Below are positions 1 through 35,054 of a stretch of 35,054 bases of DNA, piece by piece. The stretch covers positions 1 through 35,054 of IMG/VR virus record IMGVR_UViG_3300043786_000899; one strand, given 5' to 3'. The translations under genes were made by a program, and so were the position numbers. The DNA is from a virus. Numbering within the stretch: position 1 is the first letter of the stretch; every line of letters starts with the position of its first letter. Below the pieces are notes generated by a model that did not search any database, was not told the origin of the DNA, and saw only the letters and a program-made list of their open reading frames with translations.

Positions 1-330
1 GTCGGGGTCGTACGGAATCGGGTTTCCGTTTTCGTCTAAGCAACTTCCGCCAGGAATCACCCGCGTAGTCACCTGGAGCGAAACGCTTTCGTAGCCATTG
101 TCTTCTAGGGCTGCGATTACGCCTTGGCCGCCCAAATAGTCAAGAATGGCCTGCCTGGCTGGGTCGATTTGCGCATTGCCGTCGCAAGCAAATCCGTTAT
201 TGCCACAGCCATCACTCAAGCACTCGCACCCAGGTATGCACGGATCGCCACCACAGCAGCACGCCTGCTCCGTGCCGACCAAGCCGCCGCGCAAGACGAC
301 GAGACCGCCTTGAAGCGTAATAAGCGTCAC
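1..330 (-). CDS. Cysteine-rich tail-module protein, copy 1 (C-terminus cut off by window edge)
   Basis: This partial gene starts at a GTG (330-328) that overlaps the TGA stop of the upstream gene (GTGA), and reads off the left edge after 110 residues. It is a clear paralogue of the complete 179-residue protein at 33424-33963: the start, the GTGA coupling, the cluster of cysteines near the N-terminus (TEQACCCGGDPC, then PGCEC and DGC) and the stretch GNNGFACDG are shared. From base 127 to base 1 the two copies are identical at DNA level. The function is unknown. Its place after the tape measure and two other tail-module proteins suggests a distal tail or tail-appendage component, possibly stabilised by disulphides; this is inference. 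Confidence 0.8.
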   Translation of the reverse strand, partial: MTLITLQGGLVVLRGGLVGTEQACCCGGDPCIPGCECLSDGCGNNGFACDGNAQIDPARQAILDYLGGQGVIAALEDNGYESVSLQVTTRVIPGGSCLDENGNPIPYDPD

Positions 331-860
331 GACGATCCCTCGTCGCACTCGGTGGTGTTAAACCACACCAGGTTCCCATTCACGTCGTGTCCGAGAACCT
401 GGGGATATACAACTCCGTAGCCCTGGATCGTCGTGAGAGTCTGTCCGCCGATCCCGGGCCCTTGCGGCTCGCCCGTCGTTCCTCCGTCGCTGCTCTCGGC
501 CTGGACCAAATACCAGCAGCCGTTCTCGGCCTGGCCCACCAACACCACCGCCCCTCCTGCCACGTCGAATAGTGGATTGTGAGCCTCCAGCGTGCGGCCG
601 CCGCCCGACCCAGCCCCCGACCCCTCGTCGTCGCAGGAGTCCTCGAAAATAACGTCGAGTTCTTTGGTTTCCCCCTTCAGCCACTGGCCGGCCGTGCGAC
701 ACACGGTCAGCGGACTGGCGCCGTCGTCGAACGCCGTCCGCAGCTTGACGCCGGGGATGTCGCGGTGTCCCTGTTCGTACTTCTGGAGCGCTCGCGACAA
801 TCGGCGGAGCGAGTCCACCGAAACCAGGGCGCCGCGGTTGCTGCCGTCGATGCGTGCCAT
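327..860 (-). CDS. Tail-module protein with C-terminal repeat-like domain, copy 1
   Basis: I place the start at the ATG at 860-858 (MARIDGSNRG), which overlaps the TAA stop of the upstream gene as TAATG, giving 177 residues; an upstream in-frame methionine would overlap the previous gene by about 60 bases. The protein is a paralogue of the 140-residue protein at 33960-34382: both have an N-terminal helical segment (VSVDSLRRLSRAL against VTFTKAAAERIAQ) and a C-terminal segment around GYGVVYPQVLGHDVNG against GYGVTGIQLLGHDENE, ending in a TTEC/TTC motif. This copy has an extra Ser/Gly-rich middle region near residues 85-95. No known family was recognised; it is probably a minor virion protein of the tail tip. 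Confidence 0.75.
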   Translation of the reverse strand: MARIDGSNRGALVSVDSLRRLSRALQKYEQGHRDIPGVKLRTAFDDGASPLTVCRTAGQWLKGETKELDVIFEDSCDDEGSGAGSGGGRTLEAHNPLFDVAGGAVVLVGQAENGCWYLVQAESSDGGTTGEPQGPGIGGQTLTTIQGYGVVYPQVLGHDVNGNLVWFNTTECDEGSS

Positions 861-1771
861 TACGGGCTCGGGGTGTAGACCTCGCCGAACGTCAGACCGA
901 AGTCTTCCTCCGGATACCAAAGAACTTCTACGACATCCGGCGGCTCGCCGGCCGGTTTTGCCTCGCCGTTCTCGTCAAGAGCTACAGGCTGGCGTGCCCC
1001 CTTGATGGGAACCCTCCGGAACCCGTCCGGGATTGTGACGCCTCCTTCGTCTTGGCTACTCAACTCGTGAAATCCAATGTTCCACGGTTTCGGCTGCCAC
1101 CCGTCGCGCCGCCACGCGAACTCCCAGGTGATCTCCCAATAGACCTCAGTCCCCTGGTCGGTCTTGTCGAAGTTAACTTTTTTGGAGCATCCCTGGCACT
1201 TCCAGGTTCCGGGGGCGCCGCCGTTCCACTCGATACTATTCACAGCGTTGGTAAACCGCCTGGAATCAGCCATCCAGCCGGTATGCTCAGTCCTGTACTG
1301 GGTGAACGTCAGCCGGTCCTCGGCCTGTTCGGCCGTCACATCCTCGAGCGGATCGCCGGCGGTGTTCTGGATCACGTCGCCGTTTCGGTCCTTGTAGATC
1401 GGGACTGCCGTCACGCTCGAAGAGCCGCCCCAGGTGGCTGGCCTGCCAGGAATCTCTTCTTGGGGCTGCTCCGGGTCTTGCGGGTCCGGCGGCTCCGCTG
1501 GTGTGCCAGGGTTGGGCTTGTATTCCCAGGTCACGGTCCAAAGCAGACCGCTTGAATCAGACGACCGAACGCGGAACCGGTACGCCTTTAGTGCAGCGTC
1601 GTCCGGGTACGCGTCTCCGATGCTGACACCGGCATCCCCCGCAACAGACGCAGGGCTGTCCGCCGGGCTGCTCGTCTTGGCCAGCCACGACCTGGTCGCG
1701 GTAAACTCGCCGCCCTTCTCGCCGCCGTACTCGGCGTCCCGGCTGGTCTCGCGGATCCATTCAACCGACAT
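860..1771 (-). CDS. Putative distal tail protein, copy 1
   Basis: This 303-residue protein follows the tape-measure gene with a single base between its ATG and the tape-measure stop, the usual place for a distal tail or tail-tip protein. It is rich in Trp, Tyr and short beta-like segments, and has a proline-rich linker around residues 85-105. A pair of cysteines (WKCQGCSKK) lies before the last third. That last third (from about EVYWEITWEF onward) is clearly similar to the gene fragment at 34764-35054 (EVRYWSITTELV), so the protein has a second copy at the other end of the window. No named family was recognised; the role is inferred from position. Confidence 0.75.
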   Translation of the reverse strand: MSVEWIRETSRDAEYGGEKGGEFTATRSWLAKTSSPADSPASVAGDAGVSIGDAYPDDAALKAYRFRVRSSDSSGLLWTVTWEYKPNPGTPAEPPDPQDPEQPQEEIPGRPATWGGSSSVTAVPIYKDRNGDVIQNTAGDPLEDVTAEQAEDRLTFTQYRTEHTGWMADSRRFTNAVNSIEWNGGAPGTWKCQGCSKKVNFDKTDQGTEVYWEITWEFAWRRDGWQPKPWNIGFHELSSQDEGGVTIPDGFRRVPIKGARQPVALDENGEAKPAGEPPDVVEVLWYPEEDFGLTFGEVYTPSP

Positions 1772-1772
1772 A

Positions 1773-3335
1773 TCAGCCTCCCGCCGCCGGTGCTAGTTCG
1801 ACCACGTCGAAATCCAGATCTTCTCCGAAGTCGCGCGTGTTCCTGGCGATCTCCCGCTGGACCTCGAGTTGTTCGCGGGCGATGTCGTCCTTCGGCTCGC
1901 CCCGCATGATCCGGAACATCTCGCGGATGCCCTCGGCCGAGCGGCTGTCGATGCCCTTGACGGCCTCGCGAATGGGGCTGGCGTCAATCTGGACCGCCGG
2001 CTGTTTGATATTGAGGGTCTGATTGATGGCCTCGTCTCGCGCGGCGGCCGCGGCATCGGCTCGCCGCGTTGCGTCGTCGATCAAAGAAACCAGTGGGCCG
2101 GCTGCCGCGTTGCCGGCGTCATCCGCAGCGGTGGAGAACACGTTCGAAAAGTTTTGGCCGGCCGCGTTGAAGGAGGACGTAATGTCCTGGTTGATTTGTT
2201 CGTTGAATCCACGCAGGCCGGCCAGGTATTTGTCGAGCTCCGCAGTGTCGAACCCGAGAGCGCCGGCCGCGGAACGCACTGCCCCGACAATGGCCTCGCC
2301 AATGCCGGTAAACACTCCCACCAGAGTGAAGAAGGCCCCTTGGAGGAATCTGGCGACACTGAAGAAGAGGGACGCGGCCCGGTTGCCGACCTCCCACACG
2401 GCAGCCCATTGGCCGGCCACGTTGCTCAGATACTGAAAGACACCGGCGGCCTGGACGATAAACACGTCGGCGATCTCGGCAAAGAATCGCGCCCCCTGGA
2501 GAATCCCCTCGCCGATGAACTGGCCGATGTTTGCCCCGCCGATCCCGCCGATTAGATCCGAGAACGCGGTCGTGACTGACTCGATCGCGGGGGCCAGGTA
2601 CGCGACCACTTGCTGGATCACACCCTGGATCGCCGACTGGGCGCGGGTGAAGGCGTCATTCATGGCCTCCACGTTGGTGGCCTGGGTGTTGGTCAGGGCC
2701 AGGCCGAAGGCCTCGGCCTCGGCCCGCGCGCGGGCGATCCCCTCGGCGCCGCCCTGGAACAGCGGCAGGAGTTGCGCCCCCGACCGGCCGAAGATCGCCA
2801 CGGCCGCGGCGGCCTGCTCGGCCCCGGCCGGCAGCTGGCCGATCGCGGCCGCGATCTTGTCGAACTGCTCGGAGGCCGACAGGCCGTCGAGCTGGTCAAT
2901 CGACAGGCCGATCCGGGACAGGGCGGCCGAAGCCGTCTTACTGCCCTCGGCGGCCTTGGCAATCGTCACGTTCGCCCGGGTGATCGCGCCGCTTAGTTGG
3001 TCGGCACCGACGCCGGCCAGCTCGGCCGCCAGGCCCAGCCCGGCGAACTCGGCGTAGGTGAATCCGGCCTGTTGGGCCATCTTGCTCTGGTTGTCGATCG
3101 TCTGGGAGGCGGCGTTGCCGAACTGGAGCAGCGATCGGACGGCCGATCCTGTGGCCGAGGCGATCGAACCGAACAGCTGTGCCCCCTGGATCGCGACCAG
3201 GGTCCGCATCTGGTTCCGCAGGGACGTGACGGAGCCCTCCATCTGCTTCATGGAGCGGCTTGCCTGGTTGACGCCGGTCCGCAGCCCCGAACTCGAGGCG
3301 GTGAAGACCGCGCTAACTTTCCCGATCGTGGCCAT
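1773..3335 (-). CDS. Tail tape-measure protein
   Basis: This 520-residue protein sets tail length and is threaded through the tail tube in siphoviruses. The sequence shows the expected features: an N-terminal helical and coiled-coil region rich in Ala, Gln, Ser and Arg (residues 1-75), the FGRSGAQLLPLF stretch common in tape measures (about 182-193), and a hydrophobic, Gly-rich segment (about 319-355) that could act in DNA ejection. It lies directly after the frameshifted tail-assembly chaperone and before the distal tail genes, the canonical order. If about 1.5 angstrom per residue applies, the tail would be near 75-80 nm; that is a rule-of-thumb estimate. The last 23 bases of the chaperone reading frame overlap its start. 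Confidence 0.92.
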   Translation of the reverse strand: MATIGKVSAVFTASSSGLRTGVNQASRSMKQMEGSVTSLRNQMRTLVAIQGAQLFGSIASATGSAVRSLLQFGNAASQTIDNQSKMAQQAGFTYAEFAGLGLAAELAGVGADQLSGAITRANVTIAKAAEGSKTASAALSRIGLSIDQLDGLSASEQFDKIAAAIGQLPAGAEQAAAAVAIFGRSGAQLLPLFQGGAEGIARARAEAEAFGLALTNTQATNVEAMNDAFTRAQSAIQGVIQQVVAYLAPAIESVTTAFSDLIGGIGGANIGQFIGEGILQGARFFAEIADVFIVQAAGVFQYLSNVAGQWAAVWEVGNRAASLFFSVARFLQGAFFTLVGVFTGIGEAIVGAVRSAAGALGFDTAELDKYLAGLRGFNEQINQDITSSFNAAGQNFSNVFSTAADDAGNAAAGPLVSLIDDATRRADAAAAARDEAINQTLNIKQPAVQIDASPIREAVKGIDSRSAEGIREMFRIMRGEPKDDIAREQLEVQREIARNTRDFGEDLDFDVVELAPAAGG

Positions 3336-4040
3336 CCTTGGCCTCCAGCTGTTTTTTAAACCCGGGGATCTTCATCAGCTCCGCGAGCATCTCGTCTTCA
3401 GTTTGGGTGGGCCGCGACGGGTCCCACGTCGGCAGGAACATCTCCTCGAAGTCTTCCTTGACCTTGGCCCCCAGGGCCGTAACGGTGAACATGGTCTGCC
3501 GGGCCGCCTGCCGCCACGGTTGCCCCCAGGGCTCGATCCGGTAGAAGGCCAGCCACCACTTCACCTGGTCGAGCGTGATCTCGCGCTTCCAGGCTTCCAC
3601 GTCCCAGATCTGGTGGAGAGCGGCCAGCCGGTACAGGAACAGGTCCAGGGAACCGGCTGGCGATCTCAGTTTTTTTCGAGTTCCTTCACCTCCTTGTCGG
3701 TGATGCTCATCAACTCGAGGCCCTGGATCCAAATCCGGTGCATGGCCGACGCGTTCTTCTCGCCGAGCTTCGTGGCTTCCTCGGTCGTGAACAGCAGCTG
3801 CCCAGACTCGTCGCAGAGCAGCATCGCCGCCAGCCGCGCCCGCCAGATCGTCTTCGGCTTGCCCTTGTTGAGCTCGCAGTAGAGTTCCCACGAGTCGCGA
3901 TCGTTGGCGGTCGGTCGCCGGAGGAAGACCTGGCCGTCGGCCTCCGGCGTGCCCTGGTCCCACTCGGGGACGTGGAACGGGATCGGCTCGCCGGCCTTGT
4001 CCTTCAGGCCCAGGATCGCGGTCTTGCTCGTTAGCGGCAT
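3313..4040 (-). CDS. Tail assembly chaperone, long form by -1 ribosomal frameshift (GT-like fusion)
   Basis: The fusion is read from 4040 in the frame of the short chaperone to the slippery site A AAA AAC (3675-3669), then shifts by -1 and continues with CTG AGA TCG to a stop at 3315-3313. The product would be about 242 residues: 124 from the first frame plus about 118 from the second. The second part (T domain) begins LRSPAGSLDLFL and contains helical segments such as QVKWWLAFYRIEPWGQPW, typical of the T portion that contacts the tape measure. The second frame has no good start of its own: upstream of the slip its translation is only an antisense-like shadow of the first frame. It overlaps the tape-measure start by 23 bases. 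Confidence 0.85.
3623..3676 (-). promoter_or_regulatory. Programmed -1 frameshift signal: slippery heptamer plus stem-loop
   Basis: On the minus strand a canonical X XXY YYZ heptamer, A AAA AAC (3675-3669), is in the correct phase with the first frame and is followed directly by the TGA stop. Seven bases further, a perfect 10-bp inverted repeat (GCCAGCCGGT at 3661-3652 and ACCGGCTGGC at 3632-3623) with a 19-base loop can form a stable stem. Heptamer, spacer length and stem match the standard design of bacterial -1 frameshift elements, and the -1 frame stays open for 118 codons. Confidence 0.9.
3666..4040 (-). CDS. Tail assembly chaperone, short form (G-like)
   Basis: This 124-residue soluble protein is the short product of the tail-assembly chaperone locus, equivalent in position to lambda gpG. 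It starts at MPLTSKTAIL and ends at the TGA at 3668-3666, just after GAA AAA AAC. The protein is Lys/Glu/Asp-rich and helical, with no membrane segment. It follows the tail-tube-like genes and precedes the tape measure, as expected for the chaperone that coats the tape measure before tube polymerisation. A fraction of ribosomes should slip back one base at the end of this gene to make the long form annotated separately. Identification rests on position, size and frameshift signal rather than on a recognised domain. Confidence 0.85.
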   Translation of the reverse strand: MPLTSKTAILGLKDKAGEPIPFHVPEWDQGTPEADGQVFLRRPTANDRDSWELYCELNKGKPKTIWRARLAAMLLCDESGQLLFTTEEATKLGEKNASAMHRIWIQGLELMSITDKEVKELEKN

Positions 4041-4044
4041 GGGG

Positions 4045-4407
4045 TCAGGTTCCTAGGATGATGAAGTCGCAGCTGCCGGTAATCAGGCCGCCGACCTCAC
4101 CCTCGACCGAATAGCCGCTCAGGATCGCCGTGGCAGACAGTGACCCGGCCGGGGTGGTGATCGACAGCGCGCCCTGTTTCCCCACGTCGGTCGGGGAGAA
4201 GGGTGGCATCCCCAGCAGCCTGACACTTGCCGAGCCTGATTCAATAGCCAGGCAGACGTAATCCTTGACCACGCGGCCGTCCTGCATGGCGCTCCCGTGC
4301 GAGGTCACATCCGTGGCCGACGCAGAAGGCGAGCCACCGGAGAACCCGAGCAGGCCACCCAAAGAGGTTCCGGCGAAACTGGCGCTAGAAGGGTGTGCGA
4401 GAGCCAT
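4045..4407 (-). CDS. Tail-tube-like protein, third paralogue (tentative)
   Basis: This 120-residue protein is rich in Gly, Ser, Val and Ile and looks all-beta. Its C-terminal part (GYSVEGEVGGLITGSCDFIIL) resembles the C-terminal parts of the next two upstream proteins (YAVGELVKGSATF and YSVGEFVKGTATY), so I treat it as a divergent member of a tandem family. The N-terminal half is low in charge and Gly/Ser-rich. It lies between tube-like genes and the chaperone. It could be a tube protein, a tube decoration or a tail-terminator partner. Confidence 0.6.
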   Translation of the reverse strand: MALAHPSSASFAGTSLGGLLGFSGGSPSASATDVTSHGSAMQDGRVVKDYVCLAIESGSASVRLLGMPPFSPTDVGKQGALSITTPAGSLSATAILSGYSVEGEVGGLITGSCDFIILGT

Positions 4408-4431
4408 CCGATCCTCCGAGCCAGGATCGGC

Positions 4432-4797
4432 TTACGACCCTTCGTCTTCCGGCGGCTTGGTCACGAAGGTGGCCGAGCCCTTCACGAGCTCGCCCACGGC
4501 GTACTCGACCTCGCTCTCGGTGCAGACCAGGCCGTCGACCTCCGTCCCGATGGACGGCGGGCTGTCCGAGAGGAACTGGACGGTGACCGTGGTCGTGATC
4601 CCGCCCTCGCCGGCCGAGGCCCCGGGGTCCGGCAGGCCGTCGACGTAGACGCGTTCCGAGCCAGCCTCCAGGTCGAGGGTCGACGCGTCCAGCCGGTTGC
4701 TCGAGTCGGTGGGGTCGGCAGTGGACTTGCGAACCTTGACACTCGTCAAGCCGCTAATCCCGCCAAACGAATATCCCTGGGAAGGCGTCATGCTCAC
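4432..4797 (-). CDS. Putative major tail tube protein, paralogue B
   Basis: This 121-residue protein starts at a GTG (4797) that overlaps the TGA of the upstream gene (GTGA). It shares with its neighbour at 4794-5147 the segments TSVKVR, a SNRLDASTLDLE / NNKVDVTTLDDT core, a GITTTVTVQF / GITQEVVAQF strand, and a C-terminal VGELVKGSATF / VGEFVKGTATY strand. The core resembles the pattern of phage tail-tube proteins, in which a (V)D(V)TTL segment is followed by the long beta-hairpin of the tube. Position between the tail terminator and the chaperone supports a tube role. Confidence 0.65.
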   Translation of the reverse strand: MSMTPSQGYSFGGISGLTSVKVRKSTADPTDSSNRLDASTLDLEAGSERVYVDGLPDPGASAGEGGITTTVTVQFLSDSPPSIGTEVDGLVCTESEVEYAVGELVKGSATFVTKPPEDEGS

Positions 4798-5147
4798 GAT
4801 CCGGCCTCCTTGTAGCGATAGGTGGCGGTGCCCTTCACGAACTCACCGACCGAGTAGTCGGTTTCGACCTCGACACACACCCAGCCGGTCGAGCCTGGCG
4901 GGTCGGGATCAGGGGCCGCGCCGAAGAACTGGGCGACCACTTCCTGCGTGATGCCCGACTCGTCGCCGCCGGCCCCGATGTCAATCAGCGGTGCGGTGGC
5001 GTACATCCGTTCCGTGTCGTCGAGCGTGGTCACGTCGACTTTGTTATTGCTCGCGGACGGGTCGGCGCCGACGTTCCGGACCTTGACGCTGGTGCAGTTC
5101 GCGGGCAGCGTTGGCCCGACACTCGGCGTGCTCGACAGGACAGCCAT
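4794..5147 (-). CDS. Putative major tail tube protein, paralogue A
   Basis: This 117-residue beta-rich protein lies directly after the tail-terminator gene (ATG at 5147-5145, stop of the previous gene at 5150-5148). It contains NKVDVTTLDDTERMY followed by an acidic Gly-rich loop, a layout seen in siphovirus tail tube subunits. It is a tandem paralogue of 4432-4797. One copy may form the tube and the other a minor or C-terminally decorated form, but the sequence does not say which. The assignment is by motif resemblance and gene order. Confidence 0.65.
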   Translation of the reverse strand: MAVLSSTPSVGPTLPANCTSVKVRNVGADPSASNNKVDVTTLDDTERMYATAPLIDIGAGGDESGITQEVVAQFFGAAPDPDPPGSTGWVCVEVETDYSVGEFVKGTATYRYKEAGS

Positions 5148-5570
5148 TTAGGAACCCTCCGACCAGGAAACGCGGTAGGTCTGTTCGATGATGTAGGTGG
5201 GAACCTCGCGGCCTTCCAGGAACACGGCCTCGCTGTCGCGCTCGTCTTCCTGAAGGCACCAGTCGATTGTCACGCCACCGGCCGACCCCGTGAACCTGTG
5301 GAGCGCCTCGGTGATGGCTGCCGCGATTTCTTTGGCCTGGAGGTAGGAGTCGGCCAGGATCTCGAGGCGGAACACCGACACCGGCGGCATCTCGCCCGGC
5401 TCGGGGCTGCCCGACAGGGTGTCGTCCAGGACCAGCTCGCGGGTCGTCTGCTCGCGGGCGTAGATCACATAGGGCGGGTCCGAGTCGCCCGTCATGGCCA
5501 CCGGCCAGGCCTTCACGGCCTCGTCCACGGCGGCCTCGATCGCTGGGTGGAGCCACTTTTCGGGGATCAT
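5148..5570 (-). CDS. Putative tail terminator protein
   Basis: This 140-residue protein sits between the HK97 gp10-like neck gene and the tail-tube genes, the normal place of the tail terminator that caps the tube. The sequence has an N-terminal helix (PAIEAAVDEAVKAW), a central RLEILADSYLQAKEIAAAITEAL segment like the helix that follows the first strands in the DUF3168/terminator fold, and a C-terminal strand (YIIEQTYRVSW). These agree with the known family but I cannot confirm it by search. Inside the gene (near 5286-5300) is an extra copy of the GTTCACGG motif otherwise found in intergenic leaders. Confidence 0.65.
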   Translation of the reverse strand: MIPEKWLHPAIEAAVDEAVKAWPVAMTGDSDPPYVIYAREQTTRELVLDDTLSGSPEPGEMPPVSVFRLEILADSYLQAKEIAAAITEALHRFTGSAGGVTIDWCLQEDERDSEAVFLEGREVPTYIIEQTYRVSWSEGS

Positions 5571-5573
5571 GGG

Positions 5574-6101
5574 TCAGCCGCTGAATGGGTTGCCGGGGTT
5601 CTTGCCGCTCGCGAGTTCCTTCACCGCCTTGTCCAGAGCCAGCGCCATCTCTTTGGCCAAAGCCTTGGCGGCCGTAGGGCGGATTTCCTGCATGGACTTT
5701 TCAATCATTTGGAACGGACGGACACCGTTGGCGGTGCCGAAGTTCAGCCAGATCGCTTTCCGGCTCTCGATCCCAGCCCGGTATCCCAAAACGCCCCAGA
5801 CAAAGCCGTCCGCGTTGCGGCCCGTCTGCCCGGCGCGAGTCGTCACCGCCCGCCGCAGTGAGCCGGTGGACCGCTTCTTCTCGCCCTTCCGGCGGCGGCC
5901 GCGGCGGGTGTCGAGCGGCGGCGTGTTCTTTCGCAACACCGGAATACCGGGCTTGATGACGCGCCGCATCGAAGCCTTCAGGTGCTTCTTCGCGATGTAG
6001 CGCGGCAGCGCCTGATAGCGGGCCATCAGGACCTTAATCGCGGCGTCGTTGTCGAACGCCGTTGAGTCGTACAGCTTGGGAGTAAACGAGAGTGCGATCA
6101 T
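5574..6101 (-). CDS. HK97 gp10-like neck protein
   Basis: I start this gene at the ATG at 6101-6099 (MIALSFTPKL), which overlaps the upstream stop as ATGA, giving 175 residues; a longer open frame upstream overlaps the head-tail joining gene and looks non-coding. The protein has a basic central region (TRRGRRRKGEKKR) and the typical IWLNFGTANGVRPFQMI segment that corresponds to the LEFGT...RPF motif of the HK97 gp10 family. These proteins act at the head-tail interface. Order (connector, joining protein, gp10-like, terminator) fits well. Confidence 0.85.
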   Translation of the reverse strand: MIALSFTPKLYDSTAFDNDAAIKVLMARYQALPRYIAKKHLKASMRRVIKPGIPVLRKNTPPLDTRRGRRRKGEKKRSTGSLRRAVTTRAGQTGRNADGFVWGVLGYRAGIESRKAIWLNFGTANGVRPFQMIEKSMQEIRPTAAKALAKEMALALDKAVKELASGKNPGNPFSG

Positions 6102-6436
6102 GCCACTTGCTCCTCGACGGTGATCTCGAGCTCCTCGCGATTCCCCCGCTCGACGACCGCCGAGATGTACAGGAGCCGGTTCCCCCGGCTCTGCCACCGG
6201 AGCCGCATCCCGCCCCCGACACCGGCGTGGTAGCGGGTCCGGACCAGGGCCTGGATCGAGCCGGCCATCTTGGCCCGCTGCTCGACCTCGAGATAGGCCT
6301 GGGCCTCGTAGGACCCGTAGAGCGTGGCCACCGTCTCCCAGGTGCCGTCGGCCACCACTTCGCCGACCTCGTTCCGGGTGGCGGTCGGGCGGCGCTCGAC
6401 AACGAAGAGTTCCCGTAGGAGTCCGGCTGCGACCAT
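6098..6436 (-). CDS. Head-tail joining (head closure) protein
   Basis: The start is the ATG at 6436-6434, overlapping the upstream TGA as ATGA; a GTG one codon upstream is also possible. The product is 112 residues. It opens with a LRELFVVERRPTATRNEVGE segment and ends with MRLRWQSRGNRLLYISAVVERGNREELEITVEE, a pattern typical of the phage head-tail joining family (HK97 gp9 / SPP1 gp16-like) with its final strands and dimer contacts. It is expected to close the connector after packaging and bind the tail. Confidence 0.85.
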   Translation of the reverse strand: MVAAGLLRELFVVERRPTATRNEVGEVVADGTWETVATLYGSYEAQAYLEVEQRAKMAGSIQALVRTRYHAGVGGGMRLRWQSRGNRLLYISAVVERGNREELEITVEEQVA

Positions 6437-6990
6437 CACCAGCCTCCGTTATGGCTCTCGGCCGCGAGCAGGGTCTCGAAGGCCTGGGGCAGCTCGACCG
6501 ACGAGTCCTGGGCCAGGACCCCGCGGTTCTCGAACATGTGGGTGACGTAGAGCAGGATGGCCGAATGGAGCTTGCGGCTGATCCGCGAGCCCGGCGGCAG
6601 GCCGCCCCAGTACTCGACGACCACGGCCCCCGTCTCGCTCGGGATCGTGACCTTCGCCGGCCAGGCGTCGGCGTCGGTCTCCACGTCGCCTCCGGCCACC
6701 GCCGCGCCGTCCAGGGTCACCGTCAGCGGGTGGTCCTCGTCGACCAGGAGCGGCGGGTGGGGGAGCGTGAGCTCGCCCGGGTTGGTGGCCCACTTGGCCC
6801 GGTACCGAGTGGCGATGATGGTCCGCCCCAGCCGGGCCTCGATCAGCTCGCGGGCGGTCCCGATCTTGTCGATCAGGAACGCGTCCCACTGGGTCTCCTC
6901 GGCCGTCATGCCCAGCTGGGCCTTCGCGGCTGCCAGGCTCACCGGCTCCAGGGCCGGCTCCTCGATCTTGCGGACGGTGTCCGGTCTCAT
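6436..6990 (-). CDS. Head-tail connector (adaptor) protein, gp6-like
   Basis: This 184-residue protein resembles the HK97 gp6 / phage connector family. It shows SLAAAKAQLGMTAEETQWDAFLIDKIGTARELIEARLGRTI near the N-terminus, which is the characteristic helical pair of that family, and a C-terminal helix (KLHSAILLYVTHMFENRG). It should form a ring under the portal. It overlaps the preceding gene's stop by ATGA and is itself coupled to the joining protein. Confidence 0.88.
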   Translation of the reverse strand: MRPDTVRKIEEPALEPVSLAAAKAQLGMTAEETQWDAFLIDKIGTARELIEARLGRTIIATRYRAKWATNPGELTLPHPPLLVDEDHPLTVTLDGAAVAGGDVETDADAWPAKVTIPSETGAVVVEYWGGLPPGSRISRKLHSAILLYVTHMFENRGVLAQDSSVELPQAFETLLAAESHNGGW

Positions 6991-7391
6991 GACCCGCTCC
7001 CCGTGATGGTGGTGATCGTGGTCGACTCGACGACCGGCGGCTCGATCTGGCGGAACTGGAGCAGGGCCTCGAACAAGACGTATCGGGTGTCGTCCCCGCT
7101 GCCCGAACTACTGCCGGCGTCCTCGACTGCCACGACGAGATCCCAGCTCGTGGTCCCGAATCCCTCGAAGTCGGCCGGCGAGACCTGGACCTCGATCTCG
7201 ACCTGGCCGCTCGACTCGACCTCGTCCGGGATCAGGTAGACCGTTTCCTCGCCACTGGTCGCCTCGGCGATCAGGTCACCCTCCGGCAGGCTCTCGCCCT
7301 CGGCCAGCGTGATGGTGATCAGCCGATCCGGCCCGTCGGACCGGAGCAGGATCAGCCGCCGCACAGCACCGGCGAGCCGCTGGATCTCCAT
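6987..7391 (-). CDS. Unknown beta-rich protein of head-neck module
   Basis: This 134-residue protein is acidic, with repeating beta-like segments (LITITLAEG, VYLIPDEV, VEIEVQVS, SWDLVVAVED), a Gly/Ser-rich loop (SSSGSGDDT) and a C-terminal Ser/Thr/Gly tail. It lies between a small protein that follows the major capsid gene and the connector gene. The composition fits an Ig-like head decoration or accessory protein, but no family was recognised. The ATG at 7391 lies nine bases after the preceding stop. Confidence 0.6.
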   Translation of the reverse strand: MEIQRLAGAVRRLILLRSDGPDRLITITLAEGESLPEGDLIAEATSGEETVYLIPDEVESSGQVEIEVQVSPADFEGFGTTSWDLVVAVEDAGSSSGSGDDTRYVLFEALLQFRQIEPPVVESTTITTITGSGS

Positions 7392-7400
7392 GGCCAGTTC

Positions 7401-7601
7401 CTAGCGGGTTTCGGTGTTGATCGGCGCGACGGCCCGCTCGACGGCGGCCCGGGGGGTGACGGCTGGGCGGATGTCCTGGACGGCGATCCCTTCCCGCTCG
7501 AGCTGCTCGGCCAGGCCGGGGGTCGCGAGGACCCGATCGCCGACAGCCGCGCCCCGGTAGGGCTTCGTCAGTCGGACCTGGATTCGGTGCCGCTCGGCCA
7601 C
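7401..7601 (-). CDS. Small basic protein after the major capsid gene
   Basis: I choose the GTG at 7601-7599 because it is preceded at good spacing by AGGAGGAGG (about 7609-7617), the strongest ribosome binding site in the area. It gives 66 residues (MAERHRIQVRLTKPYRG). The longer frame from 7640 would pass through this site and through the post-capsid hairpin. The protein has a short SH3/KOW-like look (VRLTKPYRGAAVGDRVLATPGLAEQLEREGIA), seen in small head-module proteins. Function is unknown. Confidence 0.7.
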   Translation of the reverse strand: MAERHRIQVRLTKPYRGAAVGDRVLATPGLAEQLEREGIAVQDIRPAVTPRAAVERAVAPINTETR

Positions 7602-7625
7602 AGGGATCCTCCTCCTACGGCGAGA

Positions 7626-7657
7626 GCCGGCGGGGGGCATCCCTGCCTCCCGCCGGC
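7626..7657 (-). terminator. Stem-loop after the major capsid gene
   Basis: A perfect 9-bp GC-only inverted repeat (gccggcggg at 7626-7634 and cccgccggc at 7649-7657) with a 14-base loop lies 25 bases after the capsid stop. It has no T-run, so it may be a partial terminator, an attenuator or an mRNA-stabilising 3' structure rather than a strong intrinsic terminator. Confidence 0.5.
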
Positions 7658-7682
7658 CTCATCCGTGAACGTTCTCGATTGC

Positions 7683-8903
7683 TCAGGAGCCGGTGACCAG
7701 CTTGGCCACGAACTGCGGGTCGTGGTTGGCCAGGCCGAACCGTTGCAGGCCGCGGAACAGGATCGAGTCCCGGGCAAACCCGGCGTGCTCGCTCGCTGCG
7801 ACCTGGAGCCCGTTCCGGTGGGTCACCACGGCCGTGGCCATGCTGAAGTCACCATACAGGGCCAGGGTGCCGGCCGGCAGGCCGAGGACCCGGTAGACCG
7901 GGGCGCCCATCACCACCGGGAGAACCCGGTCGCCGATGGTCGTGGACTGCGTCACGACCGAGGCCTTCATGATGTGGCTCCAGCCCTCGCTCGACACGAC
8001 CCACGCCGTGTTCGAGGCCCGGTTGTCGATCTTGCCGACGAGCTCGGCGAGGTCCGTCGCGTCGTTGTCGGCGCTGGCCTCGACCGTGTTCCCTTCGGTG
8101 ACCTCGTCGACCAGGCCGTCGATCCCCTTGTCGCCGTCACCGTTCAGCCAGACGGAGTCGATCTTCTTGGCCAGGGCCAAGCCGATCCGGCTGGTGAACA
8201 GCGTGGCGAGGTTCACGACCGAGCCGGCGTCGGCGAGGAGCTCGTTCGAGACCTCGACGATACGACCAGCCTTGTAGAGCTGGATCGTCTCCTTCGAGGT
8301 CGCGTACTCCTCGTCCTCGGCGTCGATCAGCTCGTCCACCCAGTCGGCCTCGATCTCGCCGATTTTGGGGACCTCGAAGACGTTCGAGTCGGTCTGGAAC
8401 AGGGTCGCGACCTGGACACCCACCGAGGCGTACGAGAGTACGTCGATGAAGCCCTGGTACAGCTCGGGGCTCACCAGCTCGGCGCCCTTGCCGTCGTAGG
8501 CGCCGGAGCCGGCCGTCAGGCCCATGGCCCGCGCCTCGTCCATCCGGCCGAGGCCGATGGCCCGCAGGAACTGGCCACCCTTGACCGCGTCTTCCTTGTT
8601 GCGGAAGCCGCGGAGGTTGCCGACGACGTGGATCGCCGGGGCCTTCGGCTTGGTCGCCTCGACGGCCGACCGGTGGTCGCTGTCGCTGGTCACGCTGCGA
8701 AGGCTGGCGATCCGGTCGTCGAGCTCGCGCTCCCGCTTGGCGGCGGCGCCGATCTCGTCGGCCTTGGCCGACCGCTCCGCGAGCCGCTCGTCGATCTGGG
8801 CCTTCTCGGCCTCGTCGTTGGGCTCGAGGGTGCGGAGTTCGTCGATCTCCTTGGCGACCACGGAGGCCTCATCCTGAAGCCGGGCGAGCTTGGCGCTGGG
8901 CAT
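7683..8903 (-). CDS. Major capsid protein, HK97 gp5 family
   Basis: I start at MPSAKLARLQ (ATG 8903-8901), which has AAGG at suitable distance upstream; an upstream ATG (MRNMPS) sits too close to that site. The 406-residue protein has an N-terminal coiled-coil, highly charged scaffold-like region (about 1-75, the delta domain) and then a mature part with the HK97-fold features: GLTAGSGAYDGKGAELVSPE with its E-loop start, the FEVPKIGEIEADWVDE segment, KIDSVWLNGDG, and the C-terminal GDFSMATAVVTHRNGLQVAASEHAGFARDSILFRGLQRFG strand set. The delta domain is expected to be removed by the protease encoded upstream. Five genes of a membrane/lysis-like block separate it from that protease. Confidence 0.95.
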   Translation of the reverse strand: MPSAKLARLQDEASVVAKEIDELRTLEPNDEAEKAQIDERLAERSAKADEIGAAAKRERELDDRIASLRSVTSDSDHRSAVEATKPKAPAIHVVGNLRGFRNKEDAVKGGQFLRAIGLGRMDEARAMGLTAGSGAYDGKGAELVSPELYQGFIDVLSYASVGVQVATLFQTDSNVFEVPKIGEIEADWVDELIDAEDEEYATSKETIQLYKAGRIVEVSNELLADAGSVVNLATLFTSRIGLALAKKIDSVWLNGDGDKGIDGLVDEVTEGNTVEASADNDATDLAELVGKIDNRASNTAWVVSSEGWSHIMKASVVTQSTTIGDRVLPVVMGAPVYRVLGLPAGTLALYGDFSMATAVVTHRNGLQVAASEHAGFARDSILFRGLQRFGLANHDPQFVAKLVTGS

Positions 8904-8971
8904 GTTTCTCATCCTTGAGAGTGTGCGGGGGTCCACTGAAACCACCCGCACGATAGGACGAGATCGGCGAC

Positions 8972-8979
8972 CCGTGAAC
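8972..8979 (-). promoter_or_regulatory. GTTCACGG leader motif (capsid leader copy; others at 7663-7670, 14348-14355, 21646-21653)
   Basis: GTTCACGG occurs on the minus strand in four non-overlapping leaders of minus-strand genes: portal (14355-14348), capsid (8979-8972), the small post-capsid gene (7670-7663) and the small gene before the fibre (21653-21646). The capsid and portal copies are extended to GTTCACGG(G)GTCGC(C/G)GATC. It also occurs in the tail-terminator coding sequence. It may be a regulator-binding site or mRNA element. Confidence 0.5.
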
Positions 8980-8990
8980 GTGGCAGCGTC

Positions 8991-9296
8991 CTACCGTAGG
9001 ACGGATTTCACGGGGGCCTCGCACTTGCCGTCCGGGCAGGCGCGGGCCTTGCAAGCGCCGCACGCGATCCGTTGACCGTCGGGCATCACGACGTAGCCCT
9101 TCCCGCCGCACTCACTGCACACGGCCGGAGTCGGTGCCGGCGGCTTCGGGCCGGGGGCCGGGGGCGTCGGCTTGGCGTCGACGGCCAGACTCGCGCGAGC
9201 CGCAGCGACGGCGGCCGCAGCGCGGGCCCGCTCGAGGTCTAGGGTGGCCGGGTCTGCCGAGAGCCAGACGAGCCAGGAGATCAGCCAGCGCCACAT
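8991..9296 (-). CDS. Membrane-anchored protein with DnaJ-like zinc-binding cysteines
   Basis: This 101-residue protein begins MWRWLISWLVWL, a short hydrophobic anchor or signal, followed by an Ala/Arg-rich helix, a proline-rich linker (PTPPAPGPKPPAPTP) and a C-terminal Cys cluster CSECGGKGYV...CGACKARACPDGKC. The CxxCGGKGY and CxxC spacing is like half of a DnaJ central zinc finger. It would be held at the membrane with the zinc module on one side. It is the last gene before the capsid gene, in the block of membrane proteins around the papain-like enzyme; a lysis or envelope role is a guess. Confidence 0.7.
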   Translation of the reverse strand: MWRWLISWLVWLSADPATLDLERARAAAAVAAARASLAVDAKPTPPAPGPKPPAPTPAVCSECGGKGYVVMPDGQRIACGACKARACPDGKCEAPVKSVLR

Positions 9297-9545
9297 TCAC
9301 CACCCCCTTCGGTGTTCGACCAGGCGGAACCCGTCGTCGCCGACGCGGGCCTGGGCGCGGGCCTCGACTTCTGCCGGCGGCGGGTCCGCGATCACGGCGA
9401 TCCACAAGAGCCGTTTCGCGGCCCCTACGATCCACGTCAGGACCGGGCGGTCGGTGTGGGGACTCCAGGGCCGACAGGCCGACGAAGCCCACCAGTAGCC
9501 AACGAAGAAGGCGAGGACGAGCGCGGCGGCAGTCTTGCGGGTCAT
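9297..9545 (-). CDS. Small membrane protein, holin or spanin candidate
   Basis: This 82-residue protein has a hydrophobic N-terminal segment (AAALVLAFFVGYWWASSAC) and a second one (VLTWIVGAAKRLLWIAVIA), then a charged C-terminus. The ...SSAC could be a lipobox-like end, but two hydrophobic helices fit a small holin as well. It is coupled to the papain-like gene by ATGA. Size and context make it a lysis-protein candidate; there is no specific family match. Confidence 0.65.
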   Translation of the reverse strand: MTRKTAAALVLAFFVGYWWASSACRPWSPHTDRPVLTWIVGAAKRLLWIAVIADPPPAEVEARAQARVGDDGFRLVEHRRGW

Positions 9546-10660
9546 GGGTTGGCCTGGGTCAGGGTGTCGATCGGGCCGGCGTCGAGCCAGTTCCCGTGAT
9601 GAAGGTCACGCCACTTAAATCCGGTCTTGATGTCCCCGATCGCGTAGGAGTCGTTCTGTCGCAAAATCCTCTCTACGACCTCGCGCGTGGCCCAGAAGCT
9701 GCCGTCGGGCTGATCGGCCGGATACTTGCCGGCGTAGGAGATCCACTTCGTCCCCCAGCTGTTTAAGACCAGGCAGGCGTCCACGGCCCTGACTCCGGGC
9801 GGCGCGTTCTCCTTGAACCTGATCCCGACCAGGCACATTTGGTGCATCCAGGTCCCACTCGGTGCGAGGACCCCCGACTCGTCGGTCCGGCTGGCGAAGC
9901 CCTGGGAGCTGGCGATCGTCACCGGAAAACCGGCGGTCAGGGCCGCCACACACTCGTCCCAGGTGCGAATGGCGACGACGTGGCGGGCCGGGTGTCGCTT
10001 GGCCAGCTCGTCGAGCTTGCCGCCGTCTCCCTGGCCGCCGTTGCCGTACGCGCCCCATTGTTTCGCCCGGTCGGCCGAGTAGACCCGCAGGTCGTGGCCG
10101 CCGATCTCGGTCCGGTAGATCACGCCCCAGTCGCGGACCCACTTGGCCGCCGCGCCGCCGTAGCTGCCGTCCGACCAGCCGCCGACGGCGGCCCGGCCGT
10201 CGCCCGGCTTTCCGCGGGCCTCGACCCGCGAGCCGCCGTAGATCGCCTCGGTGGACGGGACGAGCGGGGGCTCGGCGATCTGGCCGAGATCCCAGGACAG
10301 CGACTCGGAGCACCAAACAGCGTGCATGGCTCCCCACGCGATACAGTCGCCGATCCCCTGCCGCTCACAGACCCACGGCCGGCCGTAGCGGGCCTGGTGA
10401 GCCTTGGCCATCGCCCGATACAGGAACGTGTCCACGCGGGCCGCCTGGGCCATGGCCTCGGGGGCGGCCTGGGCGAAGTAGCGGGCGGGGCCGAGCTCCT
10501 GGAGGAACTCCTCGACGCCTTCCGGGTCGGGGGTCCACCCGTAGCCCGCCCCGGCCGGCGCCGGTGCTGGCCGGCCCATGTTGACGTAGACAAGCGCCGC
10601 CAGCGCGAGCAGGAACACGGCCGCGAACAGCCGCGCGGCGTTGGTCTCAGCGCGTGACAT
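9542..10660 (-). CDS. Membrane-anchored papain-like (C1-type) cysteine peptidase
   Basis: This 372-residue protein has an N-terminal signal-anchor (about residues 10-27, LFAAVFLLALAALVYVNM), a Pro/Ala linker, and a domain with the papain catalytic signature: Q101 of the oxyanion hole and C106 in QGIGDCIAWGAMHAV, H273 in WMHQMCLVGIRF, and N300 in LNSWGTKW (papain NSWG). The order and spacing fit an active C1-like peptidase. It sits in a row of small membrane proteins between the prohead protease and the capsid gene. It could be a protein-degrading lysin, secreted or held in the membrane; a virion role is also possible. The family call is strong and the biological role is inferred. No classical muramidase or amidase was recognised elsewhere. 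Confidence 0.85.
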   Translation of the reverse strand: MSRAETNAARLFAAVFLLALAALVYVNMGRPAPAPAGAGYGWTPDPEGVEEFLQELGPARYFAQAAPEAMAQAARVDTFLYRAMAKAHQARYGRPWVCERQGIGDCIAWGAMHAVWCSESLSWDLGQIAEPPLVPSTEAIYGGSRVEARGKPGDGRAAVGGWSDGSYGGAAAKWVRDWGVIYRTEIGGHDLRVYSADRAKQWGAYGNGGQGDGGKLDELAKRHPARHVVAIRTWDECVAALTAGFPVTIASSQGFASRTDESGVLAPSGTWMHQMCLVGIRFKENAPPGVRAVDACLVLNSWGTKWISYAGKYPADQPDGSFWATREVVERILRQNDSYAIGDIKTGFKWRDLHHGNWLDAGPIDTLTQANP

Positions 10661-11204
10661 TGGCCGCCGCCTCCGAGACCTCGCGGAGCGACTTCACCCA
10701 GGCGGCCCGCTGCTCTGGCGTGATCGGCCCACCGGACACCCCGACGGCCTGCTCGAGGTGCCTGGCGATCGCGTCCCGGGCCGCCGGCTGGCGGGCACCG
10801 ATCGACACCCCCCGGCACCGCATTTCCCGCATCCGCTGCCGGAGGTCGTCGATTGCGACCCCGGTCTTCAGGTAGGGCTCGCCCTGGTCGCCGTCCCAGG
10901 CGATCTCGTCCGCCAGCTCGCCCGTCAGGGCCGAGACGATCGCCGCGTCCTCGGCCCCGGTGGGGCCGGAGAACAATCCGCGAAGGTCGAGCGGCCCCGC
11001 CGGCGCCGGGGGCGTCGGGCCGGGCGTCACTTGCTGGTTCCAGTTGAAGGACACCATCGCCGCGATCAGGAGCGCGGCCGCCGCCATCTGCCGCCAGGAG
11101 ACCTCCGGCCGGGGAAGGTGGGCCGTGAGCTCGCGAATCTTCTGCAACAGGTCGCGGCCGCCCAGGATCAGCGCGGCCGCCACGATCAGGATAACGGTGG
11201 TCAT
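10647..11204 (-). CDS. Two-helix membrane protein of the putative lysis block
   Basis: This 185-residue protein begins with a hydrophobic helix (TTVILIVAAALILGG), has a second near residues 40-55 (MAAAALLIAAMVSFNW), a proline-rich linker (TPGPTPPAPAGP) and a soluble C-terminal domain with a charged helix (DDLRQRMREMRCRG). Its end overlaps the papain-like gene by 14 bases and its start overlaps the previous stop by ATGA, so the genes are co-translated. A partner or regulator of the peptidase, or a holin-like protein, are both possible. No known family was recognised. Confidence 0.65.
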   Translation of the reverse strand: MTTVILIVAAALILGGRDLLQKIRELTAHLPRPEVSWRQMAAAALLIAAMVSFNWNQQVTPGPTPPAPAGPLDLRGLFSGPTGAEDAAIVSALTGELADEIAWDGDQGEPYLKTGVAIDDLRQRMREMRCRGVSIGARQPAARDAIARHLEQAVGVSGGPITPEQRAAWVKSLREVSEAAANVTR

Positions 11205-11578
11205 GCCAAGGCCCTCACCATCGGCAGGAGGATCTCCACGGCCCCGCCGGCCAGGGCCACGATCAGCGAGCGGACGGCGGGCCGGGCGATCAGCCAGACC
11301 GGGTACAGCGCGAGCGGGACCGCCTTGTCGGCGATCGCGTCAAACAACACCCCGGCCGAGTGGACGACGATCTCCTTCTTCTCGGACCCGGTCAGGTGGT
11401 CGAGCGTGTCGAGCGCGTGGATCGCGACCTTGACGAGCGCGAGCAGCAGCTGGCCGAACTCGCCCCACGTCAGGCCGTCGGCCGAGGCGGTGCGGGCCAC
11501 GGCGATGAACGCCTTCACCTTGTCGGCGATGGCCTCGTAATGGTCAGCGGCGGCCAGCGGCCGGTCGGTCACGTTCAT
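11201..11578 (-). CDS. Hydrophobic-tailed protein, holin candidate
   Basis: The start at 11578 (MNVTDRPLAA) is preceded by AGAAGGAAGCC, a usable ribosome binding site, and overlaps the previous TGA as ATGA. The product is 125 residues. It has an N-terminal amphipathic helical half and a C-terminal hydrophobic half (VPLALYPVWLIARPAV then SLIVALAGGAVEILLPMV) that can form one or two membrane segments. Together with the neighbouring membrane genes it forms a likely lysis block. Assignment as a holin rests on hydrophobicity and position only. Confidence 0.6.
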   Translation of the reverse strand: MNVTDRPLAAADHYEAIADKVKAFIAVARTASADGLTWGEFGQLLLALVKVAIHALDTLDHLTGSEKKEIVVHSAGVLFDAIADKAVPLALYPVWLIARPAVRSLIVALAGGAVEILLPMVRALA

Positions 11579-11733
11579 GGCTTCCTTCTCCAGACCTGGC
11601 TCGCGGGGACGACTTGCCGGCGGCGCCGGCGGCACTGTTGGCACTCGACGTACTGGACCTGATGCGGGCCGGCCCGCTTGCTCGAATCGACGCGGCAGCG
11701 GCCGCCGCACTTCGGGCAGGTGCTAACCGGCAT
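11575..11733 (-). CDS. Small zinc-ribbon protein
   Basis: This 52-residue protein starts at MPVSTCPKCGG (ATG 11733) and contains CPKCGGRC and, after about 20 residues, CQQCRRRRRQ, a compact zinc ribbon with a basic tail. It overlaps the end of the protease-HAD gene by 11 bases and the next start by ATGA. It could bind nucleic acid or help an assembly step; nothing more specific is visible. Confidence 0.65.
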   Translation of the reverse strand: MPVSTCPKCGGRCRVDSSKRAGPHQVQYVECQQCRRRRRQVVPASQVWRRKP

Positions 11734-12712
11734 GGGCTCGCATCCTCGCGACGGCGGCCGCCGCGGCGGCCTTGGCCCCCAGGAGCGACCCGCGGAAGAC
11801 CTGGCCGCCACTGTGCGGGACTTCGCAGTCCCGGGCCGTGGCCCGGCTGTCCGGGATCGCTTCGGGGCGGTCGTCGATCCACACGTCGACCTCCAGGCCA
11901 GCGGCCTGGGCCGCGGCCCGCTTCTGGGTCTTGGGGCCGCACAGGATCACCTTGTCGACCGGCAGACCCTGGAACGCGACGAGCAGCTCGCCGCGGTTGG
12001 CGTCGGTGTCCTCGCGGCGAGAAATGCAGAGAATGCGATGGCCGCGGGTCGCAGCGTCCAGAATCCAGGACCGCCACATACCGGGCGCGGCCGAGAACGT
12101 GTCGTCGTAGTCGATCGAAACGGTCAAAGTCTTCTCGGCCGCCAGGGCCACGCCCCGCGCCGCTGCGAAGGCCCGCACGCTCCGCAGCCCGACCGAGGAA
12201 CTCGGATAGGCGGCGTGGGTCACGGGGGACACGTCGAAAAGCGCCGCCTCGCCGATGGTCCGGGTCACGTTGCCGGCCGGGTCCGCGTCCCAGCTTTCGC
12301 CGGCCGGGTCCGAGATCGAGAACGCGAAGGAGCTGCCGTGGATGTACTTGCCGCGGATCAGTGCCAGGACTTCCGCCGTGGTCGGCGTGCCGGCCGGCGG
12401 GGTGGCCCGGAACGCCAGGCCCCGGTCGGTCTCGGAGAGCTCGAGCGTGCCGTTGGTGGTCCGTCCCAGGACGTGGAGGTCGGAATGGTTGAACTTGGCT
12501 ACCACGTCCGCCGGGCCGCGCGGGTCGGTCGGCTTGCGGTCGAGCCACTTCCGGAAGGCCCCGGGCATGAACCGCTCCTTGAAGCCGCCCAGGTCCACGC
12601 TCCAGCTGTTCCACGGCGGCGCCACGCCGGCGATCCGGGGCGGCGCGTCGTCCCGCTCCTCGACCTCGAGGCCGGACTCGGCAAGGGGCAAATAGCGGAT
12701 CTCGGCGTTCAT
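11723..12712 (-). CDS. Prohead protease fused to a HAD-like phosphatase domain
   Basis: This 329-residue protein has two parts. Residues 1-180 match HK97-type prohead proteases: FMPGAF (48-53), FNHSD with putative catalytic H76, the LELSETDRGLAF strand, GSSFAFS with putative catalytic S128, and DVSPVTHAAYP (160-170). This part should cleave the capsid delta domain and scaffold. Residues about 195-300 carry all four HAD-superfamily motifs: DYDDT (D201, D203), LCIS (S231), a lysine in GPKTQKR (261-264) and WIDDRPEA (D280, D281). Such a HAD domain resembles small phage or host nucleotidase/phosphatase proteins. Typical prohead proteases end after the first domain, so the fusion is unusual; it is a single uninterrupted frame. 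The start overlaps the portal stop by ATGA. Confidence 0.9.
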   Translation of the reverse strand: MNAEIRYLPLAESGLEVEERDDAPPRIAGVAPPWNSWSVDLGGFKERFMPGAFRKWLDRKPTDPRGPADVVAKFNHSDLHVLGRTTNGTLELSETDRGLAFRATPPAGTPTTAEVLALIRGKYIHGSSFAFSISDPAGESWDADPAGNVTRTIGEAALFDVSPVTHAAYPSSSVGLRSVRAFAAARGVALAAEKTLTVSIDYDDTFSAAPGMWRSWILDAATRGHRILCISRREDTDANRGELLVAFQGLPVDKVILCGPKTQKRAAAQAAGLEVDVWIDDRPEAIPDSRATARDCEVPHSGGQVFRGSLLGAKAAAAAAVARMRAHAG

Positions 12713-14316
12713 TCGTCGTCCTCCATGTCTATCGGCTCGGCCGACAGTTCCGACACTCGCTTCCCGACCAGGAGCTCGGTCGGGCGACCGTCCACCGTGA
12801 TCCGCACCAGCGCGGCCGGCGCGGCCTCGCTGGCATCGATCGCGAAGGGGCTCCCCGCGACCCCGAGGAGACCCGAGACCATCAGATGCTCGATCACCCC
12901 CTCTCCGTCGGCCCAGTACACGGTCTGGCCCTCGCGAAAGCCGCCGGCCTCCGGGACGCCTTCGCCCTGGCCGGCCGGCTCGTCCGCGTCCGGCTCGTCG
13001 TCAGCCGGCGGCTCGCCTTCGGCCGGCGCCGCGGCGGCCGAGGCCGCGGCGTTGGCCAGCGTCGAGAAGCCCAGCTGCATGTAGGTCTCGTCCGCGGCCG
13101 GGTCGTCGACCAGGTCGAAGTCCTCGAGGTCGCGGAGCTCGTTCGGCTTTAGCGCCCCCATGTTGAACATGGCCTGGTAGAGCGCCACGCGGCTGGTCGT
13201 GTCGCCCCGCAAGATCCCGCGATTGTCGAACCGCGAGTACACGTCCTCGCCGTAGACCGGCTGGATGGCCATGTCGATCGGGCCTTCCATTCGCCGCATC
13301 CAGGGAAGGAGCGTCCAGGTCTGGGCGAAGATGCCCTCTTGCTCGACCGTGGCCCACCGGGCCATCTTGGCGTCACCCAGCAGCGTGGACGGAACACCCC
13401 AGCACCGGCACACGTCGGGAAGGATCGCGTCCCGCAGTTCCTGGAACTGGTTGGCCTCCATCGAGTTGCTCTCGATCGGCTTCAGGCGGGTCTTCTTGGG
13501 GAGGACCGCCGTCTTCCCCCGGTTGTTGGCGCCGCCGTAGACCTCGCGGAGAGCCTCGCGGAGAGCCACGACCGCCTCGTCGGGGATCTTCTCGTCGGTC
13601 TCTAGCACCATGTCGGGCCGGGCCGAGTTGTCCCAGAAGGACGTGGCCGCGGCGTCGAGCTTGCGGGCCAGGGCGACCGAGGTCTCGCACAGTTCGGCCG
13701 GCGGCATCCCCACCAGGCCATTGTCCGAGAGCCACCGCCAGTGCCAGACCTCGCGCTGGTCGAGCTCTTCCCACCGGCCGGAGTTGTTAAAGAACTCGTA
13801 CCAGATCGTGTAGTCCGCGTTCCGGTGGATCCGGACGCGGGTCGGGTGCATGGGCCGCAGCTCGGAGCACCAGCCGCGCTCGCCGGGGATCACCCGGGCG
13901 AAGGCGTTGCCGTGGAGCGCGGTCCAGTAGGCAATGAGCTGGTAGAAGTCGTAGGAGCTCTGCCAGGGGTTGGGCCGCTTGCGGATCGTGTAGGAGCAGT
14001 GAAGGACCGCGTCGACCTTGCGTCCGCTCGGCAGCGTCCGCATCAGGTAGACCGGCATGATGGCGACGGCCTGGGCGATCCAGCGGACCACCCCCAGGAT
14101 CGAGGTCACCCGGATGGCCTCGGCCGGCCCGATGGCCGATGCCGAGACGTTGGTCCACAGGTCGCCGGAGATCCCAGACCACCCGACGGCGGCGCCGGCC
14201 CGTACGTCGATCACCCGCGCCCGCGGCATCGCGGCCCGGCGGGTCGAAGGGGCACGGGGCGCGGCCGTACGCTTACGCGGGGCCGCCTTCTTCGCGGGAG
14301 CCTTGCGGGGGGGCAT
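12709..14316 (-). CDS. Portal protein, HK97 family
   Basis: This 535-residue protein forms the dodecameric portal through which DNA is packaged. It shows the family features: a basic N-terminal tail rich in Lys, Ala and Pro (1-35), VVRWIAQAVAIMPVYLM, PNPWQSSYDFYQLIAYWTALHGNAFARVI, a clip/stem segment with VGMPPAE, the FQELRDAILPDVCRCWGVPSTLLGD stretch, and a C-terminal Ala/Glu/Pro-rich low-complexity part followed by a small beta-rich extension that ends in acidic residues. The start has no clear Shine-Dalgarno sequence and sits behind a GTTCACGG leader. ATG at 30 (MPRARVID) is a possible alternative. Confidence 0.93.
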   Translation of the reverse strand: MPPRKAPAKKAAPRKRTAAPRAPSTRRAAMPRARVIDVRAGAAVGWSGISGDLWTNVSASAIGPAEAIRVTSILGVVRWIAQAVAIMPVYLMRTLPSGRKVDAVLHCSYTIRKRPNPWQSSYDFYQLIAYWTALHGNAFARVIPGERGWCSELRPMHPTRVRIHRNADYTIWYEFFNNSGRWEELDQREVWHWRWLSDNGLVGMPPAELCETSVALARKLDAAATSFWDNSARPDMVLETDEKIPDEAVVALREALREVYGGANNRGKTAVLPKKTRLKPIESNSMEANQFQELRDAILPDVCRCWGVPSTLLGDAKMARWATVEQEGIFAQTWTLLPWMRRMEGPIDMAIQPVYGEDVYSRFDNRGILRGDTTSRVALYQAMFNMGALKPNELRDLEDFDLVDDPAADETYMQLGFSTLANAAASAAAAPAEGEPPADDEPDADEPAGQGEGVPEAGGFREGQTVYWADGEGVIEHLMVSGLLGVAGSPFAIDASEAAPAALVRITVDGRPTELLVGKRVSELSAEPIDMEDDE

Positions 14317-14358
14317 AGGGGATTCAGTGTCCGCCCGATCCGCGACCCCGTGAACCTG

Positions 14359-15999
14359 TCACACCACCCGGATCTTCCAATCGTCCAGGCCCATGTCGGC
14401 GGCGTCGTCGGTGCTGGCCAGGGCCAGCGCGTTGACCAGGGCCGCGATCCCGTCGATCTTCTCGGTGGACTTCGACTTGTCCGGCTTGATCATGCCGGTC
14501 GCGTCCTGGTACACGGCCACATTGTTGGCGTTCCACTGGGCCACCGGGTTGGCCCCGTGCCGGAGCCGCTTCTCCACGATCAGCGCTTCGAGCAGCTTAC
14601 AAGGGGAGTTTAGGTACGCGGTCCGCTGGGGGATGTCGCGGACCTTGATTCCCTCCCGCTGGAGCAGCGTCTCGAGCGGCCCGGCCTGCCACGGGTCGCA
14701 GCCGACCTCCCGGATTTCGTGGGTCTCGCCGTATTCGATGATCGATCGAGCGACCGCCTCGTGGTCGAGCCGGCCGCCGTCGGTCACGGTCACCCAGCCC
14801 TCCCGGATCCAGTCGTCGTACGGGATCCGGTCTTTCTTGACCCGGTCGGGCACGGTGTCCCGCGGGACGAAGTACTTCCACTCGGCGGCATAGCTGCCGT
14901 CCGACTCGCGGAATAGGAAACAGACTGCCGTCATGTCGAGGTTCGACGCGAGGTCCACCCCGACCCAGCAGGCGCGGCCGGCCGTCGGCTCGAGCGGGCC
15001 GGAGCCGCACGCGGGCCAGTCGATCTGCCCGATGAACCAGCGCGAGTCGGCGGCCTGCCAAACGTTTAGCGAGTAGCGGAGGAACTTCGACATCTTCCGT
15101 GGGTCGGTCGTCGCGTCCTGGAAGTCGGCCGCGAACTCGTCCTCGGGGAACGCCACGCCCATAGACGGGTTTGCCTTCCGCCAGACGACCGGGTCGGCGT
15201 AGTCGTCGGCCTCGGGATCGGCCGCGTAGATCAGCCCGTAAAAGGTCGGGTTGGCCTGGGGGTTCTTGATCACGAGCTCGCAGTCCTGCCACCACCGCCA
15301 GCCGATCCCGTTCCGGTCCGAGCCCGCCGTCGAGATCGAGATCACCAGGCCGTTCGCCGTGCCACGGGTCGCGTAGATCAAGGCGTCGACCAGGTCGGGC
15401 TTCGGGAAACTGTGGATCTCGTCCAGGATCACCGAGCCGTTCAGACCTTCATTTCGCCACGAGTCGGACGACAGGCAGCGGATCTCCTTGCCGGTCTCCT
15501 TGTTGCGGATGATGCTCCGCGAGTCGACGACCTCGAGCAGCTTCGACAGCTTCGGGCTCGCCTCCACCGACTGCCGGACCATGCGGTACATGGTCCGCGC
15601 CTGGAGCCGGTCATTCGCAGCGAGGAACACGTCCTGGGCCGGGGCGTGGCACGTCAGCATGTACTGGGCGAGCTGCGACATCAGGCTGGACTTGCGGTTC
15701 TTCTTGGGGACGAAGATCCCGCATCGCTTGTATCGGAGACGGCCGTCGGGCCGCCGCCAGCCGAAGAGCGGCCGGAGGACTTGGTCTCGCTGCCAGTCGA
15801 TCAGCTTGATCCGCTGGGGCTCGCCGCCGCGCTCGTCGGGGTGACGACAGAGGGTCTCGATGAACCGGACCGGCGCTTCCGCCGCGGCCGAGTCCCACTC
15901 GTAGCCCGGGACGTATTCCGGCCGCTTCTCCGGATCAGTTGCGACGGATCGAGAGACTGCGGAGGACCTGGTCCTCTTCGTCGCCTTCTTCTTGGCCAT
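14359..15999 (-). CDS. terL: Terminase large subunit
   Basis: This 546-residue ATPase-nuclease drives DNA packaging. The ATPase part has a deviant Walker A (PKKNRKSS, about 98-105), Walker B with catalytic Glu (ILDEIH, 191-196) and the coupling motif SISTAG (about 221-226). The nuclease part shows acidic metal-binding residues in VGVDLASNLD (D349) and EVGCDPWQ (D434) and a third near KSTEKIDGIAALVNAL. The architecture matches the HK97-type large subunit with an N-terminal basic region (KKKATKRT). It overlaps the small subunit by 65 bases in another frame, a common coupling. Confidence 0.95.
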   Translation of the reverse strand: MAKKKATKRTRSSAVSRSVATDPEKRPEYVPGYEWDSAAAEAPVRFIETLCRHPDERGGEPQRIKLIDWQRDQVLRPLFGWRRPDGRLRYKRCGIFVPKKNRKSSLMSQLAQYMLTCHAPAQDVFLAANDRLQARTMYRMVRQSVEASPKLSKLLEVVDSRSIIRNKETGKEIRCLSSDSWRNEGLNGSVILDEIHSFPKPDLVDALIYATRGTANGLVISISTAGSDRNGIGWRWWQDCELVIKNPQANPTFYGLIYAADPEADDYADPVVWRKANPSMGVAFPEDEFAADFQDATTDPRKMSKFLRYSLNVWQAADSRWFIGQIDWPACGSGPLEPTAGRACWVGVDLASNLDMTAVCFLFRESDGSYAAEWKYFVPRDTVPDRVKKDRIPYDDWIREGWVTVTDGGRLDHEAVARSIIEYGETHEIREVGCDPWQAGPLETLLQREGIKVRDIPQRTAYLNSPCKLLEALIVEKRLRHGANPVAQWNANNVAVYQDATGMIKPDKSKSTEKIDGIAALVNALALASTDDAADMGLDDWKIRVV

Positions 16000-16417
16000 C
16001 GTCTGGATCCTGGGGGATGCGGGCCGAGCTGGCCGCGGTCAGTCCGAAGTCGCGGGCCAGGGCGACGAAGTCGCGGCGGGCATCCCGCAGAAGCCGGGCC
16101 ACCGGGCTGGCGGCCTGCCCCTTGTCGGTCGCGGTGATCCAGCCCTCGGCCGCCAGCTGCTCGGCGAGCTGCTCGCCGTCGGCGTGGAGGTGAGCCAGGA
16201 GCGCGAAGGCGTCGGCCCCGTCGGGCCGGAGCCGGCCGTCCGCGATCAGGGCCGGGGCGTTCCGCCGCCAGAAGGCCAGGGCCACCGGCCGGGCCGCGAC
16301 CGAGGCCGGGGGCTCGAGCTCGCCGCCGGCGGCCGCGGCCGCCTTCCGGTGGAGCGTGTTCCGGCCCGTCTTCGATCGGCCGCTCGACGGATCAGGCACA
16401 GGGCCGCGGGATCCCAT
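15935..16417 (-). CDS. terS: Terminase small subunit, P27 family
   Basis: I use the ATG at 16417 (MGSRGPVPDPSS), which has GGAGG nine bases upstream and gives the usual P27-type N-terminus; the frame extends eight codons upstream. The 160-residue protein has GSRGPVP, a helical DNA-binding part with FWRRNAPALIADGRLRPDGADAFALLAHLHADGEQL, and the typical SPVARLLRDARRDFVALARDFGLTAASSARI end, followed by an acidic C-terminal tail (DPDDGQEEGDEED). It recognises phage DNA and recruits the large subunit, encoded next. Confidence 0.92.
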   Translation of the reverse strand: MGSRGPVPDPSSGRSKTGRNTLHRKAAAAAGGELEPPASVAARPVALAFWRRNAPALIADGRLRPDGADAFALLAHLHADGEQLAEQLAAEGWITATDKGQAASPVARLLRDARRDFVALARDFGLTAASSARIPQDPDDGQEEGDEEDQVLRSLSIRRN

Positions 16418-16576
16418 AACCGGGAGCCTCCAGGTTTTCAAAACCCGACAGAAATACGTTTGGGACTCGCGTGGGGCTTTCCGCCCGTTTCACGAGTCCG
16501 GACGACCCCACCCCGGTCGGCGACCAGGGCGTGGGCCAGCGGCCATCCTGGCAGGCCTGCGGCTTGAATCCAGCGT

Positions 16577-16870
16577 CTACAGCTGGCCGCGGCGTCGTTG
16601 CTCTGCTCGCGTCTTGCGCCCGTGGTCGGCCGCACACAAGACCTGGAGGTTGGCGTCGTCGTCGGTGCCGCCGTCCTCGAGCGGGACGACGTGGTCGACG
16701 TGGGCCTCGGCCCCGCCGATCACTCGGCCGCACACCGCACAGGTGAACGCGTCACGCGTCAAGATCCGCTCGCGCTTGGCTCGCCAGTCGGGCGACGTGT
16801 AGTGGTCTCGTTCCTTCGTGTGGGTGTGCCGCAGCCGATGCGGCCGCCAGCGTTCTACTCGCTCAGGCAT
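16577..16870 (-). CDS. HNH endonuclease next to terminase
   Basis: This 97-residue protein has the HNH fold: C-x-x-C (CAVCGRVIGG), AHVDHVVPLEDGGTDDDANLQVLC with the HNH His/Asp, and the final CAADHGRK pair. HK97 gp74-like HNH proteins encoded just before the terminase genes assist cleavage of phage DNA during packaging. The same position here supports that role. The 159 bases between this gene and the small terminase hold no supported gene. Confidence 0.9.
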   Translation of the reverse strand: MPERVERWRPHRLRHTHTKERDHYTSPDWRAKRERILTRDAFTCAVCGRVIGGAEAHVDHVVPLEDGGTDDDANLQVLCAADHGRKTRAEQRRRGQL

Positions 16871-16973
16871 GGGGCTAGCGTCTCTCCATTGCGTCTAGAT
16901 CGCCGCCCCGTCCGTATCAGAAAAGATACGTTTCCCGTCGCCTCTCGCATACGATTGGGCCGAACACCAACTG

Positions 16974-17309
16974 TCATTTTCCGCCATCTTCTGCGGCGGT
17001 GAACGTACACGCCATCCCTTGGTCGGCCAGTATTTGCGGGTAGCCGTTGGCAACCATCCAGGCTCGCATATCACCATCGGTCGCCGGGTCGTAGAGGCGA
17101 GGGAATCCGTAGCGGTGTCCGCTGGGCGGATCGACCCAATAGGGGCGTGATGTCCACTCGGGCGGCACACTACACTCGCCGGGTGTAGCGACCGGCTCGG
17201 GTGTATCGACAGCCTCTGGAGCATCTCGGCTTGCGATAACGGCCCGGAGCCGCCGCACCTCGGCGGCCAGGATGTCGGGGTCGCGGCAGGTGTCGGGGTC
17301 GATTCGCAT
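16974..17309 (-). CDS. Small hypothetical protein
   Basis: This 111-residue frame (MRIDPDTCRDPDILAAEVRRLRAVIASRD) starts without a strong ribosome binding site. The N-terminal part looks like a short helix of a small accessory protein; a middle Pro/Val linker is followed by a Trp/Tyr-rich part (WTSRPYWVDPPSGHRYGFPRLYD). It lies between the cassette row and the HNH gene. It is likely but not certainly a gene; no family was recognised. Confidence 0.55.
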   Translation of the reverse strand: MRIDPDTCRDPDILAAEVRRLRAVIASRDAPEAVDTPEPVATPGECSVPPEWTSRPYWVDPPSGHRYGFPRLYDPATDGDMRAWMVANGYPQILADQGMACTFTAAEDGGK

Positions 17310-17334
17310 ACGGCAATGTCCGCTTTACCTGGCG

Positions 17335-17550
17335 TCACATTTCCAAAGCATCGCCGCACTGGTCGCGTATCATCTGCCGCAGCTCCTCCGCGAGCCTCGC
17401 CGTTTCCTCTGACGGGTCGCCGTGTTTCAGCAGGCCACGCAGCCGCTGGTCGATGTCGAACAGGCACCCGCAGGCCGCCGACCCCAGCCGGGCGCGGTCG
17501 AACTCATGTTGCTCGTCGGGGAGCGTGTAGCGGAGGGTGACGGTGGGCAT
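17335..17550 (-). CDS. Small conserved-looking phage protein
   Basis: This 71-residue protein starts MPTVTLRYTLPDEQHEF and has a central FDIDQRLRGLLKHGDPSEETARLAEELRQMI helix. The pattern (short beta strand, then DQxLRxxLK) is familiar from small proteins in phage accessory regions, but I cannot assign a function. The preceding 95 bases hold no gene. Confidence 0.65.
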   Translation of the reverse strand: MPTVTLRYTLPDEQHEFDRARLGSAACGCLFDIDQRLRGLLKHGDPSEETARLAEELRQMIRDQCGDALEM

Positions 17551-17645
17551 TGGTCGCGTTCTGGAATCTGGAATGTGTTACAAATCCTATGCTGCTTTTC
17601 TTACCGGCAGCGGTTTCGTAACGGCGTGATGTTCCGCCTCTAGCG

Positions 17646-17885
17646 TCATTCGTAAGATATGCGGCCCGGCACGCCGCCCATCGCCATCAGCCGCTGGTGG
17701 AACAGCCGGACTTGCGTGGCTTCCAGTTGCAGCGTTTCGCCGGCCAGCCGCTTGTTCTCGGTCACAAGGTGGCCGATGACGAGCCGCAGTTCCGGGGCCG
17801 TCATGTCTTGCACCGGCTCGCCAAAGAACATCATGCCTTCGACGGCGGCCCGCCACTTGGCTTTCAGGCGTTCGATGTCTTCCAT
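17646..17885 (-). CDS. Small helical cassette protein (downstream of PPEVK junction)
   Basis: This 79-residue protein starts at MEDIERLKAK (ATG 17885-17883). Its Shine-Dalgarno sequence GGAGG lies inside the end of the upstream gene, whose TGA overlaps this ATG as TGATG. The product is helical with coiled-coil character (LRLVIGHLVTENKRLAGETLQLEATQV), and ends with VPGRISYE. It does not itself end in PPEVK, so it closes the series. Function unknown. Confidence 0.65.
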   Translation of the reverse strand: MEDIERLKAKWRAAVEGMMFFGEPVQDMTAPELRLVIGHLVTENKRLAGETLQLEATQVRLFHQRLMAMGGVPGRISYE

Positions 17886-18070
17886 CACTTCACCTCCGGC
17901 GGCTTGCACGCGCAGCAGACAAACAGCCCCGTTCGTAGTTCGCGGGCGGAAACAACGAAAACGCTTTCGTACATATCCAGAAAGCACTGGCACCCGCAAG
18001 CCACACACTCCGACCCATCGGGGGCGGTCGGGAGCCAGTCAACGATTCCGCTTACCACTAGGTATGCCAT
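17885..18070 (-). CDS. Small cysteine-rich cassette protein ending in PPEVK
   Basis: This 61-residue protein starts at MAYLVVSGIV (ATG 18070) and ends CCACKPPEVK. It has five or more cysteines (ECVACGCQC, then CCAC) that could bind a metal. Both its start and its end lie in copies of the repeated GCCGGAGGTGAAGTGATG junction, so it is translationally coupled on both sides. No family was recognised. Confidence 0.6.
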   Translation of the reverse strand: MAYLVVSGIVDWLPTAPDGSECVACGCQCFLDMYESVFVVSARELRTGLFVCCACKPPEVK

Positions 18071-18396
18071 CACTTCACCTCCGGCGGCTCGGGGAGCGGC
18101 ATCCAGTGGGTTGGCTGGCACCCTTCGTTCCAAGTCATCTCGCCGCTTTTGTTCCACGCCTGACCGTAAGACTTTGACCCAGTGACAGGGCATCCCCAAA
18201 AGCCCAAGACAGTCTTGTTTTCTTCCGGCAGGCGTTCGCCCACCGGAATCCAGCGGCGTTCTTCTCTCAGGCGGTCAATCTTGGCATAGAGTGCGTCGGC
18301 CAACTCCTCCAAGTCTGAAATCTCTGAATACTGCCGCCGTTCAGTGTCGGTGCAGTCGCAGTTCATCGGCTTTTGGTCGCAGATGGGGCAAGGCAT
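18070..18396 (-). CDS. DUF551-like cassette protein ending in PPEVK
   Basis: This 108-residue protein starts at MPCPICDQKPMNCDC (ATG 18396). It has an N-terminal CxxC pair, a helical middle, and a C-terminal half WIPVGERLPEENKTVLGFWG ... THWMPLPEPPE that matches the DUF551 pattern found in many phage accessory genes. It ends in PPEVK, whose codons form the ribosome binding site for the next gene. Function of DUF551 is not known. Confidence 0.75.
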   Translation of the reverse strand: MPCPICDQKPMNCDCTDTERRQYSEISDLEELADALYAKIDRLREERRWIPVGERLPEENKTVLGFWGCPVTGSKSYGQAWNKSGEMTWNEGCQPTHWMPLPEPPEVK

Positions 18397-18632
18397 CACT
18401 TCACCTCCGGCGGCTTCGCGGTGTCGATTGCGTCCTGCCACATCTGGTCAACCCGGTCGAACATCGCCGCCAGGAGCGGCACCTCTACCTTGGCGTGGAA
18501 CTCCCGCTCAAAGGCTGTGACCTCCTTGAAGAGCCAGTACGGGTCTTTCGGATCGTAGGGCGGGCGGTCGCGTTCCATGCCCGCCATCGTACCGCCGCCG
18601 TCCAGCGAGTCTACGCCTGTTTCGGCAACCAT
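18396..18632 (-). CDS. Small acidic cassette protein ending in PPEVK (start uncertain)
   Basis: The frame opens at 18632, but that ATG lies in a perfect 7-bp inverted repeat (18631-18647) that may block it; ATG codons at 18587 (MAGMERDR) and 18578 (MERDRPPYD) are alternatives. The clear part is RPPYDPKDPYWLFKEVTAFEREFHAKVEVPLLAAMFDRVDQMWQDAIDTAKPPEVK in pieces: an N-terminal Tyr/Pro segment and a long helix. It is the first gene of the series with the PPEVK junction. Function unknown. Confidence 0.6.
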   Translation of the reverse strand: MVAETGVDSLDGGGTMAGMERDRPPYDPKDPYWLFKEVTAFEREFHAKVEVPLLAAMFDRVDQMWQDAIDTAKPPEVK

Positions 18633-18680
18633 CCGGCATCGCCGGATAGTTCCGTCGCAAGATTAGTGCGTCTACGGACA

Positions 18681-18980
18681 TCAGCCCGGCAGCAACGCCA
18701 GGGCATCCGCGAGCGGCACCACGGCGATCTCGTCGAACCGCCCCGCGTCCAACTGACTGAACCCGCCGTACACCAGCCCGCCGGGGACGCACTCCGTCAG
18801 GATGTCGGCCGTGAGCATGAATCGCCCATCGGTCAGCGTTCGCGGGGCTGGCACATGGCGCGGGTCGCCGTACTGGCCTTGCACCTCCGCGAGCCGCTGG
18901 GCCAGGGCGGCGTCGAACACCAGAGCGTGAGCCACGCCCCATTCGTAGGACACCGGGAGCGTGATGTCGGCCAGCGTCAT
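18681..18980 (-). CDS. Small hypothetical protein downstream of fibre-like gene
   Basis: This 99-residue protein starts with MTLADITLPVSYEWGVAHAL and is coupled to the upstream gene by ATGA. It is acidic and probably mixed alpha/beta, with no signal peptide. It may be a chaperone or partner of the structural protein encoded just upstream, a common arrangement for fibre genes, but no family match was seen. Confidence 0.65.
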   Translation of the reverse strand: MTLADITLPVSYEWGVAHALVFDAALAQRLAEVQGQYGDPRHVPAPRTLTDGRFMLTADILTECVPGGLVYGGFSQLDAGRFDEIAVVPLADALALLPG

Positions 18981-19774
18981 GGGATGGCGGCCCCGATGGC
19001 GGTCATCAGGGTGGAAAGGCGAGCATCCAACAGCGCGAGGTTCAGCGACTCGCCAATCGAATAGAACGAAATGCGAGCGTCAGAATATTGGGACGCAGAC
19101 CGTGAGAAAACGAAGATTTCCGTGTTTGTGGCCGCAGACGATGAGTCGTTGAGTGTCGTTGTCGTTCCGTTGTAACGTGCCTGCACGCTCGCGGATAACG
19201 ACCGACTCGCTCCCCAAAACCCGGCGGTTGTCGCTGTTTCATTGATGTTTCCGGCCGTGCCGGTCGGATAGTTGATTCGATAAAGTCTCGCTGTGCCGGT
19301 AGTTAAAAGTTGCGAATCTCCGGCCACGCCCGCCCCGGTGCCGATGGCGGTGCGTGTTATGTTTCGCGAGTGGTGGGCCGTCATCCACACCGCCAAATGC
19401 TTGCTATCGGTTGGGTCAGCGTTATTCAGCCGGCCGCTTGAAAGGTTTTTGCTCGTCCCGTTGCCGAGCAGTCCCGGCGTGGCACCGCCTCTCGCATAGT
19501 CGCCTGATACGAACGGGCCGTTGTTCGTCGGGGCACTTCCCCGCAGCGGCGTCAGCGCCCCCGTCAGCGTGCGGGCACCGGCGAGAATGCAAGAGGCTTT
19601 GATGGCCGACCAGATATTGTCCCGCTTGCAACCGACAACGAAGTCGTTGATTGCCTTCCGCACGGCCGGCTCCAACTGCTGCCCGTCAGCCTGGGCCACC
19701 GCATTGAGGTAGACCGCAGCGTCGGCGTCCAGCGTGCTGGAGGTTGGCCGAAGGAGCCTCGGATTCATGGGCAT
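18977..19774 (-). CDS. Putative structural/appendage protein with lectin-like C-terminus
   Basis: I start at MPMNPRLLRP (ATG 19774); 265 residues result. The N-terminal third has charged helices (AVRKAINDFVVGCKRDNIWSAIK); the remainder is Ser/Thr/Gly/Asn-rich with short beta segments (RLYRINYPTG, ASVQARYNGTTTTLND, TEIFVFSRS) and ends YSDARISFYSIGESLNLALLDARLSTLM. This C-terminal type is known to me from phage structural genes that look like LamG/lectin-type jelly rolls. It may bind a host or glycan. Identification is tentative. Confidence 0.65.
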   Translation of the reverse strand: MPMNPRLLRPTSSTLDADAAVYLNAVAQADGQQLEPAVRKAINDFVVGCKRDNIWSAIKASCILAGARTLTGALTPLRGSAPTNNGPFVSGDYARGGATPGLLGNGTSKNLSSGRLNNADPTDSKHLAVWMTAHHSRNITRTAIGTGAGVAGDSQLLTTGTARLYRINYPTGTAGNINETATTAGFWGASRSLSASVQARYNGTTTTLNDSSSAATNTEIFVFSRSASQYSDARISFYSIGESLNLALLDARLSTLMTAIGAAIP

Positions 19775-19806
19775 CGGCGCGTCTCTAGAGTGGTGATGTG
19801 ACGACG

Positions 19807-20205
19807 TTAGCAAACTTGGGCGACAACGTCGGCGGCCAGCGGGCCGTAGCCGATAGCATTGCGGGCGCGCACTGACACATCCAGGCCGTCGAAGGACTCG
19901 CCCTCAACGGTGATTGTCAGCGAGCCAGCAGGAGAGTTAGGGTCGTACACGGGGCCGGTGACAACGGCGCCTTGGGCGTAGTCGTCCAGCGGTGCGTTAT
20001 CGACCCAGATTTCATAGTCCAAGATAGGGAGGCCACCGTCGGTGGGCGGGTAGAACACCACCAGCGAGTTGCCATCGGCACAGCATTCGATCATCGCGGG
20101 CGCACCCGGCACGTTCTGAATCGACACGGTGCCGAGAAACACCTTCGACGGCGAGCCGCTGCCCACGCGGAATACAGCGGACGTTGAGCCGATATTCGCT
20201 GCCAT
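19807..20205 (-). CDS. Fibronectin type III-like structural protein
   Basis: This 132-residue protein has a short N-terminal part (MAANIGSTSAVFRVG) and one FnIII-like domain: PGAPAMIECCADGNSLVVFYPPTDGGLPILDYEIWVDN, with the PP..GG.PI..YEI core, and SVRARNAIGYGPLA near the end. Such domains are common on phage virion surfaces. The start has AGAGG ten bases upstream. It is probably a tail or head decoration. Confidence 0.75.
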   Translation of the reverse strand: MAANIGSTSAVFRVGSGSPSKVFLGTVSIQNVPGAPAMIECCADGNSLVVFYPPTDGGLPILDYEIWVDNAPLDDYAQGAVVTGPVYDPNSPAGSLTITVEGESFDGLDVSVRARNAIGYGPLAADVVAQVC

Positions 20206-20220
20206 GTCGCTAGAGCCTCT

Positions 20221-20457
20221 CTATGACGCCGTTACGATGTAGAGGGTCTGCGAGTCCTTCACGGCCAGAGCGTCGTAGGAGGCCTGGCTGATCCTGACGA
20301 TGTTCGTGACGGCCGAGGCTCCGGTGATCCCAGTCGTGCTCGATGGGATTCCCAGGGTCAGCGAGACGGCGCCGCTTTGGCCGTTCACCGTCAACACCCC
20401 GCCACCGGTGACGGTGGCCGAGACGGTCGAACCGGTGACGGTGGCTTCCACGCTCAT
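20221..20457 (-). CDS. Small virion-type protein with DALAVKDSQTLYIV tail
   Basis: The start is MSVEATVTGS (ATG 20457), overlapping the preceding TGA as ATGA; 78 residues. It has Thr/Val/Gly-rich strands (TVSATVTGGGVLTVNGQSGAVSLTLG) and ends SYDALAVKDSQTLYIVTAS, a motif commonly found at the ends of phage tail and fibre proteins. It likely belongs to the host-recognition or tail-appendage set. Confidence 0.7.
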   Translation of the reverse strand: MSVEATVTGSTVSATVTGGGVLTVNGQSGAVSLTLGIPSSTTGITGASAVTNIVRISQASYDALAVKDSQTLYIVTAS

Positions 20458-20771
20458 TCGGTCACCTCGACGAATCCGGAGAAGTACGTCCGCGTCACAC
20501 CGCCGGCCGTGCCGACCAGCGTCCACGACCAGGTGCCGGCCGGAAGCGCTTCGGTCTCGGTGTCCGTGAGCGAGACCACCAGGATCCCGCTGGCGGCGTT
20601 GGTGACGGTGACGGTGAGCTGCTCGACCGACTCGCCGGTGATCGGCGAGCGGATGTCAGCCACCCAGGTGTAGCCCGTGACGTTAATCGAGAAGTCGATC
20701 GTCGTCGAGAAGTCGTCGCCCTGGCGGAAGGCCAGCCCCAGGTAGCCCGGCAGCTGCTCGAAGACGGCCAT
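20454..20771 (-). CDS. Ig-like baseplate/tail accessory protein
   Basis: This 105-residue protein contains LAFRQGDDFSTTIDFSINVTGYTWVADIR and a later DTETEALPAGTWSWTLVG segment, the pattern of small Ig-like proteins in phage tail loci (RQGDDF...TGYxxxAxIR...L.Pgxw.w.l). Its exact function is unknown. It is coupled to the genes on both sides (TAATG/ATGA overlaps), so it is co-produced with them. Confidence 0.7.
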   Translation of the reverse strand: MAVFEQLPGYLGLAFRQGDDFSTTIDFSINVTGYTWVADIRSPITGESVEQLTVTVTNAASGILVVSLTDTETEALPAGTWSWTLVGTAGGVTRTYFSGFVEVTE

Positions 20772-21433
20772 CAGATCACCCGCCAGCGGTTGACTGCCGT
20801 GAAATACACGAGCAGCGCCGCGCCGCCGTCCGCCGCCATGACGTAGTCACCGGCCCACGGGACCACTACGCGATTGTTCGCCGAACTCGACGCGGACTGA
20901 TGCTTCAGCGTGATCGCGTGGCTCCCGATGTTGACCAGGAGAATGGCCTGGCCGTTACTGCCGGCGACGACGCCGGTAATGTCCCGGGCCGCGTTGGCGT
21001 CGAGCCGGAAGATGTCACCCGTCCCGGGGTTGTAGTCGTTTTGGTTGGCCGTGATCTGGCTGGGGCTCGTGACGACGTTCGCGATCGGGTCCGCCCCGCC
21101 GGTGCGGTGGCTCGACTCGTGGGCCGTCGGCGTCCGCGAGTCGGACAGCCGCGCGTCGTTTCCTTGGCAGACGGTGCCGGACCCGGTGCCGAACGAGCCA
21201 GCCTGGAGGATACCGGCCGATCCGGTCACGACCGGAAGACCGCTGGTCGTCCCGATCTTGCCGTCGTTCGTTACGTTTCCGTGGGTGTGGCTGGCCGGTG
21301 GCCCGCCACCCAGGGCCGCGATCGCCCCGAGGGTGATCTTCTCGGTCGTGGTGCCGGCGGCGTTCGTGGCCGGCACAATCGCCGCCGCGGCAGCGGTGCC
21401 GGCCGGGAGTTCGGAGATCTTCACATCGGCCAT
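20771..21433 (-). CDS. Tail-fibre-like protein
   Basis: This 220-residue protein has an N-terminal ISELP motif (ADVKISELPAGTAAAAAIVPATNAAGTTTEKIT), typical of phage fibre and appendage proteins, a HTHGNVTNDGKIG segment with histidines like those of collar/trimer-forming fibres, AHESSHRTGGADPI, and a beta-rich C-terminus (LVNIGSHAITLKHQSASS ... YFTAVNRWRVI). It probably forms trimers at the tail or head surface. It sits upstream of the packaging genes rather than among the other tail genes. Confidence 0.8.
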   Translation of the reverse strand: MADVKISELPAGTAAAAAIVPATNAAGTTTEKITLGAIAALGGGPPASHTHGNVTNDGKIGTTSGLPVVTGSAGILQAGSFGTGSGTVCQGNDARLSDSRTPTAHESSHRTGGADPIANVVTSPSQITANQNDYNPGTGDIFRLDANAARDITGVVAGSNGQAILLVNIGSHAITLKHQSASSSANNRVVVPWAGDYVMAADGGAALLVYFTAVNRWRVI

Positions 21434-21434
21434 G

Positions 21435-21617
21435 TCACTGCTCCGTTCGGAGGAAGTTGCCGTTCTCGGCCTGGAGTTGGTTGCCGGTCTCGGTCAGGAT
21501 CGTGTTCGGGCTCGGCGGGACCGACGGGCCGCGCTTCAGCGCCTTCCGGGGGAAGTGGGCGGCCCGGATCCTGGCCGTCGCGCGGGGATAGCGGGGGCGT
21601 GGGGCTGGTCCTGGCAT
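21435..21617 (-). CDS. Small basic protein with LTETGNQLQAENG tail
   Basis: The start at 21617 (MPGPAPRPRY) gives 60 residues. It has a basic N-terminus (RPRYPRATARIRAAHFPRKALKRG) and ends ILTETGNQLQAENGNFLRTEQ, a repeat-like tail seen in small phage structural proteins. The start has no clear Shine-Dalgarno sequence and is preceded by the same GTTCACGG...GACACTGA leader as the portal gene. It ends one base before the fibre gene begins. Confidence 0.6.
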   Translation of the reverse strand: MPGPAPRPRYPRATARIRAAHFPRKALKRGPSVPPSPNTILTETGNQLQAENGNFLRTEQ

Positions 21618-21621
21618 GGGA

Positions 21622-21954
21622 TCAGTGTCGGTCGTCCTGGTGCATCCGTGAACCTTCCCAGGCCGCCAGCCGCTCCTCGTCGGTCCACTCCGACTGGATC
21701 TTCGCGGTGATCGACCCCCAGATCTCCTCCTCGGTGGGATCGACCCCGCGGCGCCGGCCGCCGGTGCCCTTGGTCCGCCGCTCGAGGTCCCGCAGCTGGT
21801 CGAGCCGCCGCGCGGCGAGGACGTGGATCGTGATCCCGGCCAGCCGGCAGACCTCGTCCCGTGGCAGGCCCTGCCGCCAGGACCGCCGGACGATCGCCAG
21901 CTGGGCCGCCGACAGGTAGTGGGGCCCGCTCTTGGGTCTAGGGCGGCGCGGCAT
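21622..21954 (-). CDS. Helix-turn-helix DNA-binding protein
   Basis: This 110-residue protein has a HTH of the form LSAAQLAIVRRSWRQGLPRDEVCRLAGITIHVLAARRLDQL (about 14-55), preceded by a basic N-terminus (MPRRPRPKSG). It is encoded between RusA and the structural genes, where a late-gene activator or a terminase-like DNA-binding protein would fit. It is the best candidate in the window for control of the late region, but this is inference. It overlaps the RusA gene by 17 bases. Confidence 0.7.
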   Translation of the reverse strand: MPRRPRPKSGPHYLSAAQLAIVRRSWRQGLPRDEVCRLAGITIHVLAARRLDQLRDLERRTKGTGGRRRGVDPTEEEIWGSITAKIQSEWTDEERLAAWEGSRMHQDDRH

Positions 21955-22390
21955 TGTCCAGCCTCCGGATCGCCACGACCGTCCGGGCCTGCTCCCCGGC
22001 GGCCGCGTAGCGGCGCCGGATCAGGGCCTCCACGACCTGGTCGTCGTCGAGCCACACCACCCCGCTGTCGGTGATCGCGTCACAGACCCCTTTCGCCAGG
22101 TTGTCCCAGTCCCCGCACCGGCGCGGCGGGAACAGCGGCGCGGCCTTGGTCAGGCCCCCGTCCCGGCGAAGGTGGCTGGGCGGGCGGTCGATCACGAACG
22201 TCATTTCCACGGCGTGGGCCGCGGCCGACGGGATCTTGGCCGGGGCCACCAGCTTCGCCGCCAGCACCGTGGCGGCCTTGTAGGCGCGGATCCCGTTGTC
22301 GGGGGTGTAGGCGTGGCCCGACCGCGTCATCCGCGCCCTGGGCTGCGGCACGGGCTGGCCGGGGATCTCGAAGGTGAAAGTCGCATCCAT
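21938..22390 (-). CDS. rusA: RusA-family Holliday junction resolvase
   Basis: This 150-residue endonuclease resolves DNA junctions produced by recombination before packaging. It has PGQPVPQPRARMTRSGHAYTP near the N-terminus and the catalytic block CGDWDNLAKGVCDAI (D94, D96 and D104) followed by SGVVWLDDDQVV, as in RusA. It is in the early region with the other DNA-metabolism genes. The length is normal for the family. Confidence 0.93.
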   Translation of the reverse strand: MDATFTFEIPGQPVPQPRARMTRSGHAYTPDNGIRAYKAATVLAAKLVAPAKIPSAAAHAVEMTFVIDRPPSHLRRDGGLTKAAPLFPPRRCGDWDNLAKGVCDAITDSGVVWLDDDQVVEALIRRRYAAAGEQARTVVAIRRLDNAAPP

Positions 22391-22432
22391 GCGACCGTTG
22401 ACGCTACCCCGCCCAGGGCCTGAATCCAGCCG

Positions 22433-22732
22433 CTAGGGGACCGCGTTGATCAGCCGGCTCCGCTCGGCCGCGTGCTCCACCGGCACGTCGCGGAAGTACA
22501 CCACGATCGTCACGTCCGAGTCCTTGCCGTAGATCGCTTTCAGCATGTCCCGGAGATCCTTCAGCCGATCCACACTCGCCCCGGTGAACTCGTCCCGGAA
22601 GGTAGCCCGAAGGAACGTATGGTGCCCGTGGAACTCGTCGACCCAGATCTTGCTCGGCATGTGCTGCCGGTCCTCGTAGATCGTGGCCACGACCTGGGAC
22701 AGCTGCTCGACGGTCACCGAAAGCCTGGGCAT
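22433..22732 (-). CDS. Small hypothetical early protein
   Basis: This 99-residue protein starts at MPRLSVTVEQLSQVVA (ATG 22732) after a GGAGG at ideal spacing, which lies in the end of the preceding micro-gene (TGATG overlap). It is charged and mixed alpha/beta (EFHGHHTFLRATFRDEFTGASVDRLKDLRDMLKAIYG). No family was recognised. Its place between the replication organiser and RusA suggests a role in DNA metabolism. Confidence 0.65.
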   Translation of the reverse strand: MPRLSVTVEQLSQVVATIYEDRQHMPSKIWVDEFHGHHTFLRATFRDEFTGASVDRLKDLRDMLKAIYGKDSDVTIVVYFRDVPVEHAAERSRLINAVP

Positions 22733-22854
22733 CACGAGTCCTCCTGTGCCATCTTCGCCCGCCGGCCGGCCTCGTGAACCACCCACAGGTCCCACAGGGT
22801 CCACCGGGTCACCAGGTAGATCAGGAGCGCGAGCTGGGCCGTCTCGGCGGTCAT
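22732..22854 (-). CDS. 40-residue membrane-type microprotein
   Basis: This short gene runs from an ATG at 22854 overlapping the upstream TGA (ATGA) to a TGA that overlaps the next ATG (TGATG). The product begins MTAETAQLALLIYLVTRW and ends RAKMAQEDS; it has one hydrophobic segment rich in Leu, Trp and Val followed by a basic end. It fills exactly the gap between two coupled genes, which is the main support for it. Confidence 0.6.
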   Translation of the reverse strand: MTAETAQLALLIYLVTRWTLWDLWVVHEAGRRAKMAQEDS

Positions 22855-23744
22855 GACGCCTCCCGAAGCTGCTCGGCCAGGCGGCGGCGGGTGGCCTCGA
22901 GCCGCGCCTCGTCGTCAGGGTCCCAGCCCTTGGCCGGCGGCCGGTCGCCCGGCATCGTCGGCCCGCGCGGCTCCCTGGCGTTGTCGAACTGGCCGCCCAG
23001 GATCTTGTCCACGAAGCCCGGCCCGACGAACTGCGGCAGGGTGACCGGGTCGCGGAAGTATCGGCACCTCGGCAGGTGGCCGATCGCCGCCAGGGCCTTC
23101 TGGAACCAGCCCTCTTCGGCCAGCCGGTCCTCGAGCTGCTCTGGCGGTGCCGGCAGCTGCCAGGGCCGCCCCTTGCCCTCCCGCCAGGCCGTCCGCAGCG
23201 TCTCCCAGCCGGCCGGGCCGGGGTCCGGTGCCTGGTCCCCCGGCGCAGCCGACGGAGGGGAAGAGGAAGAAGAAATTCTCTCTTCTCTCTCTCTTCTCTT
23301 TGACGCGCCCGGCGCGTTGGGCGCACGCGCTGCGCGCGTAGACGTACGCGCCGCGCGCGTAGCGTTACGCGCCGGGCGCGTTTCCCCGTCTTTTTGGGCG
23401 TTTGCCCGCTGGTTGCGGGCCGTGTGGAGCGCCCGGGACTTCGCGGCGTTGGAAAACCGGCGATCCCACCCTGGGATAGCAACGGTTCCGGCCTCCGCGT
23501 CGATCTCCAGCCACCCCACCGACTCGACCGCCCGCCAGAAGGCCTCGTCCCCGCCCACCGCCCTGGCCAGGAGCCGGACCGAGATCCGGGCCTGGCCCTC
23601 CTCGCAGTTGAGCGAGGCCCAGCCCCACAGCATCAGCATCCGCCCCACGACCTGGTCGGTGTCGAGGCCCGTGGCGTCCACGAGCTCGAGGACCTCGGGC
23701 TTCTGGGGCAGGCACACGTCGTACATCAGCCATTCACCGGCCAT
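22851..23744 (-). CDS. Replisome-organiser-like protein (putative replication initiator)
   Basis: The ATG at 23744 follows GGAGG at good spacing and gives 297 residues. The N-terminal ~90 residues (MAGEWLMYDVCLPQKPEVLELVDATGLDTDQVVGRMLMLWGWA...) resemble the winged-helix N-terminus of phage replisome organisers and DnaD-like initiators. A middle low-complexity part (about 105-160, Arg/Ala/Ser/Thr-rich) is encoded by a repeat-rich DNA stretch with iterons, and a C-terminal soluble part has several short helices (RTAWREGKGRPW, EDRLAEEGWFQKAL). The organisation, with the repeats inside the gene, resembles lambda O and its origin. Family assignment is moderate. Confidence 0.7.
   Translation of the reverse strand: MAGEWLMYDVCLPQKPEVLELVDATGLDTDQVVGRMLMLWGWASLNCEEGQARISVRLLARAVGGDEAFWRAVESVGWLEIDAEAGTVAIPGWDRRFSNAAKSRALHTARNQRANAQKDGETRPARNATRAARTSTRAARAPNAPGASKRREREERISSSSSPPSAAPGDQAPDPGPAGWETLRTAWREGKGRPWQLPAPPEQLEDRLAEEGWFQKALAAIGHLPRCRYFRDPVTLPQFVGPGFVDKILGGQFDNAREPRGPTMPGDRPPAKGWDPDDEARLEATRRRLAEQLREAS
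23256..23381. other. Candidate replication origin with iterons inside the initiator gene
   Basis: Two contiguous 21-bp direct repeats (23332-23352 and 23353-23373) share gcgcgcgtag at the start and acgcgcc at the end and differ in the middle; each is nearly palindromic. More cgcg-containing half sites flank them (23302-23331, 23374-23381). On one side lies a purine/pyrimidine-skewed, locally AT-richer tract (23256-23300, aagaggaagaagaaattctc and then tct/ctc repeats) that stands out in this GC-rich DNA and could open easily. Iterons next to such a tract within a replication gene is the layout of lambdoid origins. This is inference. Confidence 0.5.
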
Positions 23745-24075
23745 CACTCGTCCTCCTTGGGACCGCCGTTGCTTTCCACACCGTCGCCTTCCGCCCGCTG
23801 GCGGTCCGCCTGGTCCCCGCCGCCACCACCAGGCCCGCGTCGACGAGCTCGACCCGGCGCGGCCGCTGGGTGCTGGGGTTCATGCCCAGGCCCGTCTGGA
23901 TCTCCTCGTCGGTGGCCCCGGCCGGCCGCCCCCGCAGGAACTCGAGCACAGCGGCCCGGAGCCGGTTGCCGGCCGGCGTGATCTCGCGGGCCGCCGCCAC
24001 CGAAGTGACGCTCTTCCGCTGGGCCGGTGCGAACAGCGGAAGGCCGTCCAGGCGGTCGCTGTAGTAGTCGCTCAT
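23734..24075 (-). CDS. Winged-helix DNA-binding-like protein
   Basis: This 113-residue protein has a helix-turn-helix/winged segment: LRAAVLEFLRGRPAGATDEEIQTGLGMNPSTQRPRRVELVDAGLVV followed by a GTRRTASGRKATVW wing. It is preceded by a good GGAGGG site. It overlaps the replisome-organiser start by 11 bases. It may be a replication or transcription regulator. The 174 bases upstream (24076-24249) contain no gene that I can support. Confidence 0.75.
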   Translation of the reverse strand: MSDYYSDRLDGLPLFAPAQRKSVTSVAAAREITPAGNRLRAAVLEFLRGRPAGATDEEIQTGLGMNPSTQRPRRVELVDAGLVVAAGTRRTASGRKATVWKATAVPRRTSDGR

Positions 24076-24249
24076 CGTTCCCTCCGTGGTGTGCGAGGCC
24101 CCGTGTCGTGGGGCGGACGGCGGATCCGGGTCTGGTGAGGAGCGAACCCTCCCGGGTGTCCGCGGCCGGTGTTACGTCGCGACCGCCGGCGGCGCTCTCC
24201 CTGGGGCCATGGCGAGCCCCTACAGGCCGGGAGCGGCCAGGCGTCACTC

Positions 24250-24711
24250 CTAGAACGGGATGTCGTCGGCGTCCTCGGCCGGCGGCGGGGCGTTGCGGGA
24301 CTTCTTGGCCGGCTCGGCCGGCGGCGGGCCGTCGTCGGCCTCGACCGCGTGGAACGAGCCCACGTTCACGAACACCCGGCCCTCGCGGCCCGGCTTGTGG
24401 TAGACCCGGGCGCGGACCTTGCGGTCGATCAGGTCGCCCGGCTCCATCCGCTGCCAGTCGTCGGCGCTGATCCCCAGGGCCACCGGCAGCCCGGCCACGA
24501 TCTTCCGCGCCCAGGTCTTGTCGCGGGGGAAGCCCGCGAACACCCACCCGTAGGCCTTGTCCGGGTGGACGAGCGTTAGCTCGAGCTTGTCGGCGTCGAG
24601 CTTGACCTGGTGGATCTTGAGGTCGTGATGCCCCTCGGGCACGGGCTGGCGATCGGCCCGCTCCTTCGGCGGTGCGGTGTCCTCGAAGTCCTCATCCAGC
24701 GGCCAGTCCAT
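24250..24711 (-). CDS. SSB-like protein with acidic DDIPF tail
   Basis: This 153-residue protein has a DNA-binding-type beta domain (HDLKIHQVKLDADKLELTLVHPDKAYGWVFAGF) and a C-terminal region rich in Pro, Ala and Asp that ends DADDIPF. That acidic tip is the hallmark by which SSB proteins contact partner proteins such as helicases and recombinases. The core resembles the phage DUF669-type family more than classical SSB. It lies with the ATPase and replication gene in the early region and probably protects single-stranded phage DNA. An AAAGGTGA site precedes the ATG. Confidence 0.75.
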   Translation of the reverse strand: MDWPLDEDFEDTAPPKERADRQPVPEGHHDLKIHQVKLDADKLELTLVHPDKAYGWVFAGFPRDKTWARKIVAGLPVALGISADDWQRMEPGDLIDRKVRARVYHKPGREGRVFVNVGSFHAVEADDGPPPAEPAKKSRNAPPPAEDADDIPF

Positions 24712-24970
24712 GTGTCACCTTTCTTGCAACAAGTCCCTCGCGGTCCGCATACGCTCGGACCGCCTCGATGTGTTCCGGCTGGTAGGCGAATACCCCGTAG
24801 TGTTTGGGCGGCGGCCACAGGCCGGCCGCCTTCAGGACGGGCTTCACCTCCCAGATCCCCATGGCGATCTGTTCATCGACGAGGAGCTTCTTGACCTGGC
24901 GGCGGGTCAGGCCCTGGTCCATCCAGTCGCCCCTCATCCGGGTCCAGGTGCTATGCCACGGTGCTGACAT
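24692..24970 (-). CDS. Small early protein with helix-turn-helix-like N-terminus
   Basis: The ATG at 24970 (MSAPWHSTWTRM) has GGGAGG at good distance; 92 residues. Its sequence GLTRRQVKKLLVDEQIAMGIWEVKPVLKAAGLWPPPKHYGVFAYQPEHIEAVRAYADRE looks like a small MerR- or excisionase-like winged helix with a following helix. It overlaps the end of the upstream gene and the start of the SSB-like gene. Function is unknown. Confidence 0.65.
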   Translation of the reverse strand: MSAPWHSTWTRMRGDWMDQGLTRRQVKKLLVDEQIAMGIWEVKPVLKAAGLWPPPKHYGVFAYQPEHIEAVRAYADREGLVARKVTHGLAAG

Positions 24971-25226
24971 CACGCCCCTCCCGCAGCGCTGCGGCCTGGG
25001 CCGCAAACCGATCGGCCAGCAGCTGGCACCGTTCGGCCAGCTTGGCCAGCGCCTGCTCGAGGCTCGGGTGCCAGCGGTCGCTAATCTCCATGATCAGGCC
25101 GCCGTCGCGGACCATGTCCGTCCCGTTGACGTTGACGATCTCGCCTGTGCCGACCCAGTAGCCCAGGCCGTAAGTCGCGATGCCCTCGGTCGAATAGGCG
25201 CGGTACATCTTCTGCGGCTCGCTCAT
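24951..25226 (-). CDS. Small hypothetical early protein
   Basis: This 91-residue protein starts at MSEPQKMYRAYSTEGIATYGLGYWVGTGEIVNVNG, preceded by AGGAGG at good spacing, and overlaps the ATPase stop as ATGA. The first half suggests a compact beta fold and the second half a long helix (QALAKLAERCQLLADRFAAQAAAL). No family was recognised. It is translationally coupled to the ATPase. Confidence 0.65.
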   Translation of the reverse strand: MSEPQKMYRAYSTEGIATYGLGYWVGTGEIVNVNGTDMVRDGGLIMEISDRWHPSLEQALAKLAERCQLLADRFAAQAAALREGRDVSTVA

Positions 25227-26158
25227 GTCGCGGCCTCCTGCGGCGCCGGCTCGATCTCCTGGTGGCGGGCGTTGATCAGCCCCATCAGCTCGGCGACCTC
25301 GACCTCCGTCAGCTGGCCGTCGCTGGAGAGCTCGTCGATCCGGTCGCCAGCCCGGCCGAGGGTCTTCACCGTCTTGGCAGCGGCGATAAACGACCGGGCC
25401 ATCTCGAAGGCGTCCGCCACCGGCGGCTTCGCCACCGGCTTGGGGCCGGCGAAGATCGGAGCCAGGGCCTCGATCGTCATCGGCAGCTCGGGGGCCAGTC
25501 CGAACCGGTTCTTGGCGTCGAAGGCCGCGGACCGCTCGGTGAACAGGACCCGTTCCTTTCCGCCCTTCGCCCGCGTCCGGCCGTCCGAGCCCTCGACGAG
25601 CCGCGTCCGGTAGTTCGCGAACAAGAGCAGGTCGGACCACTCCTTCACGAGCGGCCCGACTTGCTTCGTCAGCTTCAGCTCGTAACGGTCCCAGCCCTCG
25701 TCCATGTCTGGCGGGGTGGTCCGCTTGACGGTCGAGTGTCCGACCAGGACGACGTGGACCCCCTTGTCGACGAGTTGGTCGCACAGTCCCAGGAGCGTGG
25801 AGAACTGCTCGGCCAGCTTCGTGTAGCCCTTGCCAAAACCGTAGTCCTCGACCGACTTCTTCCCGTCCTTCCGGAGCATGTGCTCGAGGAGCGACCGCTC
25901 GGCCCAGTCGATGGAGTCGAGCACGACCGTGGCGAATCCCTGCGGGTCGCCGGTCAGATCGACCAGGGCACCGTAGAGCGTCATCCAGTCGCCGCACCGC
26001 ACGCGGGCACAGTCGATCCGGCCTGTCCCGTCCTCGGTGTCGAGGATCACCGGGCTCGGCCACTGGGCCGCCAGGGTGGACTTGCCGATCCCTTCGGTCC
26101 CGTACAACACGCCCCGGGTCGCCCCGGCCTTGATCCCTCGCTCGATCTTCAGAGCCAT
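25223..26158 (-). CDS. Phage P-loop ATPase, RecA/Sak4-like
   Basis: This 311-residue protein has a Walker A motif GTEGIGKST (20-28), a Walker B strand ATVVLDSIDWAE (D81), HVVLVGHSTVKR and a sensor-like LLLFANYRTR. This is the architecture of phage nucleotide-binding ATPases related to RecA/Sak4, which promote single-strand annealing or recombination with a phage SSB. The C-terminal quarter is a linker and helical tail (VEVAELMGLINARHQEIEP). Nearby SSB-like, RusA and initiator genes fit a recombination-dependent replication set. The start has GGGAGG upstream and overlaps the previous stop as TAATG. Confidence 0.88.
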   Translation of the reverse strand: MALKIERGIKAGATRGVLYGTEGIGKSTLAAQWPSPVILDTEDGTGRIDCARVRCGDWMTLYGALVDLTGDPQGFATVVLDSIDWAERSLLEHMLRKDGKKSVEDYGFGKGYTKLAEQFSTLLGLCDQLVDKGVHVVLVGHSTVKRTTPPDMDEGWDRYELKLTKQVGPLVKEWSDLLLFANYRTRLVEGSDGRTRAKGGKERVLFTERSAAFDAKNRFGLAPELPMTIEALAPIFAGPKPVAKPPVADAFEMARSFIAAAKTVKTLGRAGDRIDELSSDGQLTEVEVAELMGLINARHQEIEPAPQEAAT

Positions 26159-26394
26159 TACTCGTCCTCCCCTTGGTGTGAATGGTGGGGCGACGGTCCC
26201 TCGTCGCCCCACGCGTCGATCCATCCCTGGCGGCCGGCCTCCGGCCGGCTTCCTGTGCGGTCCCGCCGTCCGTTGGCGAGCCGCTCCTCCTGGTACTTCC
26301 AGCCGATCGCCACCACCACCAGGCACACCGTGCCCAGGATCAGCAGCGACGAGCCGACGATCAGCCAAATCCCGATGAGCGCGGGCGTTGTCAT
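26158..26394 (-). CDS. Small membrane protein
   Basis: This 78-residue protein has one hydrophobic segment near the N-terminus (TTPALIGIWLIVGSSLLILGTVCLVVVAIGW; about 3-32) followed by a charged C-terminus with HHSHQGEDE. It is coupled by ATGA on one side and TAATG on the other. Small early membrane proteins may affect host functions or superinfection; the sequence does not tell. Confidence 0.65.
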   Translation of the reverse strand: MTTPALIGIWLIVGSSLLILGTVCLVVVAIGWKYQEERLANGRRDRTGSRPEAGRQGWIDAWGDEGPSPHHSHQGEDE

Positions 26395-26639
26395 TCCCAG
26401 ACCCTCCCGTCTTCGTCGCGGAGATACGGCAGGGCGTCCTCCAGTGCCGCGCGCCACTCGGCCACGCGGGACGGCGGGATCCGGTAGAGACCGGTCCCCA
26501 TACAGACCATCGAGTCGGCCATCGCCGCGCCGGTGGACAGCGGCTTCAGGACCTTCGCCAGGTGGTAGGTCTTCCGCTGGAGCCAGCGGGACTCCGGCCC
26601 CTTGCGGTTGGTCGCTCGGTGGTGTGCCATCCTTGGCAT
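26391..26639 (-). CDS. Small hypothetical early protein
   Basis: This 82-residue protein starts at the ATG at 26639 (MPRMAHHRATNRK), with AGGA at suitable spacing; a second ATG three codons later is possible. It is basic at the N-terminus and ends YRIPPSRVAEWRAALEDALPYLRDEDGRVWE. It is coupled to the next gene by ATGA. No family was recognised. Confidence 0.6.
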   Translation of the reverse strand: MPRMAHHRATNRKGPESRWLQRKTYHLAKVLKPLSTGAAMADSMVCMGTGLYRIPPSRVAEWRAALEDALPYLRDEDGRVWE

Positions 26640-26648
26640 GGGTGATTC

Positions 26649-26909
26649 CTAGAAGGGGAGGACGTGGCCTTCGGGAAAGGGGCGCGGGTCGATCACAGCG
26701 ATCCCCGACCCGTCCTCGTGTTCGACGATCAGCAGCGACTTCCCGTGCTCGACGGAGGTCCCGATCACGCGGGCCGGCTCGTAGCCCCCGTCCCACTCCT
26801 GGCGGCGGTAGGTCACCCGGTCGCCGATGGCGAAGGTGTTGAGCTCCCGCAGGCCCTCGGCCGCGGCCGCGGCCTCCGCATCCCCCGGCATCCGATCAGC
26901 GGCTTCCAT
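26649..26909 (-). CDS. Small hypothetical early protein with SH3-like core
   Basis: The start is the ATG at 26909 (MEAADRMPGD), preceded by AGGAGA at seven bases; 86 residues. After an Ala-rich N-terminal part it has FAIGDRVTYRRQEWDGGYEPARVIGTSVEHGKSLLIVEHEDGSG, a small beta-barrel-like (KOW/SH3) pattern. Function unknown. Confidence 0.6.
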   Translation of the reverse strand: MEAADRMPGDAEAAAAAEGLRELNTFAIGDRVTYRRQEWDGGYEPARVIGTSVEHGKSLLIVEHEDGSGIAVIDPRPFPEGHVLPF

Positions 26910-26934
26910 GCCTATGTCTCCTATCGCACTTTGA

Positions 26935-27006
26935 TTAGCCCGCAAGACCTGCAGCGACGAGCCGAAGGATCACGACGAGCAACTCGACCCATACCGTGGC
27001 GTTCAT
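26935..27006 (-). CDS. 23-residue hydrophobic microprotein (candidate)
   Basis: A short frame MNATVWVELLVVILRLV...LAG ends at a TAA at 26937-26935. It is preceded by AGGGAGG five bases upstream of the ATG, and is almost wholly hydrophobic, like a single membrane helix. It would be the first gene after the promoter-like sequence at 27064-27093. It is a candidate, not a proven gene. Confidence 0.4.
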   Translation of the reverse strand: MNATVWVELLVVILRLVAAGLAG

Positions 27007-27063
27007 GTGTGCCTCCCTGCACTGGATGGGTTCGACCGTCACGCCATCCATGACGCGAGTGGG

Positions 27064-27093
27064 AACCTACGTCAGTTATCGAACATTGGTCAA
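27064..27093 (-). promoter_or_regulatory. Sigma-70-like promoter candidate for the early region
   Basis: On the minus strand TTGACC (27093-27088) matches the -35 hexamer in five of six bases; 18 bases later lies TAGGTT (27069-27064), a weak -10 match (three of six). The whole 27.0-27.16 kb segment is locally AT-richer than its surroundings and contains no other supported gene besides the microprotein. It would start the transcript of the microprotein and the following early genes. Confidence 0.4.
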
Positions 27094-27156
27094 GCCCACT
27101 TGGGTAAAAATCTTGGGGCCGGTTTTTGCCGTGGAAAACGCGGGCTTCGGGACGTG

Positions 27157-27453
27157 CTAGCGTCCGGCGACTTGAGAGATCAGGTCGGAGACCTGGCCCT
27201 TCGTGGCCCGCTTCGGGATCTTGATCCCGAGATCAGCGGCGTACTCGAGCTGCCGCTGGGTGGGCGGGTCGTTACGCCACGCGTCCGGATGTCGCGGCCA
27301 GGAGAACCAGCCCGCCACGGCCAAGACGCCAGCGATCCCGAACACAGTAGCTCGCCCGTGGTCGACAGCCACCGCCAGGAGCGCGAGGACGGCCGCCACT
27401 CCGAGCATCATGAAGGCAGTGACGATCCGGACCGCGTACTTGAACAGTTCCAC
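27157..27453 (-). CDS. Small membrane protein with conserved C-terminal helix pair
   Basis: This 98-residue protein starts with GTG (27453) after a GGGGGTGA site. It has two hydrophobic segments (RIVTAFMMLGVAAVLALLAVAV and TVFGIAGVLAVAGWF) and a C-terminal PPTQRQLEYAADLGIKIPKRATKGQVSDLISQ unit, a helix pair seen in many phage and host proteins (PTxxQLxYAxxLGI...TKGxxSxLI). It may be an immunity or superinfection-exclusion protein; this is a guess from location beside the integration module. Confidence 0.65.
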   Translation of the reverse strand: MELFKYAVRIVTAFMMLGVAAVLALLAVAVDHGRATVFGIAGVLAVAGWFSWPRHPDAWRNDPPTQRQLEYAADLGIKIPKRATKGQVSDLISQVAGR

Positions 27454-27476
27454 GGATCACCCCCTGACACTTCCGG

Positions 27477-27728
27477 TCAGGCGGCGGTCCCCTTCCGTGG
27501 CCGGCCACCGCGCTCTTTTACGACGGCGGCGTTCTCCCTGGCCAGCCGTTTCACGTCGGCCAAATCGTAGTAGATGCGGCGGGGGGATTCCACCCACCGC
27601 CGCAGCTTGCCTTCGCGGCCCAGCCTGGCGATGTGAGTCATAGAGACCCCGTAGACGCTGGCGGCCTTCTCAGCGTTGACCAGCTCGCGGCCGGTCACGG
27701 GGTCGGTGATCTTTGGCATGGCGGGCAT
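27477..27728 (-). CDS. Excisionase-like HTH protein
   Basis: This 83-residue protein starts at the ATG at 27728 (MPAMPKITDPV) behind GGAGGA; an internal ATG at 27719 is possible. It contains a MerR/excisionase-type helix-turn-helix: LVNAEKAASVYGVSMTHIARLGREGKLRRWVESPRRIYYDLADVKRLAREN. It is divergently adjacent to the integrase, with 277 bases between them. A role as excisionase or as a small lysogeny regulator is likely. Confidence 0.8.
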   Translation of the reverse strand: MPAMPKITDPVTGRELVNAEKAASVYGVSMTHIARLGREGKLRRWVESPRRIYYDLADVKRLARENAAVVKERGGRPRKGTAA

Positions 27729-27814
27729 CGTATGGCGGCTCCTCCGTGAATCCATACGGGGCCGGCTTGCCCCGAGCCCACCCCTGGGCGTAGCGTTCCG
27801 TGCTGGCGAGATCG

Positions 27815-27855
27815 CCGGATCCTTCGGTCCCCGTGAGGGGATCCGAAGGTTCCGG
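27815..27855. repeat. Large imperfect inverted repeat in the xis-int intergenic region
   Basis: Arms CCGGATCCTTCGG (27815-27827) and CCGAAGGTTCCGG (27843-27855) pair at 12 of 13 positions, and the space between them contains a second stem TCCCC (27828-27832) / GGGGA (27837-27841) with a GTGA loop. This is the strongest secondary-structure signal in the 277-base region between the excisionase-like gene and the integrase (27729-28005). It could be part of attP, a bidirectional terminator, or a regulatory hairpin. A further short hairpin GGCAA-CTTTT-TTGCC lies at 27944-27958. Confidence 0.5.
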
Positions 27856-28005
27856 AATGGCGGGGACAGGAGCCAAAACGGCGAAGCCCCTACCATCCGC
27901 ACGACCCGCGCCAGCCGCGCCCGAATGGATCAACGGCGCGGAAGGCAACTTTTTTGCCGACCCCCCGCACGGATGCGACCTATCCCTCTGGAGGAGGTCG
28001 CCACG

Positions 28006-28893
28006 ATGTTTCTTGATCAGTTTCTCGACACGGTCTATGTGCCCCTTAAACTTCGCGGCCGATCGCCTGAATCGGTCCGCCTGCTACGCCACGCGATCAA
28101 CCAGTTCTCGAAACACTTGGGCCGGCCGGCCACGCTCGACGACTTCGAAGACCTGGCGGTGAGCCAGTTCCTGGCGGCGAGGTCGGCCAAGTTGTCGCCG
28201 AACTCTGTAGCCCGGGAGCGGTCTGGCCTCCTGGCCCTGTGGAATCTGGCCCAGGCCCGCGGCCTCGTCCGCCTGCGGCCCCTGGTGGCCCCGGAGTTGA
28301 TACCGGAGCGAACACCCCGGGCCTTCACCGAGGCCGAACTGGGCCGCCTGTGGGCCTCCTGCGGCCAGGTCCGCGGGTACGTCGGCCCGATCCCTGCCGG
28401 GGCCTGGTTCCAGGCCCTGCTCGGCGTGCTGTTCTATTCAGGCGAGCGGATCACGGCGGTCCTCCGGGTCAAGAAAACCGGATGGAGCCGGCCCTGGCTG
28501 GCCGTCCCGGCCGAGGCCCGGAAGGGGAGCCGGAAGCCGGCGACCTATGCCCTGCCCGACCACGTCGCCGACCTGGTCGACCAGGTGTCCCGTCACGACG
28601 GGCCGGGGCTGTTCCTGTGGCCGGCCACCGACACGGCCCTCCGCGAGCGGTGGAAGGTGATCACCCGCCGGGCCGGGCTGGGGGATGGACCGGAGGTCCA
28701 GTTCCACGCACTTCGGCGGTCGTTCGCCAGTTGGCTGGCGGCCGCCGGCGGTGACCCTCGGCAGGCCCTGGGGCACTCGTCCGAAAAGGTCACCCGGCGC
28801 TACCTCGACCCCCGGATCACCGAGGCCGGCCGCCCTGCCCCGTGGCAGCTGCTCCCGCGGATCTGGTCGGAGCCAGACTCGCCGGCGGCCTAG
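28006..28893 (+). CDS. int: Tyrosine-recombinase integrase
   Basis: This 295-residue enzyme starts at MFLDQFLDTV behind a strong GGAGGAGG site eight bases upstream; the longer open frame before it is non-coding. It has an N-terminal SAM-like core-binding part (residues 1-95) and a catalytic domain with R148 (GERIT), a candidate lysine (K173), H234 and R237 (HALRRSF), H257 (GHSS) and the nucleophile Y266 (RRYLDP). All catalytic residues are present, so it should be active. It catalyses integration and, with the excisionase, excision. Its TAG stop overlaps the convergent glycosyltransferase stop (CTAG). Confidence 0.95.
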   Translation: MFLDQFLDTVYVPLKLRGRSPESVRLLRHAINQFSKHLGRPATLDDFEDLAVSQFLAARSAKLSPNSVARERSGLLALWNLAQARGLVRLRPLVAPELIPERTPRAFTEAELGRLWASCGQVRGYVGPIPAGAWFQALLGVLFYSGERITAVLRVKKTGWSRPWLAVPAEARKGSRKPATYALPDHVADLVDQVSRHDGPGLFLWPATDTALRERWKVITRRAGLGDGPEVQFHALRRSFASWLAAAGGDPRQALGHSSEKVTRRYLDPRITEAGRPAPWQLLPRIWSEPDSPAA

Positions 28894-29582
28894 CGGTGGA
28901 CGGACAGCCCCGCCCCGTGCCACCGGTAGCGGAACGCGTCCCAGGCCGCGCGCCTCACCTGTTCGTCCTTGCCGTTCGTGGCGCTCCATTGGTGGACCAT
29001 GCCATAGCGGGCGATCCACCCCGACAGGTCGTGTGCCTCCTGGACCTGGAGCGAGAACTCGGAGTCGTCGAGCCAGTAGGGTCCGTACTCGGTCCGCTGC
29101 GTCCACCCGTCGACAAAGGCCCGCGGGAACATCTGGCAGAAGCCGCACACGATCGGCACGGGGCCGACGTAGCCCGCCGGCGCCTCCTCCGTCCACGACC
29201 AGTCGCGCTTCACCCAGCCGCCGTGCTCGCCCACCAGCCCGACGCCGGGCCGCTCGAGGTCGCGGATCATGTCGGCCAGCCGCGCCGGCTCCAGGACCGC
29301 CACGTCCGAGTCCATCGACAGGACCAGGTCCCCGACGGCCTGCCGCCAGATCACATTCCGCCCGCCGCCGCAGCCCAGGTTCGCCTGGGACAGGATCACT
29401 CGCATCTTCGGCCACCCCGCCGCCAGCCGGCACAGCTCCGGGCCGGTGCCGTCGGTCGACGCGTTGTCGAGGACGATCCACTCGACGACCTCGTCCCGGT
29501 CCGCGAGCGCGGCCACCGTCGGCAGGCACCGGCGGACCTGGTCGAGGTTGTTGTGGGTCAGCTGGACGATCGAGACGGTCAT
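28890..29582 (-). CDS. Glycosyltransferase family 2
   Basis: This 230-residue protein has the GT-A fold signature: MTVSIVQLTHNNLDQVRRCL, WIVLDNASTDGT, the NLGCGGGRNVIWRQAVGD segment, and DSD (D91-D93) in the metal-binding LVLSMDSDVAVL, then GFCQMFPRAF and YWLDDSEF that form the acceptor side. It has no membrane segment. It is expected to transfer a sugar in the cytoplasm. It is the last gene of the sugar-modification island and its stop is shared with the integrase stop through CTAG. Confidence 0.9.
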   Translation of the reverse strand: MTVSIVQLTHNNLDQVRRCLPTVAALADRDEVVEWIVLDNASTDGTGPELCRLAAGWPKMRVILSQANLGCGGGRNVIWRQAVGDLVLSMDSDVAVLEPARLADMIRDLERPGVGLVGEHGGWVKRDWSWTEEAPAGYVGPVPIVCGFCQMFPRAFVDGWTQRTEYGPYWLDDSEFSLQVQEAHDLSGWIARYGMVHQWSATNGKDEQVRRAAWDAFRYRWHGAGLSVHR

Positions 29583-30340
29583 AGGACTCCGATCTCCTGG
29601 AGGCGTTCGGCGATCTCGCTGCCGCGCTTGATCGAGCCGGGGTGGAGCTTCCGCAGCCACGACCAGCACCGGCTCTCCCACAGGTGGACCGAGTACGACT
29701 CGGCCAGGCACCGCCGCGGCGGCCGCCGGTTTCGCATGGGCGCCCGGAAGATCTCGCCGAGCCGGCCCCACAGGGGCGAGAAGAAATAGTCCGGCCCGAA
29801 GATCGTGATCTGGTCGGGGTGCTCGCGGGCGAGCTCGAGCGGGAGCCGGACCGAATGCTCGTCCCAGTAGCGGTCGCGGCCCTCAGACCGGAAGGAGCGG
29901 TAGGCGTCGAGCCACCGGAGCGCGAACGCCGCGCCGGCCTCCCCGCCCATGGTGGCGTTGCACAGACCGTAGTCCTTTCCCTGGCGGCCCATCCACCAGC
30001 CGCAGTGGTCGAGATCCGCGAACGGTTTCAGGCACCACACGTCCGAGTCCATGTAGACCCCGCCGTGTTCGAGCAGCGCCTCGAGGCGGACGACATCGGC
30101 CTGGTGGGCCGGGTGGAGCAGCGGCCGGCCGAAGACCTCGGTCGGGGCCGAGATTTTGCGAAGGGTAAGATAGGGGCGGCTCGCGTCCCACCATTCGCCG
30201 GTCGGCTCGTGTTCGTGCCAGAACAGGATCTGCCGGGGACGGTTGACGCGGGCCGCCGACAGGACCGCGGCGTGGTGGATCCACGACCATGGCTTCCCGC
30301 CGAAGTCGGCCGCCATTCCGAATACCAGGTGGATCAGCAT
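29579..30340 (-). CDS. Glycosyltransferase with DXD motif (GT32-like)
   Basis: This 253-residue protein has the sugar-binding-region signature of DXD glycosyltransferases: HQADVVRLEALLEHGGVYMDSDVWCLKPF (DSD at 98-100). The N-terminus (MLIHLVFGMAADFGGKPWSWIHHAA) matches the start of GT32 proteins. Downstream residues include YGLCNATMGGEAG and FGPDYFFSPLW. Its ATG overlaps the divergent methyltransferase start within CATG. It is soluble and probably acts with the neighbouring transferases. Confidence 0.88.
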   Translation of the reverse strand: MLIHLVFGMAADFGGKPWSWIHHAAVLSAARVNRPRQILFWHEHEPTGEWWDASRPYLTLRKISAPTEVFGRPLLHPAHQADVVRLEALLEHGGVYMDSDVWCLKPFADLDHCGWWMGRQGKDYGLCNATMGGEAGAAFALRWLDAYRSFRSEGRDRYWDEHSVRLPLELAREHPDQITIFGPDYFFSPLWGRLGEIFRAPMRNRRPPRRCLAESYSVHLWESRCWSWLRKLHPGSIKRGSEIAERLQEIGVL

Positions 30341-30941
30341 GGACGCTACCAGCCTTTTCTCAGGGATCTATGCCGAGGACCGGTGGAACGGCGGCTCCGG
30401 CCCCGGTTCGACGCCGGACTTCTGTCGGCCCGTGGCCGGGTTCCTCGCCGCGTACATCCGCGACAATCGGGTCCGCTCGCTCGTCGACCTGGGCTGTGGC
30501 GACTTCCAGTGGATGCCCGGCGTACTGGCCGAGACCGGGGTCTGTTACGTCGGCCTGGACGTGGTGCCCGCCCTGATCGACCGGCACCGGGCCGCCTGGC
30601 CCGGCCGGCGCTTCGAGGTCTTCGACGTGTCGGCCACCCCAGCCGGCGAGATCCCGGCCGCGGATCTCTACTGGTCGAAAGATGTCCTTCAACACTGGCC
30701 CAGCGACGTGGTCGCCGACTTCCTCGACCGTTTCTTCTTGGCCAAGCCCGAAGCCCATCTGCTCGTCTGCAACTGTGCCGGCCAGCCGGCCGGTGGCCGG
30801 GTGCTCGACGACCGCTGGCACTTCGCCCCGCTCGACGCGAGCCAGCCGCCGCTCGCGGACTTCGCACCAGAGCTCGTCTTCGCGTGGGGTGGAAAGCATG
30901 TCTACCGGCTCCACCAGCGTTCGGCCTCGGCGTTGCCCTGA
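30339..30941 (+). CDS. Class I SAM-dependent methyltransferase
   Basis: This plus-strand gene starts at ATG 30339 (MDATSLFSGI), giving 200 residues. It has SAM-binding motif I in SLVDLGCGDFQW (about 47-58), CYVGLDVVPALID (motif II acidic), and DLYWSKDVLQHWPSDVVADFL (later motifs), typical of small-molecule or sugar methyltransferases. It lies among minus-strand glycosyltransferases, starting head-to-head inside CATG with one and ending overlapped (40 bases) by the next, so it has no room for its own promoter. Its substrate is likely a sugar made by the island. Confidence 0.85.
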   Translation: MDATSLFSGIYAEDRWNGGSGPGSTPDFCRPVAGFLAAYIRDNRVRSLVDLGCGDFQWMPGVLAETGVCYVGLDVVPALIDRHRAAWPGRRFEVFDVSATPAGEIPAADLYWSKDVLQHWPSDVVADFLDRFFLAKPEAHLLVCNCAGQPAGGRVLDDRWHFAPLDASQPPLADFAPELVFAWGGKHVYRLHQRSASALP

Positions 30942-31540
30942 ATGTCGCTCGAGCCCGCGGCCTGGCCGCAGAGCCACTCGGCCGGGGCGTAGGCCGGGAA
31001 CTGCCGGCCCTGGAGCCGACCGTAGTGGTGGTCGACGTGGTGGCGGCCGCGCCAGTGGTGGCCCCCGTGGAGGAACTGGTAGGCCTCGGCCATCCGCTCC
31101 CGGCCCCGCAGGGCGTAGGCGTGGGTCCGGTTGATGTTCACCCCGCGGAAGATCCCGCCTTCGGCCGGGAGCGGCTTCCGCAGGTGCTGGCCTCCCAGGT
31201 AGGCCTGGCCCCAGTCGGCCGGCAGAAGCCCCAGGAACGCCTCCATCCGGGCCCGGAACTCGTCCACGAAGGTGGCGTCGTCCTCGAAGATCAGGACCGC
31301 CTCGTGTCCCGCCTGGAGCGAGTCCTCGATCAGTCGGTGGTGGGAGCGGTAGCAGCCCCAGGCCCCCGGCGGGCCGGTGAACCAGTCGGGCTTCGGGCAG
31401 ACCGTGCCGTCGATCGCGTCCACGACCTCGAGCCGCGACAGCCCGTCGGGCCACGCGGCCCCGAGCCGCTGCCGGAACGCGGCGAGCCGGTCCGGCCGGC
31501 GCCGGAGCGTGATCACGGCGATCCGGTCAAACGCGACCAC
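30902..31540 (-). CDS. Glycosyltransferase family 25 (LPS-type)
   Basis: This 212-residue protein starts at a GTG (31540) with GGGGGG before it. It has RIAVITLRRRPDRLAAF, GAWGCYRSHHRLIEDSL and AVLIFEDDATF (EDD at 86-88), the three blocks of the GT25/LPS glycosyltransferase family. The C-terminal half has a His/Arg-rich segment (GGHHWRGRHHVDHHYG) possibly binding the acceptor or a metal. With the other two transferases it forms a sugar-chain assembly set. Confidence 0.9.
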   Translation of the reverse strand: MVAFDRIAVITLRRRPDRLAAFRQRLGAAWPDGLSRLEVVDAIDGTVCPKPDWFTGPPGAWGCYRSHHRLIEDSLQAGHEAVLIFEDDATFVDEFRARMEAFLGLLPADWGQAYLGGQHLRKPLPAEGGIFRGVNINRTHAYALRGRERMAEAYQFLHGGHHWRGRHHVDHHYGRLQGRQFPAYAPAEWLCGQAAGSSDIQGNAEAERWWSR

Positions 31541-31541
31541 G

Positions 31542-31967
31542 TTACCCCCCGAGATCCTCGACCTCGGCCAGGCAGGCCGCGTACCCCGCCAGATCGATTG
31601 GCGTATCGGCGCTCTTGGCCGCGCCCTGGTGTCGGGCGAGCTTGTCCAGGATCATGATCTGGGCCCAGTCGGCGAGCGTCAGCGGCTCGCGCAACTTGTG
31701 GGCGAAGATCGCGTTCACCGCGGCCACCGTCTTGGCGAAGTGTTCCGCCGGCGGGCCGTAGGTTCCCCGCCGCTGGCGGACCGTCCGCTGGGCCTCCTCG
31801 AGCAGCTGCTCGGCCTTCGTGTCTGCCATGGCTTTCCTCTCGGCTCGGATCGTGTCGATCAAATGCACGACCCAGGAGGCTAGCGTCCCGCTGGTCCCAG
31901 TCCAGGCGCCGGAGAACCGCCGCGCCGCCCGCTCGGCCTCGGCGATCTGCTCGTCCGACAGGATCAC
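31542..31967 (-). CDS. DUF6378-like protein
   Basis: This 141-residue protein starts at GTG 31967, overlapping the upstream stop as GTGA. After a short helical N-terminus it has LLEEAQRTVRQRRGTYGPPAEHFAKTVAAVNAIF and TLADWAQIMILDKLARHQG...TPIDLAGYAACL, the pattern of the DUF6378 family found in many phages. The family resembles nucleotide-related MazG-like helical proteins, but its role is not established. Confidence 0.8.
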   Translation of the reverse strand: MILSDEQIAEAERAARRFSGAWTGTSGTLASWVVHLIDTIRAERKAMADTKAEQLLEEAQRTVRQRRGTYGPPAEHFAKTVAAVNAIFAHKLREPLTLADWAQIMILDKLARHQGAAKSADTPIDLAGYAACLAEVEDLGG

Positions 31968-32965
31968 GAGCTCCTCACCTTGCCGTCGGCCGTGATCCGC
32001 AGGTTCTCCACGTCGAACTCGCCGCCGTCGTGAACCGTGGCCACGGCGAAGCCCCAGTTCCAGCGGTTGATCCGTGCATACTCCGGGGTCATGTCACACA
32101 GGCAACCGGTCGACCAACAAAACGTCTCGTGGTGCCACATGTCCGACTCCGCGTGGCCGCTCGAACGGTGCGAGTGACCGACCAGCACCGTGGAGAGCGT
32201 TCGCATGAAGGCGCCGCGGGCCGGGTTCACCGGCGCCGAGACCCCCTTCGGAAGTTCGTGGCCGTGGAGGATCGGCAGCTTCCCCGCCAGGATCGGCCGC
32301 TGGTCCTCGACCAGGTCGATGTCATGCTTGTCCAGGTCGAGCCAGGCCTGGAGCGACATCCGCCGCTCCTTCGACAGTTCCGGGGCGTGCTGCCAAATGT
32401 AATGCTGCCACCGCTCCTCGTGGTTCCCGGCCTTGTAGATGATCGGGATCTTCGGGAACGTCTCGCGGATCCAGCCCACGAAGTCGCGGACCGCCTCGAG
32501 CTCGCCGCTGAAGTCGCGCTGTTTCGGATCTTTGGTCCAGCGGCTGATCGTGTAGAAGTCCGCCATGTCGCCATTGAGGACCAGGGCGTCGATCCCGGTC
32601 TCGCCCAGGTGATCGACCGCGGCCCGGACCGCGATGTCCGCGTGATACGGGACGTGACAATCCGACAGGATCCCGACGCGGCCGGTGACCTCGAGGCGGT
32701 ACGGCGACCACGGCCGGGCGATCGACGGCGGTAGCGTGTAGTTGACGCCGGCCAGCCGCGGCTCGCGCGCGGCCACGGCCTTGGTCGAGCGCCGGTTGTG
32801 GTTGCCGTTTTGCCCGAACTGGCGATTGATCCGCTTCCGGGCCTGTTCAATCGTCAGGGCGCCGTTAGATTCCTCGACCAGCATCCGCGCCAGGCCGCGG
32901 GCGGGATGGTCTGGGTTCTCGCGGCACAGACGGCGGGCCATCGCCGTGATCGGGTCGCCTGCCAT
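31964..32965 (-). CDS. Calcineurin-like metallophosphoesterase
   Basis: This 333-residue protein has all metal-ligand motifs of the fold: SDCHVPYHAD (D102, H104), NGDMAD (D133), AGNHEERW (N181, H182), ILHGHEL and VLVGHSHR. An N-terminal segment (1-75) is helical with a HTH-like and basic part (QARKRINRQFGQNGNHNRR), possibly for nucleic-acid binding. It may act as a nuclease or phosphatase in phage DNA or RNA metabolism. It has a GGAGG site before its ATG. Confidence 0.9.
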   Translation of the reverse strand: MAGDPITAMARRLCRENPDHPARGLARMLVEESNGALTIEQARKRINRQFGQNGNHNRRSTKAVAAREPRLAGVNYTLPPSIARPWSPYRLEVTGRVGILSDCHVPYHADIAVRAAVDHLGETGIDALVLNGDMADFYTISRWTKDPKQRDFSGELEAVRDFVGWIRETFPKIPIIYKAGNHEERWQHYIWQHAPELSKERRMSLQAWLDLDKHDIDLVEDQRPILAGKLPILHGHELPKGVSAPVNPARGAFMRTLSTVLVGHSHRSSGHAESDMWHHETFCWSTGCLCDMTPEYARINRWNWGFAVATVHDGGEFDVENLRITADGKVRSS

Positions 32966-33025
32966 CTGTCCTCCGTGACGCGGGGCGGGGCTCTCGGTGT
33001 AGTCCTACCGGCCCGGCGGCTTGAA

Positions 33026-33427
33026 TCAATCGGCCACCGGCCCCCACTTGCCGACCGGGCAGGACTCGCCGGCCCACGAGAGCTTGCTGACGAACTTCCG
33101 CTCTCGCACGACCGGGCAGCCGCACTGGCGGCACGCTCGCCCATCGAAGTGTTCGCACGCCTGGCAGATGGCGAAACGGCGGGCGACCTCCTCGTCGCTG
33201 GCTTGGGGCATCCCGGCGGCGACGTGGCGGGCCGCCGATGCGGCGAAGTTGGCGGCCTTCGTGATGAGCGACACGCCAGGCTTCGGCTTCGCCGGATAGG
33301 CCGGGTGCGTCTCGTCCACGGTGATCTGGTCGCCGTCCTGCGAGACGATGCAGGGGCGCACTTCGTCGAGCGTGTGGCCACGCTGGCGGCACCGTGCCTG
33401 AAGGTGTCGCAGGTGGCAGCGGATCAT
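33026..33427 (-). CDS. Cys4-containing protein coupled to the Cys-rich tail protein
   Basis: The start at 33427 (MIRCHLRHLQARC) overlaps the stop of the upstream gene as ATGA; 133 residues. It has a C-terminal zinc-binding-like module FAICQACEHFDGRACRQCGCPVVRERKF...ESCPVGKWGP (a C-x2-C, C-x2-C-x-C, C set). The N-terminal half is basic with additional Cys/His. This type of short C-terminal module often occurs in phage and environmental genomes. It probably belongs to the tail cassette group. Function unknown. Confidence 0.7.
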   Translation of the reverse strand: MIRCHLRHLQARCRQRGHTLDEVRPCIVSQDGDQITVDETHPAYPAKPKPGVSLITKAANFAASAARHVAAGMPQASDEEVARRFAICQACEHFDGRACRQCGCPVVRERKFVSKLSWAGESCPVGKWGPVAD

Positions 33428-33963
33428 GGGAGCGGGTTGCAAGGGTAAATCGTCTGCAGCTGGGTCAACGCACACACCCCGCCGCCGCCGTCAAGTTGCT
33501 CGTAAACAGGAGCGGCCTCGTAATCAATCTCGCCGCAGCAGTTTGCGTAGATAAACACCAGCACCTCCCAGAAATCGCAACAATCGCAATCCTGGGGCGG
33601 GTCAAACTGTTCGCCGCAGGGCGGCCCGTGAATGTCGGGGTCGTACGGAATCGGGTTTCCGTTTTCGTCTAAGCAACTTCCGCCAGGAATCACCCGCGTA
33701 GTCACCTGGAGCGAAACGCTTTCGTAGCCATTGTCTTCTAGGGCTGCGATTACGCCTTGGTCGTCGAGGTAGTCAAGCAGGGCCTGCCTAGCCGGATCAA
33801 TCTGAGCATTGCCGTCGCAAGCGAATCCGTTATTGCCACAGCCATCGCTCAAACACTCGCACCCCGGAACGCACGGATCGCCACCACAGCAGCACGCCTG
33901 CTCCGTGCCGACCTTGCCGCCGCGCAAGACGACGTTGCCGCCTTGGAAGGTGATAAGCGTCAC
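33424..33963 (-). CDS. Cysteine-rich tail-module protein, copy 2 (complete)
   Basis: This 179-residue protein starts at GTG 33963, overlapping the upstream TGA (GTGA). It has 17 cysteines (about 9.5%), in clusters CCCGGDPC, PGCEC, QDCDCC and NCCGE, near acidic and Gly/Pro-rich stretches. The paralogue at 1-330 lacks the C-terminal 69 residues only because the window ends. The pattern suggests a disulphide-rich or metal-binding virion protein. No family was recognised. Confidence 0.8.
   Translation of the reverse strand: MTLITFQGGNVVLRGGKVGTEQACCCGGDPCVPGCECLSDGCGNNGFACDGNAQIDPARQALLDYLDDQGVIAALEDNGYESVSLQVTTRVIPGGSCLDENGNPIPYDPDIHGPPCGEQFDPPQDCDCCDFWEVLVFIYANCCGEIDYEAAPVYEQLDGGGGVCALTQLQTIYPCNPLP
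33634..33760. repeat. 127-bp exact direct repeat shared with window positions 1-127
   Basis: Bases 1-127 are identical to 33634-33760 and the first difference is at base 128 (c against t at 33761). Similarity continues at a lower level through 330/33963, because both are copies of the same Cys-rich gene. The exact length of 127 equals a common assembler k-mer, which suggests that the left end of the contig is a graph break at this repeat and not a natural end. Confidence 0.85.
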
Positions 33964-34382
33964 GGGCTCGCTGTCGCTGTAGAGCAGGTGGTGATGTGAT
34001 ACCAGTGAGCAAACTCGTTTTCATCATGCCCTAGCAGCTGAATGCCGGTAACGCCATATCCGGCCTGCAATGTCAGGTCACAGCTGATGAGCTGCCATCC
34101 ACTCGTGCCTTTTTTGGCCACAAGCCCATCGCCAGGCACAACGCCAAAATACAGGTTTCGGGCCGTTGCCGTACCACTTGGGTACAGGGAGATAGTCGTG
34201 GTTGTGTCGTGGGCCCAACTGGCAGTCCACGAGCAAAACTTGACCGGAGCGCCAGCAACGCCACCCCCAAACCGTGGCGCAGTCGGCAGCCCGCCCGTAT
34301 CACGGTTGCCAGCCTCCACAATGCGGACGGTCTGCGCAATCCGCTCGGCGGCGGCCTTCGTAAATGTGACACGGTCGGCCAC
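33960..34382 (-). CDS. Tail-module protein, copy 2
   Basis: This 140-residue protein starts at GTG 34382 (MADRVTFTKAAAERIAQTV). It pairs with 327-860: RIVEAGNRD matches YEQGHRD, and the C-terminal ...GYGVTGIQLLGHDENEFAHWYHITTC matches GYGVVYPQVLGHDVNGNLVWFNTTEC. Here the Ser/Gly-rich insert is missing. It is coupled to the Cys-rich gene by GTGA, just as in copy 1. Probably a minor tail structural protein. Confidence 0.75.
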   Translation of the reverse strand: MADRVTFTKAAAERIAQTVRIVEAGNRDTGGLPTAPRFGGGVAGAPVKFCSWTASWAHDTTTTISLYPSGTATARNLYFGVVPGDGLVAKKGTSGWQLISCDLTLQAGYGVTGIQLLGHDENEFAHWYHITTCSTATASP

Positions 34383-34384
34383 GG

Positions 34385-34756
34385 TCAGTCCTCGTAGATC
34401 GTGACCACGGCCCTGGTCGTGCCGGCCACCGCAGCCCTAGCGGCGTAGTCGCCCGGAGCGAGCCGCAGGATGGCGGCCTCGCCTGCCTTCAGCCTCACGG
34501 TGTCGTGCAACGTCGTGCCGCTGAGCCGACCGATGGACACGGTGTGCGTGGTCTCGGTGGCCAGGTTCCGCACGAAAGCCAGGCCGAGTGAGCCAATCGT
34601 GGCCGTACTGATCTGCGACGTGGTCGTGCCAAGGGCCAGCGTCACCGACAACACGCCAGCGGTGGCGATGTCGGCCGTAATGGCCGAAGCGTTGAACGAG
34701 TCACGCAGGCCACCCTTTTGCACGGTGCCAGAAATGTTGTAGGTCACGTCAGCCAT
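34385..34756 (-). CDS. Beta-rich tail-module protein (only in copy 2)
   Basis: This 123-residue protein (MADVTYNISGTVQKGG...) has repeated Thr/Ala/Ser-rich strands (STATIGSLGLAFVRNL, THTVSIGRLSG, AAILRLAPGDYAARAAV). It lies between the partial distal-tail paralogue and the 140-residue protein. No equivalent is seen in copy 1 between 303- and 177-residue genes, so the two cassettes differ by this insertion or deletion. It may be a small Ig-like virion protein. Confidence 0.65.
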   Translation of the reverse strand: MADVTYNISGTVQKGGLRDSFNASAITADIATAGVLSVTLALGTTTSQISTATIGSLGLAFVRNLATETTHTVSIGRLSGTTLHDTVRLKAGEAAILRLAPGDYAARAAVAGTTRAVVTIYED

Positions 34757-34763
34757 GATTCAC

Positions 34764-35054
34764 CTATAGCCAAGATGGAGTGCCAAAGTATGAGGAGAAG
34801 TCCACTTCGCGGTTAACTCGCCGCTCGAGGATGTCGGGCAGGTCGCCGGAGGCCTTCAGCGTGCCATTGCTGTTGAGGGCCACGGGATTCACGCAGGCGA
34901 CCTTGTCGCCGCTGTCTGGGTCGATGACATACGCCCGTTTCTTTACGCTGCCTTCCAGGTAGTTGTAGCCAACGTCGGGAAGAAACAGATTCCACCCCGT
35001 CTGCCGGTAGACCAGTTCCGTGGTGATGGACCAGTACCGCACCTCGGCGTCGTT
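34764..35054 (-). CDS. Putative distal tail protein, copy 2 (N-terminus beyond window edge)
   Basis: The open frame continues to the right edge (reading NDAEV RYWSITTELV), so only the C-terminal ~96 residues are visible. They align with the last third of the protein at 860-1771 (EVYWEITWEFAWR; later PVALDENG against PVALNSNG; PDVVEV against PDILER). A GTG at 35042 could be mistaken for a start, but similarity extends across it. The missing N-terminal part would be about 200 residues if the copies have equal length. Confidence 0.8.
   Translation of the reverse strand, partial: NDAEVRYWSITTELVYRQTGWNLFLPDVGYNYLEGSVKKRAYVIDPDSGDKVACVNPVALNSNGTLKASGDLPDILERRVNREVDFSSYFGTPSWL

Follow-up and report, generated by a model that had tools for sequence, protein, structure and literature searches.

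The locus raises the question of why a phage prohead protease should be made as one protein with a HAD-type phosphatase domain. The window analysed here is the whole 35,054-nucleotide stretch of IMG/VR virus record IMGVR_UViG_3300043786_000899. The gene order in it is terminase, portal and protease-HAD, with an HK97-type capsid gene downstream, so that the fusion gene is located between the portal and major capsid protein genes, about 2.8 kb from the latter. The features are as follows.

11723-12712, minus strand: protease-HAD fusion gene, 329 aa; starts with ATG, with a 4-base overlap with the portal stop
12179-12667, minus strand: prohead serine protease domain (Peptidase_S78), residues 16-178
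12140-12178, minus strand: protease/HAD linker, residues 179-191, median dN/dS 0.67
11843-12139, minus strand: capless HAD phosphatase cassette, residues 192-290, catalytic residues intact
11732-11785, minus strand: Ala/Arg-rich C-terminal helix, residues 310-327, conserved behind the HAD in fusions
12709-14316, minus strand: portal protein gene; its counterpart in another lineage bears a C-terminal HAD
14359-15999, minus strand: terminase large subunit gene (Pfam/PHROG profile searches)
7683-8951, minus strand: major capsid protein gene (Phage_capsid, HK97 type)

Three ORFs of 169, 185 and 372 aa at 9542-11710 (minus strand) separate the protease from the capsid gene, and none of them had a confident Pfam or PHROG match. 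The same phage also has a calcineurin-like phosphoesterase gene at 31964-32965 on the minus strand (Metallophos, E 6e-6).

An HMM search with the two halves upheld the first-pass annotation in its assignment of the N-terminal half to the HK97-type prohead proteases. Residues 16-178 matched PF04586 Peptidase_S78 in Pfam (E 4.2e-29; 102 bits against a cut-off of 21; profile positions 4-158 of 165), and the half also matched phrog_80, head maturation protease, in PHROG (E 2e-35). The catalytic H76 and S128 were invariant in an alignment of 35 diverse fusions, and residues 1-167 of a full-length AlphaFold model had the fold of the T4 gp21 protease (Z 10.3). The fusion thus agrees with this protease type in profile, in the invariant His and Ser and in the gene order terminase, portal, protease, capsid protein. 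It differs by the HAD domain, which adds about 100 residues between the core and the C-terminal tail, with a total of 329 aa as compared to about 200-213 aa in unfused annotated relatives. Residues 284-312 were modelled at a pLDDT below 50, followed by the helix at residues 310-327. Judged by HAD-less relatives, which also bear the tail, this helix is a part of the protease rather than of the HAD; in the HAD-less alleles of a related group it was found at the helix-equivalent position.

The frame was stop-free in the translation of the window and open to 329 aa, with neither a frameshift nor a stop between the halves. That this is a true in-frame fusion, as had been proposed, was confirmed in IMG/VR. 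Two scans with the whole protein and the HAD half as queries gave more than 100 loci. Among the ORFs first fetched, 117 had both halves in one frame and the protease-only cases were all cut by a contig end; the ORFs that were neither cut in this way nor plainly stand-alone had both halves in one frame. After removal of identical proteins, 98 distinct complete protease-HAD proteins were obtained. An assembly artefact or a chance join of two genes would have to account for these 98 intact fusions from many independent metagenomes, all with stop-free ORFs; its probability is negligible, and the artefact or frameshift reading was rejected on these grounds.

With a HAD profile at least 528 confirmed HAD relatives were detected, and the family is therefore common in metagenomic phages. 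In INPHARED (50,697 phage records), two different queries gave no match covering 80% of the fused protein, and no cultured phage with the protease-HAD fusion was found among these records. The HAD relatives in INPHARED were, among the matches listed, stand-alone or unannotated. Stand-alone relatives are present in many cultured phages, and where examined they were located outside head operons, in non-structural regions, e.g. near DNA polymerase; the domain can therefore function without the head. The literature searched for HAD together with prohead protease, portal or XkdF did not describe the fusion, in line with the earlier statement that no such fusion was known. When 84,980 genomes were scanned, 9 HAD loci were detected, with one clear head-operon case (L133), a contig of a Planctomycetota MAG in which the HAD is upstream of the protease and adjoins it, and is not within it. 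L133 is identical to the IMG/VR contig L208, so that the two represent a single phage contig and can be assigned to a host only weakly. Both L133 and another head-operon HAD contig, L138, were found in Planctomycetota MAG bins, a weak hint that the portal-HAD lineage infects this phylum.

Residues 192-290 matched phrog_4919 and phrog_4256, both of 'unknown function', with E about 1e-15 (PHROG), and both profiles were matched by all 36 HAD members tested. The first-pass annotation had placed a HAD domain with four motifs at residues 195-300. The motifs were all found intact, and the boundaries had to be corrected, as the HAD proper spans residues 192-290. Motif I is D201/D203/T205 (DYDDT), motif II S231-x-R233, motif III K264 and motif IV D280/D281 (WIDD). 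D201, D203, T205, Ser or Thr at 231, K264, D280 and D281 were kept in 262 of 262 fused copies (189 fused to the protease and 73 to the portal), and R233 was invariant when fused and stand-alone members were aligned together. The median pairwise dN/dS was 0.11 for the protease, 0.23 for the HAD and 0.67 for the linker; by this measure the HAD part of the fusion is under purifying selection and the linker under relaxed selection. The invariant motifs and the dN/dS, taken with the structural model described below, make it very probable that the HAD domain acts as an enzyme. A role without catalysis, as a spacer or oligomerisation module of the protease or portal, would fit the placement of the HAD between protease core and tail, and enzyme folds are at times reused structurally. 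With the nucleophile, the acid/base, the Thr, the Ser/Thr, the Lys and both motif IV Asp residues kept in every fusion, and with HAD-less alleles in existence, we consider such a role very improbable.

Structure prediction gave the expected HAD fold, with a pLDDT of 91.1 and a pTM of 0.82 for a model of the HAD alone. Its best PDB match was the 3'-phosphatase of T4 Pnkp (Z 10.3 over 98 residues, rmsd 2.9; entries 5uj0 and 1rrc), by a narrow margin over the next families at Z 8 to 9.4; AphA and other HAD phosphatases ranked behind it at Z 8 to 9. In total 36 PDB chains had Z of 8 or higher and the top rows were mostly HAD phosphatases, as expected for the Rossmann-like HAD fold. In the full-length model, residues 192-289 likewise matched T4 Pnkp (Z 9.8). 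In sequence the comparison was not significant: hhalign of the HAD against T4 Pnkp aligned motif II only (E 0.068, probability 0.8 percent). Pfam and NCBIfam searches gave chance-level matches only and no family for the HAD, and a PDB sequence search with a single HAD sequence gave nothing. With a HAD profile a designed protein ranked first in the PDB (E 7e-5), and the matches to class B acid phosphatases were at E 0.24 or weaker. The HAD thus shares with T4 polynucleotide kinase/phosphatase (pseT) its fold and the motif order D-x-D-x-T, [S/T]-x-R, K, D-D. It differs in being a cassette without the kinase domain and without significant sequence similarity, joined to head proteins. From the fold and the [S/T]-x-R of motif II, the chemistry would most likely be Mg-dependent removal of phosphate from a nucleic-acid end or a small nucleotide, as in T4 Pnkp. 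This is the weakest step of the explanation, and as the tie to Pnkp is without sequence confirmation, we treat the substrate as no more than a lead.

Close HAD-plus relatives (L181, L320-L327) were found for one group of unfused proteases (L296, L305-L319). The protease core of L181 (HAD-plus) was 98.2% identical to that of L313/L314 (HAD-minus), and the DNA identity was high on both sides of the insert, with the HAD-plus allele longer by 291 bases. The insert is positioned between RSLxAW and the tail AADxRRRWSYALTAAAARLVSARLKSNAPRIK, which is common to both alleles. No HAD was found elsewhere on the HAD-minus contigs, which are up to 36.5 kb long and may be incomplete. Because of these near-identical HAD-minus alleles, the HAD looks dispensable for capsid maturation, and the shared position of the tail argues that it must stay C-terminal.

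We then found the same HAD on a second head protein. The HAD of L133 as scan query gave 80 loci, and domain mapping of the fetched loci identified HAD fused to the C-terminus of the portal in 73 ORFs and to the protease in 183 ORFs, counts that include some contigs fetched twice. The two fusions were mutually exclusive, as no locus was seen with both: the arrangement was either terL, portal, protease-HAD, capsid or terL, portal-HAD, protease, capsid. In the HAD tree the fused copies formed one clade apart from the stand-alone copies (SH-aLRT 100), with the portal-borne copies as one clade (SH-aLRT 99). In the protease tree the portal-HAD phages formed their own clade, and unfused lineages lay between it and the protease-HAD phages. 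The presence of the HAD required five changes on the best protease tree, of which well-supported branches force three. As the fused HADs are one clade and their proteases are not sisters, the module appears from these trees to have moved between genes and between lineages. In two pairs of loci (L061/L071 and L067/L076) near-identical HADs are joined to protease domains that clearly differ, which points to recombinational domain exchange. The earlier reading of the locus is partly supported, and the optional nature of the cassette and its occurrence on the portal are added to it here.

The suggestion that the HAD might be a free enzyme expressed with the protease was not borne out. An ATG in the linker was present in 20 of the 98 fusions, and any start codon with a loose SD-like string in 36 of them; with neither a conserved start nor a conserved ribosome-binding site, a separate HAD protein from an internal start was rejected. 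A related explanation is that the fusion is an expression device only, by which a late cytosolic HAD is freed by proteolysis with no tie to the capsid. The many cultured phages with stand-alone relatives and the flexible linker under relaxed selection are consistent with it. We nevertheless judge it unlikely, as no internal start is conserved, the insert lies upstream of the conserved protease tail and is not an adjacent gene, and among the head fusions found the HAD recurs on portal and protease only.

Other C-terminal extensions were found in the same slots of related loci:

L338, 968-2927: portal with an ART-PolyVal ADP-ribosyltransferase extension (E 2e-15)
L138, 2105-4372: portal with an extension containing a HEMGH metallopeptidase-like motif
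L367, 923-2906: portal with an extension weakly matching MuF
L298, 2790-4068: protease with an extension weakly matching LPD22

These four look like exchangeable cargo cassettes. On some portals (L247, L221 and L239) the HAD is followed by a domain resembling Hva1_TUDOR (PF11160), which the L247 copy matched with E 1e-5. An unnamed module (KHDxxLPK..., AMxxMGY or similar, after a Gly-rich linker) was found on the portals of L015 and L228 and on the proteases of L330, L338 and L351; the L330 copy had no Pfam match. The Pfam names ART-PolyVal and LPD22 are derived from polyvalent proteins, for which packaging and injection have been proposed (PMC5512222). Nudix domains have been reported on MuF, portal and head serine peptidase (PMC9503650). 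Enzyme cargo on head proteins is already known as a theme: Nudix, 2H, inorganic pyrophosphatase and ADP-ribosyltransferase domains are likewise enzyme cassettes on portal, MuF or head peptidase, likewise proposed to be packaged and injected, and HAD is not among the domains named in the passages considered (PMC9503650, PMC5512222). Unlike the fusions described there, the HAD has presence/absence alleles and switches between protease and portal. As far as our searches reach, HAD as head-protein cargo, the alternation between protease and portal and the near-identical alleles with and without the domain have not been described.

The C-termini of portals face the capsid interior in several phages, and an enzyme fused to the portal or to the protease would be enclosed in the prohead. 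We consider, with a little better than even confidence, that the HAD serves as an accessory phosphatase which can be exchanged and which enters the procapsid attached to one of the proteins assembling there, probably as virion cargo. The evidence on which this explanation is built is drawn from sequence: the fusion is conserved, its active-site residues are in place, the HAD is under purifying selection, alleles without it exist, and it recurs on a second head protein. As an optional and apparently active HAD occurs on exactly these two proteins, the simplest account is that the head interior is the point. In the lineage of the window the HAD is inserted between the catalytic core of an HK97-type protease and its C-terminal tail, and in a second lineage it is attached to the portal C-terminus. 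The protease would bring several dozen HAD copies into the prohead; HK97 Prohead I contains about 60 proteases and 12 portals (PMC12749128). The flexible linker would be cut while the protease digests the scaffold and itself, and the compact HAD would remain in the head, where it may act or from which it may enter the next host with the DNA.

Since HK97-type proteases usually leave the head or digest themselves, the HAD may also be lost before packaging ends. Alternatively, it could serve head assembly or DNA packaging, for instance by trimming 3'-phosphates or nucleotides, and be discarded with the protease and never delivered. The presence of the HAD on two prohead proteins within the head operon, the resemblance to T4 Pnkp as a nucleic-acid end phosphatase and the normal exit of the protease from the particle all speak for such a role. 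We regard it as rather unlikely, because packaging appears not to need the HAD in the near-identical HAD-minus proteases, and the stand-alone relatives are outside head operons where examined. Among the fates of a capsid-borne phosphatase, delivery to the host is favoured because of the company the HAD keeps. In a broader form, which we put forward as a tentative possibility, the C-termini of portal and protease in this group of uncultivated phages would be two interchangeable interior slots, filled by recombination from a shared pool of enzymes (HAD, ADP-ribosyltransferase and others), phages would differ by their cargo, and the HAD would be injected with the genome and dephosphorylate damaged RNA or DNA ends or nucleotide alarm signals early in infection.

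If the HAD is cargo, the cassette between protease core and tail would show how an enzyme can be loaded into heads of the HK97 type by natural, genetically encoded means. A role would also be suggested for phrog_4919 and phrog_4256, small proteins annotated without function in many laboratory coliphages. The matched HAD-plus and HAD-minus alleles, with little other difference in the protease gene, make the cargo question directly testable. Additionally, several viral BFVD proteins labelled XkdF, which is another prohead protease family, or Prohead protease matched the HAD model with E 4e-4 and weaker, and these are possible HAD fusions to a third type of head gene.
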